Positions 1-64,000 of a DNA stretch of 64,000 nt are shown one piece after another. The DNA is taken from the NCBI RefSeq assembly GCF_004403065.1, contig NZ_SOHA01000005.1, forward strand, positions 478,352 to 542,351, given 5' to 3'. The position numbers and the translations under genes were made by a program. Positions within the stretch are counted from its first letter, which is position 1, and every line of letters begins with the position of its first letter. This DNA comes from Cryobacterium cryoconiti. GTDB taxonomy: Bacteria > Actinomycetota > Actinomycetes > Actinomycetales > Microbacteriaceae. The notes below the pieces were generated by a model that saw only the letters and a program-made list of their open reading frames with translations, searched no databases and had not been told where the DNA came from.

Positions 1-1431
1 CAGTGCTGCGAGGGCCTCGTCGTCCGCGAGGGTGCCGGCGCCGGCCGTCTCGCTCGAGAAGGTGTTGCCTGCGGCGGACGGGACATCGCCGACGGCGGTG
101 ATCTCGTCGTTCGCGGAAGCAACCTGCTTCTTGTGGGCTTCCCAGCGAGCCTGGGCTGCAGCGTAGTCCTGCTCCCACTTCTCGCGCTGGGTTTCGAAGC
201 CTTCGCGCCACTCGTTGGTCTCCGGGTCGAAGCCCTCGGGGTACTTGTAGTTGCCCTGGTCGTCGTACTCGGTGAGCATTCCGTAGAGTGCCGGGTCGAA
301 CTCGGTGCCCTCGGGGTCGACACCATCGTTGGCCTGCTTGAGGCTCAGCGAGATGCGGCGACGCTCGAGATCGATGTCGATGACCTTGACGAAGACCTCG
401 TCGCCGACCGCAACGACCTGCTCGGCGAGCTCGACGTGCTTGCCGGAGAGCTCGGAGATGTGGACGAGTCCCTCGATGCCCTCGGCAACGCGAACGAACG
501 CGCCGAACGGAACGAGCTTGGTGACCTTACCCGGTGCAACCTGGCCGATGGCGTGGGTGCGGGCGAAGACCTGCCACGGGTCTTCCTGCGTGGCCTTGAG
601 GGAGAGCGACACGCGCTCGCGCTCGAGGTCGACCTCGAGGATCTCGACGGTGACTTCCTGGCCAACCTCGACGACCTCGCTGGCGTGCTCGATGTGCTTC
701 CAGCTGAGTTCGGAGACGTGAACCAGACCGTCAACGCCACCCAGGTCGACGAACGCACCGAAGTTGACGATCGACGAGACGACGCCCTTGCGGACCTGTC
801 CCTTCTGGAGGTTGTTGAGGAACGTGGTGCGGCTCTCGGACTGAGTCTGCTCGAGCAGCGCACGACGGGACAGCACAACGTTGTTGCGGTTCTTGTCGAG
901 TTCGAGGATCTTGGCCTCGATCTCCTGGCCCAGGTACGGGGTCAGGTCGCGAACACGGCGCAGCTCGATGAGCGACGCCGGCAGGAAGCCACGAAGTCCG
1001 ATGTCCACGATGAGGCCACCCTTGACAACCTCGATGACCGAACCGGTGACAACGCCATCCGATTCCTTGATCTTCTCGACGTCGCCCCATGCACGCTCGT
1101 ACTGAGCGCGCTTCTTGGACAGGATGAGACGGCCTTCTTTGTCTTCCTTCTGAAGGACGAGGGCCTCAACCAGGTCGCCGACCTTGACGACCTCGGAGGG
1201 GTCAACGTCGTGCTTGATGGAAAGTTCGCGGGAGGGAATGACACCCTCGGTCTTGTAGCCCACGTCGAGGAGAACCTCGTCGCGGTCGATCTTCACGACG
1301 GTTCCCTCGATGAGGTCTCCGTCGTTGAAGAATTTCAGAGTCTTTTCGACCGCGGCAAGAAAGTCTTCAGCAGATCCAATGTCGTTGATGGCGACCTGCT
1401 TGGGTGCCCGTTCGGTCGTTGCGATTGTCAT
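1..1431 (-). CDS. rpsA: 30S ribosomal protein S1, C-terminal end cut by window edge
   Basis: Large mRNA-binding protein of the small ribosomal subunit. The 477 visible codons start with MTIATTERAPK and contain four S1-type OB-fold repeats at about residues 38-107, 125-190, 211-280 and 296-365; repeats 3 and 4 show the typical FGAFV segment (VNFGAFVDL, VPFGAFVRV). An acidic tail follows and no stop is reached before base 1. Actinobacterial S1 proteins are about 480-490 residues, so only a short tail should be missing. The ATG has a GGAG about ten bases upstream, and a good promoter lies at 1509-1538. It is read as a single gene with its own promoter. Identification is secure. Confidence 0.96.
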   Translation of the reverse strand, partial: MTIATTERAPKQVAINDIGSAEDFLAAVEKTLKFFNDGDLIEGTVVKIDRDEVLLDVGYKTEGVIPSRELSIKHDVDPSEVVKVGDLVEALVLQKEDKEGRLILSKKRAQYERAWGDVEKIKESDGVVTGSVIEVVKGGLIVDIGLRGFLPASLIELRRVRDLTPYLGQEIEAKILELDKNRNNVVLSRRALLEQTQSESRTTFLNNLQKGQVRKGVVSSIVNFGAFVDLGGVDGLVHVSELSWKHIEHASEVVEVGQEVTVEILEVDLERERVSLSLKATQEDPWQVFARTHAIGQVAPGKVTKLVPFGAFVRVAEGIEGLVHISELSGKHVELAEQVVAVGDEVFVKVIDIDLERRRISLSLKQANDGVDPEGTEFDPALYGMLTEYDDQGNYKYPEGFDPETNEWREGFETQREKWEQDYAAAQARWEAHKKQVASANDEITAVGDVPSAAGNTFSSETAGAGTLADDEALAAL

Positions 1432-1508
1432 GTAGTAGTTGCTCCAGGATGGACATCGATAGGGCCACACACGGAGGTGAATCTCGTTCTCGTGCACCGG
1501 TGCGGCAA

Positions 1509-1538
1509 CGGATAGTTCGTCACAAACGTGACAGTCAA
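1509..1538 (-). promoter_or_regulatory. Candidate sigma-A promoter of rpsA
   Basis: On the minus strand a TTGACT -35 box (1533-1538) is separated by 18 bases from a TATCCG -10 box (1509-1514), predicting a transcript start near 1502 and a leader of about 70 bases. The spacer holds an inverted repeat, TCAC-GTTT-GTGA. The assignment rests on match to consensus and position only. Confidence 0.55.
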
Positions 1539-1610
1539 GCTTAGCGGTTTGCGGGAGGGCCCGGCAACTCTCCGGCCTCACCCCGAATCTACGCCGACCT
1601 GTCCCGAACG

Positions 1611-3287
1611 CTACCCGAGCATCGCCGCCCGGAGGGTGTCCAGGCCGACCCCGCCGAGGTCGAGCGCCTTGCGGTGGAACTCCTTGATCGAGAACGCGTC
1701 GCCCTCGCGTGCCGCGTAGGTGTCACGCAGTTCTTCCCAGATCCGCTGGCCCACCTTGTACGAGGGTGCCTGTCCCGGCCAGCCGAGATAGCGGTTCACC
1801 TCGAACGAGACGAAGGCGGCGTTCATGTTCACGTTCTGGCCGAGGAAATCGAAGGCGTAGTCGGCGGTCCAGGGCCCGGAGCCGTCGGGCCGCTGCTTCT
1901 CGAGGTGCACTCCGATGTCGAGAACGACGCGCGCGGCGCGCATCCGTTGTCCGTCCAACATGCCGAGGCGGTCCGCCGGGTCGTCGAGGTAGCCGAGCTG
2001 TTCCATCAGTCGTTCGGCGTAGAGGGCCCATCCCTCGGCGTGGCCGGAGGTGCCGGCGAGCTGCCGGCGCCAGGTGTTGAGCTTCGCGCGGTTGTAGACG
2101 GCCTGGCCGATCTGCAGGTGATGGCCGGGGATGCCCTCGTGGTAGACGGTGGTGAGTTCCCGCCAGGTGTCGAATTCGGTGATCCCAACCGGCACCGACC
2201 ACCACATCCGGCCCGGACGGGAGAAGTCATCTGTGGGCCCGGTGTAGTAGATGCCGCCCTCCTGGGTGGGGGCGATCATGCACTCGAGACGCTTGATCTC
2301 GTCGGGGATGTCGAACTGGGTCTCGGAGAGCTCGGCGACGGCGCGGTCGCTGGTCTCCTGCATCCATTTCTGCAGGGCGTCGGTGCCGTGCAGTTTGCGG
2401 CGGGGGTCGGTGTCGAGGAACGCGATCGCCTCGAGCACGCTCGCGCCGGGCTTGATCTGGTCGGCGATGCTCTCCTGTTCGGCGGTCATGCGGGCCAGTT
2501 CCTCCACACCCCACTCGTACGTTTCGTCGAGGTCGATGGTCGCACCGAGGAAACGTCGCGACTGCAGGGCGTAGAGGTCGCGGCCGATGGCGTCTCGGGT
2601 GGGAGCCCTGCCCTCGAGCTCGGTGCCGAGAAAGTCGGCCAGAGCGCCGTACGCGGCGGCCGCAGCACGCGCCCGGGTGCCGAGATCCGTGGCCAGAGAG
2701 GCCGGCAGTGAGCCAGCCTCGGGGCTGGCGTTGGCGGCGAACTCGGCGAAGAAGCCGTCGTTGCCGGCGTGGCGCCGAGCCTGCAGAATGACCTCCCGCA
2801 CCTGGCGGCGGGCAGGCATGCTGCCGCGCTCGATGCCGAGGCGGAGGGTCTGGATGTACCCGTCGATGGCCGCGGGCAGGGCGTGCAGCCGGGCGGAGAC
2901 GGTGTCCCAGTCCGCGACCGTGGCGGTGGGCATGAGGTCGAAGATGTCGCGGATGCCCTGGGCCGGCGAGGCGATCACGTTCAGGTCGCGCAGCGGCAGG
3001 CCTGCCTCGGCGCTCTCGACGTCGAGGGCGAGGGAGCTGCGCAGATCCGTGCGAGTGACCACGTCGACGTCGTCCACCGTCTGGGCGGCGTCGAGGCGGA
3101 CGATGAAGGAGCGGGCCGCGTCGACACTGCGCTCCACGCCGTCCGGCGAGTAGTCGCCGAAACGTCCGTCCGCCTCGGTGCGGCCGATGTAGGTGCCCAC
3201 CGTCGGGTCGAGGCCGACCAGGGTGTCCACCCAATCCTCGGCGATCCGGTCGATCGCCGTGGGGGTGCGCTGAGTGTCGGTTGTCAT
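1611..3287 (-). CDS. DUF885 family protein, putative zinc metallopeptidase
   Basis: A 558-residue protein of the DUF885 family, whose members resemble gluzincin peptidases. The sequence shows HEGIPGH at residues 383-389, an HExxH-type zinc motif continuing into HLQIGQAVYNR, which is the hallmark of the family. There is no signal peptide or membrane segment, so it is probably cytoplasmic. The substrate is unknown; peptide hydrolysis is an inference from the motif. It stands alone between rpsA and polA, with 76 bases separating its start from the polA stop. The length fits the family's usual 550-600 residues. The family call is firm, the activity unproven. Confidence 0.85.
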   Translation of the reverse strand: MTTDTQRTPTAIDRIAEDWVDTLVGLDPTVGTYIGRTEADGRFGDYSPDGVERSVDAARSFIVRLDAAQTVDDVDVVTRTDLRSSLALDVESAEAGLPLRDLNVIASPAQGIRDIFDLMPTATVADWDTVSARLHALPAAIDGYIQTLRLGIERGSMPARRQVREVILQARRHAGNDGFFAEFAANASPEAGSLPASLATDLGTRARAAAAAYGALADFLGTELEGRAPTRDAIGRDLYALQSRRFLGATIDLDETYEWGVEELARMTAEQESIADQIKPGASVLEAIAFLDTDPRRKLHGTDALQKWMQETSDRAVAELSETQFDIPDEIKRLECMIAPTQEGGIYYTGPTDDFSRPGRMWWSVPVGITEFDTWRELTTVYHEGIPGHHLQIGQAVYNRAKLNTWRRQLAGTSGHAEGWALYAERLMEQLGYLDDPADRLGMLDGQRMRAARVVLDIGVHLEKQRPDGSGPWTADYAFDFLGQNVNMNAAFVSFEVNRYLGWPGQAPSYKVGQRIWEELRDTYAAREGDAFSIKEFHRKALDLGGVGLDTLRAAMLG

Positions 3288-3363
3288 GTCCCGAGCCTAG
3301 AACACGCCACCGACCGCACCGGGAGCCCGGGCCCCCGCATTCGGGAGGCCGGGCCGGCGAGGT

Positions 3364-6060
3364 CTAGTGGGCCGCGGCATCCCAGTTGTCGCCGCGCCCG
3401 ACCTGCACGTCGAGTGGCACCAGCAGGTCCGCGGCGGTCTCCATCTGGTGCGTCACGAGCTGGCGCAGGGCGTCCCACTCCCCCGTGGCCACCTCGAAGA
3501 TCAGTTCGTCGTGCACCTGCAGCAGCATCCGCGACTCCAGGCCCCCCTCGGCCAGGTCCTCGGCGATCCCATTCATCGCGATCTTCATGATGTCGGCCGC
3601 CGAGCCCTGGATCGGCGCGTTCAGGGCCGCACGCTCGGCGTTCTCCCGCACCATCCGGTTCGCGCTGTGCAGTTCGGGGAACGGGCGGCGACGGCCGAAG
3701 ATGGTGGCCGTGTAGCCGTCCATCTTCGCCTGCTCGACCACGTTGCGCAGGTAGTCGCGCACGGCGCCGAAGCGCGCGAAATAGTCGGTGATCAGCTGCT
3801 TGGCTTCCTTCGTGTCGATCCGCAGCTGCCGGGACAGCCCGAAGGCGCTCAGTCCATACGCAAGGCCGTAGGACATGGCCTTGACCTTGGAACGCATCTC
3901 GTTCGTGACGTCCTCCGGGGCAACCCCGAACACGCTCGCCCCGACGAACCGGTGGAGGTCCTCTCCGGCGTTGAAAGCCTCGATCAGGCCCGGGTCCCCG
4001 GAGAGGTGCGCCATGATGCGCATCTCGATCTGCGAGTAGTCGGCGGTGAGCAGGCATTCGGCCCCGTTTCCGGCCTGGAAGGCGGCACGGATGCGACGCC
4101 CCTCCTCGGTACGCACGGGGATGTTCTGCAGGTTGGGGTCGGTGGAGGAGATCCGCCCGGTGGCCGTTCCGATCTGCACATAGGTGGTGTGGATGCGGCC
4201 CGTCTCGTCGACGGCCTTGTCCAGCGTCTCCACGATCTGGCGCAGCTTGGTGGCGTCGCGGTGCTGCAGCAGCATGTCGAGGAACGGATGCGGGTTGCTG
4301 GCCTGCAGGTCGGCGAGGGCCCCGGCATCCGTGGAGAACCCGGTCTTGTTCGCCCGGGTCTTGGGCATGCCGAGCTGGTCGAACAGCACCTCCTGCAGCT
4401 GCTTGGGTGAGCCGAGGTTCACCTCGCGGCCGATCTCCGCGTAGGCGCCGGCCGCCAGCCCGGCGGCGCGCTCACCCAGCTGGGCGGACAGGGCGGACAG
4501 CTGCTCGTGCGACACGGCCACGCCGGCCAGTTCCATGTCGGCCAGGGCCAGCAGGGTGGGCATCTCGATGGCGGTGAGGACTTCGCGCGACCCGTCGTCG
4601 AGCAGTGCGTCGATGGCGGCGGCGACGCGGACGGTGTACCAGGATTCCACCGGCACGCCTCCGGCCTCGTTCTCCTCCGGGATCAGCTGGTTGGGATCGC
4701 TGACTGGAAGGGTCTCGTCGAGGTAGCGCGTGACGAGGGAGGCGAGGGTCTTGTCCGGCACCCCCGGACGCAGCAGCCAGGCCGCGACCAGGGTGTCGAA
4801 CACCAGGCCGGAAAAGGGCAGGTTGCTGCGGCGAAGAGCCTTGATCTGACTCTTGGCATCGTGCATGATCTTGGGTGCATCACTGGCCAGCCAGGCCTCG
4901 AACGCAAGGTAATCGGCACGTCCGGGCTGCCAGGGCAGGCTGACGGACTCGGAAGGGCCGGACAGGCCGAAGCCGATGGCCCGCCCGTCCTGCACCTCCA
5001 CGCACAGTCCGATCCCCTGCGGGCAGGTGGCTCCGACACGGGCGATCCAGGCACCCAATTCCTCGTCGAGCAGGTCCTGGGCGAGCGGAGCCTGGGGGGC
5101 GGCCACGACGGCCACCTCGGCAACCGCTGCGGCTGAACCCGCAACGCCGCCCGGGGCGTCACCGCCGCCAGCGCCCTCGAGCTTGATCACCCTCTCGAGC
5201 AGGGTGCGGAACTCGAGCCGGCCGAACACATCGCGCACGGCCGGTTCGTCGATGGCGCGCCGGATGAGTTCGGGAAGTTCCACCGGGAGGTCGAGGTCGG
5301 TGACCAGGTGGTTGAGGCGGCGGTTGCGGATCGCGTTCTCTTTCTGCTCGCGCAGGTTGTTGCCGACGACGCCCTTGATCTCGTCCGCGTGTTCGAGGAT
5401 CCCGTCGAGGCTGCCGTAGAGGCCGAGCCACTTCACGGCGGTCTTCTCCCCCACCTTGGAGATGCCGATCAGGTTGTCGCTGGTCTCGCCGACCAGGGCC
5501 GCGACATCCGGGTACTGGGCCGGCTCGATGCCGTACTTCTCCTTCACCCGGGCCGGGTCGTACCGGGTGAGTGCCGAGACTCCCTGGCTGGCCGGGTAGA
5601 GCAGGGTCACGTTCTCGTTGACCAGCTGGATCGTGTCCCGGTCCCCGGAGACCACCAGGACGTGGAAACCCTCCTGGTTGCCGCGCACGGACAGGGTGGC
5701 CAGGATGTCGTCGGCTTCGTAGTCTTCCTTGGTCAGCGTCGTGATGTTCATCGCGGCCAGGGCCTCCTGCAGGAGCGGCACCTGCCCGATGAACTCGCTC
5801 GGCGTGCTGGCCCGCGTGCCCTTGTAGTCGGCGTATTCGCGGGTGCGGAAGGAGAACCGCGAGATGTCGAAGGCCACGGCGATATGCGTGGGCTTCTCAT
5901 TGCGCAGCAGGCTGAGCAGCATGGACAGGAAGCCGTGGATGGCGTTGGTGTGCTGCCCGTCGTGGGTCTGGAAACTGTCCACGGGGAGGGCATGGAACGC
6001 CCGGTAGGCCAGGGAATGGCCGTCGATGATCATCAGGGTAGGCTTTTCGAAATCTGACAC
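3364..6060 (-). CDS. polA: DNA polymerase I
   Basis: Repair and Okazaki-fragment polymerase, 898 residues. Domains in order: 5'-3' exonuclease (about 1-290, starting MIIDGHSLAYRAF), a 3'-5' exonuclease-like fold (about 330-500), and the family A polymerase (about 520-898). Motif A is TADYSQIEMRI and motif C is VHDELIF with H850/D851. The middle domain lacks the DxE metal-binding motif (GIGLCVEVQDGR stands where it would be) and so is probably not proofreading, as in mycobacterial Pol I. The start is GTG, followed at once by SDFEKPTLMI. A divergent thioesterase gene begins 56 bases away. Confidence 0.97.
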   Translation of the reverse strand: MSDFEKPTLMIIDGHSLAYRAFHALPVDSFQTHDGQHTNAIHGFLSMLLSLLRNEKPTHIAVAFDISRFSFRTREYADYKGTRASTPSEFIGQVPLLQEALAAMNITTLTKEDYEADDILATLSVRGNQEGFHVLVVSGDRDTIQLVNENVTLLYPASQGVSALTRYDPARVKEKYGIEPAQYPDVAALVGETSDNLIGISKVGEKTAVKWLGLYGSLDGILEHADEIKGVVGNNLREQKENAIRNRRLNHLVTDLDLPVELPELIRRAIDEPAVRDVFGRLEFRTLLERVIKLEGAGGGDAPGGVAGSAAAVAEVAVVAAPQAPLAQDLLDEELGAWIARVGATCPQGIGLCVEVQDGRAIGFGLSGPSESVSLPWQPGRADYLAFEAWLASDAPKIMHDAKSQIKALRRSNLPFSGLVFDTLVAAWLLRPGVPDKTLASLVTRYLDETLPVSDPNQLIPEENEAGGVPVESWYTVRVAAAIDALLDDGSREVLTAIEMPTLLALADMELAGVAVSHEQLSALSAQLGERAAGLAAGAYAEIGREVNLGSPKQLQEVLFDQLGMPKTRANKTGFSTDAGALADLQASNPHPFLDMLLQHRDATKLRQIVETLDKAVDETGRIHTTYVQIGTATGRISSTDPNLQNIPVRTEEGRRIRAAFQAGNGAECLLTADYSQIEMRIMAHLSGDPGLIEAFNAGEDLHRFVGASVFGVAPEDVTNEMRSKVKAMSYGLAYGLSAFGLSRQLRIDTKEAKQLITDYFARFGAVRDYLRNVVEQAKMDGYTATIFGRRRPFPELHSANRMVRENAERAALNAPIQGSAADIMKIAMNGIAEDLAEGGLESRMLLQVHDELIFEVATGEWDALRQLVTHQMETAADLLVPLDVQVGRGDNWDAAAH

Positions 6061-6116
6061 AGAGACAGCCTACAAGCGTCATCCGATGCGGGCCGGTGCA
6101 GCGACCGAAGGTGAAT

Positions 6117-6548
6117 ATGATCCAGCAGACAACGGATGCCCTTGAGTGGCTCCACCAGCGGGGAGCCGGCTCCCTGGCCGAAAAGATGGGAATCGAGTTC
6201 GTCGAGTTCACCATTGAACGGGCTGTCGCGCGCATGCCGGTCGAGGGCAACACGCAGCCCGCGATGCTCCTGCACGGCGGCGCCTATGTGGTCCTCGGCG
6301 AGTCGCTCGGCTCGATGGCGGCCAATCTGCATGCCGGCCCTGGGCGACTGGCGGTGGGGATCGAGATCAACGCCACGCACACCCGGTCGGCGACGTCGGG
6401 CTTCGTCACGGGTGTGTGCACCCCGGTGCACCTGGGCCGGACCCTGACGACCCACGAGATCGCCGTCACGGACGATCAGGGCCGACGCTGCTCGACGATC
6501 CGGATCACGAATCTGATCAAGGACCTGCCGAACCGCCCGCAGTCTTAA
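6117..6548 (+). CDS. PaaI-type hotdog-fold acyl-CoA thioesterase
   Basis: A 143-residue single-domain hotdog protein of the PaaI/YdiI thioesterase group, which hydrolyses acyl-CoA thioesters. Visible motifs are MLLHGGAYVVLGESLGS (the HGG segment that lines the active site) and VGIEINATHTRS in the central strands. A frame exists upstream to 6096, but the ATG at 6117 is preferred because GAAGG lies just before it. The gene is divergent from polA and converges on the PdtaR-like regulator, with a hairpin between them. The physiological substrate cannot be told; menaquinone-pathway (DHNA-CoA) or phenylacetate-type thioesters are possibilities. Confidence 0.85.
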   Translation: MIQQTTDALEWLHQRGAGSLAEKMGIEFVEFTIERAVARMPVEGNTQPAMLLHGGAYVVLGESLGSMAANLHAGPGRLAVGIEINATHTRSATSGFVTGVCTPVHLGRTLTTHEIAVTDDQGRRCSTIRITNLIKDLPNRPQS

Positions 6549-6554
6549 ACGAAA

Positions 6555-6591
6555 GGCCGAGCAGACCGCCGGGAGGCGGGTCTGCTCGGCC
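6555..6591. terminator. Hairpin terminator between convergent genes
   Basis: GGCCGAGCAGACC pairs with GGTCTGCTCGGCC around a short GC-rich tip. On the minus strand the stem is followed by TTTCGTTT, so it best serves the response regulator gene; the plus-strand thioesterase gene ends seven bases before it and may share it. Confidence 0.8.
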
Positions 6592-6612
6592 GATGACGAC
6601 GGAGTGCTGGTG

Positions 6613-7218
6613 CTACTTCTTGGCGCTCAGCTGCTCGATGATCGCCTGAGCGACGTCGTGCATGGTGAGCCGGCGGTCCATGGACGCCTTCTGGATCCAC
6701 CGGAACGCCTCGGGTTCGGTGAGCCCCATCTTCTCGTTCAGCAGCCCCTTGGCCCGGTCGACGAGCTTGCGGGTCTCGAAGCGCTCGACCAGGTCGGCCA
6801 CCTCGGCCTCGAGGGTGATGATCTGGCTGTAGCGCGACAGGGCGATCTCGATGGCGGGCAGCAGGTCGTTCGGAGTGAACGGCTTGACCACGTAGGCCAG
6901 CGCGCCGGCCTCTGTCGCACGCTCGACGAGCTCCTTCTGGCTGAACGCGGTGAGCAGCACGACGGGGGCGATGTGCGCCTTGGTGATGCGCTCGGCTGCA
7001 GAGATGCCGTCGAGCTGAGGCATCTTGACGTCCATGATGACCAGGTCGGGCCGCAGCTCGGTGGCGAGGGCGACAGCGGTTTCTCCGTCGCCGGCTTCGC
7101 CCACCACCTCGAACCCGGCATCGCGGAGGATTTCGACGATGTCGAGGCGGATCAGGGACTCGTCCTCGGCAACGACAACGCGGCGAGGAGGTACTGGGGT
7201 TGAATCTTGGTCGGTCAC
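6613..7218 (-). CDS. pdtaR: ANTAR-domain response regulator, PdtaR-like
   Basis: A 201-residue response regulator with an N-terminal receiver and a C-terminal ANTAR RNA-binding domain. In the receiver the acidic pocket is E18-D19, the phospho-acceptor is D63 in VIMDVKMP, with T90 and K112 (YVVKPF) completing the switch. The ANTAR helices cover about residues 135-195. The layout and length match mycobacterial PdtaR (Rv1626), which is phosphorylated by the kinase PdtaS and acts as an antiterminator or RNA-binding regulator. No kinase gene is beside it. The start is GTG (TDQDSTPV follows). Gene symbol by similarity. Confidence 0.88.
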   Translation of the reverse strand: MTDQDSTPVPPRRVVVAEDESLIRLDIVEILRDAGFEVVGEAGDGETAVALATELRPDLVIMDVKMPQLDGISAAERITKAHIAPVVLLTAFSQKELVERATEAGALAYVVKPFTPNDLLPAIEIALSRYSQIITLEAEVADLVERFETRKLVDRAKGLLNEKMGLTEPEAFRWIQKASMDRRLTMHDVAQAIIEQLSAKK

Positions 7219-7234
7219 GGCTCAAAGCCTACGG

Positions 7235-7240
7235 TATTCT
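7235..7240 (+). promoter_or_regulatory. Possible -10 box of tRNA-Leu
   Basis: TATTCT stands 16 bases before the tRNA; no convincing -35 box is visible, so this is a weak call. Confidence 0.3.
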
Positions 7241-7256
7241 GATGCAGGTGTTGTGA

Positions 7257-7342
7257 GCCGGTGTGGCGGAATGGCAGACGCGGAGCACTCAAAATGCTTT
7301 GTTCGAAAGGACGTGTGGGTTCGAGTCCCACCACCGGTACCA
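7257..7342 (+). tRNA. tRNA-Leu, anticodon CAA (reads TTG)
   Basis: Full cloverleaf of the long-arm type. The acceptor GCCGGTG pairs with CACCGGT (a G-U at the end), the anticodon stem GAGCA/TGCTT encloses loop CTCAAAA giving anticodon CAA, a long variable arm carries GTTC-GAAA-GGAC, and the T-stem GTGGG/CCCAC encloses TTCGAGT. The discriminator A and an encoded CCA end (7340-7342) are present. Confidence 0.96.
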
Positions 7343-7371
7343 ACACCTCGTTTAGAAAATCCCTGTTCAAA

Positions 7372-7382
7372 GGGGTTTCCCC
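7372..7382. terminator. Small hairpin, possible terminator
   Basis: GGGG-TTT-CCCC forms a four-pair stem; on the minus strand it is followed by TTTG, on the plus strand AAAATCCC-GTTCAAA-GGGGTTT just upstream could also fold behind the tRNA. Weak evidence. Confidence 0.3.
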
Positions 7383-7387
7383 AGTCT

Positions 7388-7418
7388 CGGGGATCCCTCG
7401 GGGATCCCTCGGGGATCA
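7388..7418. repeat. Short tandem repeat, 11-base unit CGGGGATCCCT
   Basis: Two perfect units (7388-7398, 7399-7409) and most of a third (7410-7417) run into the stop codon of the EspR-like regulator gene. Each unit contains the palindrome GGGATCCC. Function unknown; it may simply be slippage-derived or may fold in the 3' end of the operon transcript. Confidence 0.85.
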
Positions 7419-7898
7419 GCTGTCGGCTTGCTGAAGCGTGGTGTCGCCGCCCTGCATGTCTTCTTCCAACAGGGCCGTGATCGACCGCAGCGTTTCCGGT
7501 GAGACATCGCCGAGAGTGCGTGCCGCGAAGCTGACGACGCGCCTGGCGCGCAGGCTCCTCACGAATGCGAGCTGGGAATCGACGCGCTCCGGCAGGTCGT
7601 CGTCGGATCCGAGCAGGTATTCCGGCGGAATGCGGAAGAACTCGCCGATGCCGGTGAGCAGGTCGACGTCGGTGACGAGCGGCCCGTCCCCCGTGATCAT
7701 GTACGCCCAGCGGGCACGGGAGAGGGACAGTCCGCGGTCCTGAAGCCCGGCTGCGATCTGCTTGTAGGTGTGCGGCGTATTCCCCTCGGCGACGACCACG
7801 TCGAGCAGAAGGTTCAATTTACGTGCCAGCTCCCGCTGAGGGCTGATCGTTCGGTCGGTCACTGACGAGGCTTCGGCGTCCACTCGGGAATCACTCAT
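7416..7898 (-). CDS. EspR-like helix-turn-helix DNA-binding regulator
   Basis: A 160-residue regulator. From about residue 24 it follows the pattern of mycobacterial EspR: ARKLNLLLDVV, NTPHTYKQIAAGL, LSLSRARWAYMITGD (recognition-helix region), then GIGEFFRIPPEYLL, and a C-terminal helical part of the kind that makes the EspR dimer. EspR is a nucleoid-associated regulator of the XRE-like fold; this resemblance is my reading of the sequence. The start overlaps the stop of the membrane protein gene by eight bases (ATGAGTGA), so the two are coupled. It is the last gene of the three-gene module. A plausible role is to control the module or a regulon, possibly as target of the peptidase; that is inference. 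Confidence 0.75.
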   Translation of the reverse strand: MSDSRVDAEASSVTDRTISPQRELARKLNLLLDVVVAEGNTPHTYKQIAAGLQDRGLSLSRARWAYMITGDGPLVTDVDLLTGIGEFFRIPPEYLLGSDDDLPERVDSQLAFVRSLRARRVVSFAARTLGDVSPETLRSITALLEEDMQGGDTTLQQADS

Positions 7899-8940
7899 GA
7901 TTATTCGGTCCGCTCGAGATTCTCTGTTGTGTGACGCTGACGGGGGAAGCGAAGGCGGGAGGCCGGGTGCGCACGTGGTCCTCGACCTGGTCGATCAGCC
8001 TTTGTTCGCCCGCAGACAGGTGCTGGCCGGGCTCGAGGAGCATGCTGTCCCGGATCTCGACATAGCGCCGGTACAGGTGGGCGCCGGGGCTCCGCACGAC
8101 GAGAAGGCCGGGCCGGGACAGGTGGCGCTCAATGCTGAGCTCCGGGGACCCGGCCAGGACGCGTTCCCACAGCGGGGTGACCCGCCAGAGCAGCCGCCGG
8201 TCCTGAACCGCGTTCCCGGTGAACCGGATCGAATCGACCGCTGCGGTCAGACTCAATCCGACAGCGAGGCTGATCAGGGCCCCGAGCAACGAAAGCTGAT
8301 ACAGGAACAGGAGCCACCCCGAGAACACGAAGGAACCCAGGGTCAGCGATGCGGCGGCGCTGCCCAGGCTGATCATCGTGTAGACCAGAATCCAGAAGCA
8401 GCCGAACACCAGAGACCCGAGTGCGATCCGCGTGACGGTACGGCGCTGAGTGCGCCGATCGCTCAGGCACGCGACGGCCACCGATACGGAGAAGAAAGCC
8501 ATCGTGATCCAGGTGGACGCGGCGTACAGGGCATAGTCGACCCGTGACAGGAAGGGCTGTCGGATGTCATCTGTCAGGTGCCAGTCGCCGCCGAAGAACA
8601 GAATGGCCTGCACGAGAATTATCGACCCGGCGAACACGGCAGTGGCCCGCATTCGTCGACGAGTCAGTCCGTGGGGTGCGATGGCCTCCTGCACGAGGTT
8701 GCTGACGAGCGCCACGGAGATGATCGCGGTCGCGTGGAAGATGAAGTACGTGACGTGAACGCCGCCGATGAGAGGGTCGATCCGGTAGTACACGACATCC
8801 GGCTGGAGGGTGAGCGTCGTGGCGAGGGCGCTGAGCACCCAGAACAACAATCGGCGCTGTCCACGCACGAAGGAGGGGACACAGACCGCGACAGCGACCC
8901 AGAGGACGACCGACACGGTCACGAGGATGACCTGCATCAC
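7891..8940 (-). CDS. Seven-helix membrane protein, MAB_1171c/DUF6545 type
   Basis: A 349-residue membrane protein. Hydrophobic segments lie near residues 3-22, 29-46, 60-84, 98-118, 134-158, 168-190 and 202-232, followed by a soluble tail of about 110 residues (from DRRLLWRVTPLWERVL onward) that should be cytoplasmic. This layout fits the family called MAB_1171c putative transporter with a DUF6545 tail, widespread in actinomycetes; no transport activity is established as far as I know. It overlaps the peptidase gene by four bases (ATGA) and the regulator gene by eight, so the three form one operon. A sensor or anchoring role is an inference from the setting. Confidence 0.72.
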   Translation of the reverse strand: MMQVILVTVSVVLWVAVAVCVPSFVRGQRRLLFWVLSALATTLTLQPDVVYYRIDPLIGGVHVTYFIFHATAIISVALVSNLVQEAIAPHGLTRRRMRATAVFAGSIILVQAILFFGGDWHLTDDIRQPFLSRVDYALYAASTWITMAFFSVSVAVACLSDRRTQRRTVTRIALGSLVFGCFWILVYTMISLGSAAASLTLGSFVFSGWLLFLYQLSLLGALISLAVGLSLTAAVDSIRFTGNAVQDRRLLWRVTPLWERVLAGSPELSIERHLSRPGLLVVRSPGAHLYRRYVEIRDSMLLEPGQHLSAGEQRLIDQVEDHVRTRPPAFASPVSVTQQRISSGPNNHE

Positions 8941-9494
8941 AGCACCCGCCCGAAGCCGGTGCGTGGGCCGTTGGCCGCGTCTGCGCTGTCGCGCAGCATG
9001 ATCAGGGCCAGCCGGTCACCGATCGCCTCAGCCAGGGCCTCCTGCTCGTCGGTGAAGTTGCTGCGGGACAACGCATAGGCAATGGAATCGAGCGGGATGA
9101 GCGGCGCGAGCATCGCCACCCGTTCCTCCGGTACGAGCACGGTGTCGTGCCGGAGGATCATGTGCCCGAACTCGTGGTTGATGAACTGCTGCCGGTGAAC
9201 CGCCGAGTCGGTCGGTGCATGGTGGATGCGCTCGAAGTTCTCCCCCGCCACCGCGATCCACAGGCCGCAGACGCCGGATTCGAGAAGCCGAGGACTCGCA
9301 GCGCGAATGACGATCGGCTTGCCGCGCAGGCCCTCCATGTGGCGATGGAGTGTCACCGCCGTCAACGGAGAGGGCAGGGCGAGGGCATCCACGAGCTCGC
9401 GCGCCCGCTCCCTGCGTGTTTCGTAACTCAGGCTGGATTCCCCACTCGACGGCGCCAGCACCCCCTTCGGGGGCATGGGGCGAACGTTAGACAT
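8937..9494 (-). CDS. ImmA/IrrE family zinc metallopeptidase
   Basis: A 185-residue protein with H107-E-F-G-H111 followed by MILRH, the HExxH zinc site of ImmA/IrrE peptidases; the acidic helix EALAEAIGDRLAL near residues 152-164 fits the third ligand region. Known members (ImmA of ICEBs1, IrrE/PprI of Deinococcus) cleave a partner XRE-type repressor, so cleavage of the co-encoded EspR-like protein is a testable inference. Two ATG codons are possible: 9494 (MSNVRPMPP, chosen) and 9530 (adds 12 residues). Neither has a clear ribosome-binding site, so a leaderless or short-leader message is possible. First gene of the three-gene operon. Confidence 0.8.
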   Translation of the reverse strand: MSNVRPMPPKGVLAPSSGESSLSYETRRERARELVDALALPSPLTAVTLHRHMEGLRGKPIVIRAASPRLLESGVCGLWIAVAGENFERIHHAPTDSAVHRQQFINHEFGHMILRHDTVLVPEERVAMLAPLIPLDSIAYALSRSNFTDEQEALAEAIGDRLALIMLRDSADAANGPRTGFGRVL

Positions 9495-9535
9495 GTCCAA
9501 CAGGTGATAACGTGAACCCTGATCGAACATGTCTA
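9488..9535. promoter_or_regulatory. Inverted pair of ACATGT palindromes, candidate operator
   Basis: TAGACATGT (9488-9496) and its reverse ACATGTCTA (9527-9535) are 36 bases apart centre to centre. Each core is the palindrome ACATGT, and each overlaps one of the two possible start codons of the peptidase gene. Between them, on the minus strand, TTATCA could be a -10 box. The symmetric pair suggests a dimeric regulator, perhaps the EspR-like protein; unproven. Confidence 0.4.
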
Positions 9536-9716
9536 CGCTACCGGGTCGGGGGACCTGCGCAAGCCAGAAGACGATCGGTCATGCACCATCGCGGAGTATA
9601 CGCGCACAGCCTCATGGGCGGCACCGAAGGGGAACAGGGTGCCGCCCGGGGGCGGTGGGTACGAGCGGCAGGTCCGCGCGATGGGTCCGCTGGTTTCCAG
9701 CCTGCGCCGGGTACGA
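9536..9716. other. Intergenic stretch without a recognisable gene
   Basis: About 180 bases between the peptidase gene and the pyruvate kinase terminator. Open frames exist on both strands but none has a credible protein or ribosome-binding site. I see no RNA gene or attachment site in it. Confidence 0.5.
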
Positions 9717-9757
9717 GAAAGCCCCGCCCTCCGTGATTCACGGATGGCGGGGCTTTT
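9717..9757 (-). terminator. Intrinsic terminator of pyk
   Basis: GCCCCGCCCTCCGTGA pairs with TCACGGATGGCGGGGC around a two-base loop, with AAAG before and CTTTT after, so it has a T tract on either strand. It follows the pyk stop by about a dozen bases. Confidence 0.9.
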
Positions 9758-9768
9758 CCGGGCCGAGG

Positions 9769-11214
9769 CTAGCTCTTGGCGTAGGCCGGGTGAACTTCAT
9801 TGTGGGCATCGCCGACGCGGTGCACACGGATGTCGTTCGTGGAACCGGCGATTCCGGGAGGGGAACCGCTGATGACGACGACCTTGTCACCGAGCTGGGC
9901 CAGACCCTGGCCGAGCAGGATGTCATCGACCTGACCGAACATGGCGTCCGTGTGCGTGACACGGTCGACCAGGTACGTCTGGATGCCCCAGGTGAGGGCC
10001 AGGCGCCGACGGATGCCGGCCTCCGGGGTGAAGGCCAGCATGGGGATCTTCGAGCGCAGACGGGACATCCGTCGGGCCGAGTCACCGGACTCCGTGAAGA
10101 TGCAGAGGAACTTCGCCTCGACGAACTCGGCGACCTCGATGGCGGCGAGGGTGATCGCGCCACCCTGGGTGCGCGGCTTGTTCGTCAGCGGAGCAATGCG
10201 CTCCAGACCGTGGTCCTCGGTCGACGCGACAATGCGCGCCATCGTCTGGACCGTCACGACGGGGTATTCGCCGACGCTGGTCTCGCCACTGAGCATGACC
10301 GCGTCCGCACCGTCGAGCACGGCGTTGGCGACGTCGGACGTCTCCGCGCGAGTCGGGACCGGGCTGTGGATCATGGACTCGAGCATCTGCGTCGCCACGA
10401 TGACCGGCTTGGCCATGCGGCGCGCCAGCTCCACGGCGTGCTTCTGCACGATCGGAACGGCCTCGAGGGGCAGTTCGACACCCAGGTCGCCACGAGCGAC
10501 CATGATGGCGTCGAACGCGTCGACGATTCCCTCAAGGTTCTCGACGGCCTGCGGCTTCTCGATCTTGGCGATCACGGGAACGCGACGGCCTTCTTCTTCC
10601 ATGATTTCGTGCACGCGGGTGATGTCGGCGGCGTCGCGAACGAACGACAGGGCGATCAGGTCCGTGCCGAGGCGGAGGCCCCAGCGCAGGTCTGACTCGT
10701 CCTTCTCGGACAGGGCCGGCACATTCACGGCAACGCCGGGAAGGTTGATGCCCTTGTTGTTCGAGACGGGGCCGGCAACGATGACCGTGGTCGTCACGAC
10801 GGTGTCGTTCGTGGCGACAACCTCGACCTTGACCTTGCCGTCGTCGATCAGCAGGAAGTCGCCCGGCTTGACGTCCTGGGGCAGGCCCTTGTACGTCGTA
10901 CCGGAGATCTCCTTGGTGCCGAGGATTTCTTCCGTGGTGATCTTAAAAATGTCTCCGACGGCCAGGTCGTAAGGGCCGCCCTCGAACTTGCCGAGACGGA
11001 TCTTCGGTCCCTGCAGGTCGACCATGACGGCGACGGCGCGACCGGAATCGTTCGCCGCTTTGCGTACATTCGCATAAACACCCTCGTGGACTTGGTAGTC
11101 CCCATGGCTGAGGTTCATCCGGCAAACGTCGACTCCGGCATCGATGAGGGCTCGGATCTGGTCGTAGCTGGAAGCTGCCGGCCCGAGGGTGGCAACAATT
11201 TTGGCGCGTCTCAT
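9769..11214 (-). CDS. pyk: Pyruvate kinase
   Basis: Last step of glycolysis, phosphoenolpyruvate + ADP to pyruvate + ATP, 481 residues. The N-terminus RRAKIVATLGPA and MNLSHGD are typical of the barrel domain; the active-site signature IAKIEKPQAVENLEG with MVARGDLGVE is intact, the lidded B domain occupies about residues 70-165, and the C-terminal regulatory domain follows from about 350. A GGAG lies ten bases before the ATG. Single gene between its own terminator and gltD. Identification is secure. Confidence 0.97.
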   Translation of the reverse strand: MRRAKIVATLGPAASSYDQIRALIDAGVDVCRMNLSHGDYQVHEGVYANVRKAANDSGRAVAVMVDLQGPKIRLGKFEGGPYDLAVGDIFKITTEEILGTKEISGTTYKGLPQDVKPGDFLLIDDGKVKVEVVATNDTVVTTTVIVAGPVSNNKGINLPGVAVNVPALSEKDESDLRWGLRLGTDLIALSFVRDAADITRVHEIMEEEGRRVPVIAKIEKPQAVENLEGIVDAFDAIMVARGDLGVELPLEAVPIVQKHAVELARRMAKPVIVATQMLESMIHSPVPTRAETSDVANAVLDGADAVMLSGETSVGEYPVVTVQTMARIVASTEDHGLERIAPLTNKPRTQGGAITLAAIEVAEFVEAKFLCIFTESGDSARRMSRLRSKIPMLAFTPEAGIRRRLALTWGIQTYLVDRVTHTDAMFGQVDDILLGQGLAQLGDKVVVISGSPPGIAGSTNDIRVHRVGDAHNEVHPAYAKS

Positions 11215-11324
11215 GCTGAAAAAGCTCCGGTTTCCGCGCTGTATTGGCGCATGTTCACTGTTGATGGGTGGGAGACCACGAGGTGGTGGATCTCTTGGAA
11301 TTGAATCACTGGATCAGCGACCAA

Positions 11325-12782
11325 TCAGATTGCGAAGGCATGATCGGTCGGCTTGACCGGTGCAGGCAGTTGCGTCTCGCCTTCGAGGAATTTGTCGACT
11401 GCTGCCGCGGCAGCACGGCCCTCGGCGATCGCCCAGACGATGAGCGACTGGCCACGGCCGGCATCACCAGCCACAAACACGCCCTCGTGACTGGTCTGGT
11501 AATTAACGTCACGCTCGACATTACTCCGCCCATCGACCGGCACGTGCAGCTGTTCGGTCAGCTCGCGCGACTCGGGGCCGGTGAAACCCATGGCCAGGAG
11601 CACCAGGTCCGCGGGGATCTCCCGCTCCGTGCCTGCCTTCGGCACGCGGCGTCCGTCCAGGAACTCGGTTTCCGCCACGCGAATGGCGCGCACCTCGCCG
11701 GCCTCGTTGGCCAGGAATTCGACCGTCGACACCAGGAATTCCCGGTTGCCACCCTCCTCGTGGGCGCTCGACACCTCGAACAGGGTGGGTGACAACGGCC
11801 AGGGCTGGTGCTCGGGTCGTTCGGTTCCGGGCTGACGCCCGATGGCGAGATTGGTGACGGATGCCGCGGACTGGCGGTGCGCCGTTCCGATGCAGTCCGC
11901 GCCGGTGTCGCCGCCGCCGAGCACGACCACGTGCTTGCCCTCCGCGGTGATCTGCTGGTCCACCGTGTCGCCGGCCCCGACCCTGTTCTGCTGCACCAGG
12001 TATTCCATGGCGAAGTGCACGCCGGGCAGGTCACGCCCGGGGATAGGCAGGTCGCGGGGAACCATGGCGCCCGTGGCGACCACAACGGCGTCGTAGCGGG
12101 CCCGGAGGTCGTCCCAGGTGATGTCCTCACCGATCGTGACGCCCGCCCGGAAGCGGGTGCCCTCGGCGGTCATCTGGGCCAGCCGGGTCTCGAGGTGCTT
12201 CTTCTCCATCTTGAAGTCGGGGATGCCGTAACGCAGCAGTCCGCCGATCCGGTCGTCCCGTTCAAAGACGGCGACCGTGTGACCGGCCCGGGTGAGCTGC
12301 TGGGCGGCAGCGAGGCCGGCCGGCCCCGAGCCGACCACGGCGACGGTCTTGCCGGTCAGGCGCCCCGGGGGCTGGGGCTGCACCCATCCGTTGGCGAACG
12401 CCTGGTCGATGATCGAGACCTCGACCTGTTTGATGGTGACCGCCGGCTGGCTGATGCCGAGCACGCAGGCCGATTCGCACGGCGCCGGGCACAGACGGCC
12501 GGTGAACTCCGGGAAGTTGTTGGTGGAGTGCAGCCGTTCGATCGCCTGCCGCCCTTCGCCGCGCCAGGTGAGGTCATTCCATTCCGGGATGATGTTGCCC
12601 AGAGGGCAACCCTGCTGGCAGAACGGCACACCGCAGTCCATGCAGCGGCCGGCCTGGCGCTTCAGCATGGCGGAGTCGCGCTGTTCGTAGACCTCTTTCC
12701 AGTCCATCAGGCGCACGGACACGGGACGGCGGGGCGGGAGCTCCCGCTCCGTCGTCTTCAGGAATCCCTTCGGATCAGCCAT
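11325..12782 (-). CDS. gltD: Glutamate synthase (NADPH) small subunit
   Basis: The 485-residue beta subunit of GOGAT passes electrons from NADPH to the large subunit for glutamine + 2-oxoglutarate to two glutamates. The N-terminus holds the ferredoxin-like cysteine cluster [17 protein letters not shown]; then the FAD site [15 protein letters not shown] and the NADPH site [14 protein letters not shown]. The frame is open further upstream to 13097, but the ATG at 12782 ([16 protein letters not shown]) gives the family's normal N-terminus and overlaps the gltB stop by eight bases (ATGGCTGA), showing translational coupling. Confidence 0.96.
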
Positions 12783-15700
12783 TGGTTGCCTCCAAGATGC
12801 GGTTCCAGACGACGACGCCGTCGGGGTCGAGCCCCTCCGTGACGGCGGTCTGCCTGGTTGCCAGGACGGCCGCGTAGTCGCGCGGCAGTACCTTGACGAA
12901 AGTGGACATGGTGGTGTCGAGATCGTCCAGCAGCCGGGCCGCCAGGGCGGACTCGGTCTGGTCCCGATGCTGTTCGAGCAGGTCGCGCACGATCTCGCGA
13001 TCCGCGCTGCCGAGCGGCAGCAGCGTGAGCTCGCCGGAATCGAGGGCCTGACGGTTGACGTTCTCGGTGGTGAGCCCGTAGACGTAGGCGGTTCCACCCG
13101 ACATGCCGGCCCCGAGGTTGCGCCCGGTGCCGCCCAGGATGACAGCCAGTCCCCCGGTCATGTACTCGAGGGCGTGGTCGCCGACACCCTCCACCACGGC
13201 AGTGGCGCCGGAGTTGCGCACCAGGAAGCGTTCGCCCACGATGCCGCGGATGAACATGCTGCCCTGCGTGGCGCCGTATCCGATCACGTTGCCGGCGATC
13301 ACGTTCTGCTCCGCCTTGAACAGGCTGCCTCGGTCGGGTCGCACGGTGATCTGGCCACCCGAGAGCCCCTTGCCGACATAGTCGTTGGAGTCGCCCTCCA
13401 GCCGCAGGATGATCCCGCTGGGCAGGAACGCGCCGAAGGACTGGCCGGCGCTTCCCGTGAGGGTGACGTCGATGGAGCCGGACGGCAGGCCGTTCTCGCC
13501 GTGACGAACGGTGACCTCGTGCCCGAGCATGGTGCCCACGGCGCGTTCGGTGTTGCGGATGGGCAGCGACATGGTGATCTGGCCACCGTGCTCCAGAACA
13601 CTGGCGCTCTGGCGGATCAGTTCGTTGTCGAAGTGAAGGTCGAGCTCGTGTTCCTGCGCCCGCCCGGATTGACGGGGTTCGCCCGCGGAGAAGTCCGGGC
13701 CGACCAGGATCGGCGACAGGTCGAGGCCTGAGGCCTTCCAGTGAGTCAGGGCACCGTTGACGTCGAGCACCTCGCGGTGGCCGATGGCCTCCTCCAGGCT
13801 GCGGAACCCGAGTTCAGCGAGATATTCGCGCACCTCCTGGGCGATGAACTCGAAGAAGTTGACCACGTGCTCGGCCTTGCCCGTGAAGCGCTTGCGCAGT
13901 TCGGGGTTCTGCGTGGCCACGCCGACCGGGCAGGTGTCCAGATGGCAGACCCGCATCATGACGCAGCCCTCAACGATCAGCGGAGCCGTGGCGAAACCGA
14001 ACTCCTCCGCGCCGAGCAGGGCGCCGATGATGACGTCGCGACCGGTCTTCAACTGGCCGTCGACCTGCAGCACGACGCGGTCCCGCATCCCGTTCAGCAT
14101 CAGGGTCTGCTGGGTCTCGGCCAGGCCGAGCTCCCAGGGTGTGCCGGCGTGTTTGAGGGAGTTCAGCGGGCTGGCCCCCGTTCCGCCGTCATGGCCGGAG
14201 ATCAGGATCACGTCGGACAGCGCCTTGGCCACGCCCGCGGCCACCGCGCCGATCCCCGACTGGCTGACGAGCTTGGTGTGGATGCGCGCGGACGGGTTCG
14301 CCCGCTTCAGGTCGAAGATCAGCTGTTTGAGATCTTCGATCGAGTAGATGTCGTGGTGCGGGGGCGGCGAGATCAGGCCGACGCCGGCGGTTGCGTGCCG
14401 GGTGCGCGCGATCCACGGGTAGACCTTGGTGGGCGGCAGCTGGCCGCCCTCGCCGGGCTTGGCACCCTGGGCAAGTTTGATCTGGATGTCGTCGGCGTGC
14501 GACAGGTACATGCTGGTCACGCCGAACCGTCCGGATGCGACCTGCTTGACCGCGCTGCGCCGCTCCGGGTCGAGCAGACGGTCGAGGTCCTCGCCGCCCT
14601 CACCGGTGTTGGACTTGCCTCCGAGGCGGTTCATCGCGATCGCAAGGGTTTCGTGCGCTTCGGCGGAGATGGAACCATAGCTCATCGCGCCCGTCGCGAA
14701 CCGCTTCACAATGGCGGAGACCGGTTCGACCTCGTCCAGCGGAACGGGGTGCCGCTTGCCGCTGGTGAAGGTGAACATACCGCGCAGGGTCATCAGGCTC
14801 GACGCCTGGTCGTCGACGAGCTTGGTGTACTCCCGGAAGATGTCGTACCGACGGGTGCGGGTGGAGTGCTGCAGCCGGAAGATGGTGTCCGGGTTGAACA
14901 GGTGCGGTGAGCCGTCGCGGCGCCACTGGTATTCCCCGCCGGTGGCCAGACGCTCGTGGGCGGTGACCGCCGCATCCTCCGGGTAGGCGGCCCGATGGCG
15001 GGCCTCGTTCTCGGTCGCGATGACATCGATGCCGACACCGCCGAGCTTGCTGGTCGTGCCCGTGAAGTACTGGTCGACGAATTCCTGGCTCAGGCCCACA
15101 GCTTCGAAGGTCTGCGCGCCCGCATAGGAGGAGACGGTCGAGATGCCCATCTTGGACATGATCTTGAGCACGCCCTTGCCGAGGGCCTTGATCACGTTGT
15201 GCACGGCCTGTTCCGGGGTGCCGGTCGTGATGTAGCCGCTGCGCACCAGGTCCTCGCAGGTCTCCATCGCGAGGTACGGGTTGACGGCGGAGGCGCCGTA
15301 GCCGATCAGCAGCGCGACGTGGTGAACCTCCCGCACGTCGCCGGCCTCGACTACGATTCCGACCTTCATCCGGTTCTCGGTGCGGATCAGGTGGTGATGC
15401 ACCGCGGCGATCATCAGCAGCGACGGGATGGGCGCCAGGTCTTTGTTGGAGTCCCGGTCGGACAGGACGAGGAACATCGCGCCGTCCTCGATGGCCGCGT
15501 CGGCCTCGGCGCACATCGCGGTGATGCGCGCCGCGAGGGCGTCCGGCCCGTCTTCGAACCGGTAGAGACCACGGATGGTCGTCGTGGTGCGGCTGCCGGG
15601 CGCGGTGTCGATGTGCTGGATCTTGGCCAGCTCGTCATTGTCGATCACGGGGAAGTCGAGCACGACCTGACGGGCGTGCTCGGGGCCTACCGAGAGCAGG

Positions 15701-17352
15701 TTGCGCTCCGGGCCGAGCCCGAGCTTGAGCGAGGTGACGACCTCCTCGCGGATCGAGTCGAGCGGCGGGTTCGTCACCTGGGCGAACTGCTGGGTGAAAT
15801 AGTCGAACAGCAGCCGGGGACGTTCGCTGAGCACGGCGATGGGTGTGTCGGACCCCATGGCGCCGAGCGGTTCCCCGCCGAGGCGCGCCATCGGCGCGAG
15901 CAGGATCCGCACCTCTTCTTCGGTGTAGCCGAATGTGCGCTGGCGACGAACCACGGATGCCGGCGGGTGCACGATGTGCTCCCGGTCGGGCAGGTCCTTG
16001 AGGTTGATCCGGCCGGCGTCCAGCCAGGTTCCCCACGGCTCGCTGGCGGCAAGGTCGGCCTTGATCTCATCGTCTTCGATCAGGCGGCCGGCGACGGTGT
16101 CGACGAGGAACATCTTGCCGGGGCGCAGGCGGCCCTTGCGCACGACGCGACTGGGGTCGATGTCGAGCACGCCGATCTCGCTGGCGAGCACGACGAGGCC
16201 GTCGTCGGTGATGAGGTAGCGGCCGGGACGCAGACCGTTGCGGTCGAGGGTGGCACCGACAAGGGAACCGTCCGTGAACACGATCGCGGCCGGACCGTCC
16301 CACGGCTCCATCAACATGGAGTGGTACTCGTAGAACGCCCGTCGCTCCTCGTCGAGGTCGGTCTGGTTCTCCCAGGCCTCGGGCACCATCATCATGACGG
16401 CGTGCGGGAGGGAGCGCCCGGACAGGCTGAGCAGCTCGACCACCTCGTCGAAGGACGCCGAGTCGCTGCCGCCGGGGGTCACGATGGGCAGGAGCGGGTT
16501 CAGGTCCCCGAGCAGCTCGGATTCGAGTTGGGACTGGCGGGCCTGCATCCAGTTGCGGTTTCCCTGCACCGTGTTGATCTCACCGTTGTGGGCGATCATG
16601 CGGAACGGCTGGGCGAGCGGCCAGGACGGGAAGGTGTTGGTGGAGTAGCGGGAGTGAACGAGTGCGAGCTTCGAGACGAAGAGCGGGTCGGACAGGTCAG
16701 GGTAGAACGGCTCCAGCTGCAGCGTCGTCACCATGCCCTTGTAGACCATGGTGCGGCAGGACAGCGAGGCGAAGTAGATCGCCAGCTCCCGTTCGGCCCG
16801 CTTGCGCAGCCGCAGGGCCTGGCGGTCGAGGGCGATGTCGCCGAGCGTCTGACCGTCCTCGGTCGTGCGGCTGCTCTGCACGAAAAGCTGCTGGATGGCC
16901 GGCATGGCCGCGCGGGCGAGGTTGCCTACCTCGTCGGGGCGCACGGGGACCTCGCGCCAGCCCAGGACCACCAAACCCTCGTCCTGGGCGATCCGGTTGA
17001 TCTGGCGCTTGATGGCGCTCCGGGCGGTGGGATCGGTGGGCAGGAACACGTTGCCGACGGCGTACCGGCCCATCTCGGGCAGAGCGAACTCGGTCACCGT
17101 CCGCAGGAATTCGTCCGGGATCTGTGTGATGATTCCCGCGCCGTCGCCGGTACCGGCATCCGAGCCGACCGCACCACGGTGCTCGAGGTTGCGCAGCGCA
17201 TCGAGTGCGAGCGTGATGATGTCATGCCCGGCGGTGCCGCGCAGGGTGGCGACCATGGCCAGGCCACAGGCGTCCCGTTCGTCGGCCGGGTTGTAGAGGC
17301 CCTGCGGCTTCGGCACGCTGCTGAAGCGCGAGAAGAGGGGTGTTTGCGGCAT
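12775..17352 (-). CDS. gltB: Glutamate synthase large subunit
   Basis: Catalytic alpha subunit of GOGAT, 1525 residues. Domains in order: class II glutamine amidotransferase with the mature N-terminal cysteine predicted at Cys29 ([13 protein letters not shown]), which requires removal of a 28-residue propeptide; a central domain; the FMN-binding synthase barrel ([25 protein letters not shown]); the 3Fe-4S cysteines at [15 protein letters not shown]; and the C-terminal GXGXG beta-helix ([14 protein letters not shown]). The frame opens at 17433, but the ATG at 17352 ([10 protein letters not shown]) has GAGGA eight bases before it. Cotranscribed with gltD. Confidence 0.96.
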
Positions 17353-17475
17353 TGGACCGTCCTCACGAAAGTAACTGGCAAGTGGGGACAACGCTGGCCC
17401 GCTCAGGTAGACATTTGCGCGGCGGCCCGTCATACCGGGTCACAAGCCGTGGAACAGGTTGAAGGTTACCTGAGC

Positions 17476-18471
17476 CTAGAGGCGCGAGTTGCTGGTGCTT
17501 GTGGCTGCAACGTTGTTCTCATCGGCGGGTGGCACGGCGTCATCACCGTGATTCGCCGGGTCCGAATCAAACTCTTCAGATTCTACCTCAGGGTCGAGGC
17601 CCTTCCACTCGCGGCCCGGTACGTACACGCTCACCGGGAGCCCGGTGTGGCGACGACTCTGCACCACGATGAGGATGATCCCGATCAGGATTGCCGCATA
17701 GGCAGCCCACACGTTGGTGCGGATGCCGAAGAACATCTCGCTCGGGTCGACCCGGATCGACTCGAAGAAGCTGCGGCCGAGGCCATACCAGATCAGGTAC
17801 ACGCCGAAGGCCTTGCCCCAGTGCAACGCAACCTTGCGTTCGATCGCGAGGATCAGGACGACGCCGACCACGTTCCAGATCATCTCGTACAGGAAGGTGG
17901 GGTGGAACAGTGTCTCCGGGGGCAGGCCGATCGGGAAAGCGGGGTTGGCGGCCGAGATCTCCAGGCCCCAGGGCAGGTCGGTGGGAAGACCGAAAAGCTC
18001 CTCGTTGAACCAGTTGCCAAGTCGCCCCATGGCCTGCGCCACGAGCATTCCAGGCGCAAGGGCGTCGGCGAAGGCCCAGAAACGGATGCCGGACATCCGG
18101 CAGCCGATGTACGCGCCGACGGCACCGCCCAGAAGAGCACCGAAGATGGCGTTGCCGCCCTCCCAGATCGCGAAGACGTCCCACAGGTTGGCACCGTCGT
18201 AGAAGTAGTCCCCAGGGTGGGTGAGCACATGGTAGATGCGGGCGCCGACGATCCCGAGCGGAACGGCCCAGAGGATGATGTCGAGCACCACGCCCGGCTC
18301 GCCGCCCTGCTTCGTCAGCCGGCGGGAGGTCATGACGGTGGCGGCGATGATCCCGGCCAGGATGCAGAGGGCATAGGCGTGGATGGTGAACGGGCCGAGG
18401 GTGAAGGAGCTCCATTCGGGGCTCGGGCTCGGGAGGCTCAGAAGAACAGACACCTGGGGACTACCTTTCAT
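17476..18471 (-). CDS. lgt: Prolipoprotein diacylglyceryl transferase
   Basis: Inner-membrane enzyme that attaches diacylglycerol to the lipobox cysteine of prolipoproteins, about 331 residues. Multiple membrane segments are visible, and the Lgt signature GRLGNWFNEELFG is intact, as are FHPTFLYEMIWN and the conserved YLIWYGLGRSFFE near the end. The charged, acidic tail of about 45 residues is typical of actinomycetes. The start is uncertain: ATG at 18486 or 18471, or GTG a few codons in. It sits directly downstream of trpA, an order common in this phylum. Confidence 0.95.
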   Translation of the reverse strand: MKGSPQVSVLLSLPSPSPEWSSFTLGPFTIHAYALCILAGIIAATVMTSRRLTKQGGEPGVVLDIILWAVPLGIVGARIYHVLTHPGDYFYDGANLWDVFAIWEGGNAIFGALLGGAVGAYIGCRMSGIRFWAFADALAPGMLVAQAMGRLGNWFNEELFGLPTDLPWGLEISAANPAFPIGLPPETLFHPTFLYEMIWNVVGVVLILAIERKVALHWGKAFGVYLIWYGLGRSFFESIRVDPSEMFFGIRTNVWAAYAAILIGIILIVVQSRRHTGLPVSVYVPGREWKGLDPEVESEEFDSDPANHGDDAVPPADENNVAATSTSNSRL

Positions 18472-18521
18472 CGTGACGCCGGACACTCTGCAGTGGCCGA
18501 GACCGCCTCGGTCAACTTACC

Positions 18522-19373
18522 TTAGCTGTGCGGGACTGCGCTGGCTGGCCGGATATCCCGGGCGCCGGCGGCCAGGTCTCGGGCGAGCGCGGCGACGGCC
18601 GGGACTCCCCCGTCGGACAGAGCCTTGACGAGTGCGGAACCGACGATGGCGCCGTCGGCGTAGGCCAGGATCTCGCGGACCTGCTCGGGGGTGGAGATGC
18701 CGAGGCCCACACAGGCGCTGGTGGACCCGGCTTCCCGGAGACGATCGACGAGCACGCGGGCGGCGGAGTCGACGTCGCCACGGGCACCCGTGATCCCCAT
18801 GGTGGAGACCGCGTACACGAAGCCGCGGCTCGCATCCACTGCCTGCCGCAGTCGCTCGTCGGAGGAGGAGGGTGCAGCGAGGAAGACCCGGTCCAGGCCG
18901 GTGCGCGTGCTCGCGGCCACCCAGGCGGCCGAGTCGTCGGGGATCAGGTCGGGCGTGATCAGTCCGGCGCCGCCGGCGGCGAGCAGGTCGTCGGCGAACC
19001 GGTCGACGCCGTACTGCAGGATGGGGTTCCAGTAGGTCATCACCAGAACGGGAACGTCAACCTGGGCGGTGATCGCCGCAACGGCCTCGATCCCGTGCCG
19101 GAGGCGGAACCCGTTGGCGAGGGCCTGCTGGGTCGCTGCCTGGATCACCGGGCCGTCCATCACGGGGTCGGTGTAGGGCAGCCCGAGTTCGAGGATGTCG
19201 ACGCCGCTGTTCGCGATGGCGACTGCAGCGTCGATGCTCTCACTGAGGGTCGGGAAACCCACCGGCAGGTAGCCGATCAGGGCACCGCCACCCTCGGTGC
19301 GACGGCGCGCGATGGTCGCCTCGACCGTGCTCGACATTCCGGTGGCCGGGTCGTGACCTGTGTCGGTGCTCAT
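18522..19373 (-). CDS. trpA: Tryptophan synthase alpha chain
   Basis: Cleaves indole-3-glycerol phosphate to indole and glyceraldehyde 3-phosphate, 283 residues. The catalytic acids are E62 (DILELGLPY) and D69 (YTDP), and the phosphate loop [10 protein letters not shown] lies near the C-terminus. A start at residue 13 is also possible and closer to the usual length of about 265-270. The gene overlaps trpB by four bases. Function secure. Confidence 0.96.
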
Positions 19374-20587
19374 GACTGTTCCGCGCCTTTGTCGAGCAGG
19401 TCGAAGTACCGACCCGCGGTTTCCATGTCCTTGTCGCCGCGACCGCTGAGGTTCACCAGGATGGTGGCGTCCGGGCCGAGCTGCTTGCCCAGTTCGAGCG
19501 TGCCGGCAAGGGCGTGCGCGGACTCGATGGCGGGGATGATGCCCTCGGTGCGGCTGAGCAGCCGCAGGGCGCTCATCGCCTCGTCGTCGGTGACCGGCAG
19601 GTACGTGACCCGTCCGATGCTGGCGAGCCAGGCGTGCTCGGGCCCGACCCCCGGGTAGTCGAGGCCCGCGGAGATCGAGTGCGACTCCACAGTCTGCCCG
19701 TCCTCGTCCTGGAGCAGGAGACTGCGGGCGCCGTGCAGGACGCCGGGGCGCCCCTTGGTGATCGTCGCCGCGTGACGGAGGGTCTCCGCTCCGTCTCCGC
19801 CGGCCTCATAGCCGAACAGGGCCACCTCCGGGTCGTCGAGGAAGGCGTGGAAGATGCCCATGGCGTTCGACCCGCCGCCGACGCAGGCGGTGACCGCGTC
19901 GGGGAGGCGCCCGGTGAGGTCGAGGACCTGCTGGCGGGCTTCTTCGCCGATGATCTTCTGGAAGTCGCGAACCATGGCGGGGAACGGGTGCGGGCCCGCG
20001 ACCGTTCCGAAGATGTAGTTGGTGGTCTCGACGTTGGTGACCCAGTCGCGCATGGCGTCGTTGATCGCGTCTTTGAGGGTTCGCGACCCGGTCTTGACCG
20101 CGACGACCTCGGCGCCGAGGAGGCGCATCCGGGCCACGTTCAGGGCCTGTCGCTCGGTGTCGACCTCGCCCATGTAGACCACGCAGTCGAGCCCGAACAG
20201 GGCGGCGGCCGTCGCGGCGGCCACTCCGTGCTGGCCGGCTCCGGTCTCGGCGATCACGCGGGACTTGCCGATGCGCTTGGTGAGCAGCGCCTGGCCGAGC
20301 ACGTTGTTGATCTTGTGGGATCCGGTGTGGTTGAGGTCTTCCCGCTTCAGGATGATGCGGGCGCCTCCGGCGTGCGCGGCGAACCGGGGCACCTCGGTGA
20401 TCAGCGACGGCCGACCGGTGTAGGTGCGGTGCAGTTCCATCAGTTCGGCTGCGAAGGCCGGGTCCTGCCGAGCCAGTGTGTACTCGTTGGTGAGCTCGTC
20501 GAGGGCCGCGACGAGGGACTCCGGCACGAACCTGCCGCCGAAGTCGCCGAAGTACGGGCCTGCTTCTGTTCTGAGGGACATTGACAT
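19370..20587 (-). CDS. trpB: Tryptophan synthase beta chain
   Basis: Pyridoxal-phosphate enzyme that condenses indole and serine to tryptophan, 405 residues. The Schiff-base lysine is K92 in [13 protein letters not shown], and the phosphate-binding loop is GGGSNAMG. The ATG follows the trpC stop without a gap (TAA-ATG) and the stop overlaps trpA by four bases, so C-B-A form one coupled set. A second ATG two codons in (MSLRTEAG) may be the true start. Confidence 0.97.
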
Positions 20588-21358
20588 TTATACCGCCAGG
20601 AATTCGGAGAGCGTGCGGATGGGATCGTTCGTGACGAGGGCCTCGCCGACCAGCACGATGTCGGCGCCGGCGGCACGGTAGTGCGCCACGTCAGACGCGG
20701 TCTTCACGGCGGACTCGGCAACGCGAACCACGCCGGACGGAATCTGGTCGGCGAGTCGACCGAACAGGTCCTGGTCGAGCTGGAACGTGGAGAGGTCGCG
20801 GGCATTGACCCCGACGAGGCTCGCGCCGATGGAGACGGCACGGTCGACCTCCTCGGCACTGTGCGTCTCGACCAGTGCGGTCATGCCGAGCTGACGGATG
20901 AGATCGTGCAGGGACACCAGGGTGGCCTGGTCGAGAGCCGCGACAATGAGCAGCACCATGTCGGCGCCGGCCGCCCTGGCCTCGAAGACCTGGTAGGGCA
21001 GTCCGATGAAGTCCTTACGCAGGACCGGGATTCGCACGGCCGAGCGCACCTGCTCCAGGTCGGACAGCGACCCCAGGAACTTGCGGCCCTCGGTGAGCAC
21101 GCTGATCGCGCTCGCACCGCCGAATTCGTAGGACACGGCGAGGGCGGCAGGGTCGGAGATCTCGGCCAGGGTGCCACGCGACGGGCTGGCTCGCTTGACC
21201 TCCGCGATGATCTTGACCCGGTCGGCGGGAGCGAGCACCGAGAGGGCGTCGATCGCGGGCGGGCGGGCGAGGGCTGCAGCCTCGACGACGGAGAACGGGC
21301 GGGCGGCCCGGCGCTGGTCAGCGTCGGCGACGGCCCCGGCTAGAAGGTCAGACAGCAC
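20588..21358 (-). CDS. trpC: Indole-3-glycerol phosphate synthase
   Basis: Ring-closing step of tryptophan synthesis, a (beta/alpha)8 barrel of 256 residues. Visible motifs are VKRASPSRG, PVLRKDFIGLPYQV and the late phosphate site (AAGADIVLVGEAL). The start is GTG (LSDLLAGAVADAD follows), four bases after the stop of the small membrane protein gene. No trpF or trpD is nearby. Confidence 0.96.
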   Translation of the reverse strand: MLSDLLAGAVADADQRRAARPFSVVEAAALARPPAIDALSVLAPADRVKIIAEVKRASPSRGTLAEISDPAALAVSYEFGGASAISVLTEGRKFLGSLSDLEQVRSAVRIPVLRKDFIGLPYQVFEARAAGADMVLLIVAALDQATLVSLHDLIRQLGMTALVETHSAEEVDRAVSIGASLVGVNARDLSTFQLDQDLFGRLADQIPSGVVRVAESAVKTASDVAHYRAAGADIVLVGEALVTNDPIRTLSEFLAV

Positions 21359-21362
21359 TCGA

Positions 21363-21587
21363 CTAGTGGCCCTGGTGCGAAGAGTCGGCTACGCCGTAGC
21401 CGACTTTGGACAGAATCCAGCCGACCAGCAGTCCGACCACGAGCAGACCGGCAGAGGCCCAGACGAGCCACGGAATCACCAGGAAGAAGGCGACGGTGCC
21501 GATGGTGATGGCCAGAAGCATGATGGTGACGGCGGTCCAGGCCGCGATCGAATGGCCTTCGCCTGGATCTACCGATTCGAAGCTCAT
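21363..21587 (-). CDS. Small two-helix membrane protein, HGxxPAAW family
   Basis: A 74-residue protein with the family motif in the form GHSIAAWTAV, followed by two hydrophobic helices (about residues 18-38 and 42-62) and a short histidine-containing tail. The start is fixed by an excellent AAAGGAGAACC before the ATG. The family is known only by its motif and by its place inside actinomycete trp operons; its function is unknown. A role tied to tryptophan or chorismate flux at the membrane would be speculation. Confidence 0.8.
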   Translation of the reverse strand: MSFESVDPGEGHSIAAWTAVTIMLLAITIGTVAFFLVIPWLVWASAGLLVVGLLVGWILSKVGYGVADSSHQGH

Positions 21588-21686
21588 GGTTCTCCTTTTG
21601 TGCGTTGACTGACAGAACAAGTCTAGCGGCCTCGCGCTTCACCGGCCTGCCCGGGAAGCCGGTGAAACCGGGAATACGGTCCGGGT

Positions 21687-22340
21687 TCAGCGCGGCGCGG
21701 TGGGGTCTTCGCCGCGGCTCAGGCCGTCCCAGTCGTCGACGGCGTCCCGTTCCGGCCCGGTTCCGGTTCCGGTTCCGGCTCCGGCTCCGGCTCCGACGCC
21801 CGGATCGCCTGCGTCGACGGGTTCGAAGCGCACGGCCTGATAACGGGACGTCGGCCCGGGCCAGCGGCGGGCGGTGACCAACACCGAGACTCCCGCCCCG
21901 GCCATGACCACGCCGGCGAGGAGAGCCACGAACGGCCACGGCGTCACCGAGGCCGAGACGACGGCGTCGACGACCGACTCGGTGCCGGAGATCCCGGTGG
22001 CATCGGTGACCGCGCCGGCGCTGGCCGTGGCCGGGTCGGTGATCGCCAGGAAGGCGGACAGCGAAACGGAGAAGCCGAGCAGCACCTCGAGCACGCCGAG
22101 GACCAGGCGGATGACGGGACCGGCGATGCTCAACGCCCCGGCCAGGGCCATGCCGGCCAGCGCCAGAGCGGTGACGCCGGGTGCGGCGGTGGCGCCCGCG
22201 ACCTCGAGGGTCTGCCGGGCCGCCCCTGATTGCGCCACGTCGGCGTTCACCCACGGCTGCGTCCAGGCCAGCAGGGCGAGCCCGCTGGCAGCGAGGACCA
22301 CAAGGATGTGCGTGAGCTTGACGCGCCGTGCCGATGCCAC
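21687..22340 (-). CDS. Trp operon-associated membrane protein (TIGR02234 type)
   Basis: A 217-residue protein with about four hydrophobic helices (near residues 9-27, 50-72, 78-100 and 133-156) and a soluble acidic C-terminus. It matches the layout of the actinobacterial Trp-biosynthesis associated membrane protein, which has no known activity. The start is GTG, immediately after the trpE stop (TAG-GTG), so translation is probably coupled. Its C-terminal tail holds a Gly-Ala/Gly-Thr run encoded by a hexanucleotide repeat (21761-21796). Confidence 0.78.
   Translation of the reverse strand: MASARRVKLTHILVVLAASGLALLAWTQPWVNADVAQSGAARQTLEVAGATAAPGVTALALAGMALAGALSIAGPVIRLVLGVLEVLLGFSVSLSAFLAITDPATASAGAVTDATGISGTESVVDAVVSASVTPWPFVALLAGVVMAGAGVSVLVTARRWPGPTSRYQAVRFEPVDAGDPGVGAGAGAGTGTGTGPERDAVDDWDGLSRGEDPTAPR
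21761..21796. repeat. Hexanucleotide repeat in coding sequence
   Basis: Six units: TTCCGG three times, CTCCGG twice, then CTCCGA. It encodes alternating Gly-Ala and Gly-Thr in the membrane protein tail. Because the unit is six bases, copy-number slippage would keep the frame. Confidence 0.9.
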
Positions 22341-23879
22341 CTAACGCACCCGCTTCATGGCGTTCGCGACCGCGACCGCGCGGAGGGGCGCCGCCGCTTT
22401 GTTCTGCGACTCCTGAAATTCGGAGACCGGGTCGGAGTCGGCGACGAGCCCACCGCCGGCCTGAACCCGGGCCACGCCGCCCATGATGGTGGCGGTGCGG
22501 ATGGCGATGGCCAGGTCGGCGTCACCGGCGAACCCGAAGTAGCCGACCACTCCCCCGTAGACGCCGCGCTGGGTGGGCTCGAGGGCGTCGATGATCTCCA
22601 GGGCGCGCGGTTTCGGCGCTCCGGAGAGGGTCCCGGCCGGGAAGGTGGCGCGGAAGACGTCGATGGCGGACCGGCCCGGCAACAGGTTGCCCTCCACCGA
22701 GGAGACCAGATGCATGATGTGGCTGAACCGTTCGATCCGCATGAACTCGGTCACCTCCACCGACCCGGCGGCGCACACCTTGAGCAGGTCGTTGCGGGCC
22801 AGGTCGACGAGCATCAGATGCTCGGCGCGTTCCTTGGCGTCGCCCGCGAGCTCGGCTTCGAAGTCGGCGTCGGCTTCCGGGGTCGCGCCGCGTGGCTTCG
22901 ACCCGGCGATCGGATGCGTGAACACCCGGTCGTTCTGCACCTTGACCAGGGCCTCGGGCGAGGAGCCCACGACCCAGTAGGTTTCCCCGTCCGTGGATTC
23001 CAGGCTCAGCAGATACATGTACGGCGAGGGGTTGAGGCTGCGCAGCACCCGGTAGACGTCGATCGGGTCGGCCGTGCAGTCCTGGTCGAACCGCTGCGAG
23101 ATGACCACCTGGAACACGTCGCCGTCGACGATGTGCTCCTTGGCGACGTCGACCGCGGCGAGGAAATCCTCGCGGCGGGTGCGGTGGGTCGGAGACGCGG
23201 GCGTGGACAGGTCGACTTCGGCGAGCCAGGCCTCCGAGGGTTCGGCCAGGCGGGCCTGCAGGGCGTCCAGGCGGGCCTGCGCGGCCGCCCAGAGGGCATC
23301 CGTCTCGTCGTGGCCGTCATTGAGCACGTTGGCGATGAGCTGCACCGTGCCGTACTTGTGGTCGATCACGACGAGGTCGGCGACGAAGCTGAAGGCCTGA
23401 CCGGGCACGTCATAGTCGGCCGTCGGTCGGTTGGGCAGCCGTTCGATCTGGCGGATGGCCTCCCAGCCGATGAAGCCGACGAGGCCGCCGGTCAGGGGTG
23501 GCTGGCCGGGCATTCGCGGGGTTTCCCAGCGCTCGTAGAGGGCCGCTAGGGCTGCCAGCGGGCCGAGGCCGACTGCGGCGCCGAGGGCCCGTTCGGCCGA
23601 GAGGCCGTAGTCGAGCCAGCGGGTCTCGTCGCCCTGCTGGGTGAGCACACCGAACGAGGACACCCCGACGAAGGAGAACCGGGACCAGATTCCGCCCTGC
23701 TCGGCGGATTCGAGCAGGAAGCTGCCGGGCTGGCCCGCCGCGAGCTTGCGGTAGATGCCCACCGGAGTCTCACCGTCTGCGAAGAGTTCACGCACCACCG
23801 GGATCACCCGGTGGCCGGAGCTCAGGTTCGCGAACTGCTCGGCGGTCGTCGACGCGGTGTTGGAGCTGTTCGGTGCCAT
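22341..23879 (-). CDS. trpE: Anthranilate synthase component I
   Basis: Converts chorismate plus ammonia (or glutamine with TrpG) to anthranilate, 512 residues. The catalytic core shows FQVVISQRF, the PEALVKV strand, GTLSGAPKPRALEIID and GVYGGVVGYFGF. The N-terminal region carries LLESAE, the conserved element of the tryptophan feedback site. It begins three bases beyond the hisI stop, so the his and trp genes may be read together and no leader peptide or T-box fits upstream. No trpG is in the window. Confidence 0.96.
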   Translation of the reverse strand: MAPNSSNTASTTAEQFANLSSGHRVIPVVRELFADGETPVGIYRKLAAGQPGSFLLESAEQGGIWSRFSFVGVSSFGVLTQQGDETRWLDYGLSAERALGAAVGLGPLAALAALYERWETPRMPGQPPLTGGLVGFIGWEAIRQIERLPNRPTADYDVPGQAFSFVADLVVIDHKYGTVQLIANVLNDGHDETDALWAAAQARLDALQARLAEPSEAWLAEVDLSTPASPTHRTRREDFLAAVDVAKEHIVDGDVFQVVISQRFDQDCTADPIDVYRVLRSLNPSPYMYLLSLESTDGETYWVVGSSPEALVKVQNDRVFTHPIAGSKPRGATPEADADFEAELAGDAKERAEHLMLVDLARNDLLKVCAAGSVEVTEFMRIERFSHIMHLVSSVEGNLLPGRSAIDVFRATFPAGTLSGAPKPRALEIIDALEPTQRGVYGGVVGYFGFAGDADLAIAIRTATIMGGVARVQAGGGLVADSDPVSEFQESQNKAAAPLRAVAVANAMKRVR

Positions 23880-23881
23880 GG

Positions 23882-24313
23882 TCAGTCCTTCGGCTCGTCG
23901 GCGGAGGCCGGATCGGTGGATGTCGGGTCAGCTGCCGCCTCGGCCTCGGGGCGCGTGCCGGTGACGACGTCGATGCCGCGCCCGTCGAAGCAGGTGCGGG
24001 CACCCGTGTGGCAGGCGGCCCCGACCTGGTCGGCCTGCACGAGGAGGGTGTCGGCGTCGCAGTCGAGGGCGGCCGACTTCACGTACTGGGCGTGGCCGGA
24101 GGTGTCGCCCTTGCGCCAGAATTCCTGGCGGCTGCGGGACCAGAACGTCACGCGCCCCTCGCTGAGGGTGCGGCGCAGCGCTTCCCGGTTCATCCAGCCG
24201 AGCATGAGAACCTCACCGGTGTCCCACTGCTGGATCACAGCCGGCAGCAGGCCGTCGGAGTTGAACACGGCCCGGGCCAGGGCGTCGTCGGAGGCGGAGA
24301 GCAGGTCGGTCAT
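23882..24313 (-). CDS. hisI: Phosphoribosyl-AMP cyclohydrolase
   Basis: Third step of histidine synthesis, opening the adenine ring of phosphoribosyl-AMP, 143 residues. The metal and zinc ligands are in [10 protein letters not shown] and in [13 protein letters not shown] low-complexity Ala/Asp/Pro tail of about 25 residues extends beyond the usual end. It lies just upstream of trpE and 33 bases downstream of hisF. Confidence 0.96.
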
Positions 24314-24346
24314 CGGGGAGCCGTTTCGGTTGTGAGGGAACGCAAA

Positions 24347-25108
24347 TCAGCGCACGGGCATTCCGGCGTTTCGCAACTCCGCCTTGACGTCGCCGACGGT
24401 GAGCTGACCGCTGTGGAAAACGGATGCCGCGAGCACGGCGTCCGCTCCGGCCGCGATCGCCGGGGGGAAGTCTTCGACGCGGCCGGCGCCGCCGGATGCG
24501 ATCACCGGAACACTGCTCAGGGCGCGCATCAGCGTGATCAGTTCGAGGTCGAAGCCGGCCTTCGTGCCGTCGGCGTCGATGGAGTTGACGAGCAGCTCGC
24601 CGACCCCGAGTTCGATGGCGGTGCGCGCCCAGGCGAGGGCGTCCAGGTCGGTTTCGGTGCGGCCGCCGTGGGTGGTGACGACGAAACCGGACTCGGTGCG
24701 CCCGCTGCGCTTGACGTCGAGTGAGAGCACCAGCACCTGAGAGCCGAACCGGTCGGCGATCTCGCCGATCAGGGCCGGCCGCCGGATGGCGGCGCTGTTC
24801 ACACCCACCTTGTCGGCGCCGCTGGCCTGCAGCCGCGACACGTCCTCGACGGTGCGGATGCCGCCGCCCACCGTGAGCGGGATGAACACCTGCTCGGCGG
24901 TGGCGCGCACGACGTCGTAGGTGGTGGCGCGGTTGTCGACCGTGGCGGTCACGTCGAGGAAGGTGAGCTCATCGGCGCCCTGCTCGTAGTAGCGGCGGGC
25001 GAGTTCGACCGGGTCGCCCGCGTCGCGCAGGTTCTGGAAGTTCACGCCCTTCACCACGCGGCCGTCGGCCACGTCGAGGCAGGGGATCACCCGCACCGAA
25101 AGACTCAC
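24347..25108 (-). CDS. hisF: Imidazole glycerol phosphate synthase cyclase subunit
   Basis: Barrel subunit that uses ammonia from HisH to close the imidazole ring, 253 residues. The catalytic D12 is in [13 protein letters not shown] and the second acid in LSLDVKR; the phosphate loops VGGGIRT and ASGGAGR are intact. The start is GTG with GGAGG seven bases before it. hisH and hisA are not in this window. Confidence 0.97.
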
Positions 25109-25138
25109 GATCGTGCCTCCATTGTGTGTCGTCGCCCG

Positions 25139-25978
25139 TTACAGCCGGGCGTTGTGGATGGAGCTGATCAGGATGGCGCGCGCTCCGAGTTCGTAGAGGG
25201 CGTCCATGACGTGGTTGGTGTTCAGGCGCGGGATCATGACCCGCACGGCGACCCACTCCGGGTCGTGCAGGGACGACACGGTGGGCGACTCGATACCGGG
25301 AGCCAGGAGGCAGGCATCGTCGAGGAGGACCTGCGGGATGTCGTAATCCATCAGCACGTACTGGCGGGCCACGAGCACGCCCTGCAGCCGACGCAGGAGC
25401 GTCGCGATGCCGGGTTTGTCGTTCTCGGAGCTGATCAGCACCGCGGTGGACTGCAGGATGACCGGGCCGAAGATCTCGAGGCCGGCCTTGCGCAGGGTGG
25501 ACCCGGTGGACACGACGTCGGCGACGGCATCCGCCACGCCCAGCTGCACGGCGGATTCGACCGCGCCGTCGAGGGTGACCAGGGTGACGCTGACGTTGTG
25601 CTCGGCGAGGAATGCCTCGACGAGTCCGGGGTAGCTGGTGGCGACGCGGAGGCCGGACAGGTCGGCCAGGGCGGTGAAACGACCGGCGGGGCCGGCGAAC
25701 CGGAAGGTGGAGTCGCCGAAGTCGAGGCTGGCGATCTCCTGCGCGGTGGAGCCCGAGTCGAGCAGCAGGTCGCGACCGGTGATACCGACGTCGAGGGCGC
25801 CGGAGCCGACGTAGGTGGCGATGTCACGGGGTCGCAGGTAGAAGAATTCCACGTCATTGTGCGGGTCGGAGACGACGAGGTCGCGGGGGTCGCGGCGGCC
25901 GGTATAGCCTGCCTCGAACAGCATCTGCGCGGCGGTTTCGGACAACGAGCCCTTGTTGGGCACGGCAATTCTCAGCAT
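25139..25978 (-). CDS. hisG: ATP phosphoribosyltransferase
   Basis: First, feedback-controlled step of histidine synthesis, 279 residues from ATG 25978 ([16 protein letters not shown]). The length shows the long HisG form with its own C-terminal regulatory domain, so no HisZ is needed. Motifs: [10 protein letters not shown] and the PRPP loop [14 protein letters not shown]. An open frame of 13 more residues precedes the chosen start, but AGAGAG before 25978 supports the shorter form. Confidence 0.96.
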
Positions 25979-26057
25979 TTCAGTACTCTCTGCGTCTTCA
26001 GGCTCTGGCAAAATCAAGTCTCACGGGCGTGACCGGGGCGATGCGCTCTCGGATGCG

Positions 26058-26321
26058 TCACAGATGCCGGTACAGGTCGGCAGGGCTCAGGCCCTTCGCC
26101 AGCATCATCACCTGCACGTGGTAGAGCAGCTGGCTCATCTCGGCGGCGGTTTCGTCGTCGCTCTGGAATTCGGCGGCCATCCACACCTCGGCTGCCTCCT
26201 CGACGATCTTCTTGCCGATGGCATGCACGCCGGCGTCGAGTTCGCGAACGGTCCCCGAGCCGTCGGGGCGGGTACGTGCTTTGTCGCTCAGTTCAGCGAA
26301 CAGTTCGTCGAAAGTCTTCAC
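26058..26321 (-). CDS. hisE: Phosphoribosyl-ATP pyrophosphatase
   Basis: Second step of histidine synthesis, an 87-residue all-alpha MazG-like protein. The metal-binding helices are [15 protein letters not shown] and [17 protein letters not shown]. It is separate from hisI, as usual in actinomycetes, and lies 79 bases upstream of hisG. Confidence 0.96.
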
Positions 26322-26333
26322 CTGTCTAGGGTA

Positions 26334-27002
26334 CTAGTGCGAGTGCTGGTGTTCGGTCGCGGCGGCGCGCAGCCGGGCGATCTGCTTCGCGGGGTCCGCG
26401 GCGTTGAACACGCTGGACCCGGCCACGAACGTGTTGGCACCGGCCTCGGCGGCGATCACGATGGTGTCCTCGGTGATGCCGCCGTCGACCTGCAGCCACA
26501 CGTCCAGTCCGGTCTTCTTCACCGCCTCCGACAGGGTGCGGAGCTTGCGCATGGTGGACGGCATGAAGCTCTGCCCGCCGAAACCGGGTTCGACGGTCAT
26601 CACGAGCACCTGGTCGAATTCGGGCAGCAGCTCCAGGTACGGTTCGACGGCCGTGCCGGGCTTGAGCGCGATGCCGGCCCGGGCTCCGATGGACCGCAGT
26701 TTGCGGGCCAGCCCGACCGGATTGGTCGTGGCCTCCGCGTGGAAGGTGACCGAGAACGCGCCTGCCTCCGCGTAGCCGGGCGCCCAGCGTTCGGGGTTCT
26801 CGATCATCAGATGCAGGTCGAACGGCAACGGGGAAATCTGGGCGAGGCGGTCGACGACGGGGGGCCCGAACGTCATGTTGGGCACGAAATGGTTGTCCAT
26901 GATGTCGACGTGCACCAGGTCCGCGGTGCGGATGCGCCCCAGGTCCCGTTCGAGATTCGCGAAATCGGCGGCGAGGATGCTGGGGTTTATCCGGGTGACC
27001 AT
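26334..27002 (-). CDS. rpe: Ribulose-phosphate 3-epimerase
   Basis: Interconverts ribulose 5-phosphate and xylulose 5-phosphate, 222 residues. Metal-site and barrel motifs are intact: INPSILAADFANL, VHVDIMDNHFVPN, HLMIENP, MTVEPGFGGQSF and QVDGGI. It follows rsmB closely and precedes hisE by 12 bases. Confidence 0.96.
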   Translation of the reverse strand: MVTRINPSILAADFANLERDLGRIRTADLVHVDIMDNHFVPNMTFGPPVVDRLAQISPLPFDLHLMIENPERWAPGYAEAGAFSVTFHAEATTNPVGLARKLRSIGARAGIALKPGTAVEPYLELLPEFDQVLVMTVEPGFGGQSFMPSTMRKLRTLSEAVKKTGLDVWLQVDGGITEDTIVIAAEAGANTFVAGSSVFNAADPAKQIARLRAAATEHQHSH

Positions 27003-27033
27003 GCTTTCACCCTACTGCGGGCAGGCGCGGCGG

Positions 27034-28488
27034 CTACTCCGTGCGCTCGAGCAGGGTGATGAACATGGCGTCGGTGCCGTGCCGGTGCGGCCACAGCTGC
27101 ACACTGCCGACGGCGTCGGCCAGATCGAGCGGCGAGCTGCTCAGGCTCTGCAGAACGGATGCCGTGTCGAGGGTCTGCACGCGCCCCGCCCATTTCTTCA
27201 GAGCGGACGCGACGATCCCCCGGGTCTCCGCCACGTGCGGCGAGCAGGTGACGTAGGCAAGCACGCCGCCCGGTTTGAGCGCGCCGAGGGCGGCGTCGAT
27301 CAGGCCGGACTGGAGGTCCGACAGCTCGGCGACGTCCCGGGGCTGCTTGCGCCACCGGGCCTCCGGGCGCCGCCGCAGCGCGCCGAGCCCGGTGCAGGGG
27401 GCATCGAGCAGGATCCGGTCGAATTGCTCCGGGTGCTCGGCACCGAACCGGGTGCCGTCCTCCTCCCAGACAGGTACCGCGGCCGGTACCGCGGCCAGGG
27501 CCTTCCGCACGAGGGCGGCCCGGGCCGGGACGATTTCGTTGGCGACGAGGCTGGCCCCGCCGGCCAGCGCCTCGGAGGCGAGCAGGGCTGCCTTGCCGCC
27601 GGGGCCGGCGCAGAGGTCGAGCCAGCGCTCCCCCGGCGTCACCGGGCGCGCCCGGCTGAGCGCGAGGGCCGCCAGCTGGGAGCCCTCGTCCTGCACCCGC
27701 AGCCGGCCGCCGCTGTCCTGCATCAGGTGCACGGGGTCCCCGCCGGCCAGCACGAAGCCGGTGGGTGAGAAGTCGTTGGCGACACCGAGCCCGTCAGTGT
27801 CTTGCGTGTTGCTCAGTCCGGGCAGGATCACCATGTTCACCTTGGGGGCGGCGTTGTCGGCAGCCAGCAGATCATCGAGCTCGGCCTCACGGCCTTCGAG
27901 CCGCAGCGATTGCCGGAACGCCCGCACCACCCACACCGGATGCGAGTGCTCGGCGGCGAGGCGGTCGTCGTCGTTCACCGCCTCGCTGAGCACGCGGTCG
28001 CGCCACTCGTCGGCGCTGGAACGGGAAATGGTGCGCAGCACCCCGTTGGTGAAGCCGGTGGCGGCGCGGGAGCCCACCTGGCGGGCCAGTTCGACGGACT
28101 CGTTCACGGCCGCGTGGGTGGCGACCCGGGTGGCGAGCAGCTGGTGCGCGCCGAGCCGCAGCACGTCCAGGATGGCCGGGTCGATGGCGGTGACCGGCCG
28201 GCCGGCCGCGTCGGCGATCACCCGGTCGTAGAAGCCCTGCATGCGCAGGGTGCCGTAGGTCAGCTCGGTGGCCAGCGCGGCATCCGCGGTACTGAGCGCC
28301 GCCCGCTTGATCCGGGTGGGCAGCAGCAGGTTCGCATAGGCGTCGGATTCCCGCACTGCTGCGATGACCTCGTAGGCCACCCGCCGGGCCGGCTGCACGA
28401 CATCAGCCTGCGGGCGCGCACGCTCCGAGGTGCGGCCGCTCTCGGAGCGAGCGCCGTTCTTCCGGCCCTGTACGCGGTCGTCGCTCAT
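27034..28488 (-). CDS. rsmB: 16S rRNA cytosine-5 methyltransferase, RsmB/Sun type
   Basis: A 484-residue protein with an N-terminal NusB-like helical domain (about residues 30-165) and a Rossmann methyltransferase. Catalytic features: the SAM site DLCAGPGGKAALLA, motif IV DAPCTGLGALRRRPE and motif VI VTCSPH. RsmB of E. coli methylates C967 of 16S rRNA. The frame runs on upstream through fmt and priA, but the ATG at 28488 (MSDDRVQGRKNG) overlaps the fmt stop by four bases and is the real start. Confidence 0.94.
   Translation of the reverse strand: MSDDRVQGRKNGARSESGRTSERARPQADVVQPARRVAYEVIAAVRESDAYANLLLPTRIKRAALSTADAALATELTYGTLRMQGFYDRVIADAAGRPVTAIDPAILDVLRLGAHQLLATRVATHAAVNESVELARQVGSRAATGFTNGVLRTISRSSADEWRDRVLSEAVNDDDRLAAEHSHPVWVVRAFRQSLRLEGREAELDDLLAADNAAPKVNMVILPGLSNTQDTDGLGVANDFSPTGFVLAGGDPVHLMQDSGGRLRVQDEGSQLAALALSRARPVTPGERWLDLCAGPGGKAALLASEALAGGASLVANEIVPARAALVRKALAAVPAAVPVWEEDGTRFGAEHPEQFDRILLDAPCTGLGALRRRPEARWRKQPRDVAELSDLQSGLIDAALGALKPGGVLAYVTCSPHVAETRGIVASALKKWAGRVQTLDTASVLQSLSSSPLDLADAVGSVQLWPHRHGTDAMFITLLERTE
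27473..27496. repeat. Tandem duplicate GGTACCGCGGCC inside rsmB
   Basis: Two perfect 12-base units side by side, encoding a repeated Ala-Ala-Val-Pro in RsmB. In frame and harmless to the reading frame. Confidence 0.85.
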
Positions 28489-29402
28489 GAGGCGACCACC
28501 TCCGCCGCCGCTACTCCGCGCCACCAGTCGATTGCCGTCATCTGTGTCTTTCCGGCCGGTTGCACGGTGACGAGCTCGAGCGGCTCGGTCCCCGTTCCAA
28601 CCAGCACTTTCTTGTCGATTTCGCGGATCAGGCCGGCCGGCTGGGCCTCGAAACCCTGGGTCAGGGCAACGGCCTGGAGCTTGAGGCGGGCGTCGCCGAT
28701 CACCGTGAACGCACCGGGTTCGGGGGTGACCCCGCGCACCCGGTTGCGCACCACCCCGGCCGGTTCGGTCCAGTCGATGCGGGCATCCGCCAGGGTCAGC
28801 TTGGGGGCCAGTGTGATCGGGCCGGACTGCGGGACAGCCGACAGACCGCCCGCCTCGAGGGCGTCGATCACCTGCAGCAGCAGGCGCGCGCCGCTGCCGC
28901 TGAGGTCCTGGAGAAGGCTGCCGGCCGTGTCGTCGGAGTCGATGGTCTGCGCGGACTGGGCGAACACCGCACCGGCGTCGAGTTCCGGCACCAGCTGGAA
29001 CACGGCGGCCCCGGTCTGCAGGTCGCCGGCGATCAGCGCATGCTGCACGGGGGCGGCGCCGCGCCAGCGCGGCAGCAGGGAGAAGTGCAGGTTGATCCAG
29101 CCGAGCCGGGGCACCGAGAGGAGCGGCTCGCGCACGAGCCCGCCGTAGGCGACGATGACGCCGAGGTCGGGCTGCAGCGCGGCGATCTGGGCTGTCACAT
29201 CCGCGTCGAGACGGTTGGTCTTGATCAGAGGCAGCCCGCGGTCCGCGGCCGCGCGGGCGAGCGGCGACGGGGTCAGCAGTCGTTTGCGGCCCAGCGGGGC
29301 ATCCGCCCGGCTGATCACGGCCGCGAGGTCGTGGTGGGACTGGGCCAGGGCGACCAGGCTGGGCACGGCCGCCTGGGGCGTGCCGGCGAAGACGAGTTTC
29401 AT
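28485..29402 (-). CDS. fmt: Methionyl-tRNA formyltransferase
   Basis: Formylates initiator Met-tRNA, 305 residues. The N-terminus MKLVFAGTPQAAVPSL and the catalytic segment NLHFSLLPRWRGAAPVQ (Asn, His of the active site) are intact; the C-terminal OB-type domain covers about residues 205-305. It abuts priA (TAA-ATG) and overlaps rsmB by four bases. The peptide deformylase gene often found beside it is absent here. Confidence 0.96.
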   Translation of the reverse strand: MKLVFAGTPQAAVPSLVALAQSHHDLAAVISRADAPLGRKRLLTPSPLARAAADRGLPLIKTNRLDADVTAQIAALQPDLGVIVAYGGLVREPLLSVPRLGWINLHFSLLPRWRGAAPVQHALIAGDLQTGAAVFQLVPELDAGAVFAQSAQTIDSDDTAGSLLQDLSGSGARLLLQVIDALEAGGLSAVPQSGPITLAPKLTLADARIDWTEPAGVVRNRVRGVTPEPGAFTVIGDARLKLQAVALTQGFEAQPAGLIREIDKKVLVGTGTEPLELVTVQPAGKTQMTAIDWWRGVAAAEVVAS

Positions 29403-31490
29403 TTAGAGCAGCTCCGGGTCGTCGAATCGTACTTTGAGTGTAGGCGCGGGGCGGAAGGACGCCCCCTTCGGGCGTCGGCGGCGGGCGGCGTTCCGCACGA
29501 TCGCGGCCTTGAGCGCGCGGGCGACCTCGTCGCCGCTGGCATAGGGCAACCGCACGATCGCGCGCACGAGGGGATCCTCCGTGCCGACCGGACCGAGCAC
29601 GTCGACACCGTCCATCCCGGCGAGGTCCGCCAGGGCGGCCGCGACATCGGCGTCGGTTCCGGTGACGGATGCCGCCCGCACCGCAGGGGGGAACTTGAGC
29701 TGGCGGCGATCGGCCAGCTCGGCTGCGGCGAGCATTTCGGGTTGCCACGAGTTGAGCGCGCGGGCGACGAGCCCGCCCACACCGACCAGCACCACGGCGG
29801 CGCCCGGCGCAGCGAGGGCAGCCGCGTTGCACCACCAGCGCAGGCAGTCCTCCCCCACCCGGAGGGACTCCCGGGCGAGCATCCGTTCGCCGTCGAGCAG
29901 CAGGATGGCCCGGTACCCGCCCGTGGGAATGGGCTCGGCCCCCCGGGTGGCGATCACCAGGGCCGGAGCGTCGCCCAGGTGCTGCAGCGGGTGGTCGCCG
30001 TCGGCGATGATGATGCGCGCGCCGGGGAATGCCCGGCCGAGTTCTTCGGCGGTGCGCCCGGTGCCGAGGGTGACCACCCGGAGGGCGCGCCCCTCGCAGT
30101 GCGTGCAACTCCAGTTCGCGGCCAGGGCCCCGCACCAGCGGCACGACGGGGTCGAGTTCTTGGACGCCAGGGCGAGCGGACCCTGGCAGGTGGTGCAGCG
30201 GGCTGCCTTCTTGCAGCTCTGGCAGGCGAGCATCGGCGCGTATCCCGGGCTGGCGACCTGCACCAGGACGGGGCCGTGGCCGAGCGCCTCCTTGGCGGCC
30301 CGCCACGCGGCCGTCGGGATGCGCGCGGCGCGGGCCTGCTGGTCGGGCTCGGACTGGAAATCGGTGGGGATCACCCGCGGATGCCGGCTCTTCGCGGGAT
30401 GCACCGCCGTGAGCCAACCCAGTTCGACCAGCCGCTGAACCTCGACCGTTCGCGAGTGGCCGAGGAAGACCAGGGCACAGCCCGATTGGCCCTGGCGCAC
30501 CAGCGCCGCGTCGCGGGAGTGCACGTAGGGGCTGAGCGGTTCACCCTGCAGCGGGTCGCCGTCGTCGAAGAGCGCGATCAGACCCAGGTTCGCCGCCGGC
30601 GCGTACACGGCCGAACGGTTGCCGAGAATGATCCGCGGCTCGGGGCCGAGCGCCGCCAGGAAGGCCCGGTAGCGGTCCGGGTTCGGCTGGCGCGCATCGA
30701 CGCGGCTGACCGAGCCGGCCGGGGCGAGCAGGTCGAGGGCGGCCTGCAGCTGGTCCTGGTCGCGGTAGTCGGGCACGACCAGGATGGCGCTCTGCCCGGC
30801 GGCCAGGCCGGCCACCGCGAGTTCGGCCAGGGTCAGCGCCCAGTGCCCGATCGTCTGCCCGTCGGGCAGCAGCTGCAGTGCGGGCACCGCTGCGACGCAG
30901 AGCCGAGCGTGAGTCTCGACGGCCGTGTCCAGGGTGCCGGCCGGGTAGTCGGCCAGGGCCCGCGCCGCCCGCGCCCCCGGCGTCGCCGGGTCGGCAGGGC
31001 CGGTGGGTGCCAGGGATGCCACGGCTGACCCGGCCGGCGTCCCGTCGGCCGGCCCGTCGGCATCCGTGGCCCGCGCCGCCAGCCAGGCCTTCTCCACCCG
31101 CACCTGGCGTGGGGGCACGGCGAGACGGATGACGTCGCTCGCGTTCCCGGAGGCCCGGTCGGCCACCCGGCGGGCAAGCTCCCAGACCTCGGGCGTGAGC
31201 ACCTGGGCGGCGGAGACCACACTCTCGATCGGGCTGAGCGCGCCTCGGAAGTCGCTGCCCGCGTCGAGGCCGGGCAGCGCCTCCGGGTCTGCGGCCGGTG
31301 CGGACGGCTCAAGGACCTCGATCAGGTACCCGTCGGCCACCCGGCCGGCCGAGCGCAGCGGAACCCGCACCCGTACTCCGGGCAGGGCGATGGCAGAAAG
31401 CTCGGCGGGGATGCTGTAATCGAACAGGTGGTCCAGCTGCGGCAGCGGCGAGTCGATCAGCACCCGGGCCACGGGGCCTGGGCGGGTCAT
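29403..31490 (-). CDS. priA: Primosomal protein N', degenerate PriA lacking helicase motifs
   Basis: A 695-residue PriA homologue for replication restart. The N-terminal 3'-DNA binding domain (LPQLDHLFDYSIP) and the eight zinc-binding cysteines (CQSCKKAARCTTC, CRWCGALAANWSCTHC) are kept. There is no Walker A GxxGSGKT, and the DEEH box is replaced by LFDDGDP, so ATP-driven unwinding is not expected. Loss of helicase motifs is known in actinobacterial PriA proteins. It lies between metK and fmt on the same strand. Confidence 0.9.
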   Translation of the reverse strand: MTRPGPVARVLIDSPLPQLDHLFDYSIPAELSAIALPGVRVRVPLRSAGRVADGYLIEVLEPSAPAADPEALPGLDAGSDFRGALSPIESVVSAAQVLTPEVWELARRVADRASGNASDVIRLAVPPRQVRVEKAWLAARATDADGPADGTPAGSAVASLAPTGPADPATPGARAARALADYPAGTLDTAVETHARLCVAAVPALQLLPDGQTIGHWALTLAELAVAGLAAGQSAILVVPDYRDQDQLQAALDLLAPAGSVSRVDARQPNPDRYRAFLAALGPEPRIILGNRSAVYAPAANLGLIALFDDGDPLQGEPLSPYVHSRDAALVRQGQSGCALVFLGHSRTVEVQRLVELGWLTAVHPAKSRHPRVIPTDFQSEPDQQARAARIPTAAWRAAKEALGHGPVLVQVASPGYAPMLACQSCKKAARCTTCQGPLALASKNSTPSCRWCGALAANWSCTHCEGRALRVVTLGTGRTAEELGRAFPGARIIIADGDHPLQHLGDAPALVIATRGAEPIPTGGYRAILLLDGERMLARESLRVGEDCLRWWCNAAALAAPGAAVVLVGVGGLVARALNSWQPEMLAAAELADRRQLKFPPAVRAASVTGTDADVAAALADLAGMDGVDVLGPVGTEDPLVRAIVRLPYASGDEVARALKAAIVRNAARRRRPKGASFRPAPTLKVRFDDPELL

Positions 31491-31502
31491 CGACGGCGCG
31501 CC

Positions 31503-31543
31503 TGCCGGGTCACAGCGTGTGCCGGGTCACAGCGTGTGCCGGT

Positions 31544-31546
<3 letters not shown>
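31503..31546. repeat. 17-base tandem repeat between metK and priA
   Basis: Two perfect copies of TGCCGGGTCACAGCGTG (31503-31519, 31520-31536) and a partial third that includes the last bases of metK. It fills the whole gap in front of the priA start. No function is evident. Confidence 0.9.
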
Positions 31547-32737
<1,191 letters not shown>

Positions 32738-32860
32738 CTGGCCCGTCTCTGTTGGTGAACAACGTGTTGAAGAAATGAACGTGCAAAAGAATGGGACCGG
32801 CCTCAGAACGCAACCGGACGGCCGCGTGACCTCGACGGTCCAGGGCGTAAGCGCAGAGAA

Positions 32861-32900
32861 CCGGACACCGGTGATCGGCAAACCGGCACCGGATGTCCGG
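32861..32900 (-). terminator. Strong hairpin after coaBC, likely terminator
   Basis: CCGGACACCGGTG pairs with CACCGGATGTCCGG with a single bulged base and a 13-base loop, seven bases past the coaBC stop. There is no U tract (TTCTCTG follows), as is frequent in actinomycetes. It would separate coaBC from metK. Confidence 0.65.
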
Positions 32901-32906
32901 GGCGGC

Positions 32907-34133
32907 TCAGACGATCAGGTCAAGGATGCGCTCCGCCACCGACAATTTGCTCCCGGAGGCCTCACACACTATATCTCCGCGGCGATCCAGCACCGTGATC
33001 TCGTTACGGTCCGAGGCAAACCCCTCGGTCCAGCCCACCCGGTTGAGCACCAGGAAGTCGCAGCCCTTGCGGGCCATTTTTGTGCGTCCGAGCGCAAGCA
33101 GCCGGTCCGCATCCGGTTCCGTCTCTGCGGCGAAGCCGATCAGCAGCCGGCCCGGCCGCCCTGCTGCGGCGAGCCCGGCGAGGATATCGGGGTTGCGGGT
33201 CAGCTCAAGCAGGAGGGAGTCTCCGGTGTCGTCCTTTTTGATCTTGTCGGCGCGCACCGCTGCCGGCCGATAGTCCGCGACCGCTGCCGCCATGATCACG
33301 ACGTCAGCGTGCGCGGCGGCATCCGTGACCGCCGCGTCGAGTTCCAGCGCGGTGCCCACACGCCGCACGTCGGCCGACGCGGGAGCGGGAACCTCCAGGT
33401 TCGCGGCGATCAGGGTCACCCAGGCCCCCCGGGCCAGCGCGGCCTGGGCCAGGGCCACACCCTGCTTTCCACTGGACCGGTTGCCGAGAAAGCGCACGGG
33501 GTCGAGGGGTTCACGGGTGCCGCCCGCCGTGATCACGACGTGCTTGCCGGCCAGATCCCGGCGCGGATCGCCACGGCGCCCCGCCGTTCGATCAGCCGCG
33601 TCGAGGGCGGCGAGAGCGGCGACGACGATGCTGTCGGGCTCTTCCATCCGGCCTGCCCCCGTGTCGGAGCCGGTCAGCTGGCCGACGCCCGGACCCACGA
33701 CGATGACGCCGCGGGAGCGCAGGGTGGCCACATTGGCCACCGTGGCCGCGTTGTTCCACATCTCCGTGTGCATGGCCGGAGCGATCACGAGCGGGGCGGT
33801 GCTGGCCAGGATGGTGTTGCCGAGCAGGTCGTCGGCAAGGCCGGCCGCAAGCTTCGCGATGGTGTTCGCCGTGGCCGGGGCCACCACGATGAGGTCGGCG
33901 GATTGGCCGATGGCCACGTGCCGCACCTCGGCGACGCCCTCGTAGAGGTCCGTGTGCACGGGGTTGCGGGAGATGGCCTCCAGGGTGGGCTTGCCCACGA
34001 AGCGCAGGGCGGCGGCCGTGGCCACGACGTGCACGGTGTCGCCGCGCAGCACGAAAGCGCGCACGACGTTGACGGCCTTATAGGCGGCGATGCCGCCGGT
34101 TATCCCGACGACGATCGTACGACCTGACGACAT
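32907..34133 (-). CDS. coaBC: Bifunctional phosphopantothenoylcysteine synthetase/decarboxylase
   Basis: Two steps of coenzyme A synthesis in one 408-residue protein. The N-terminal FMN-dependent decarboxylase (about 1-185) shows [30 protein letters not shown] and PAMHTEMW (His in place of the Asn seen in enterobacteria). The C-terminal CTP-dependent synthetase shows [15 protein letters not shown] and [11 protein letters not shown]. Next to rpoZ and gmk, a conserved order. Confidence 0.96.
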
Positions 34134-34154
34134 CCTGCGCGCTTGGTGGGAGCG

Positions 34155-34412
34155 TTACTCGACGATGGGGCGGGAAACGAGCTTGTCCTCGTTGATCTCG
34201 CGCAGCGCGACGGACAGCGGCTTGTCGTCGACGGTCGAGTCGACGAGCGGGCCGACGTTGTCGAACAGGCTGCCCTCGTGGAGGTCGGCGTAGTAGTCGT
34301 TGATCTGACGGGCGCGCTTGGAGGCGAAGACCACGAGGGCGTACTTGGAGTCGACCTTGGTCAGCAGGTCGTCGATGGGCGGGTCGATGATGCCAGTGAG
34401 CTTGGTAGCCAT
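34155..34412 (-). CDS. rpoZ: RNA polymerase omega subunit
   Basis: An 85-residue subunit that helps assemble RNA polymerase. The family core [16 protein letters not shown] and the C-terminal [11 protein letters not shown] are present. The ATG at 34412 (MATKLTGII) has AAGGAG eight bases upstream; the GTG three codons earlier is too near that site. It lies between gmk and coaBC, the standard actinobacterial order. Confidence 0.96.
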
Positions 34413-34473
34413 TGGTGTCACTCCTTCAGAGCGGTTTGTGCTGCGGAACGCGCAGAATCACGGAAAACGGGCG

Positions 34474-35394
34474 CTACGGCAGCAACGGCGCCGTACGCAG
34501 ATTCATCAAGTCTACGACCTCGCGCGCGGCTTCGCCCACGTCGTGGTTCACGACCCGGTGATCGAACTCCCCCTGAGCCGCCAATTCGAGTTTGGCGGTC
34601 TCGAGTCGCCGGGCCTGTTCGGCGGGTGTCTCGGTGCCCCGTCCGATCAGGCGGCGCACCAGTTCGTCCCAGCTCGGCGGGAGCAGGAAGACCAGTCTCG
34701 CCTCCGGCATGGCCCGGCGCACGGCCCGGGCACCCTGGATGTCGATCTCGAGAAGCACACTGTGGCCCTGGGCCAGCGCCTCCGCGACCGGACCCCGCGG
34801 CGTGCCGTAGCGGGAGGCGTTGTGCACGGTCGCCCATTCGAGCAGTTCTTCGGTCTCGACCATCCGGTCGAACTCGGCGTCGTCGACGAAGAAGTAGCTC
34901 ACGCCTTCGGTCTCCCCCGGGCGAGGCGCACGCGTCGTGGCCGACACGGACAGGTGCACGTCGGGGTAATGCTGACGGATGTACGCGGCGACGGTCCCCT
35001 TGCCGACCGCGGTCGGCCCGGCGAGCACGACGAGCTTCGCGGAGGAATCCCTGCGCCGGGACATGGTGCGCTCGGTGAGAAAATCTCGCAGCCGATCGCG
35101 CTGGTGCTTGCCCAGACCCCCCAGACGCTTCGAGGGCGAAATCTCGAGCTTGTCCATGATGCGGTGCATCTTGGTGACGCCGATCGCCGGAATGCTGATC
35201 AGGAACTCGGTCACGCGCAGGCGCCCTTCGACGCCTTCCGGACTCTCGGTCGCCGCGGAAAGCACCTCGAGTGCCGTGCGTTTTCCATGGGCGATCTGGC
35301 CTTTGACAGCGGCGCGGGCGCGGCGGGCCGCCACGGCGGCGCGCGAGGCGGCAACCCGATCGACGTCGGGCGGGGTAGGGCGATTCTCAGCCAC
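34474..35394 (-). CDS. gmk: Guanylate kinase fused to an N-terminal mIHF domain
   Basis: GMP + ATP to GDP + ADP. The kinase domain is at about residues 118-306 with P-loop GPTAVGKGT (126-134) and SVSATTRAPRPGE. Ahead of it, residues about 10-110 form a complete actinobacterial integration host factor-like domain: RRARAAVK, then SIPAIGVTKMHRIMDKL and RLGGLGKHQRDRL, the DNA-binding helix-two-turn-helix region. In mycobacteria these are separate neighbouring genes (mihF, gmk). The start GTG 35394 has AGGAG six bases before it and overlaps the pyrF stop by eight bases (GTGGCTGA). A TTG start six codons earlier is less likely. Confidence 0.9.
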   Translation of the reverse strand: MAENRPTPPDVDRVAASRAAVAARRARAAVKGQIAHGKRTALEVLSAATESPEGVEGRLRVTEFLISIPAIGVTKMHRIMDKLEISPSKRLGGLGKHQRDRLRDFLTERTMSRRRDSSAKLVVLAGPTAVGKGTVAAYIRQHYPDVHLSVSATTRAPRPGETEGVSYFFVDDAEFDRMVETEELLEWATVHNASRYGTPRGPVAEALAQGHSVLLEIDIQGARAVRRAMPEARLVFLLPPSWDELVRRLIGRGTETPAEQARRLETAKLELAAQGEFDHRVVNHDVGEAAREVVDLMNLRTAPLLP

Positions 35395-36310
35395 GGGCAG
35401 CTCCTGCTTCAACTACTCGGCGCGCAATCGCCTGTCTGATTCGGTCGGGGCCGGCCGATAAAACGCTGCGCGATTCACTCACGATAACGCCTTGAGCGTA
35501 CCCCCCGTACAAGTTCCTCAGATCGGAGACCTGCGCGCCCTGGTGGCCGAAGCCGGGGGCGAGTATGGGGGTGAGCCCCCGGGCGGGCGCCTCGGCGAGG
35601 TCGATGCCGAACGTGGCCAGGTCGAGCGTGGCGCCGAGGACGACACCGAACGAGCCGATCGAGCCGGTCGAGCCGACTCCGTTCCGTGCATTCCGTGCGC
35701 TGACGGCGTCGAAGACCGCCCCGGCGACGGTGTGACCGGCCTGGGTGCCCTCGGCGACTACGGCGCGCTGGAACGCCGCCGCTTCGGGGTTGGACGTGGC
35801 GGCCAACAGGAAGAGACCCTTCCCGGTCTGACCGGCCAGGGCGAACACCGGTTCGAGCGATCCGACGCCCATGTAGGCGTTCACGGTCATGGCGTCGACC
35901 TCGAGGGCCGAACCCGGACTCAGCCAGGCCTGCCCGTAGGCCTCCGCGCTGGTGCCGAGGTCGCCGCGCTTGACGTCGGCGATCGAGAGCAGTCCGGCCG
36001 CACGCGCATCCGTGAGCACCCGTTCGAGGGCCACGTACCCCGCGGACCCGAAACGCTCGTAGAAGGCCACCTGGGGCTTCACCAGGCCGACCTGACCGGC
36101 GGCCGCGGCCACAACCTGACGCCCGAAGGATTCGGCGCCCGCGGCGGTGTCGGGCAGACCCCAGTCGCGAAGGAGCCAGGCGTGCGGGTCGATGCCCACG
36201 CATACCGGCCCCCGCAGGTCGAAGGCACGGCCGAGCCGGTCGCCGAAGGACGGTGTTTCGAGCGGGTCGACCGGACTGGTCGACCCGCTCGGTTCGGGTG
36301 CGTGGGTCAC
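35387..36310 (-). CDS. pyrF: Orotidine 5'-phosphate decarboxylase, type 2
   Basis: Last step of UMP synthesis, 307 residues. The type 2 family is shown by CVGIDPH near the N-terminus, [11 protein letters not shown] and the catalytic [11 protein letters not shown] start overlapping carB by four bases (GTGA); the end overlaps gmk by eight. The Ser/Thr/Gly-rich loop [10 protein letters not shown] is coded by short near-repeats. Part of the pyr operon. Confidence 0.95.
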
Positions 36311-39300
36311 AGCGCCGCGGTGCGGGTGAGCGCGTATTCCTGCAGCGATGTCACCTCGAAGCCGCCACGGATGGCGTCGATCGAAGCCACCGCGGCGCTC
36401 AGTTCGGCAATGGTCGTGAACAGCGGGAGGTCAGCGGCCACCGCGGCCGCGCGAATCTCATAGCCGTCGGCCCGGGCGGTGCGCCCGCCCGGCGTGTTGA
36501 TCACGATCTGCACCTCTTCGCGGCGGATCAGCTCGACGATCGAGACGTCGGCCTCGTCGGCCTTCTCACTGAACTTGGTCACAATGCCGGCGCGGATGCC
36601 GTTCCGCTGCAACACCTCGGCGGTCCCCTCCGTGGCGGTGATCGTGTAGCCCAGCTGCTGGAGTCGCAGCATCGGCAGGATGATCGCGCGCTTGTCCCGG
36701 TCCGAGACGGACACGAAGACGGTGCCGGTGAGCGGGATTCCGCCGTAGGCGGCGAGCTGGCTCTTGGCGAAGGCACGGGGGAAGTCACGGTCGATGCCCA
36801 TGACCTCGCCCGTCGAGCGCATCTCCGGGCCGAGCACGGAATCCACGACGAGGCCCTCAGGTGTCCGGAACCGGTTGAACGGCAGTACGGCTTCCTTCAC
36901 GGCGACCGGGGCGTCCATCGGCACCCGCGAGCCGTCGATCAGGGGCAGCTTGCCCTCGGCCTTGAGCTCGGCGATGGTCTTGCCGACCATGATCAGCGCG
37001 GCGGCCTTGGCCAGGGTGATGCCGAGCGCCTTGGCCACGAACGGCACCGTGCGCGAGGCGCGCGGGTTCGCTTCGAGCACGTAGAGCACGCCCGCGCCGA
37101 TGGCGAACTGCACGTTGAGCAGTCCACGCACACCGATGCCGCGGGCGATGCCGAGCGTCGCCTCCCGGACCCGGTCGATCTCCGCACGGCCGAGAGTCAC
37201 CGGCGGCAGCGTGCAACTCGAGTCGCCGGAGTGGATCCCGGCTTCCTCGATGTGCTCCATCACGCCGCCGATGTAGAGCTCGGTGCCGTCGAAGATGGCA
37301 TCCACGTCGATCTCGATGGCGTCGTCGAGGAACCGGTCCACCAGCAGCGGATGCGACGGGCCGATGATGCCCTGCCCGGCCATCCGGGTGAAGTAGTCGG
37401 CCAGCGACGCGGAGTCGTAGACGATCTCCATGCCGCGGCCGCCGAGTACGTAGCTCGGGCGTACGAGCACGGGGTAGCCGATCTCCTCGGCCACCACGAC
37501 GGCACCGGCGTAGTCGGTGGCGACGCCGTTGCGGGGTGCGAGCAGGCCCGCCTGGTCGAGAATGCCGGAGAACAGCCCGCGCTCCTCCGCCAGGTCGATG
37601 GCCGTCGGGCTGGTCCCCAGGATCGGGATCCCCTCGGCCTCGAGGCCCTTGGCGAGACCCAGCGCGGTCTGGCCGCCGAGCTGCACGACCACGCCGACGA
37701 GCTCGCCGCTCTGGCTCTCGGCGTGGATCACCTCGAGCACGTCCTCGAGGGTGAGCGGCTCGAAGTAGAGCCGGTCGGAGGTGTCGTAGTCGGTCGAGAC
37801 CGTCTCCGGGTTGCAGTTGATCATGATGGTCTCGTAGCCGGCCTCGGAGAGGGCGAACGAGGCGTGCACGCAGGAGTAGTCGAACTCGACGCCCTGGCCG
37901 ATCCGGTTGGGGCCGGAGCCGAGGATGACGACCTTCTTGCGGTCGCTGGCCACGACCTCGGTCTCCTGGTCGTAGCTGGAGTAGTGGTACGGGGTGAGCG
38001 CGGGGAACTCCCCCGCGCACGTGTCGACGGTCTTGAAGACCGGGCGCACGCCGAGGATGTGGCGCACCTTGCGCACATCCGCTTCGCCGAAGCCGCGCAG
38101 CTCGCCGATCTGGGCGTCGGAGAAGCCGTGATCCTTGGCGGTGCGGAGGATGTCGGTGTCGAGACGCTCGGCGGCAGCGATTTCAACGGCGATCTCGTTG
38201 ATCAGGACAATCTGGTCGATGAACCACGGGTCGATCTTGGTGGCTTCGAAGACCTGCTCGATCGAAGCGCCCTTGCGGAGTGCCTGCTGCACCGTGACGA
38301 TGCGGCCGTCGGTGGGGATCTCGGCGACCGTGAGCAGTTCCTCGACGGACCGGGCTTCGGCACCCCAGTGGAAGGACGATCCGCGCTTCTCAAGCGAGCG
38401 GAGCGCCTTCTGCAGCGCGGAGGCGTAGCTGCGGCCGATGGCCATCGCCTCGCCCACGGACTTCATGGTGGTGGTCAGGCGCTGGTCGGCGGCGGGGAAC
38501 TTCTCGAACGCGAACCGGGGAACCTTGACCACGACGTAGTCGAGGGTGGGCTCGAAGCTGGCCGGGGTGACACCGGTGATGTCGTTCGGGATCTCGTCGA
38601 GCCGATAGCCGAGCGCGAGCTTCGCGGCGATCTTGGCGATCGGGAAGCCGGTCGCCTTGCTCGCGAGGGCGGAGGAGCGGGAGACGCGCGGGTTCATCTC
38701 GATCACGATGATGCGGCCGTCGGCCGGGTTGATTGCGAACTGGATGTTGCAGCCGCCGGTGTCCACGCCGACGGCGCGGATGATGTCGATGCTGATGTCG
38801 CGCAGCTTCTGGTACTCGCGGTCGGTCAGGGTCAGCGCCGGGGCGACCGTGATCGAGTCCCCGGTGTGCACGCCGACCGGGTCGACGTTCTCGATGGAGC
38901 AGACGACGACCGTGTTGTCGGCCGTGTCGCGCATCATCTCGAGCTCGTACTCCTTCCAGCCGAGGATGGATTCCTCGAGCAGGACCTCGCTGGTGGGGCT
39001 CTGGTGCAGCCCGTCGCCGACGATGCGGCGGAGTTCCGCCTCGGTGTAGGCGAAGCCGGAGCCGAGGCCGCCCATGGTGAAGGAGGGGCGGACCACGAGC
39101 GGGTAGCCGAGGTCGCCTGCGAAGCCGACTGCCTCCTCGACCGTGCGGGCGATGAAGGACCGGGCGACGCCGGCGCCCGCATCGAGCACCAGCTGCTTGA
39201 AGATCTGGCGGTCCTCGCCCTTCTGGATGGCGTCGAAGGAGGCGCCGATGAGTTCGACGTCGTACTTGACCAGGATTCCGCGCTCGTGCAGCGCGATGGC

Positions 39301-39594
39301 CGCGTTCAGCGCGGTCTGGCCGCCGAGGGTCGGCAGGATCGCGTCGGGGCGTTCCTTCTTGATGATCGTCTCGAGGATTTCCGGGGTGATCGGCTCGATG
39401 TACGTCGCATCGGCGAAGTCGGGGTCGGTCATGATCGTGGCCGGGTTGGAGTTGACCAGGATGACCCGCACGCCCTCGGCCCGCAGCACACGGCAGGCCT
39501 GGGTGCCGGAATAGTCGAACTCGCAGGCCTGGCCGATCACGATCGGACCCGATCCGATGACGAGAACGCTGTTGATGTCGTCGCGCTTGGGCAT
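36307..39594 (-). CDS. carB: Carbamoyl-phosphate synthase large subunit
   Basis: Makes carbamoyl phosphate for pyrimidines and arginine, 1095 residues. Two homologous ATP-grasp halves are seen (N-terminal [17 protein letters not shown]-terminal [16 protein letters not shown]), each with its ATP-grasp core, and a C-terminal MGS-like allosteric domain ([15 protein letters not shown] onward). ATG start overlaps the carA stop by one base (TAATG). Length is normal. Confidence 0.97.
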
Positions 39595-40769
39595 TACTTG
39601 GCGTCTCCTGCTCCGGTGGCCGCATTGTGCGCGACCACCACGTCCCTGAACCGATCGAAAAGATACTCGGCGTCGTGCGGGCCGGCCGCCGACTCCGGGT
39701 GGTACTGCACCGAGAAGGCGGGCCTGTCGAGGCAGCGGATGCCCTCGACCACCTGGTCGTTGAGGCTGTAGTGGCTCACCTCCACCCGGCCGAAGCCGGT
39801 GCGGGACTCATGCACGCCCTCGATGGGCATATCCACGGCGAAGCCGTGGTTCTGCGAGGTGATCTCCACCTTGCCGGTGGTCTTGTCGAGTACGGGCTGG
39901 TTGATGCCCCGGTGTCCGAACGGCAACTTGTAGGTGCGGAAACCGAGAGCCCGTCCGAGCAGCTGGTTGCCGAAGCAGATGCCGAAGTAGGGCACTCCCG
40001 CCCGCAGAACCTCCTGCAGCAGCGCCACGTGAGCGTCGGAGGCGGCAGGATCGCCGGGACCGTTCGAGAAGAACAGGGCCGAGGGGTTCAGCGAGAGCAC
40101 GTGCTCGGCCGTCACCGACTGCGGCAGAACCAGCACCTCGAAACCGCGTGCGGCGAGGTGATTCAGGGTGGAGGTCTTGACGCCCAGGTCGAGCACCGCG
40201 ACGGAGCCGATCCGATCACCCTGCGCGGGCACCGAGAAGGGTTCGACCGTGGACACCTCGTCGGAGAGGTTGCGGCCGCGCATGGCGGCGCCGGAACGCA
40301 CCAGTTCGAGCTGCTCGCCGTCGGAGAGGGCGAACCGGTCGCCGGAGAAGATGCCGCTCTTCATGGCGCCGGCCGAGCGGATGTGCCGGGTGATCGCACG
40401 CGTGTCGATCCCGCTGATCCCGACGATCCCCCCGGATTCGAGGTCAGCGTCGAGGGTGCGGGTGGAGCGGAAGTTGGAGGCGATCCGGGCGGGCTCCCGC
40501 ACCACGAAGCCGGACACCCAGATCCGCCGGGATTCCATGTCCTCGTCGTTGGCGCCCGTGTTGCCGATGTGCGGCGCTGTCATCAGAACGATCTGACCGG
40601 CGTAGGACGGGTCGGTGAGGGTCTCCTGGTAGCCGGTCATGCCGGTGGCGAAGACGATCTCGCCGAGGGTCTGTCCCCGGCTGCCGTAGGCACGGCCTTC
40701 GTAGCGGCGGCCGTCTTCCAGCACGAGCACGGCAGGTGTGGGTCGGTCGGGGGTCGTTGCGTCGCTCAC
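39594..40769 (-). CDS. carA: Carbamoyl-phosphate synthase small subunit
   Basis: Glutamine amidotransferase subunit, 391 residues from GTG 40769. The class I triad is intact: nucleophile Cys in [11 protein letters not shown], and His/Glu in [23 protein letters not shown] is the family signature. The GTG lies one base after the stop of the upstream bPH-like gene (TAG-C-GTG) with GAGG before it; ATG codons further upstream are possible but would overlap that gene. Confidence 0.95.
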
Positions 40770-40770
40770 G

Positions 40771-41304
40771 CTACGCCTCGCTTTCATCGGGCGCGGCCGG
40801 GCGCAGGGCGTCGGCCGCAATGGTTCGGATGGCGTCGTTCACGCTGACGCGGTCGGATGGGTCGAGAATGCGGAAGTAGCTGTCGACGATCTGGCCGTCG
40901 GTGCCGGGCAGTCGCCAGCCGAGCAGGAGCAGGCCGTCGGTCTCGACGACGCGGTCGATCGCGACCGTGGCGTCTTCCAGCACGGCGATGGCCGAGGCGG
41001 GGATGAACACCGCCTCCTCGCCGGCCAGGGCGAGGATGACACCGGCGTCGGTCACGGTCAGGCGGGCCCGGGCCCGGAAGCCCAGACCGGGGATGTTCAG
41101 ACGTTCGAGCGGCCGGGCGCGCAGAGTCGTGGCGACGTAGAGCACCGCGGCGGAGGCCAGCTCCACTGCGGCGTCGAACGGCAGCGGGTAGCCGGCCGGC
41201 AGGCCGGCATCCCGGCGGCTGCGACGCCGCCAGCTGCGCAGCATGAGTCCGAGCAGGCCGAGCAGCACGGCGACGGTGATGACGGTGGCAAGGGTCCTAG
41301 CCAT
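40771..41304 (-). CDS. Membrane-anchored PH-like protein of the pyr operon
   Basis: A 177-residue protein: one N-terminal membrane helix (about residues 3-22, [19 protein letters not shown]), a basic stretch RSWRRRSRR that should face the cytoplasm, then a mixed beta-rich domain ([36 protein letters not shown]) resembling bacterial PH-like folds. It is a conserved member of actinobacterial pyr operons between pyrC and carA with no known function. The ATG overlaps the pyrC stop by eight bases (ATGGCTAG). Confidence 0.75.
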
Positions 41305-42646
41305 GGGTGCGCACCCCCTGGGCGGCGATCTCGGCGGCAGGGCGCAGCGCACCGTCGAGCACGGTGGCGTAGCCGCGGTGGAAGGTGGCCTGCACGCGCC
41401 CGGGCAGGGTCATCTCCAGGTACGGGGAGTTGGCGCTCTTGCCGGCCAGGCTGCCGCGCCCGAAGACCCGGCTGGCAGCCGGGTCGTACAGTGTGAGCTC
41501 GGCCGGTCCGCCGACGAGCAGACCCTGCCCCTGGCCGGCCAGCCGGCCGATCCGGGCGGGCGTGCTGGAAAGGACCCGGGCGATGTCGTTCCAGTCGAGC
41601 AGGCCGGTGTCGATGACTGAGGCGTGCACCACGGAGAGGGCCGACTCGAGGCCGACCATGCCGTTCGCCGCGGCGTCCCACTCGCAGTCCTTCGCCTCGA
41701 TCGGATGCGGGGCATGATCGGTGGCCACGATGTCGATGGTGCCGTCGGCGAGGCCGGCGCGCAGGGCTTCGACGTCTTCCCGGCGGCGCAACGGTGGGTT
41801 GACCTTGAACCGGGCGTCGTACCCGACGACGAGGTCCTCGGTCAGCATCAGGTGGTGCGGGGTGGCCTCCGCCGTCACCTGGATGCCGCGGGCCTTGGCC
41901 CAGCGGATGACGTCGACCGAGCCGGCCGTGGACACGTGGCACACGTGCAGGCGCGATCCGACATGCTCGGCGAGCAGCACGTCACGGGCGATGATCGATT
42001 CCTCGGCGACCGCGGGCCAGCCGACCATCCCAAGTTCGCTGGAGAGGGCGCCCTCGTTCATCTGCGCCTTCTCGGTCAGCCGCGGTTCCTGGGAGTGCTG
42101 GGCGACGACGCCGTCGAACGCCTTGACGTACTCGAGGGCCCGGCGCATCAGCAGCGGGTCGGAGACGCAGAAGCCGTCGTCGGAGAAGACCCGCACCCGG
42201 GCGCGGCTCGTGGCCATGGCGCCCAGTTCGGCCAGGCGCTCCCCCGCGAGTCCGACGGTGACGGCTCCGATCGGCTGCACGGTGACGTACCCGGCCTGCT
42301 CGCCGAGCGCCAGAACCTGGTCGACGACGCCGGCGGTGTCCTGCACGGGCGAGGTGTTGGCCATTGCGAACACGCTGGTGAAGCCGCCCACGGCCGCCGC
42401 CTGACTGCCGGACAGGATGGTCTCGCTCTGTTCCCCGCCCGGCTCGCGCAGGTGCGTGTGCAGGTCGACCAGGCCGGGCAGCGCGATCAAGCCGGCCGCG
42501 TCGACCACACTCGCACCGGCGCGGGAGAGCCCGGAGCCGATCTCGGCGATGCGGCCGTCGGCGAGGACGAGGTCGGTGCGGGTACCGTCCGGGAGCGTCG
42601 CGCCCCGGATCAGGTACGGCGTGCTGGCAGCGTTGTCGCTGGACAT
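41297..42646 (-). CDS. pyrC: Dihydroorotase
   Basis: Cyclises carbamoyl aspartate, third step of pyrimidine synthesis, 449 residues. The metal site DLHTHLREPGGE and the late motif IVATDHAPH place it in the class I amidohydrolase dihydroorotases. It begins directly after the pyrB stop (TAG-ATG). Confidence 0.96.
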   Translation of the reverse strand: MSSDNAASTPYLIRGATLPDGTRTDLVLADGRIAEIGSGLSRAGASVVDAAGLIALPGLVDLHTHLREPGGEQSETILSGSQAAAVGGFTSVFAMANTSPVQDTAGVVDQVLALGEQAGYVTVQPIGAVTVGLAGERLAELGAMATSRARVRVFSDDGFCVSDPLLMRRALEYVKAFDGVVAQHSQEPRLTEKAQMNEGALSSELGMVGWPAVAEESIIARDVLLAEHVGSRLHVCHVSTAGSVDVIRWAKARGIQVTAEATPHHLMLTEDLVVGYDARFKVNPPLRRREDVEALRAGLADGTIDIVATDHAPHPIEAKDCEWDAAANGMVGLESALSVVHASVIDTGLLDWNDIARVLSSTPARIGRLAGQGQGLLVGGPAELTLYDPAASRVFGRGSLAGKSANSPYLEMTLPGRVQATFHRGYATVLDGALRPAAEIAAQGVRTHG

Positions 42647-43597
42647 CTATGAATCCTCCCGATCGCCGGACAGCAGCAGGTACAGTGCCGCCATCCGCAC
42701 TGAAACTCCGTTTGCGACCTGTTCGCGCACGGTTGAGCCGGCCGAGTCGGCCGCCGCTGAAGATATTTCCAGGCCGCGATTCATGGGGCCGGGGTGCATC
42801 ACAATGGTAGTCGGGGCCAAACGGCCGAAGCGCTCATCGTCCAGTCCCCAGCGGCGCGAGTACTCGCGGCTGTTGGGGAAGAACGCGGCGTTCATGCGTT
42901 CCTGCTGGATGCGCAGCATCATCACCACGTCCGGCCCGGCGTCGATGGCGGCGTCCAGGTCGAACCCGGCCTCGGCCGGCCAGCCGCTCATGTCCATGGG
43001 CAGCAGGGTCGGCGGCGCGATGAACGTCACGTGCGCGCCGAGCGTGGTGAGCAGCCACAGGTTCGAACGGGCCACGCGCGAGTGCAGCACGTCGCCGACG
43101 ATGGTGACCGTGACCCCGTCCAGGCCCTTGCCGCGCGCCGCGCCCCGGTGCAACCGGCGACGGATGGTGAACGCGTCCAGCAGCGCCTGGGTCGGATGTT
43201 CGTGGGTGCCGTCGCCCGCGTTGATGATGCCTGCGTCGATCCAGCCGCTCTCGGCCAGCACGTGCGGCGCGCCAGAGGCCGGGTGGCGGATGACGACACC
43301 GTCCGCGCCCATCGCGGCGAGGGTCTGGGCGGTGTCTTTGAGGCTTTCGCCCTTCGACACGCTCGAGCCTTTGGCGCTGAAGTTGATCACGTCCGCGCTG
43401 AGCCTCTTGGCGGCGGCCTCGAAGGAGATCCGGGTGCGGGTGGAGTCCTCGAAGAAGAGGTTGACCACGGTCTTGCCGCGCAGGGTGGGCAGCTTCTTCA
43501 CCTCACGGTTCGCCACATCCGCCATGTCCTCGGCGATGTCGAGCAGCAGGATCGCTTCGTCCCGGCTCATACCCTTGGTGGAGAGGAGGTGCCTCAT
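42647..43597 (-). CDS. pyrB: Aspartate carbamoyltransferase catalytic chain
   Basis: Joins carbamoyl phosphate and aspartate, 316 residues. Carbamoyl-phosphate site [13 protein letters not shown], then [12 protein letters not shown] and [10 protein letters not shown] are intact. No regulatory pyrI is present. It overlaps pyrR by four bases. Confidence 0.97.
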
Positions 43598-44145
43598 GAC
43601 GCGTCCTCCGCTGCCCCGCCGTCGATACTGACGAATTCGTCCCCGTCGACCTCCAGCAGGTGCACGTTGATGCGTTCCTCGGTCGAGCTCGGCAGGTTCT
43701 TGCCCACGAAATCGGCCCGGATCGGCAGTTCGCGGTGGCCGCGGTCCACGAGCACGGCCAGTCGCACGATCGTGGGGCGCCCGTGGTCGCCGAGGGCGTC
43801 GAGGGCGGAACGGATGGTGCGACCCGAGTAGAGCACGTCGTCGACGAGCACGACCGTGACGCCGTCGATGCTGCCGGGCACCTGCGTGCGCGTCGGCGTG
43901 CGGGTGCGCGTCTGGCCGAGGTCATCGCGGTACATCGTGACGTCGAGTGAGCCCACCCGCACATCCGTCGCGGTGGGCTCGATCCGCGCGATGGTCTCGG
44001 CGATGCGCCGTGCCAGAACGACGCCGCGGGTGGGGATGCCCAGGATCACGAGGTTCTCAGCACCTCGGTTGGACTCCAGGATCTCGTGGGAGATCCGAGT
44101 CAATGCCCGAGTGATATCAGCCTGGTTCAACACGATTCGTGCCAT
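43594..44145 (-). CDS. pyrR: PyrR bifunctional regulator/uracil phosphoribosyltransferase
   Basis: RNA-binding regulator of the pyr operon with uracil phosphoribosyltransferase activity in the family, 183 residues. The PRPP loop [18 protein letters not shown] is intact; the segment [10 protein letters not shown] is an Arg/Thr-rich flexible loop. ATG 44145 has AAGGAGG eight bases before it. First gene of the operon, with a PyrR-binding motif in its leader. Confidence 0.95.
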
Positions 44146-44162
44146 CAACCCGACCTCCTTCC

Positions 44163-44178
44163 CCGCCTCACCGGACGG
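44163..44178 (-). promoter_or_regulatory. PyrR-binding hairpin in the pyr leader
   Basis: On the minus strand CCG-TCCGGTGAGG-CGG sits a few bases before the pyrR Shine-Dalgarno. The loop matches the PyrR recognition consensus UCCNGNGAGGY. With no terminator after it, the likely mode is translational repression, as shown for mycobacterial pyrR. A possible -10 box TTTAAC lies a few bases upstream, which would put the hairpin at the extreme 5' end. Confidence 0.7.
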
Positions 44179-44241
44179 CTGTTAAAGGATGTCTTTTTCC
44201 GTGGTCCAGCGTAGCACCTGGCCGGGGCTCCCCTGCCGGGC

Positions 44242-45237
44242 TCAGCCGATGGAGCTGGCCGTGAGGAACGCCAGGAACTCGGCCGGGTCGGTCAGCCCGC
44301 CGGAGTAGACGCTGCCGTTGACGAGTGCCGTCGGCGTGCCCTGGATCCGGCTGATCTCCGCATCCGCGATCGGGCCGTTCAGGGCCTGCTCGGTGTTGAC
44401 CTGGGACCAGGCCTGGTAGTGACCGGAAGCCAGGCAATCGCTGATGTCGACGGGACTGTCGACAAGGCCGGCGAGCTCGGAATCGCTCAGCCCCTCGGTG
44501 TTCTCGGCAGGCTGGTTCGCGAACAGGGCAGCCTGGAAGGCAAGCAGGTTGTCCGGGTTGAGGGTGGCCTGGCAGGTCAGCGCGGCGGAGGCCCGGCTCG
44601 AGTACTCCGTGCCCTGCGATACGCGGTCGAGGAAAGTGAGCGAGTGCAACCGCAGGGTGATGGAGCCGTCGGCTGCCAGGGCGGCCAGCTGGCTGCCGTT
44701 CGTCTCCTCGAACTGCCGGCAGAACGGGCACATCGGGTCGAAGTAGACGTCGACGACCTGCACGCCGGTACCGACCGAGAGGTAGCCGTCGTCGAAGTGG
44801 GCCGCGCCGACGGTGCCCGTGGCCAGCGTCCCGGTCGGCTCGTCCGTGCCGGGGTTGTCGGCGCGGGGCTCGCTCGTGGAGGAGATCGGGGGCATGCCGG
44901 CAGCGCCGCCGTTCGCGACCGCGATGATGAAGGGGATCACCGTCGCGGCGAAGACGAAGACGATGGCGATCACGACCACCAGCACCTGGGCGCCGATGCC
45001 CACGTAGCCGAGCACCAGCCCGCTGATGGCGAGACCGCGACCGGATTCGCCGGTGCGCCGGATCTGACCCAGGGCGATGTGGCCGGTGATCACGGCGGCC
45101 AGGGAGACGAAGAAGGCGGACACCAGCGAGATGATCGCCAGCGTGTTCGTCCTCGGCGCGACCGGAGACGGCTGCTGCGCGTAGGCCGGCGGAAACTCAT
45201 CCGGCGCGCGCATCGGGTCGTTCTCGGTGTTCGTCAT
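44242..45237 (-). CDS. Membrane-anchored DsbA-like thioredoxin protein with DUF4190
   Basis: A 331-residue protein: proline-rich N-terminus, a DUF4190-like region with two or more membrane helices (about residues 31-57 and 68-110), then an extracytoplasmic DsbA-like thioredoxin domain with active site C170-P-F-C173 (YFDPMCPFCRQFE) and the cis-proline loop GTPTALVNG. A role in disulfide formation or reduction outside the membrane is inferred. ATG with AGGGGGG upstream; it lies between nusB and pyrR but is probably not part of pyr regulation. Confidence 0.85.
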   Translation of the reverse strand: MTNTENDPMRAPDEFPPAYAQQPSPVAPRTNTLAIISLVSAFFVSLAAVITGHIALGQIRRTGESGRGLAISGLVLGYVGIGAQVLVVVIAIVFVFAATVIPFIIAVANGGAAGMPPISSTSEPRADNPGTDEPTGTLATGTVGAAHFDDGYLSVGTGVQVVDVYFDPMCPFCRQFEETNGSQLAALAADGSITLRLHSLTFLDRVSQGTEYSSRASAALTCQATLNPDNLLAFQAALFANQPAENTEGLSDSELAGLVDSPVDISDCLASGHYQAWSQVNTEQALNGPIADAEISRIQGTPTALVNGSVYSGGLTDPAEFLAFLTASSIG

Positions 45238-45259
45238 GCTGCCCCCCTGGCAGGCCGGA

Positions 45260-45679
45260 TTACGCGGATGGAGCGGTTTGGGCGATGCGCCCGAGGAGGC
45301 CGTTCACGAAGCCGGCCGAGTCATCCGTCGACAGGATCTTGGCGGCCTCGACCGCCTCGTCGATGGCGACGGCGTGCGGAACGGCGTCGTTGAAGAGGAT
45401 CTCCCAGATGCCGATGCGCAGGATGGCGCGGTCGACCACGGGCATGCGTTTGAGCGTCCAGCCCTGCGAATACGTCTCGATCAGTTCGTCGATCTCCTCG
45501 CGGTGATCCACGACGCCGTCGATGATGTCTCGGGCGTAGAGCCACGACGCCATCCGGGCCGGCTCGCTCGCGGCGCGCTGCGCCTCGATCGCGAGCGACT
45601 CCGGGATGGTGCTCTGCCGCACGTCGGCGGCGTAGAGGATGTCGATCGCGCGCTTGCGCGCCTTGGTCCGAGCACTCAC
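45260..45679 (-). CDS. nusB: Transcription antitermination factor NusB
   Basis: Helical RNA-binding factor for rRNA antitermination, 139 residues. Motifs: RKRAIDILYAADVR at the N-terminus and AILRIGIWEILF, AIDEAVEAAKIL in the core. GTG start sharing one base with the efp stop (TAGTG), so it is coupled to efp. Confidence 0.95.
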   Translation of the reverse strand: MSARTKARKRAIDILYAADVRQSTIPESLAIEAQRAASEPARMASWLYARDIIDGVVDHREEIDELIETYSQGWTLKRMPVVDRAILRIGIWEILFNDAVPHAVAIDEAVEAAKILSTDDSAGFVNGLLGRIAQTAPSA

Positions 45680-46239
45680 TAGTTGACGCGGCCCAGGTAA
45701 TCGCCCGTACGGGTGTCGACCTTGACGCGGGTGCCCTGCTCGAGGAACAGCGGCACCTGGATCTGGAAGCCGGTCTCAACGGTGGCCGGCTTGGTTCCGC
45801 CGGTCGAGCGGTCGCCCTGCAGGCCCGGCTCGGTGTAGGTGATCTCGAGAACGACGGATGCCGGCAGCTCCACGTAGAGCGGGTTTCCGTTGTGCAGGGC
45901 GATCGTCACGTTCTGGTTCTCGAGCATGAAGTTGACCGCGTCGCCCACGACGACGGCCGGCACGTGCAGCTGGTCGAAATCGGACACGTCCATGAAGACG
46001 TAGGAGTCGCCGTCCGCGTACAGGTACTGGAAGTCCTGGCGGTCGACGTTCTCGGTCTCGATCTTGGCGCCGGCGTTGAAGGTGCGGTCCACGGTCTTGC
46101 CCGTGACGACGTTCTTCAGCTTGGTGCGGACGAAGGCGCCGCCCTTGCCCGGCTTGACGTGCTGGAAGTCGGTGACGGCCCAGAGCTGGCCGTCGATGTT
46201 GAGGACGACGCCATTTCGGATATCGGCGGTTGATGCCAT
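45679..46239 (-). CDS. efp: Translation elongation factor P
   Basis: Relieves stalling at polyproline stretches, 186 residues in the usual three beta-barrel domains. The tip loop reads PGKGGAF, with the lysine at the position modified in some bacteria. The C-terminus ends [12 protein letters not shown] as usual. Its own promoter lies at 46302-46331 and nusB is coupled downstream. Confidence 0.97.
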
Positions 46240-46301
46240 GAAAAGATGTTCCGTTCACTTGGTTCAATTAGGAAGGTGCGCGGCCGACACGGCCTCAGAC
46301 G

Positions 46302-46331
46302 AGTGTAGTTGCCCCGCAGCCCGCGCACCAA
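46302..46331 (-). promoter_or_regulatory. Candidate sigma-A promoter of efp-nusB
   Basis: Minus-strand TTGGTG (46326-46331) and TACACT (46302-46307) are 18 bases apart, giving a leader of about 55 bases before the efp ATG. Based on consensus only. Confidence 0.5.
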
Positions 46332-46351
46332 AGACGGGACCGGGCAGCGGA

Positions 46352-46801
46352 TCAGGCCGCCGGCGGCAGGGAACGCGTGATGACGTCGAGGGCCAGCCGG
46401 TAGGACTCGAAGCCGAAACCGGCGATCACGCCGGTCGCCACGGCGCTGACCACGCTCGTGTGGCGGAACGTCTCCCGGGCGTGGGGGTTGGACAGGTGCA
46501 CCTCGACCAGGGTCACGCCGGCCTTGGTCACCAGGGCCGCGGCATCCCGCAGCGCGTAGCTGTAATGCGTGAACGCTGCCGGATTCAAGATGACGGGGAT
46601 GCGCTCGTCGACGGCCTCGTAGAGCCAGTGGATCAGCTCGGCCTCGTCGTCGGTCTGGCGCAGATCGACCGTGATCCCTTCCGGCGCGGCCTGCATGAGG
46701 GTGGCGCGGAGCTGCTCGAGGTCGGCGGACCCGTAGACGTCGGGTTCGCGGCTGCCGAGCCGCCCCAGGTTCGGACCGTTCAGAACGAGGACTGTACTCA
46801 T
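46352..46801 (-). CDS. aroQ: 3-dehydroquinate dehydratase, type II
   Basis: Third step of the shikimate pathway, 149 residues. Family motifs LVLNGPNLGRLGSREP with the catalytic Tyr in VYG, NPAAFTHYSYALRDA and EVHLSNPHARE are intact. The frame allows a GTG two codons upstream. It lies apart from the main aro cluster, near efp. Confidence 0.95.
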   Translation of the reverse strand: MSTVLVLNGPNLGRLGSREPDVYGSADLEQLRATLMQAAPEGITVDLRQTDDEAELIHWLYEAVDERIPVILNPAAFTHYSYALRDAAALVTKAGVTLVEVHLSNPHARETFRHTSVVSAVATGVIAGFGFESYRLALDVITRSLPPAA

Positions 46802-46848
46802 CCCCACAGCCTAAGGGAGCGCGCGCGTGACGGTGGTGGGGCCGTCGG

Positions 46849-47799
46849 TCAGGGCAGGACCGGGCCGACCGAGATCATCAGGCAATAGACCAGGATCATC
46901 ACCAGCGAATACCGGAACATGCGCCTCGCCCACGCCGCGGGATCGTCGGCGCGGAGTCCCACGATGCCGAGCCAGATCCAGTAGGCGCCGAGCACACCCA
47001 TCAGGGCGGTGTAGACGTAGCCGACGTAGCCGAACACCGGCAGGAGCAGGGTCGAAACGACAAAGCCGATCGTGTAGACGAGGATCTGCACGGTGGTGTT
47101 CGGGATCCCTCGCACCACGGAGATGACGGGAACGCCGGCGCGGGCGTACTCGTCGTGCCGGTAGATGGCGATGGAGTAGAACTCCGGCATCTGCCAGAGG
47201 AACACAGCCAGGAAGGCGAGCACGGCCCCCACGTCGATGGCCCCGGTGACGGCGACGTAACCGGCCAGAATGGGAGCGGCGCCCGAGACGCTGCCGACCA
47301 GGGTGCCGTGGATCGACAGTCGCTTGGACAGCATCCCGTAGAGCACGACGTAGACCAGGAAACCGCCGAGACCGACGACCACGACGAGCCAGTTGGTCCA
47401 GGCCACGAGCATCGCCATTCCGAGTACGAACAGCACAATGGAGAAGATGACCGCGTTGCGCACGCCGATGCGCCCGGTGACCGTGGCCCGCTTCTTGGTG
47501 CGTTCCATGACCGTGTCGATGTCGCGGTCGAGCACATTGTTCAGCACGGTGGCCGACGCGATCACGAGGGTGGTGCCGACGCAGAGCGCAATGAACAGGA
47601 AGAGGTCGACCTGTCCCCGGGCTGCCAGCAGAAAGCCCGCCGCGGCCGTCAGGGCATTGCCGTACAGCACGCCGGGTTTGGTCAGGGAGTAGTAGCGGGT
47701 GACCGTGTCACGCAGGCTGGTACCGTCGGCCCGCCCGGCGAGAGCCCCGTCGGTGCCGTCCACCCGATTGCGAACGAAGAATGGTGCACGCGCAGTCAT
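46849..47799 (-). CDS. ctaB: Protoheme IX farnesyltransferase (heme O synthase)
   Basis: UbiA-family membrane prenyltransferase for cytochrome oxidase heme, 316 residues from ATG 47799. The signature NNVLDRDIDTVMERT identifies heme O synthase rather than other prenyltransferases, and the second acidic loop YRHDEYARAG follows. About eight or nine membrane helices. An ATG at 47841 would add 14 residues; neither has a clear ribosome-binding site. Confidence 0.9.
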   Translation of the reverse strand: MTARAPFFVRNRVDGTDGALAGRADGTSLRDTVTRYYSLTKPGVLYGNALTAAAGFLLAARGQVDLFLFIALCVGTTLVIASATVLNNVLDRDIDTVMERTKKRATVTGRIGVRNAVIFSIVLFVLGMAMLVAWTNWLVVVVGLGGFLVYVVLYGMLSKRLSIHGTLVGSVSGAAPILAGYVAVTGAIDVGAVLAFLAVFLWQMPEFYSIAIYRHDEYARAGVPVISVVRGIPNTTVQILVYTIGFVVSTLLLPVFGYVGYVYTALMGVLGAYWIWLGIVGLRADDPAAWARRMFRYSLVMILVYCLMISVGPVLP

Positions 47800-47951
47800 G
47801 CGAAAAGGGTTCCCATCGGGTTGCCGGACGACTTCAATCATAAGCCGGAAAGCCTGTGCGCTCCCCGTGCCTCTATCGGGTGTCCGGCACCGGAGGTAGG
47901 GTGTCGCAACCGGTCGTCCGGCCGGGACGAGGCCTAGGACAAGGGTGTGAC

Positions 47952-48125
47952 ATGGCCGGCAAATTCGAGGTCTACCGGGATGCGTCCGGAAGCTACCGTT
48001 TTCACTTCGCCGCGGACAGCGGCCAGACGATTCCGTCGCCGGAGCGCTACCAAACGGAAGACGAAGCGCTCGAGCGGGTTGAGTCCCTCCGCGCGAACGT
48101 CAGCCCGCGTCAACCCTCCAGCTGA
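47952..48125 (+). CDS. DUF1508 (YegP-like) small protein
   Basis: A 57-residue protein: GKFEVYRDASGSYRFHF, then ERYQTEDEALERVESLR. This is a single copy of the DUF1508 repeat, of which YegP-like proteins usually have two. AAGGG stands seven bases before the ATG. Function unknown. It lies 67 bases upstream of lepB on the same strand and divergent from ctaB. Confidence 0.75.
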   Translation: MAGKFEVYRDASGSYRFHFAADSGQTIPSPERYQTEDEALERVESLRANVSPRQPSS

Positions 48126-48192
48126 CCCGCTGTCGGTTGCCACACCCGCCGTCGGACACCGCTGCCCCATCCCGCATCGCATCAGGGGGAAA

Positions 48193-48888
48193 ATGTCAGA
48201 TTACGAGAGTGTGGGGAACCGTGCTTCGTCCGAGCATCGCGGGGGCCGCCTGCTCCGGGACCTGGTGATCATCGTCGTCGTGGCCGTGTCGATCTCGCTC
48301 CTCAGCAGGGCGTACCTGGTGCGGTCGTTCTACATCCCGTCCGGGTCGATGCAGGACACCCTGCAGATCAACGACCGGATCCTCGTCAACGAGCTGGTCC
48401 CCGACCTCATCGTGCTCAATCGCGGCGATATCGTGGTGTTCACCGACCCCGGCGGATGGCTGACAGCCGCCGGCGAGGGTGCGGCCGGGCCCGGGAACCC
48501 CGTGACCGACGGCGTCCGGTGGGTCTCCGATGTGGCTGGCCTGGGTGCCCAGGACGCCGCAGACCATCTCGTGAAACGCGTCATCGGCTTGCCGGGCGAC
48601 CGGGTGGCCTGCTGCGACGCCTCGGGTCGCACGACCGTCAACGGCGAACCGATCAGCGAACCGTACCTCAAGCTGCCCGCGGGGGCAACCCGCGCCTCAG
48701 AGCATGACTTCTCCGTGACCGTGCCGGCGGAGTCGCTCTGGGTCGAGGGCGACAACCGGTACAACTCGGCGGACAGCCGTCTGCACACCGACACGCCGCA
48801 CCAGGGCTTCGTGCCCGTGGGCAACGTTGTCGGCCGCGCCTTCGTGGTGAACTGGCCGCTGCGCCGCTGGTCCTGGCTCGACGAGTAA
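48193..48888 (+). CDS. lepB: Type I signal peptidase
   Basis: Cleaves signal peptides from exported proteins, 231 residues. One N-terminal membrane helix (about 21-40); catalytic Ser52 in IPSGSMQDTL and Lys128 in LVKRVIGLPGDR; box E at GDNRYNSADSR. The Shine-Dalgarno AGGGGG is only three bases from the ATG. A second signal peptidase elsewhere in the genome is likely but not visible here. Confidence 0.95.
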   Translation: MSDYESVGNRASSEHRGGRLLRDLVIIVVVAVSISLLSRAYLVRSFYIPSGSMQDTLQINDRILVNELVPDLIVLNRGDIVVFTDPGGWLTAAGEGAAGPGNPVTDGVRWVSDVAGLGAQDAADHLVKRVIGLPGDRVACCDASGRTTVNGEPISEPYLKLPAGATRASEHDFSVTVPAESLWVEGDNRYNSADSRLHTDTPHQGFVPVGNVVGRAFVVNWPLRRWSWLDE

Positions 48889-48963
48889 CGCCCGGGTTCG
48901 TTCTATCCAGGTGCGCTGCACGGGTCTACGTTCGGGGAAACGCGCCGAGGAACGGAGGCTTTC

Positions 48964-50160
48964 ATGCGATGGCACCGACGAAAGCCTCCCGGCGTGGCAT
49001 CACCGGCATCCGTCGCCGCGGCACCTCCCCCCGAACCCCCACCGTCACGTGACGTCCCCCGAGGTCTCCCCCGGGGCGACGCCATCCTGATCGGTCTGGC
49101 CGCCGCCACCGTCGCCGCGTTCGGCCTGGCGTCCATCAGGTCCATTGCAGCCCCCGTGCTGCTGGCCCTCGTTCTGACGATCTGCGTTCATCCGTTGCGT
49201 AGCGCCCTGGAACGCCGTGGCGTGCCGCGCGGGCTGGCCACCGGCTCGGTCGCCGCGGCGGTCTTCCTCGTTCTGGCGGCCTTCCTGGCTGCGCTTCTGC
49301 TGGCCCTGGCCCAGTTCCCCGCCCTCCTCAGCCAGTACAGTTCCGAGATCGCCCGGATCGGCGCGTCGATCGGTGCCGCGCTGACGGACTTCGGAGTCGG
49401 AACCGATGAGGTGCAGACGATCGTGTCCGGTTTCGAACCCTCGCAGATCACCGGTTTCGTGTCGGACGTGCTGGGCAACGTGGCCGGGCTGGCGGGGGCC
49501 CTGGTCATCATCGCCACCACGCTGCTCCTGATGGCGATGGACGCCAGCTACCTGTCCACCCTGCTGCGGGAACTCGAACCGGCCCACCGGAATCTGGTCG
49601 GTGCGCTGCGAGCGACCGCCTCCCATGTGCGGCGGTACATGGTCACCACGACGCTGCTCGGGGTCGTGCAGGGCGTGCTCAACGGCGTGGCGCTCGTGAT
49701 CCTGGGCGTTCCCGGCGCGTTCCTCTGGGGAGTGCTCTCATTCCTGGGCAGCTTCATTCCCAATGTCGGCTACCTGGTCGCACTGGTGCCTCCCGTCGTC
49801 TTCGGGTTCCTGGCCGGCGGCTGGCAGACGGCGATTTCGGTGATCCTCGTGTACACCCTCGTGAACGCCATCGTGCAGGGCGCGATCCAGTCCCGGCTCG
49901 TCAGCAACGCCGTCGCCCTCAGCCAGACCGTCACCTTCGTGTCGGTGTTGGTCTGGACGGCCATCATCGGCCCCATCGGCGCGCTTCTGGCCACCCCGCT
50001 CACCCTTCTGGTGCGCATGATCCTGGTCGACTCCGACCCGGCCGCGCGCTGGTTTCGACCGCTGCTCGGTGACGTGGCGGCGACGCGGGCGCTGATGGTG
50101 AGGGAGACGGCCCAGCGCAGGGCCGCGCGCCGGGCCGGGCGCGCGGGCGTACAGCCCTGA
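48964..50160 (+). CDS. AI-2E family transporter
   Basis: A 398-residue membrane protein of the AI-2E (YdiK/PerM) family with seven to eight helices; the typical LLGVVQGVLNGVALVILGVPGAFLWG region has the conserved Gly-rich pore segment, and the C-terminus is basic. Substrates in the family vary (autoinducer-2, sodium/proton antiport), so none is assigned. GGAGG lies before the ATG; it stands alone. Confidence 0.88.
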   Translation: MRWHRRKPPGVASPASVAAAPPPEPPPSRDVPRGLPRGDAILIGLAAATVAAFGLASIRSIAAPVLLALVLTICVHPLRSALERRGVPRGLATGSVAAAVFLVLAAFLAALLLALAQFPALLSQYSSEIARIGASIGAALTDFGVGTDEVQTIVSGFEPSQITGFVSDVLGNVAGLAGALVIIATTLLLMAMDASYLSTLLRELEPAHRNLVGALRATASHVRRYMVTTTLLGVVQGVLNGVALVILGVPGAFLWGVLSFLGSFIPNVGYLVALVPPVVFGFLAGGWQTAISVILVYTLVNAIVQGAIQSRLVSNAVALSQTVTFVSVLVWTAIIGPIGALLATPLTLLVRMILVDSDPAARWFRPLLGDVAATRALMVRETAQRRAARRAGRAGVQP

Positions 50161-50204
50161 CCCGTCGGTTCAGACGCGGCTCCGCTCCCGTGCGCCGGGG
50201 CCGA

Positions 50205-50678
50205 TCAGCGGCCGGATGCCAGGAGTATCCCCTCGGACCGACCGGCGGATGTCCAGGAACCGTCCCAGGCGATCACGGCCAGGGCCGAGGTCGGCAGGGC
50301 GACCTCGGTGCCGGTGAGCCGGGCGGCCAGATCTTCGAATCCCGGATTGTGACCCACGAGCACGACCGAGTGTGCCTCGTCGGGCAGTGCGAGCACGACG
50401 GCCAGGAGTTGACCGGCCGTCGCAGCGTAGACGCGGTCATCGATCCGGGTCGGCGGCACCTCGGGGAGCTCGGCCGCGACGAGGTCCCAGGTTTCCCGGG
50501 CCCGCACGGCCGGCGACACCAGGGCGAGATCGATCCGGTGGATGAGGCCGGCCAGCCGTGCCCCGGCCCGCGGGGCCTGCCGGAGTCCCCGGGCGGCCAG
50601 CGGCCGATCGAGGTCGGCCTGCCGGCCCTCCCAATCCGACTTGGCGTGGCGAAGCAGGACCAGGGTGCGCTCAGGCAT
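50205..50678 (-). CDS. SixA-like histidine phosphatase
   Basis: A 157-residue histidine phosphatase superfamily protein with the N-terminal LVLLRHAKSDW (catalytic His11), a middle RARETWDLVA and the second catalytic region VVLVGHNPGFEDL. Compact length fits the SixA group, which in E. coli dephosphorylates a phosphohistidine; substrates here are unknown. It converges with the AI-2E gene. Confidence 0.88.
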   Translation of the reverse strand: MPERTLVLLRHAKSDWEGRQADLDRPLAARGLRQAPRAGARLAGLIHRIDLALVSPAVRARETWDLVAAELPEVPPTRIDDRVYAATAGQLLAVVLALPDEAHSVVLVGHNPGFEDLAARLTGTEVALPTSALAVIAWDGSWTSAGRSEGILLASGR

Positions 50679-50755
50679 CCGTCGCCCCGGGTACGCACGG
50701 CGAGTTTCGCCGGCCGGTGAGAGTCATCGTCTCAGTCTGCCACCGCGAGGCGCGG

Positions 50756-51159
50756 TCACACTACGAGTTCGCAGACTCCCGAATCGTGGGCGACGAACAT
50801 GCCCGTGATGCGCAGCAGCTTGCCGAAGGAGGTGGCGAGTTCTCGTCCCCAGGCCTGGTCGGGAGCGGTCAGGGCGGCCGTTCCCGGGCGTTCGAGGGTG
50901 AGGATGACGCTGCCGCCCGGCCCGTGTTCGGCCAGGACCTGGTTGACCGCGGTGGCCATGGCTGCGGCGCCGCCCGGTTCCGGGCGGAGCGGAATGCCAC
51001 TGACGGGGATCAGCAGGGGGATCTGCCTCCCCGGGCGTCGAGGAGCATGAACCAGAGCTGGTGGCTGATCGCCTGGCCCACCAACTCGGCCACCCGCTCT
51101 CGCGCTTGCTCGGTGGTGGTCACGGGAGCGGCGTCCCGGAGTCGGAGTGGGGTTGTCAT
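50756..51159 (-). pseudogene. Frameshifted actinobacterial hypothetical gene
   Basis: From ATG 51159 the frame reads MTTPLRLRDAAPVTTT, then SHQLWFMLLDARG, and stops soon after. The neighbouring frame continues RQIPLLIPVSGIPL through ILTLERPGTAALT to CELVV at 50756. The two halves join as one protein of about 134 residues of a kind I recognise as a common actinobacterial hypothetical, so about one base appears to be missing in the GC-rich run near 51027-51033. It may be true decay or a sequencing error. Function unknown. Confidence 0.7.
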
Positions 51160-51241
51160 GCGCACCAGACTGCCCGGACGGGCATCCGTCGCAGCCGCGG
51201 TGCACAGGATTGCACCTGGCAGGGATCGGTGGAGGAGAGGA

Positions 51242-51652
51242 CTACTCGAAGGACTCCATCAGCCGGGATCGCAGCAGGAACCGCACGCCGCGGGGCGCTT
51301 CGACGGAGAATCCGCCGCCGCGGCCGGGAACGACGTCGACCGTGAGGAAGGTGTGGCTCCAGTACTCGAATTGCTCCGCCGACATCCAGAAGTCGATCGG
51401 CTGCGCGGTCCCGCCGAGTGGTGCGACGTCGAGTCGACCGAGCAGAACGTCCCGGTCCGAGACGATGAATTCGCCCTCCGGAAAGCACATCGGTGAGGAG
51501 CCGTCGCAGCAGCCCCCGGACTGGTGGAACATCAGCGGGCCGTGTTCGTCCCAGAGGCTGCGGAGCAGGTCGACCGCGACGGCCGTGAGCTCCACCCGCG
51601 GAATCGTCTCTCCCGGGATGGTGATCGTTGCGGTGACGCCTGTCTCCGGCAT
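51242..51652 (-). CDS. DUF779 domain protein
   Basis: A 136-residue protein with the DUF779 cysteine-rich core GGCCDGSSPMCFP followed by DFWMSAEQFEYWSHTFLTVDV. ATG with AAGGGA eight bases before it. The family commonly follows NAD-dependent aldehyde dehydrogenase genes, as here, and its role is unknown; the cysteines suggest metal or redox chemistry (inference). Confidence 0.85.
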   Translation of the reverse strand: MPETGVTATITIPGETIPRVELTAVAVDLLRSLWDEHGPLMFHQSGGCCDGSSPMCFPEGEFIVSDRDVLLGRLDVAPLGGTAQPIDFWMSAEQFEYWSHTFLTVDVVPGRGGGFSVEAPRGVRFLLRSRLMESFE

Positions 51653-51788
51653 GGATGTTCCCTTCTGGTTGCGACCCCCGGGCCTGGGTCCGCCGAGGGT
51701 TATCGCCTCGGCGGCCCCTGGCCGGGGCCGGTGGTGCCGTGAGTGGTCCGGCTGTCGCGCCAGCGTAGGCCGGACCGGCGTCACGTGC

Positions 51789-53312
51789 CTAGAAGAAGCC
51801 CAGCTTGTTCTCGCTGTAGGACACGAGGAGGTTCTTCGTCTGCTGGTAGGCGGTCAGCGCGAGCTTGTTGTTCTCCCGGCCGATTCCCGAACTCTTGTAG
51901 CCGCCGAACGACGCCCCCGCCGGGTAGGCGTGGTAGTTGTTCACCCAGACCCGGCCGGCCTGGATGTCCCGCCCGGCCCGGTAGGCGATGTTTCCGTTGC
52001 GGGACCAGACCCCGGCTCCGAGCCCGTAGAGGGTGTCGTTGGCGATGGAGATGGCGTCGTCGTAATCGGTGAAGCTGGTCACCGCGAGCACCGGTCCGAA
52101 GATCTCCTCCTGGAACAGGCCCATCTTGTTGTGGCCCTCGAAGATGGTGGGCTCCACGTAGTAGCCTCCGCTCAGGTCACCGCCGAGGTCGACCCGCTCT
52201 CCGCCGAGCGCCAGCGTCGCACCCTCCTTCTTGCCGATGTCGATGTAGGAGAGGATCTTCTCGAGCTGGTCGTTGCTGGACTGCGCGCCGACCTGGGTCG
52301 CGGTGTCGAGCGGGTTGCCCTGGATCACCGTGCGGGTGCGCTCGACGGCGTCGCTCAGGAAGTCGTCATAGATCGGTTTCTGCAGCAGCGCCCGGCTGGG
52401 CGCGGTGCACACCTCGCCCTGGTTGAACGCGAAGAGCACGAAGCCCTCCTGCGCCTTGTCGTAGAAGGCGTCCTTCTCCTGGGCCACATCGCTGAAAAAG
52501 ATGTTGGGGCTCTTGCCGCCGAGTTCCATCGTCGACGGGATGATGTTGGCGCTCGCGTACTGCATGATCAGGCGCCCGGTCGAGGTCTCCCCCGTGAACG
52601 CGATCTTGCGGATCCGCGACGACGACGCGAGCGGCTTGCCGGCCTCGATGCCGAATCCGTTGACGATGTTGAGCACCCCCGGTGGCAGCACGTCACCGAT
52701 CAGGTCGATCAGCACGAGGATCGACACGGGGGTCTGTTCGGCCGGCTTGAGGACGATCGCGTTGCCGGCGGCCAGGGCCGGGGCCAGCTTCCACACGGCC
52801 ATCAGGAGCGGGAAGTTCCAGGGGATGATCTGCCCGACGACGCCGAGAGGCTCGTGGAACTGGTACGAGACCATGTCCCCGTTCAGTTCGGCATGGTCGC
52901 CGTCCTGGGCCCGGATCGCGGAGGCGAAGTATCGGAAGTGGTCGGAGCAGAGCGGGATGTCCGCGTTCAGGGTTTCCCGGACCGGCTTGCCGTTCTCCCA
53001 GGTCTCGGCGACGCTGAGCAGTTCGAGGTTCGCGTCGATGATGTCGGCGATCCTGTTGAGCACCGCCGCGCGCTCAGTCGATGAGGTCTTGCCCCACGCC
53101 GGCGCTGCCCGGTGTGCGGCATCCAGTGCCAATTCGATGTCCTCCGCCGTGCCGCGGGCCACCTCGGCGAATGGCTTGCCGTTGACGGGCGAGATGTCTT
53201 CGAAGTACTGACCCTTGACGGGTTTGACCCACTCGCCGCCGATCCAGTTCTCGTAGCGGGGCTTGAAGGTGACTAGGGCACCCGGTGTTCCGGGGTTGGA
53301 ATAGACGGTCAT
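51789..53312 (-). CDS. NAD-dependent aldehyde dehydrogenase, ExaC/acetaldehyde type
   Basis: A 507-residue aldehyde dehydrogenase. The nucleophile is Cys302 in EVCTAPSR, the general base glutamate is in [12 protein letters not shown], and PWNFPLLMA forms the cofactor site. The close association with DUF779 and an AcoR-like regulator fits the acetaldehyde dehydrogenase group that works in ethanol or acetoin use. GAGGAG precedes the ATG. Confidence 0.93.
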
Positions 53313-53393
53313 GATCTCTCCTCGTCGACGACATTGTCGGTGGGATTCGCCTGTTGCGAACCTGGGCCTGAGCCTAGGAAAGAGAACGTTTCT

Positions 53394-54761
53394 TCAGCGT
53401 TGCGGGAGGTTGCGGGGCGCGGAGACCGGACCCGCGTGGTCCAGCTCGGCTTCGATCCGGCTGAGCCGCGCCACCACGGATGCCCGTTTCGGCGACCGGG
53501 CCGGCAACAGTTCCAGGCACGCGCGCCACACCTCACTGTCGTAGGTGGCCTCGTCGGTGCGGGCGTACTCCAGCAGGAGTTCGGCGGACGCATCCGTGAG
53601 CATGGCCTGCCGCAGCCGCGCCGAGATCTCGGCGCGGATCTCGACGATCCCGGGTGCGGTCGAACTCGGCAGCACGGGCCCTCGGTAGGCCCCGAGCGCC
53701 ACCCGATGCGCACCGCGCTCCAGGAAGGCGAGCACGCGCTGCGCGTCCAGTTCGATGGCCGTCTCCAGACGGTAGGGGCGGGAGGCGATGCTGATCCTCG
53801 GGCTGGTGTGTTCGAGGACCTTGCGCAGCCGCACCATCTCGGCGCGCAGGTTGTCGACGGCGTTGGCCTGGTCGGTGAGCAGCAGCGACAGCCGGTCGGC
53901 GGAGAGGCCGTCCCGGTTCCACGCCAGCAGGGTGAGGATTTCCGCGTGCCGCGGGCTGATCTCCAGCGGGCCGTCGGCAGTCTCTAACCGGCCGTGATCG
54001 CCGCCCAGCACTCCCAGCCGGGCGGGCGCGGGCCGAGTGATCGGCGGACCCGAGGGTACGCCGAAGAAGCGGGCGACGGTGGCCGGTCCCGCCGCCGCGC
54101 TCAGCCGCTGGATGCGCAGTTCAGCCTCCATGGCCGCGACGGCCGCTTCCACCAGTGGCAGGGTCTGCGGAGCGACGGCTTCGTCGCCACCCGTGATGTC
54201 GATCACGCCGAGAACGGCTCCGGAGTGCGGGTCGTGGATGGGCACGGCCGTGCAACTCCACGGATGCGCCAGCTCGTTGAAGTGTTCGGCCCGCTGGATC
54301 TGGATCCCATGACCGAGGGTCAGCGCCGTTCCCGGTGCGCTCGTGCCCACCCGGCGCTCGGACCAGTCGGAGCCTTCCACGAAAAGCATGTCTTCGGCCC
54401 GCCGACGCACGACACGGTCTCCGTCGATCCAGAGCAGACGTCCGAACTCGTCGCCGATGGCGACGATCAGGCCGGAGTGAAACGTGTGGCGGATCAGGAG
54501 ATTGTGAACCACCGGCAGCACCGATGCCAGTGGGTGCCGGTCGCGCAGTTCCCGCAGCGCGTCGACGCTGACCTCCTGCTCGGGAGCGAGCCGGGACGGA
54601 TCGAGGCTGAGCGACAGCGACCGCTCCCAGGATTCTTTGACCACTCGGCGTACCCCGGGACCCACATACCGTTCCGTGACGGCGGCTTCGTGGGCCTGCG
54701 CAAGCCGACCGTGACTGCCTCCGGCGAACCCGGCCGGCCGATCGATCCACGGACTCGTCAT
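53394..54761 (-). CDS. GAF-domain transcriptional regulator, AcoR-like
   Basis: A 455-residue regulator. Residues about 30-210 form the AcoR-type N-terminus with a GAF domain (ending AVLGVIDITGGDEAVAPQ). There is no AAA+ sigma-54 domain (no GAFTGA). Instead a winged-helix region (about 265-345, ISPRHAEILTLLAWN, AEMVRLRKVLE) resembles OmpR/SARP type DNA-binding, followed by a helical tail. It most likely controls the adjacent aldehyde dehydrogenase. GGAGG lies before the ATG. Confidence 0.82.
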   Translation of the reverse strand: MTSPWIDRPAGFAGGSHGRLAQAHEAAVTERYVGPGVRRVVKESWERSLSLSLDPSRLAPEQEVSVDALRELRDRHPLASVLPVVHNLLIRHTFHSGLIVAIGDEFGRLLWIDGDRVVRRRAEDMLFVEGSDWSERRVGTSAPGTALTLGHGIQIQRAEHFNELAHPWSCTAVPIHDPHSGAVLGVIDITGGDEAVAPQTLPLVEAAVAAMEAELRIQRLSAAAGPATVARFFGVPSGPPITRPAPARLGVLGGDHGRLETADGPLEISPRHAEILTLLAWNRDGLSADRLSLLLTDQANAVDNLRAEMVRLRKVLEHTSPRISIASRPYRLETAIELDAQRVLAFLERGAHRVALGAYRGPVLPSSTAPGIVEIRAEISARLRQAMLTDASAELLLEYARTDEATYDSEVWRACLELLPARSPKRASVVARLSRIEAELDHAGPVSAPRNLPQR

Positions 54762-54848
54762 GAAACCTCCGAACAGCTTTGGTCAGCGGCGATCGGAGGC
54801 GAAGCCCGATCAGGGGCCAGTCTAGGCCTCCCGGTCGGGCAATACCGT

Positions 54849-55979
54849 CTAGGAGCCGATCTCCTGGTACGCGGCGAAGAGAAGGGATGTGTCGGGTCCT
54901 TCCAACACGGTGGGCTTGCCGATGTCGTCGAGCACGATGAAACGGAGCATTCCGCTGCGGGTCTTCTTGTCGCGCTGCATGGTGGCGAGAAGGGTGCTCC
55001 ACCGGCCGACCGGGTAGGTGGTGGGCAGAGTCAGAGATTCCAGGATGCGGCGGTGCCGGTCGACCGCCTCGTCGGAGAGGCGTCCGCTCAGCCGGGCCAC
55101 CTCCGCGGCGAACATCATGCCCACAGCGACGGCGGCCCCGTGGCGCCAGCCGTAGCGTTCGGCGTGCTCGACCGCGTGGCCGAGAGTGTGACCGTAGTTC
55201 AGGATCTCGCGCAGGCCGGACTCCTTGAAGTCCTCCCCCACAACCTGGGCCTTCATCCCGACCGCGAGTTCGAGCACCCGCCGGAACTGCGGGGTGTGCG
55301 GGTCGGTGACCGCCGCGACATCCGCTTCGACGATGTCGAGGATCTCGGGGAGCTGGATGAAACCGGCCTTCACGATCTCGGCGAAACCGGCCAGGATCTC
55401 GTTCCGGGGCAGGTCGTCGAGCACGTCCAGGTCGCAGAGGACCGCGGCGGGCGCGTAGAACGTGCCCACGAGGTTCTTGCCCTCGGCGGTGTTGATGCCG
55501 TTCTTGCCGCCCACGGCGGCGTCCACCATGCCGAGCACGCTGGTCGGGATCTGCACCAGGCGCACGCCGCGCAGCCAGGTCGCCGCGACGAAGCCGGCCA
55601 GGTCGGTGACGGCGCCGCCGCCGAAACCGATGACGGCATCGGTGCGGCTGAAGTCGGCCTGGCCCATGACCTGCCAGCAGAACGCGGCCACCTCGACCCG
55701 CTTGGCGGCTTCGGCGTCGGGCACCTCGGCGATCAGCACCTCGAATTTGCCGAGCAGGCTCTCGCGCAGGGCGACGGCGCGGGCGCCGAGGTGGGACGTG
55801 TGCACGATGAGCACCTTCGCCACCTTCGGGCCGAGCTGTTCGACGACGTCGTCGATGAGGCCGCGCCCGATCAGCACGGGGTAGCTGTCGGCACCGGCAA
55901 CGGTGATGACGGTGGTGGCGGGCTCGAGGGCAGGCTCAGTGATGGGCTCGGTGGATTCAGGCACAGGTGCTCCGGTCAT
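54849..55979 (-). CDS. aroB: 3-dehydroquinate synthase
   Basis: Second step of the shikimate pathway, 376 residues. NAD site FGGGAVTDLAGFVAATW, metal ligands in GKNGINTAEGKNLVG, EIVKAGFI and NYGHTLGHAVE are intact. The ATG at 55979 shares four bases with the aroK stop (ATGA); an ATG six codons earlier is possible. The N-terminus has a Pro/Glu/Thr-rich lead of about 20 residues. Confidence 0.95.
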   Translation of the reverse strand: MTGAPVPESTEPITEPALEPATTVITVAGADSYPVLIGRGLIDDVVEQLGPKVAKVLIVHTSHLGARAVALRESLLGKFEVLIAEVPDAEAAKRVEVAAFCWQVMGQADFSRTDAVIGFGGGAVTDLAGFVAATWLRGVRLVQIPTSVLGMVDAAVGGKNGINTAEGKNLVGTFYAPAAVLCDLDVLDDLPRNEILAGFAEIVKAGFIQLPEILDIVEADVAAVTDPHTPQFRRVLELAVGMKAQVVGEDFKESGLREILNYGHTLGHAVEHAERYGWRHGAAVAVGMMFAAEVARLSGRLSDEAVDRHRRILESLTLPTTYPVGRWSTLLATMQRDKKTRSGMLRFIVLDDIGKPTVLEGPDTSLLFAAYQEIGS

Positions 55980-56491
55980 GATCGTTTCTTGGTCCATTTC
56001 ACGACGTCATCAGCGATGGCGTCCAGGGGACGATGTGAGGTGTCGAACCGGATGCCGGCCAGAGCCTCGTAGACGGGCCGGCGCTCGGCGTAGATGCGCT
56101 TCCAGTCCGCGATCCCGTTTCGCAGGAGCGGTCGTTTGCCGCCGGTGATCCTGGCCCCGGCGGCTCGGGCCGACACGCTCAGGTACACGACGGAACACCC
56201 GGCCAGGTCGGCCTGGGTTTCCGTGTCGAGCACGGCTCCCCCGCCGAGCGAGACCACGGCCTGCTCGGTCAGGGCGTGGGCCACGGCCTGACGTTCAAGC
56301 GCTCTGAAGTGCTCCTCGCCGTGTTGCTCGAAGATGTCCTTGATCGGGCCGTGCTGGTCGACGATGCGGTGGTCGGTGTCGATGAACGGCACGTCGAGCG
56401 CCTTGGCCACCCTCCGACCGATCTTGGTCTTGCCGGCGGCCATGGGCCCGATGAAGACGAGGGGCAGGATCGGATGCGTCGGCGCGGCCAT
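55976..56491 (-). CDS. aroK: Shikimate kinase
   Basis: Phosphorylates shikimate, 171 residues. The P-loop is GPMAAGKT (15-22), then FIDTDHRIV, the shikimate-binding SLGGGAV and the lid RPLL. The frame continues far upstream through aroC, but ATG 56491 (MAAPTHPILPLVFIG) is the real start. Between aroC and aroB, coupled to the latter. Confidence 0.95.
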   Translation of the reverse strand: MAAPTHPILPLVFIGPMAAGKTKIGRRVAKALDVPFIDTDHRIVDQHGPIKDIFEQHGEEHFRALERQAVAHALTEQAVVSLGGGAVLDTETQADLAGCSVVYLSVSARAAGARITGGKRPLLRNGIADWKRIYAERRPVYEALAGIRFDTSHRPLDAIADDVVKWTKKRS

Positions 56492-56508
56492 TGCGTACTC
56501 CGGCGTCT

Positions 56509-57714
56509 CTAGAGGGAGGCGTCGCTGGACGCGCCCGTCTGGAGGTTCGCCGGGATGTGGGCCAGGTAGGCGTCCAGGTTGCGGCGGGTCTCCGCGACGG
56601 AGTCGCCACCGAACTTCTCCAGGACGGAGTTCGCGAGAACGAGGGCGACCATGGCTTCGGCGACCACGCCGGCGGCTGGAACGGCACAGACATCCGACCG
56701 CTGGTGGTGCGCGGGGGCTGCCTCGCCGGTGGCCACATCGACCGTGCGCAGGGCACGCGGGATGGTGGAGATCGGTTTCATTCCGGCGCGCACGCGCAGC
56801 ACGGTTCCCGTGCTCATGCCGCCTTCGGTGCCGCCGGCCCGGTCGCTGACCCGCTGGATTCGCCCGTCGGACTGCACGAGCTCGTCGTGGGCCACCGAGC
56901 CCCGCCGGGTGGTGGTCAGGAAGCCGTCGCCGACCTCGACGCCCTTGATGGCCTGGATGCCCATCAGCGCGGCCGCCAGCTGCGAATCGAGGCGGCGGTC
57001 CCAGTGCACGAACGAGCCGAGCCCGGGGGGAAGATTGTAGGCCAGCACCTCGACGACCCCGCCGAGGGTGTCGCCGTCCTTGTGGGCCTGATCGACCTCG
57101 GCCACCATCAGGGCGCTGGTCGCGGCGTCGAAGCAGCGCAGCGGGTCGGCGTCGAGGACGTCGACGTCGTCGGGTGCGGGCAGCAGGGCGTCTTCGGGAA
57201 CCCGGACCGGCCCGATCGACAGGGTGTGGCTGACCAGGGTGATGCCGAGCTCGGCCAGGAATGAGCGGGCGACCGCACCGAGCGCGACGCGAGCGGCGGT
57301 TTCGCGGGCGCTGGCACGCTCCAGCACCGGGCGGGATTCGTCGAAGTCGTACTTCTGCATGCCGACAAGGTCGGCGTGGCCGGGCCGGGGCCGGGTCAGC
57401 GGGGCGCCGCGTCCGCGGGCGGACGAGGTCTGCACCGGCTCGGGGCTCATCACCTCGGCCCACTTGGGCCATTCGGTGTTGCCGATCCGCAGGGCCACCG
57501 GTCCACCCATGGTGAGACCGTGGCGCACGCCGCCGGAGATGTTCAGTTCATCCTGCTCGAATTTCATGCGCGCACCACGGCCGTAGCCGAGTTTGCGGCG
57601 CGCAAGGTCGAGGCGGATCGCATCTAGAGTGACCGGGATTCCAGCGGGCAAACCCTCGACGATAGCGATGAGTTCGGGGCCGTGGGACTCTCCGGCAGTG
57701 AGCCAACGAAGCAT
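56509..57714 (-). CDS. aroC: Chorismate synthase
   Basis: Makes chorismate from EPSP with reduced FMN, 401 residues. Signatures [18 protein letters not shown], the FMN region [15 protein letters not shown] and the histidines of [13 protein letters not shown] are present. ATG 57714 ([10 protein letters not shown]) is preferred over upstream codons in the open frame. It ends 17 bases before aroK. Confidence 0.96.
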
Positions 57715-57719
57715 GACCA

Positions 57720-58613
57720 CTATCCTGTCACAGCCTGTCGGGTCAGGGCGCCGCGCATGGCCTGCAGCACGCCGGCCTCGTTCGGAAGGGGCTCGAACGG
57801 GTCCCCGGAGACGAAGATCCGCACCTGGACCAGGGCCTGGTGCAGCAGCATGCCCTCGCCGGACACGGCGGTGCCGCCCGCGAGCACCCACGACCGGGCG
57901 AGGGAGCTGGGCCACGGAGCGTAGCTGACGTCGAAGAGAACCGCCGTGCGGCGCAGGTCGGCGGGGAACTCCGCGCCGAGGACGCTGCCTCCGGGGAGGG
58001 TGCTGATGACCAGGTCGCTCACGCGTTCGGGGTTGGGCAGGTCGGTCAGGGGGTGCACCGTGACGACGACCCCGAGGCTCTGGCCCAGTGCGACCAGGGC
58101 GGCGGCCTTGGCGGGGCTGCGGACGAGCACGTCGACAGTCTCGGCGCCCAGCTCGGCCGCGGCGACCAGGGCGGATGCCGCCGTGGCGCCGGCTCCGAGC
58201 AGGGTCACGTGCACCGCGCGCCGCACGCCGGCTTCGGCGAGGGCGCGCACCAGGCCGGTCACATCCGTGTTGAAGCCGTGCAGTGTTCGCCGGCCGTCGG
58301 TCTCACCGAGCAGCACCGTGTTGACCGAGCCGGTCTGCTCGGCGATCCGGTCGAGCCCGTCGAGGTGCGCCTGCACCTCGTGCTTGAGGGGCATGGTCAG
58401 GGAGAGTCCCCGCCACTCGCCCCCCAGGGAACCGAGAAAGTCGGACAACCCGCCGGCCGCCACGCGCACGGCGTCGTAGCGCCAGTCCAGCCCGAGCGCC
58501 CCGTAGGCGGCGCGGTGCAGCGCGGGCGACAGGGAATGTTCGATGGGTGAGCCCAGCACCGCCAGACGGCAGGCGGGGGGCGGGGCAGGGGTGGAGGTGA
58601 CGGGCTCAGTCAT
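57720..58613 (-). CDS. aroE: Shikimate dehydrogenase
   Basis: NADPH-dependent reduction of dehydroshikimate, 297 residues. Shikimate-binding [14 protein letters not shown], the catalytic lysine in [13 protein letters not shown] and the NADP loop [12 protein letters not shown] are intact. The ATG overlaps the mltG stop by eight bases (ATGACTGA). Confidence 0.95.
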
Positions 58614-59850
58614 ATTCGGGGTGCTCGTCCATCCACGCGAGCCACTTCGCCACGGCGGCCTCATGCTCCTCGATGGTGGTGGAGAAGATCGTCTCACCGG
58701 TGTCCAGGTTCCACGATACGAAGTACAGCCAGCTGCCCTCGGCCGGGTTGACGGCGGCGTCGATCGCCACGTCGCCGGGGTTCGAGATCGGTCCCACGGG
58801 CAGCCCGGGGTGCACATAGGTGTTGTAGGCATTGGCGGCGTCGGCGCGTTCGGCATCCGTGGTGGTCACCCGGTCGGTGGCCCCGGTGCCGTAGGCGACG
58901 GTGGCGTCGGACTGCAGCAGTCCGCTCTCCCACCGGGCCGGGTCGAGCCGGTTCAGGAAGACCCGGGACACCTTGTAGAAGTCCTCGGTCAGTCCGGCCT
59001 CACGCTGGATGAGAGCCGCGAGCACGATGGTCTTCCAGCGGTCTGCCGGGGCGACGCCCGCGGCGTCGAGCGCCTCGAATTGCCGGTCCACGAGCATCCG
59101 GATGGCATCGGTGGCCGTGGTGTCCGCGGGGAACGTGTACGTCGCCGGGAACAGGAACCCCTCGAGCGTGGTGGCCTCGGCAGGCAGCCCGTACGGTGTC
59201 ACGTCCGCGGCGGCGACCTTCAGGTCGGCGAGAGGGATGCTGGTTCCCTCGGTGATCAACTGCAGGATGGCCGTGGTCGTGGTGCCCTCGGGGATGACGA
59301 CGGTCTGCTCGAGCTTGGTGTCCGCATCGAGCAGGGCGTCGAGGGCCGCGCGGGCGCTCATCTGCTCGGCCAACCGGTAGGCACCCGGCTGGAATACGGG
59401 TTCCGGGGACTCCTCGCGCAGCAGCTGGTAGAACGCGTCGTAGCTCTTCACGACGTCCTGGGCGACGAGAGTGTTCGCAATGTCTTGCCCGGTGTCGCCG
59501 TCATGGATCATCACCACGACCTCCGCATCGCCGGTGCCGTCGTAGTCGGCCGGCCCCTGCACCATGCCGATGACCGTGCCGATCGGCTCCTGCAGCAGGA
59601 CGGCGGCGGCGCCGGCCAGGCCGATCAGAACCAGGAACACGATCAGGCAGCCCCAGGCGCCGCGGCGACTTTTCTTCTTCTTCCGGGCCGGTTCGGAATC
59701 CAGCAGGGCACGGCGGCTGGACCGGGTCCCCTCCTCCCGCGATTCGCGCAGGGCGCGGCGCGAGCTCGATGTGTCGACGGGACTCTCGGGATTCGCCGGG
59801 TCGGCCGGAACGTGCGGAGGTCCGGCGGGGCCGGCGGGAGGGATCGTCAT
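58606..59850 (-). CDS. mltG: Endolytic transglycosylase MltG
   Basis: Cuts nascent glycan strands and helps end their synthesis, 414 residues. An Arg/Lys-rich cytoplasmic N-terminus, one membrane helix (about residues 66-88), then the YceG domain with LEGFLFPATYTF and the catalytic glutamate in AALIQREAG. It overlaps aroE by eight and ruvX by four bases. Confidence 0.93.
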   Translation of the reverse strand: MTIPPAGPAGPPHVPADPANPESPVDTSSSRRALRESREEGTRSSRRALLDSEPARKKKKSRRGAWGCLIVFLVLIGLAGAAAVLLQEPIGTVIGMVQGPADYDGTGDAEVVVMIHDGDTGQDIANTLVAQDVVKSYDAFYQLLREESPEPVFQPGAYRLAEQMSARAALDALLDADTKLEQTVVIPEGTTTTAILQLITEGTSIPLADLKVAAADVTPYGLPAEATTLEGFLFPATYTFPADTTATDAIRMLVDRQFEALDAAGVAPADRWKTIVLAALIQREAGLTEDFYKVSRVFLNRLDPARWESGLLQSDATVAYGTGATDRVTTTDAERADAANAYNTYVHPGLPVGPISNPGDVAIDAAVNPAEGSWLYFVSWNLDTGETIFSTTIEEHEAAVAKWLAWMDEHPEYD

Positions 59851-60371
59851 CGTCGAGGGTGCCCTTCAGGTGGTGCGGCAGCCGGCGGTGCGGCGGCTGA
59901 AAGCGGTTCGGTCCCAGGATCAACGGCGACGCCGGCGGGCGCGCCCTGGGTGCGTTCGCTGTCGAGGGCATGCTGCAGGATGATCACCGCGGCAACCTGG
60001 TCGACCACGGTCTTCTGGGTCTTGGCCTTGCGCCCCGCGGCACGCAGAACAGACTGCGCCGCGACGGTGGAGAGGCGTTCGTCGACCAGGCGCACCGGCA
60101 CGGCCAGGGTGCGGGCCAGAACCTCGGCGAAGCCCACGGCATCATTGGTCGATGCCGTCCGGTTGCCCGACAGTGCCAGGGGCAGCCCCACGACGACCTC
60201 GATCGCGTCCAGCTCGGCCACCACTGCCACGATCCGGGCTACGTCCAGGGTGCCGGAGAGGTCACGGCTCACGGTCTCGACCGGGGTGGCCAGCATTCCG
60301 TGCGGGTCGCTGCGGGCCAGTCCGATCCGGGCTTTCCCGACGTCGACTCCGACCCGCACGCCATGACGCAT
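59847..60371 (-). CDS. ruvX: Putative pre-16S rRNA nuclease / Holliday junction resolvase-like YqgF
   Basis: A 174-residue RNase H-fold protein. Motifs: VGVDVGKARIGLARSD, VVGLPLALSGN and VDERLSTVAAQ, with the last acid in KTVVDQVAAVIIL. YqgF proteins process the 5' end of 16S rRNA. A Pro/Ala-rich tail of about 25 residues follows. It starts four bases after the alaS stop. Confidence 0.93.
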   Translation of the reverse strand: MRHGVRVGVDVGKARIGLARSDPHGMLATPVETVSRDLSGTLDVARIVAVVAELDAIEVVVGLPLALSGNRTASTNDAVGFAEVLARTLAVPVRLVDERLSTVAAQSVLRAAGRKAKTQKTVVDQVAAVIILQHALDSERTQGAPAGVAVDPGTEPLSAAAPPAAAPPEGHPRR

Positions 60372-60375
60372 GGGC

Positions 60376-63030
60376 TCAGCCTGCTACGGCTGATCGGACG
60401 GCCATGAGGGCCTTCGGAATGGCGGCCACGTCGGTGCCACCACCCTGCGCGAGGTCGTCTTTGCCGCCACCGCCACCGCCGAGGATGCCGGCGACCTGCT
60501 TGGCCAGGGACCCGGCGCGGTGTCCGGCTTCCCGTGCTGCGGGGTTGGTGGCCACGATGACCACGGGCTTGTCGGCGACGACTGCTGCCAGGGCCACGAC
60601 GGCCGGCGCACCGCCGAGTTGGGTGCGCGTGGCCGTGACCAGCATCCGCAGGTCGTCGGCGGAGCCCAGCGGGCCCACATTCTCAGCCACGACGCTGACG
60701 GAGCCCGCCATCGCGGCGGAGGAGACGAGGGCCGGCACCTTGTCGGTGAGCGCCCGGGCCTCGAACGCCGCAATCTTCTTCTCCGCGGCCTTGAGGTTCA
60801 GCACGAGCTCGTTGATGCGCTCGGGCAGCTGGTCCCTGGGCGTCTTCAGATTCGCGGTCAGCTGGGAGACGAGCGCGCGCTCCGCGGCCAGGTCGCGGAA
60901 AGCCTCGAGCCCCACCAGCGATTCGACCCGGCGATTCGTCGATCCGACGGAACCCTCGCTGACGAGGCTGATCATGCCGATCTCCGCACTGGATTCGACG
61001 TGGGTTCCCGCGCACAGTTCGCGCGACCAGGGACCGCCGATGTCTACCACACGCACGCGGTCGCCGTACTTCTCGCTGAAAAGGGCCATCGCGCCGAGGG
61101 CCTTGGCCTCGGCGAGAGGCAGCTCCCGGGTGACCACGGGCAGGTTGTCCCGGATGGCGTTGTTGGAGATCTCTTCGATTTCGCTGCGCGTCGCCGGGGA
61201 CAGCGCCTGGTTCCAGGAGAAGTCGAGGCGGAAGAAGCCGGCTTTGTTGTACGAACCCGACTGGTGCGCGTTCGGGCCGAGCACCTGGCGCAGCGCCGCA
61301 TGCAGCACGTGGGTGCCCGAGTGCGCCTGGCGGGCGCCGCGGCGCCAGTCCGGGTCGACGACGCTGGTGGCCGGGTCCCCGACGCCGACCTCTCCGGAGC
61401 GCACCTGTACCTTGTGGCTGATCAGTCCCTTGACGGGCTTCTGCACGTCGAGGACCTCGAGCTCGTAGCCGGTGCCGACGATCAGCCCGGCGTCGGCTTC
61501 CTGTCCCCCGGATTCCGCATAGAGGGCCGTCTCGGCGAGGATGACTTCGGCGATCTCGCCGGACACGGCACGGTCGACGGACAGTCCCTTGACGATGATG
61601 CCGAGCACGCATGATTCGGTCTGCAGGGCGTCATAACCGGTGAAGACCGTCTCCCCCGCCGCCCGGAAGGCGCTGTACACCGACAGGTCGGCGAGGTGCG
61701 TCTTCTTGGCCTTGGCGTCGGCCTTGGCCATGGCGCGCTGTTTGCTCATGAGAGTGTCGAAGGCTTCGCGGTTGACGCTGAGGCCGGCTTCCTCGGCCAT
61801 TTCGAGGGTGATCTCGATCGGGAAACCATAGGTGTCGTGCAGGAGGAACGCGGTGTCCCCCGGCAGCACGGCCTTATCGGCCTTCTTCGTCTTCGCCACG
61901 GCAAGGTCGAGCACGGCGCTGCCGCTGGCGAGGGTGCGCAGGAAGGTTTCCTCTTCGGCATACGCTGCCTGGCTGATCCGGGCGTAGTCGGCTTTGACCT
62001 CGGGGTACGCGCCCGCCATGGCATCGCGCGAGGCCGGGAACAGCTCGGGGAAGGTCGCGGCGTCGACGCCGAGGAGGCGCATGGCGCGCACGCTGCGGCG
62101 CATCAGGCGACGCAGGATGTATCCGCGGCCCTCATTGGACGGCATGACTCCGTCACTCATCAGCATCAGGGACGACCGCACGTGGTCGGCGACGATGCGC
62201 ATCCGTACGTCGTCGTCGTGCACCGCACCATAGCGGCGGCCGGACAGTTCCGCGGCCCGGTCGAGGACCGGGCGCACCTGGTCGATTTCGTACATGTTCT
62301 GCACGCCCTGCTTGAGGAAGGCGACGCGTTCGAGCCCCATGCCCGTGTCGATGTTCTTCTTGGGCAGATCGCCGAGGATGACGAAGTCGTTCTTGCTGGT
62401 GCCCTCGCCGCGGAGGTACTGCATGAACACCAGGTTCCAGATTTCGACGTAGCGGTCGTCGTCGGTGGCCGGGCCGCCGTCGATGCCGTACTCGGGACCA
62501 CGGTCGAAGAAGATCTCCGAGCAGGGGCCGGCGGGGCCGGGCTGCCCGGTAGACCAGTAGTTCGTGTCCATGCCCAGACGCTGGATGCGGTGCTCGGGCA
62601 GGCCGAGGGCGCGCCAGTAGCGGAACGCTTCGTCGTCGTCTTCGTAGACGGTCACCCAGAGGTCCTTCTCGGCGAAGCCGTAGCCGCCGTCCGCCTCGGA
62701 GCTGGTGAGCAGCTCCCACGCGTATCCGATCGCTTCTTCCTTGAAGTAGTCGCCGAACGAGAAGTTGCCGTTCATCTGGAAGAAGGTGCCGTGGCGCGGT
62801 GTTTTGCCGACCTCTTCGATGTCGTTGGTGCGGATGCATTTCTGCACACTGGTCGCACGCGGGTACGGCGCCGGCACCAGACCGGTCAGGTAGGGCACGA
62901 ACGGAACCATGCCGGCCACCGTGAAGAGGAGTGTGGGGTCGTCGCTGACCAGCGAAGCGGACGGGACGACAGTGTGTCCACGATCGGCAAAGAAGTCGAG
63001 CCAGCGCCCGCGAATTTCAGCAGTCTGCAT
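60376..63030 (-). CDS. alaS: Alanyl-tRNA synthetase
   Basis: Charges tRNA-Ala, 884 residues. The class II core shows RTNDIEEVGKTPRHGTFFQM and GMGLERVAFL; the editing domain has HSGTHVLHAALRQVLG and CAGTHVES; the C-Ala domain ends with the glycine-rich GGGGGGKDDLAQGGG. Length and domains are complete. Confidence 0.97.
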   Translation of the reverse strand: MQTAEIRGRWLDFFADRGHTVVPSASLVSDDPTLLFTVAGMVPFVPYLTGLVPAPYPRATSVQKCIRTNDIEEVGKTPRHGTFFQMNGNFSFGDYFKEEAIGYAWELLTSSEADGGYGFAEKDLWVTVYEDDDEAFRYWRALGLPEHRIQRLGMDTNYWSTGQPGPAGPCSEIFFDRGPEYGIDGGPATDDDRYVEIWNLVFMQYLRGEGTSKNDFVILGDLPKKNIDTGMGLERVAFLKQGVQNMYEIDQVRPVLDRAAELSGRRYGAVHDDDVRMRIVADHVRSSLMLMSDGVMPSNEGRGYILRRLMRRSVRAMRLLGVDAATFPELFPASRDAMAGAYPEVKADYARISQAAYAEEETFLRTLASGSAVLDLAVAKTKKADKAVLPGDTAFLLHDTYGFPIEITLEMAEEAGLSVNREAFDTLMSKQRAMAKADAKAKKTHLADLSVYSAFRAAGETVFTGYDALQTESCVLGIIVKGLSVDRAVSGEIAEVILAETALYAESGGQEADAGLIVGTGYELEVLDVQKPVKGLISHKVQVRSGEVGVGDPATSVVDPDWRRGARQAHSGTHVLHAALRQVLGPNAHQSGSYNKAGFFRLDFSWNQALSPATRSEIEEISNNAIRDNLPVVTRELPLAEAKALGAMALFSEKYGDRVRVVDIGGPWSRELCAGTHVESSAEIGMISLVSEGSVGSTNRRVESLVGLEAFRDLAAERALVSQLTANLKTPRDQLPERINELVLNLKAAEKKIAAFEARALTDKVPALVSSAAMAGSVSVVAENVGPLGSADDLRMLVTATRTQLGGAPAVVALAAVVADKPVVIVATNPAAREAGHRAGSLAKQVAGILGGGGGGKDDLAQGGGTDVAAIPKALMAVRSAVAG

Positions 63031-63073
63031 TAGTTCCGTAGTTCGTTGAAGCGAAAAATGAGAGGGGTGTTGC

Positions 63074-63304
63074 TTATTTGGTGAGGGTGTCGATCACGTC
63101 TTCGGTGTTCGATGCCGCGTCGCCGATGGCGTCCCTCAGTTCGGCTTCGCGCTTCCGGTAGCCGTCCGAGATGGCCTCACCGAATTCGCGCGCCTTGGTG
63201 TCGAGATCGGCGAAGAACTGCTTGCCTTGACGCGTCTTGCCGGCCTCACGGGCGACGAGAAGCCCGGTGGTCAGACCGACGACAAACCAGATGAAACTCT
63301 TCAT
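63074..63304 (-). CDS. Small YtxH-like membrane-anchored protein
   Basis: A 76-residue protein: short hydrophobic N-terminus (FIWFVVGLTTGLLVARE) followed by a charged helix with AREFGEAISDGYRKREAELRDAI. It sits between the DUF948 gene and alaS, as in many actinomycetes. Function unknown. Confidence 0.75.
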   Translation of the reverse strand: MKSFIWFVVGLTTGLLVAREAGKTRQGKQFFADLDTKAREFGEAISDGYRKREAELRDAIGDAASNTEDVIDTLTK

Positions 63305-63437
63305 GACAATGCTCCCTGACTACGTGTGGAGACCCTGATAGGTGGTGAAACTGGTGGCTCACGGCGGCCCGAGTGTCTCGAACGACCACCTGACCGGTGA
63401 ATCCCAGACTCGACCGGCCCCTTGCCAGAGTAGCCGA

Positions 63438-63812
63438 CTAGCTGCGCCGCCGACGGGTGCCGCCGCCGCGGACAGAGCCGAGGGCCGCCCGAACGCCGGC
63501 GGAGAAGCCGGCCAACTTGACCAGCGGGCCGCCGACCGTCGCCGCGACGAGCGCCACCAGTGCGGACACGTTACCGGTGACATCCGCCACATTCGACGTG
63601 ATGGTGTCGACCCGGGCCAGCTGGGCGTTGGTCTCCTGGATGGTTTTCGTGGATTCCTCGAGCAGTGGGGTCACGGTGTGCGTCAGGTCACGGATGGACC
63701 GGGTCGTTTCGTCGAAGACCCGACCGATCTTGAACAGGGGCACCGCCAGGGCCAGGACCAGGACCAGGAATCCGCCCGCGAACGCGAGACCGACGATATC
63801 TCCACCTGACAT
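63438..63812 (-). CDS. DUF948 family membrane protein
   Basis: A 124-residue protein: N-terminal membrane helix (about 5-25, VGLAFAGGFLVLVLALAVPL), then a long helix of DUF948 type (ETTRSIRDLTHTVTPLLEE) and a basic tail TRRRRS. The ATG at 63812 is preferred; two upstream codons are possible. Function unknown; the gene lies downstream of rpsD, as is common. Confidence 0.8.
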   Translation of the reverse strand: MSGGDIVGLAFAGGFLVLVLALAVPLFKIGRVFDETTRSIRDLTHTVTPLLEESTKTIQETNAQLARVDTITSNVADVTGNVSALVALVAATVGGPLVKLAGFSAGVRAALGSVRGGGTRRRRS

Positions 63813-63864
63813 TGACCAACCATCCATTCCAGATTCGGCATACGAGAGCCGGGTGCATACGCAA

Positions 63865-63895
63865 AGAGCGGACCACCCCACGGGTGATCCGCTCT
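63865..63895 (-). terminator. Terminator of rpsD
   Basis: AGAGCGGA pairs with TCCGCTCT; further pairing (C-A-C-C-C with G-G-G-T-G) extends the stem past one mismatch. On the minus strand the stem is followed by TTTG. Confidence 0.75.
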
Positions 63896-63945
63896 CCAGC
63901 GTAGTTCAGTTGCAACGCCTGACGGCGGAGCGGGTGAAAAGGAAC

Positions 63946-64000
63946 CTAGCGGGCCGCGTAGTACTCGACGACGAGCTGGACTTCACAGGTCACGGGGACT
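63946..64000 (-). CDS. rpsD: 30S ribosomal protein S4, C-terminus only
   Basis: The last 17 codons and stop read VPVTCEVQLVVEYYAAR, the conserved end of ribosomal protein S4. The rest lies beyond the right edge. A hairpin terminator follows 50 bases downstream. Confidence 0.9.
   Translation of the reverse strand, partial: VPVTCEVQLVVEYYAAR

Follow-up and report, generated by a model that had tools for sequence, protein, structure and literature searches.

A three-gene module of an ImmA/IrrE-like peptidase, a seven-helix membrane protein and an EspR-like regulator in Cryobacterium, with predicted operators at the module

The window is a 64,000-nucleotide stretch of DNA from Cryobacterium cryoconiti. 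Three overlapping open reading frames on its minus strand encode an ImmA/IrrE-like zinc peptidase, a seven-helix membrane protein and an EspR-like regulator (Table 1). The peptidase and membrane protein genes share 4 nt (8937–8940), and the membrane protein and regulator genes share 8 nt (7891–7898). An earlier sequence-only reading had described these overlapping genes, and their coordinates were reproduced from the open reading frames. The module is flanked by a pyruvate kinase gene (9769–11214) on one side and a tRNA-Leu(CAA) gene on the other; its neighbours also include polA and a response regulator gene, and the closest ones are housekeeping genes. Apart from tRNA, no Rfam family was found in the window. 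A short tandem repeat of approximately 12 bp (ggggatccctcg), seen by eye at 7394-7420, reaches into the end of the regulator gene.

Table 1. Features of the module and its flank in the window.
Feature	Position	Strand	Remarks
ImmA/IrrE-like zinc peptidase	8937..9431	-	most likely start CTG 9431; ATG 9494 in the earlier reading (ORF 8937–9494); frame open to 9530
HEFGH active-site motif	9162..9176	-	HExxH in 60/60 aligned peptidases
Seven-helix DUF6545/MAB_1171c-type membrane protein	7891..8940	-	predicted N-terminus out, cytosolic helical tail
EspR-like helix-turn-helix regulator	7416..7898	-	PDB match to EspR, alignment
Predicted operator 1, TAGACATGTTCG	9524..9535	-	3 mismatches to palindrome; abuts -10-like element
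Predicted operator 2, TGGACATGTCTA	9488..9499	-	1 mismatch; 36 bp from operator 1; ATG 9494 inside
Promoter-like pair TTGCGC (9557-9562) + TAGCGT (9535-9540)	9535..9562	-	16-bp spacer; by eye, inferred
tRNA-Leu(CAA)	7257..7342	+	flank, outside module

The earlier choice of ATG 9494 as the peptidase start is probably wrong. We compared 41 type-I loci (the window and 40 others, type I being the window's version of the module), in which the conserved N-terminus falls at one position. The codon there is GTG in 19 loci, ATG in 17, CTG in three, one of them the window, and TTG in two. We prefer CTG 9431 because the start position is shared by the 41 loci and because ATG 9494 lies inside a predicted operator. 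The HEFGH motif is borne out as residues 107–111 of the 185-aa form, and HExxH is retained in all 60 aligned peptidases of the genus, both types included. E164 and E168 (197-aa numbering) are each found in 59 of the 60, and we infer that the zinc-binding Glu is one of these two. The peptidase has the M78 feature of an HExxH with a downstream acidic ligand, and its fold is of the IrrE type, resembling the N-terminal Zn-peptidase domain of IrrE. The Pfam Peptidase_M78 profile gave no match for the window peptidase, and the paralogue reached 14.2 bits against a cut-off of 22. An apparent peptidase–membrane protein fusion, P0179, was rejected: it seems to have arisen when an internal deletion brought the ends of two genes together, and not as a natural fusion.

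The structure model of the membrane protein (mean pLDDT 89.8) agrees with the earlier description of seven helices and a soluble tail. Seven membrane-length helices were read from the helix list, followed by a helical tail that spans residues 239–325, and arginines lie at the predicted inner helix ends; the predicted topology is N-terminus out with the tail in the cytosol. R291, E295, R297 and D298 are invariant in all 61 aligned proteins. Pfam DUF6545, a family of unknown function according to Pfam, matches above its cut-off (33.6 against 24.4 bits), whereas the score for the NCBIfam MAB_1171c subfamily is below (88.4 against 100). Foldseek gave no match at E 0.001, and its receptor-like matches were generic and given no weight. 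A scan of named genomes with the membrane protein confirmed no relative; tblastn found none on plasmids, although the profile detects the protein there.

The EspR-like character of the regulator is supported by a sequence match to EspR in the PDB (E 1.3e-7 to 1.6e-7, residues 24–130), which covers the HTH and extends into the C-terminal region. A C-terminal stretch, FAARTLG-x-[VI]SP, is nearly identical in all types of the regulator, whereas the operators, and much of the part that faces the DNA, vary between types. This shared stretch would fit a common peptidase contact or a common dimer surface.

Among 57 Cryobacterium genomes, 45 gave a match to the membrane protein: 43 carry type I, and genomes G011 and G013 carry only a second version, type II. 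The type-I peptidase is present in the same 43 genomes (the copy in G033 is read in two frames), and so is the type-I regulator, which is also found in G013. A lack of such co-occurrence would have counted against the sequence-only reading, which holds on this point and is partly supported as a whole. Twelve genomes have none of the three genes. The order peptidase–membrane protein–regulator holds in all 41 inspected type-I loci, of which six occupy the pyruvate kinase/tRNA-Leu site and 35 lie elsewhere. As to the remaining two type-I genomes, the module of G039 is split over two contigs with the membrane gene at a contig end, and in G022 the peptidase gene shares one base with the regulator gene, with the membrane gene approximately 590 kb away. 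The regulator of G013 (L169, G013:C30:380171) is an orphan without a type-I peptidase or membrane gene.

Type II was found at 26 places, 19 of which were fetched and are counted here; seven, among them L173 (G034), fall outside the count. The order peptidase–membrane protein–hydrolase is found in 19/19, with a regulator in front in 15 and no adjacent regulator in four. The genome of the window has a type-II locus too (L002). L173 and L170 (G021) both appear fragmented.

We found a palindrome at the module, TAGACATGTC(T/C)A, that is new. It was first read by eye in type-I promoters, and an exact search of the 57 genomes then gave 56 places in 42 genomes, 52 of them at the module (43 upstream of the peptidase and nine just behind the regulator) and four elsewhere (G009:C41, G000:C43, G022:C2 and G027:C39); a control with the reversed pattern gave two places. 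Since the pattern was taken from type-I promoters its matches there are expected, and what is informative is its near-absence elsewhere and its total absence from the 12 genomes without the module. Exact sites are likewise absent from G011 and G013, which have no type-I module, and the whole genome of G013 contains no site within one mismatch. In two of the 43 genomes that carry the module, exact sites are missing from it: G007, with near-matches only, and G022, with its split module. Each genome has 0-3 exact candidate operators (1-3 where present), at which binding is predicted. When one mismatch was allowed in 8 genomes, four more places appeared (two in G022, one each in G029 and G030), about as many as in the reversed-pattern control. 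Two sites with at most three mismatches precede the peptidase in 15 of the 41 loci; their distance is 36 bp in 14 of these and 37 bp in the other.

The sequence-only reading had linked such switches to stress or mobile-element genes; a regulon of this kind is unsupported, as predicted operators are rarely found away from the module. The four off-module 10-kb regions share no sequence in six pairwise blastn comparisons, which speaks against a conserved second target. One of these sites belongs to the genome of the window (L174:4992, G000:C43:148991), where the exact operator overlaps what is probably the start codon of a gene for a small membrane protein.

Independent support comes from the type-IIb promoters, which carry another palindrome, TTGAGCATGCTCAA. 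Its exact form was found at 14 places, spread over 14 genomes, and the control gave none. All 14 lie 114–167 nt upstream of a type-IIb regulator match; the exact sequence is absent from two type-IIb genomes, G011 and G021. Sites of the type TAGGCATG(T/C)C were seen by eye in type-IIa promoters. By rule, perfect palindromes centred on CATG and 8 nt or longer were found upstream in 13 of the 15 type-II loci with a regulator (the exceptions are L087 and L088), whereas the four loci without one have none. These four (L073, L077, L081 and L082) have, by eye, an inverted repeat, ATTCGCTACGAAT, before the peptidase in place of the CATG palindromes. Loci with the order regulator–peptidase–membrane protein were found in two other genera, one with the exact type-IIb palindrome and near-copies, the other with near-copies only. 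Taken together, the class of operator largely follows that of the regulator. The regulator most likely controls its own operon, since the palindromes sit at the module and are absent both from genomes without it and from loci without a regulator.

Searches beyond the genus detected DUF6545 in 27 of 396 genomes of the phylum and in 7 of 100 of the family, four of the latter above the cut-off. The resulting loci (L117–L166) comprise 46 phylum and 4 family places, of which 47 were analysed by rule; L165 and L166, with weak DUF6545 hits, were left out. An HExxH open reading frame ends at most 60 nt from the start of the membrane gene in 37 of the 47 loci, compared with 58 of 4700 points drawn at random from these loci. 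Ten loci have no such frame, and in L117, L118, L145 and L155 a peptidase-profile match lies nearby in another arrangement or with another start choice. The neighbours of DUF6545 are divergent peptidases, found by motif and profile. Pfam M78 matches, present in 18 of 25 genomes with DUF6545, were rejected as partners, as none lies beside DUF6545. An EspR-like gene was detected in 14 of the 50 loci, with a profile that would miss annotated HTH genes of other kinds (e.g. L180). The search for the same three-gene order in other genomes succeeded within Cryobacterium, but outside it the triad occurs less widely than the peptidase–membrane protein pair.

An open reading frame of at least 150 aa starts between -45 and +150 nt behind the membrane gene in 36 of the 47 loci. 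Long chance frames are common in such DNA, so that only the Pfam result counts, and 29 of the 36 were scanned. Fourteen are above the Pfam cut-off: seven FAD enzymes, two amidohydrolases, and one each of amidase, beta-lactamase-type enzyme, short-chain dehydrogenase, alpha/beta hydrolase and M48 peptidase. Others gave DUF6545 (one), DUF3574 and DUF222, the last two probably unrelated neighbours, or PAP2 and FAD matches below the cut-off; ten had no Pfam match at E 1e-4.

Relatives of the peptidase occur on 54 plasmid records. Two Pseudarthrobacter plasmids have the order regulator–peptidase–membrane protein–MpaB-type oxygenase, and on one of them, pACHL01 of Pseudarthrobacter chlorophenolicus (L178, 1934-6332), a regulator is followed by two tandem peptidase–membrane protein pairs and an MpaB-type oxygenase. 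A conjugative Arthrobacter plasmid (L179) encodes all four type-II genes as peptidase–membrane protein–hydrolase–regulator. A Streptomyces sp. 769 plasmid is annotated as HTH–peptidase–MAB_1171c–methyltransferase, its HTH gene being unmatched by the regulator profile. One scan of viral contigs confirmed no relative.

We suggest that the module is a self-contained signal switch, a reading that we consider about equally likely to be right or wrong. The regulator would bind the CATG-centred palindromes at the module promoter and repress the operon; the association with these operators is observed, and binding and its sign are proposed from it. The seven-helix protein would sense something outside the cell or in the membrane, and its conserved cytosolic tail would control the soluble peptidase, as gene pairing and predicted topology suggest. 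The released or activated peptidase would, judging from its protein family, cleave the regulator and so open the operon. A downstream, often overlapping enzyme gene, found in type II and many other actinobacteria and lacking in the window's version, would be a likely output or signal-processing part. The data fit a peptidase that acts as a hub with separate links to the two other proteins, since its gene adjoins the regulator gene in G022, where the membrane gene has moved away, and the membrane gene in the four type-II loci without a regulator. Membrane-controlled cleavage of the regulator would be the simplest mechanism, given the IrrE-type fold and the precedent of the family.

The operon could also be autoregulated with the regulator only setting the dose, while the peptidase cuts the tail of the membrane protein or another protein. 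Both the four regulator-less type-II loci and the 36 of 50 loci outside the genus without a detected EspR-like gene, where other HTH kinds would be missed, are in line with this. It is harder to reconcile with G022, where the peptidase gene has stayed with the regulator gene and not with the membrane gene, and with the relatives IrrE, CapP and ImmA, which act on partner repressors according to the available text of PMC10904395 and PMC2701414. We regard such a substrate as possible but rather unlikely. A role of the membrane protein in transporting a peptide or lipid that the peptidase or the downstream enzyme processes seems doubtful to us. NCBIfam does name the MAB_1171c family 'putative transporter', with the match below cut-off, and a MAB_1171c knockout of Mycobacterium abscessus formed about half the biofilm, but the transport role in the available part of that report (PMC8707978) derives from annotation and phenotype. 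Seven predicted helices and a conserved tail with four invariant residues suit a receptor better, and no Pfam transporter domain was found in the protein.

It is very improbable that the module responds to DNA damage as a toxin–antitoxin, defence or mobile-element switch like ImmA–ImmR or CapP–CapH. COG2856–Xre pairs are classed as toxin–antitoxin-like in the accessible part of PMC2701414, PADLOC matched the regulator weakly to capH (E 0.005) and, of the peptidases, only the paralogous one to capP (E 0.01), and the plasmid-borne relatives, L179 included, would suit a mobile element. The viral contigs and the neighbours of the module in the window point the other way, and a membrane protein would be an odd sensor of DNA damage. 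We give equally little credence to the regulator being a nucleoid-associated global regulator like EspR whose position in the operon is incidental: its sequence match to EspR would allow this, but the exact palindrome occurs at so few places per carrying genome, nearly all at the module.

The proposed switch resembles several known systems in part. In the BlaR1–BlaI–BlaZ operon, a membrane sensor and a zinc protease are encoded together with a repressor and an enzyme downstream. Relatives of the module combine the same kinds of parts, and L120 even has a PF00144 beta-lactamase-type enzyme downstream, but sensor and protease are one membrane protein in BlaR1 and two separate genes here. EspR of Mycobacterium tuberculosis, which the regulator resembles in sequence, is a broad chromosomal binder and is not known to have peptidase or membrane partners. 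The module shares an N-terminal-type Zn-peptidase fold and a partner HTH regulator with IrrE/PprI–DdrO of Deinococcus, and a short HExxH peptidase and an Xre-type regulator with ImmA–ImmR of ICEBs1. Neither ImmA–ImmR nor CapP–CapH is known to have a membrane partner. The available text of PMC10904395 describes IrrE as having HTH and GAF-like domains and sensing single-stranded DNA, whereas the peptidase of the module consists of a single short domain and is encoded next to a membrane protein. CapP–CapH of CBASS defence operons is activated by single-stranded DNA and tied to an immune pathway (PMC10904395, same portion), and ImmA–ImmR sits on the mobile element ICEBs1 (PMC2701414, in part).

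No published account of the triad, and no mention of DUF6545 by name or of IrrE together with EspR, was found in the literature searched, which did not cover subscription papers. The nearest published work, as far as the accessible parts go, is the MAB_1171c knockout (PMC8707978) and the general COG2856–Xre survey (PMC2701414), in which three pairings of an Xre gene with a membrane protein were put aside. IrrE/PprI and CapP answer an inner signal, single-stranded DNA (PMC10904395, available text), and a membrane-wired version would extend the protease–repressor device to outside signals and give DUF6545 a function. The predicted operators render the switch directly testable with one promoter, one short palindrome and one reporter.

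More tentatively, and with a good deal of doubt, we speculate that the module belongs to a widespread actinobacterial 'split BlaR1'. A seven-helix protein would gate an ImmA-type protease that is a protein of its own in the cytosol and degrades a repressor dedicated to the system, and a swappable enzyme of the operon (hydrolase, amidohydrolase, amidase, flavin enzyme, MpaB-type oxygenase or methyltransferase) would make, alter or remove a small-molecule signal. The operator would also, in one clade of Cryobacterium, drive a transcript that extends into a C-rich-loop small RNA.

Nine genomes (L061-L069; e.g. L063:6621-6978) have an exact operator and a -10-like element behind the regulator, facing a C-rich-loop small RNA on the opposite strand. 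This RNA gave nothing at the Rfam gathering threshold; the copy in L063 scored 30.7 bits against Rfam 6C, below the cut-off of 47. Most of the stretch between operator and small RNA is gone in L066, with both kept. GGGG lies at most 21 nt before the start in 27 of the 41 type-I peptidase genes and is a possible target for C-rich-loop RNAs.
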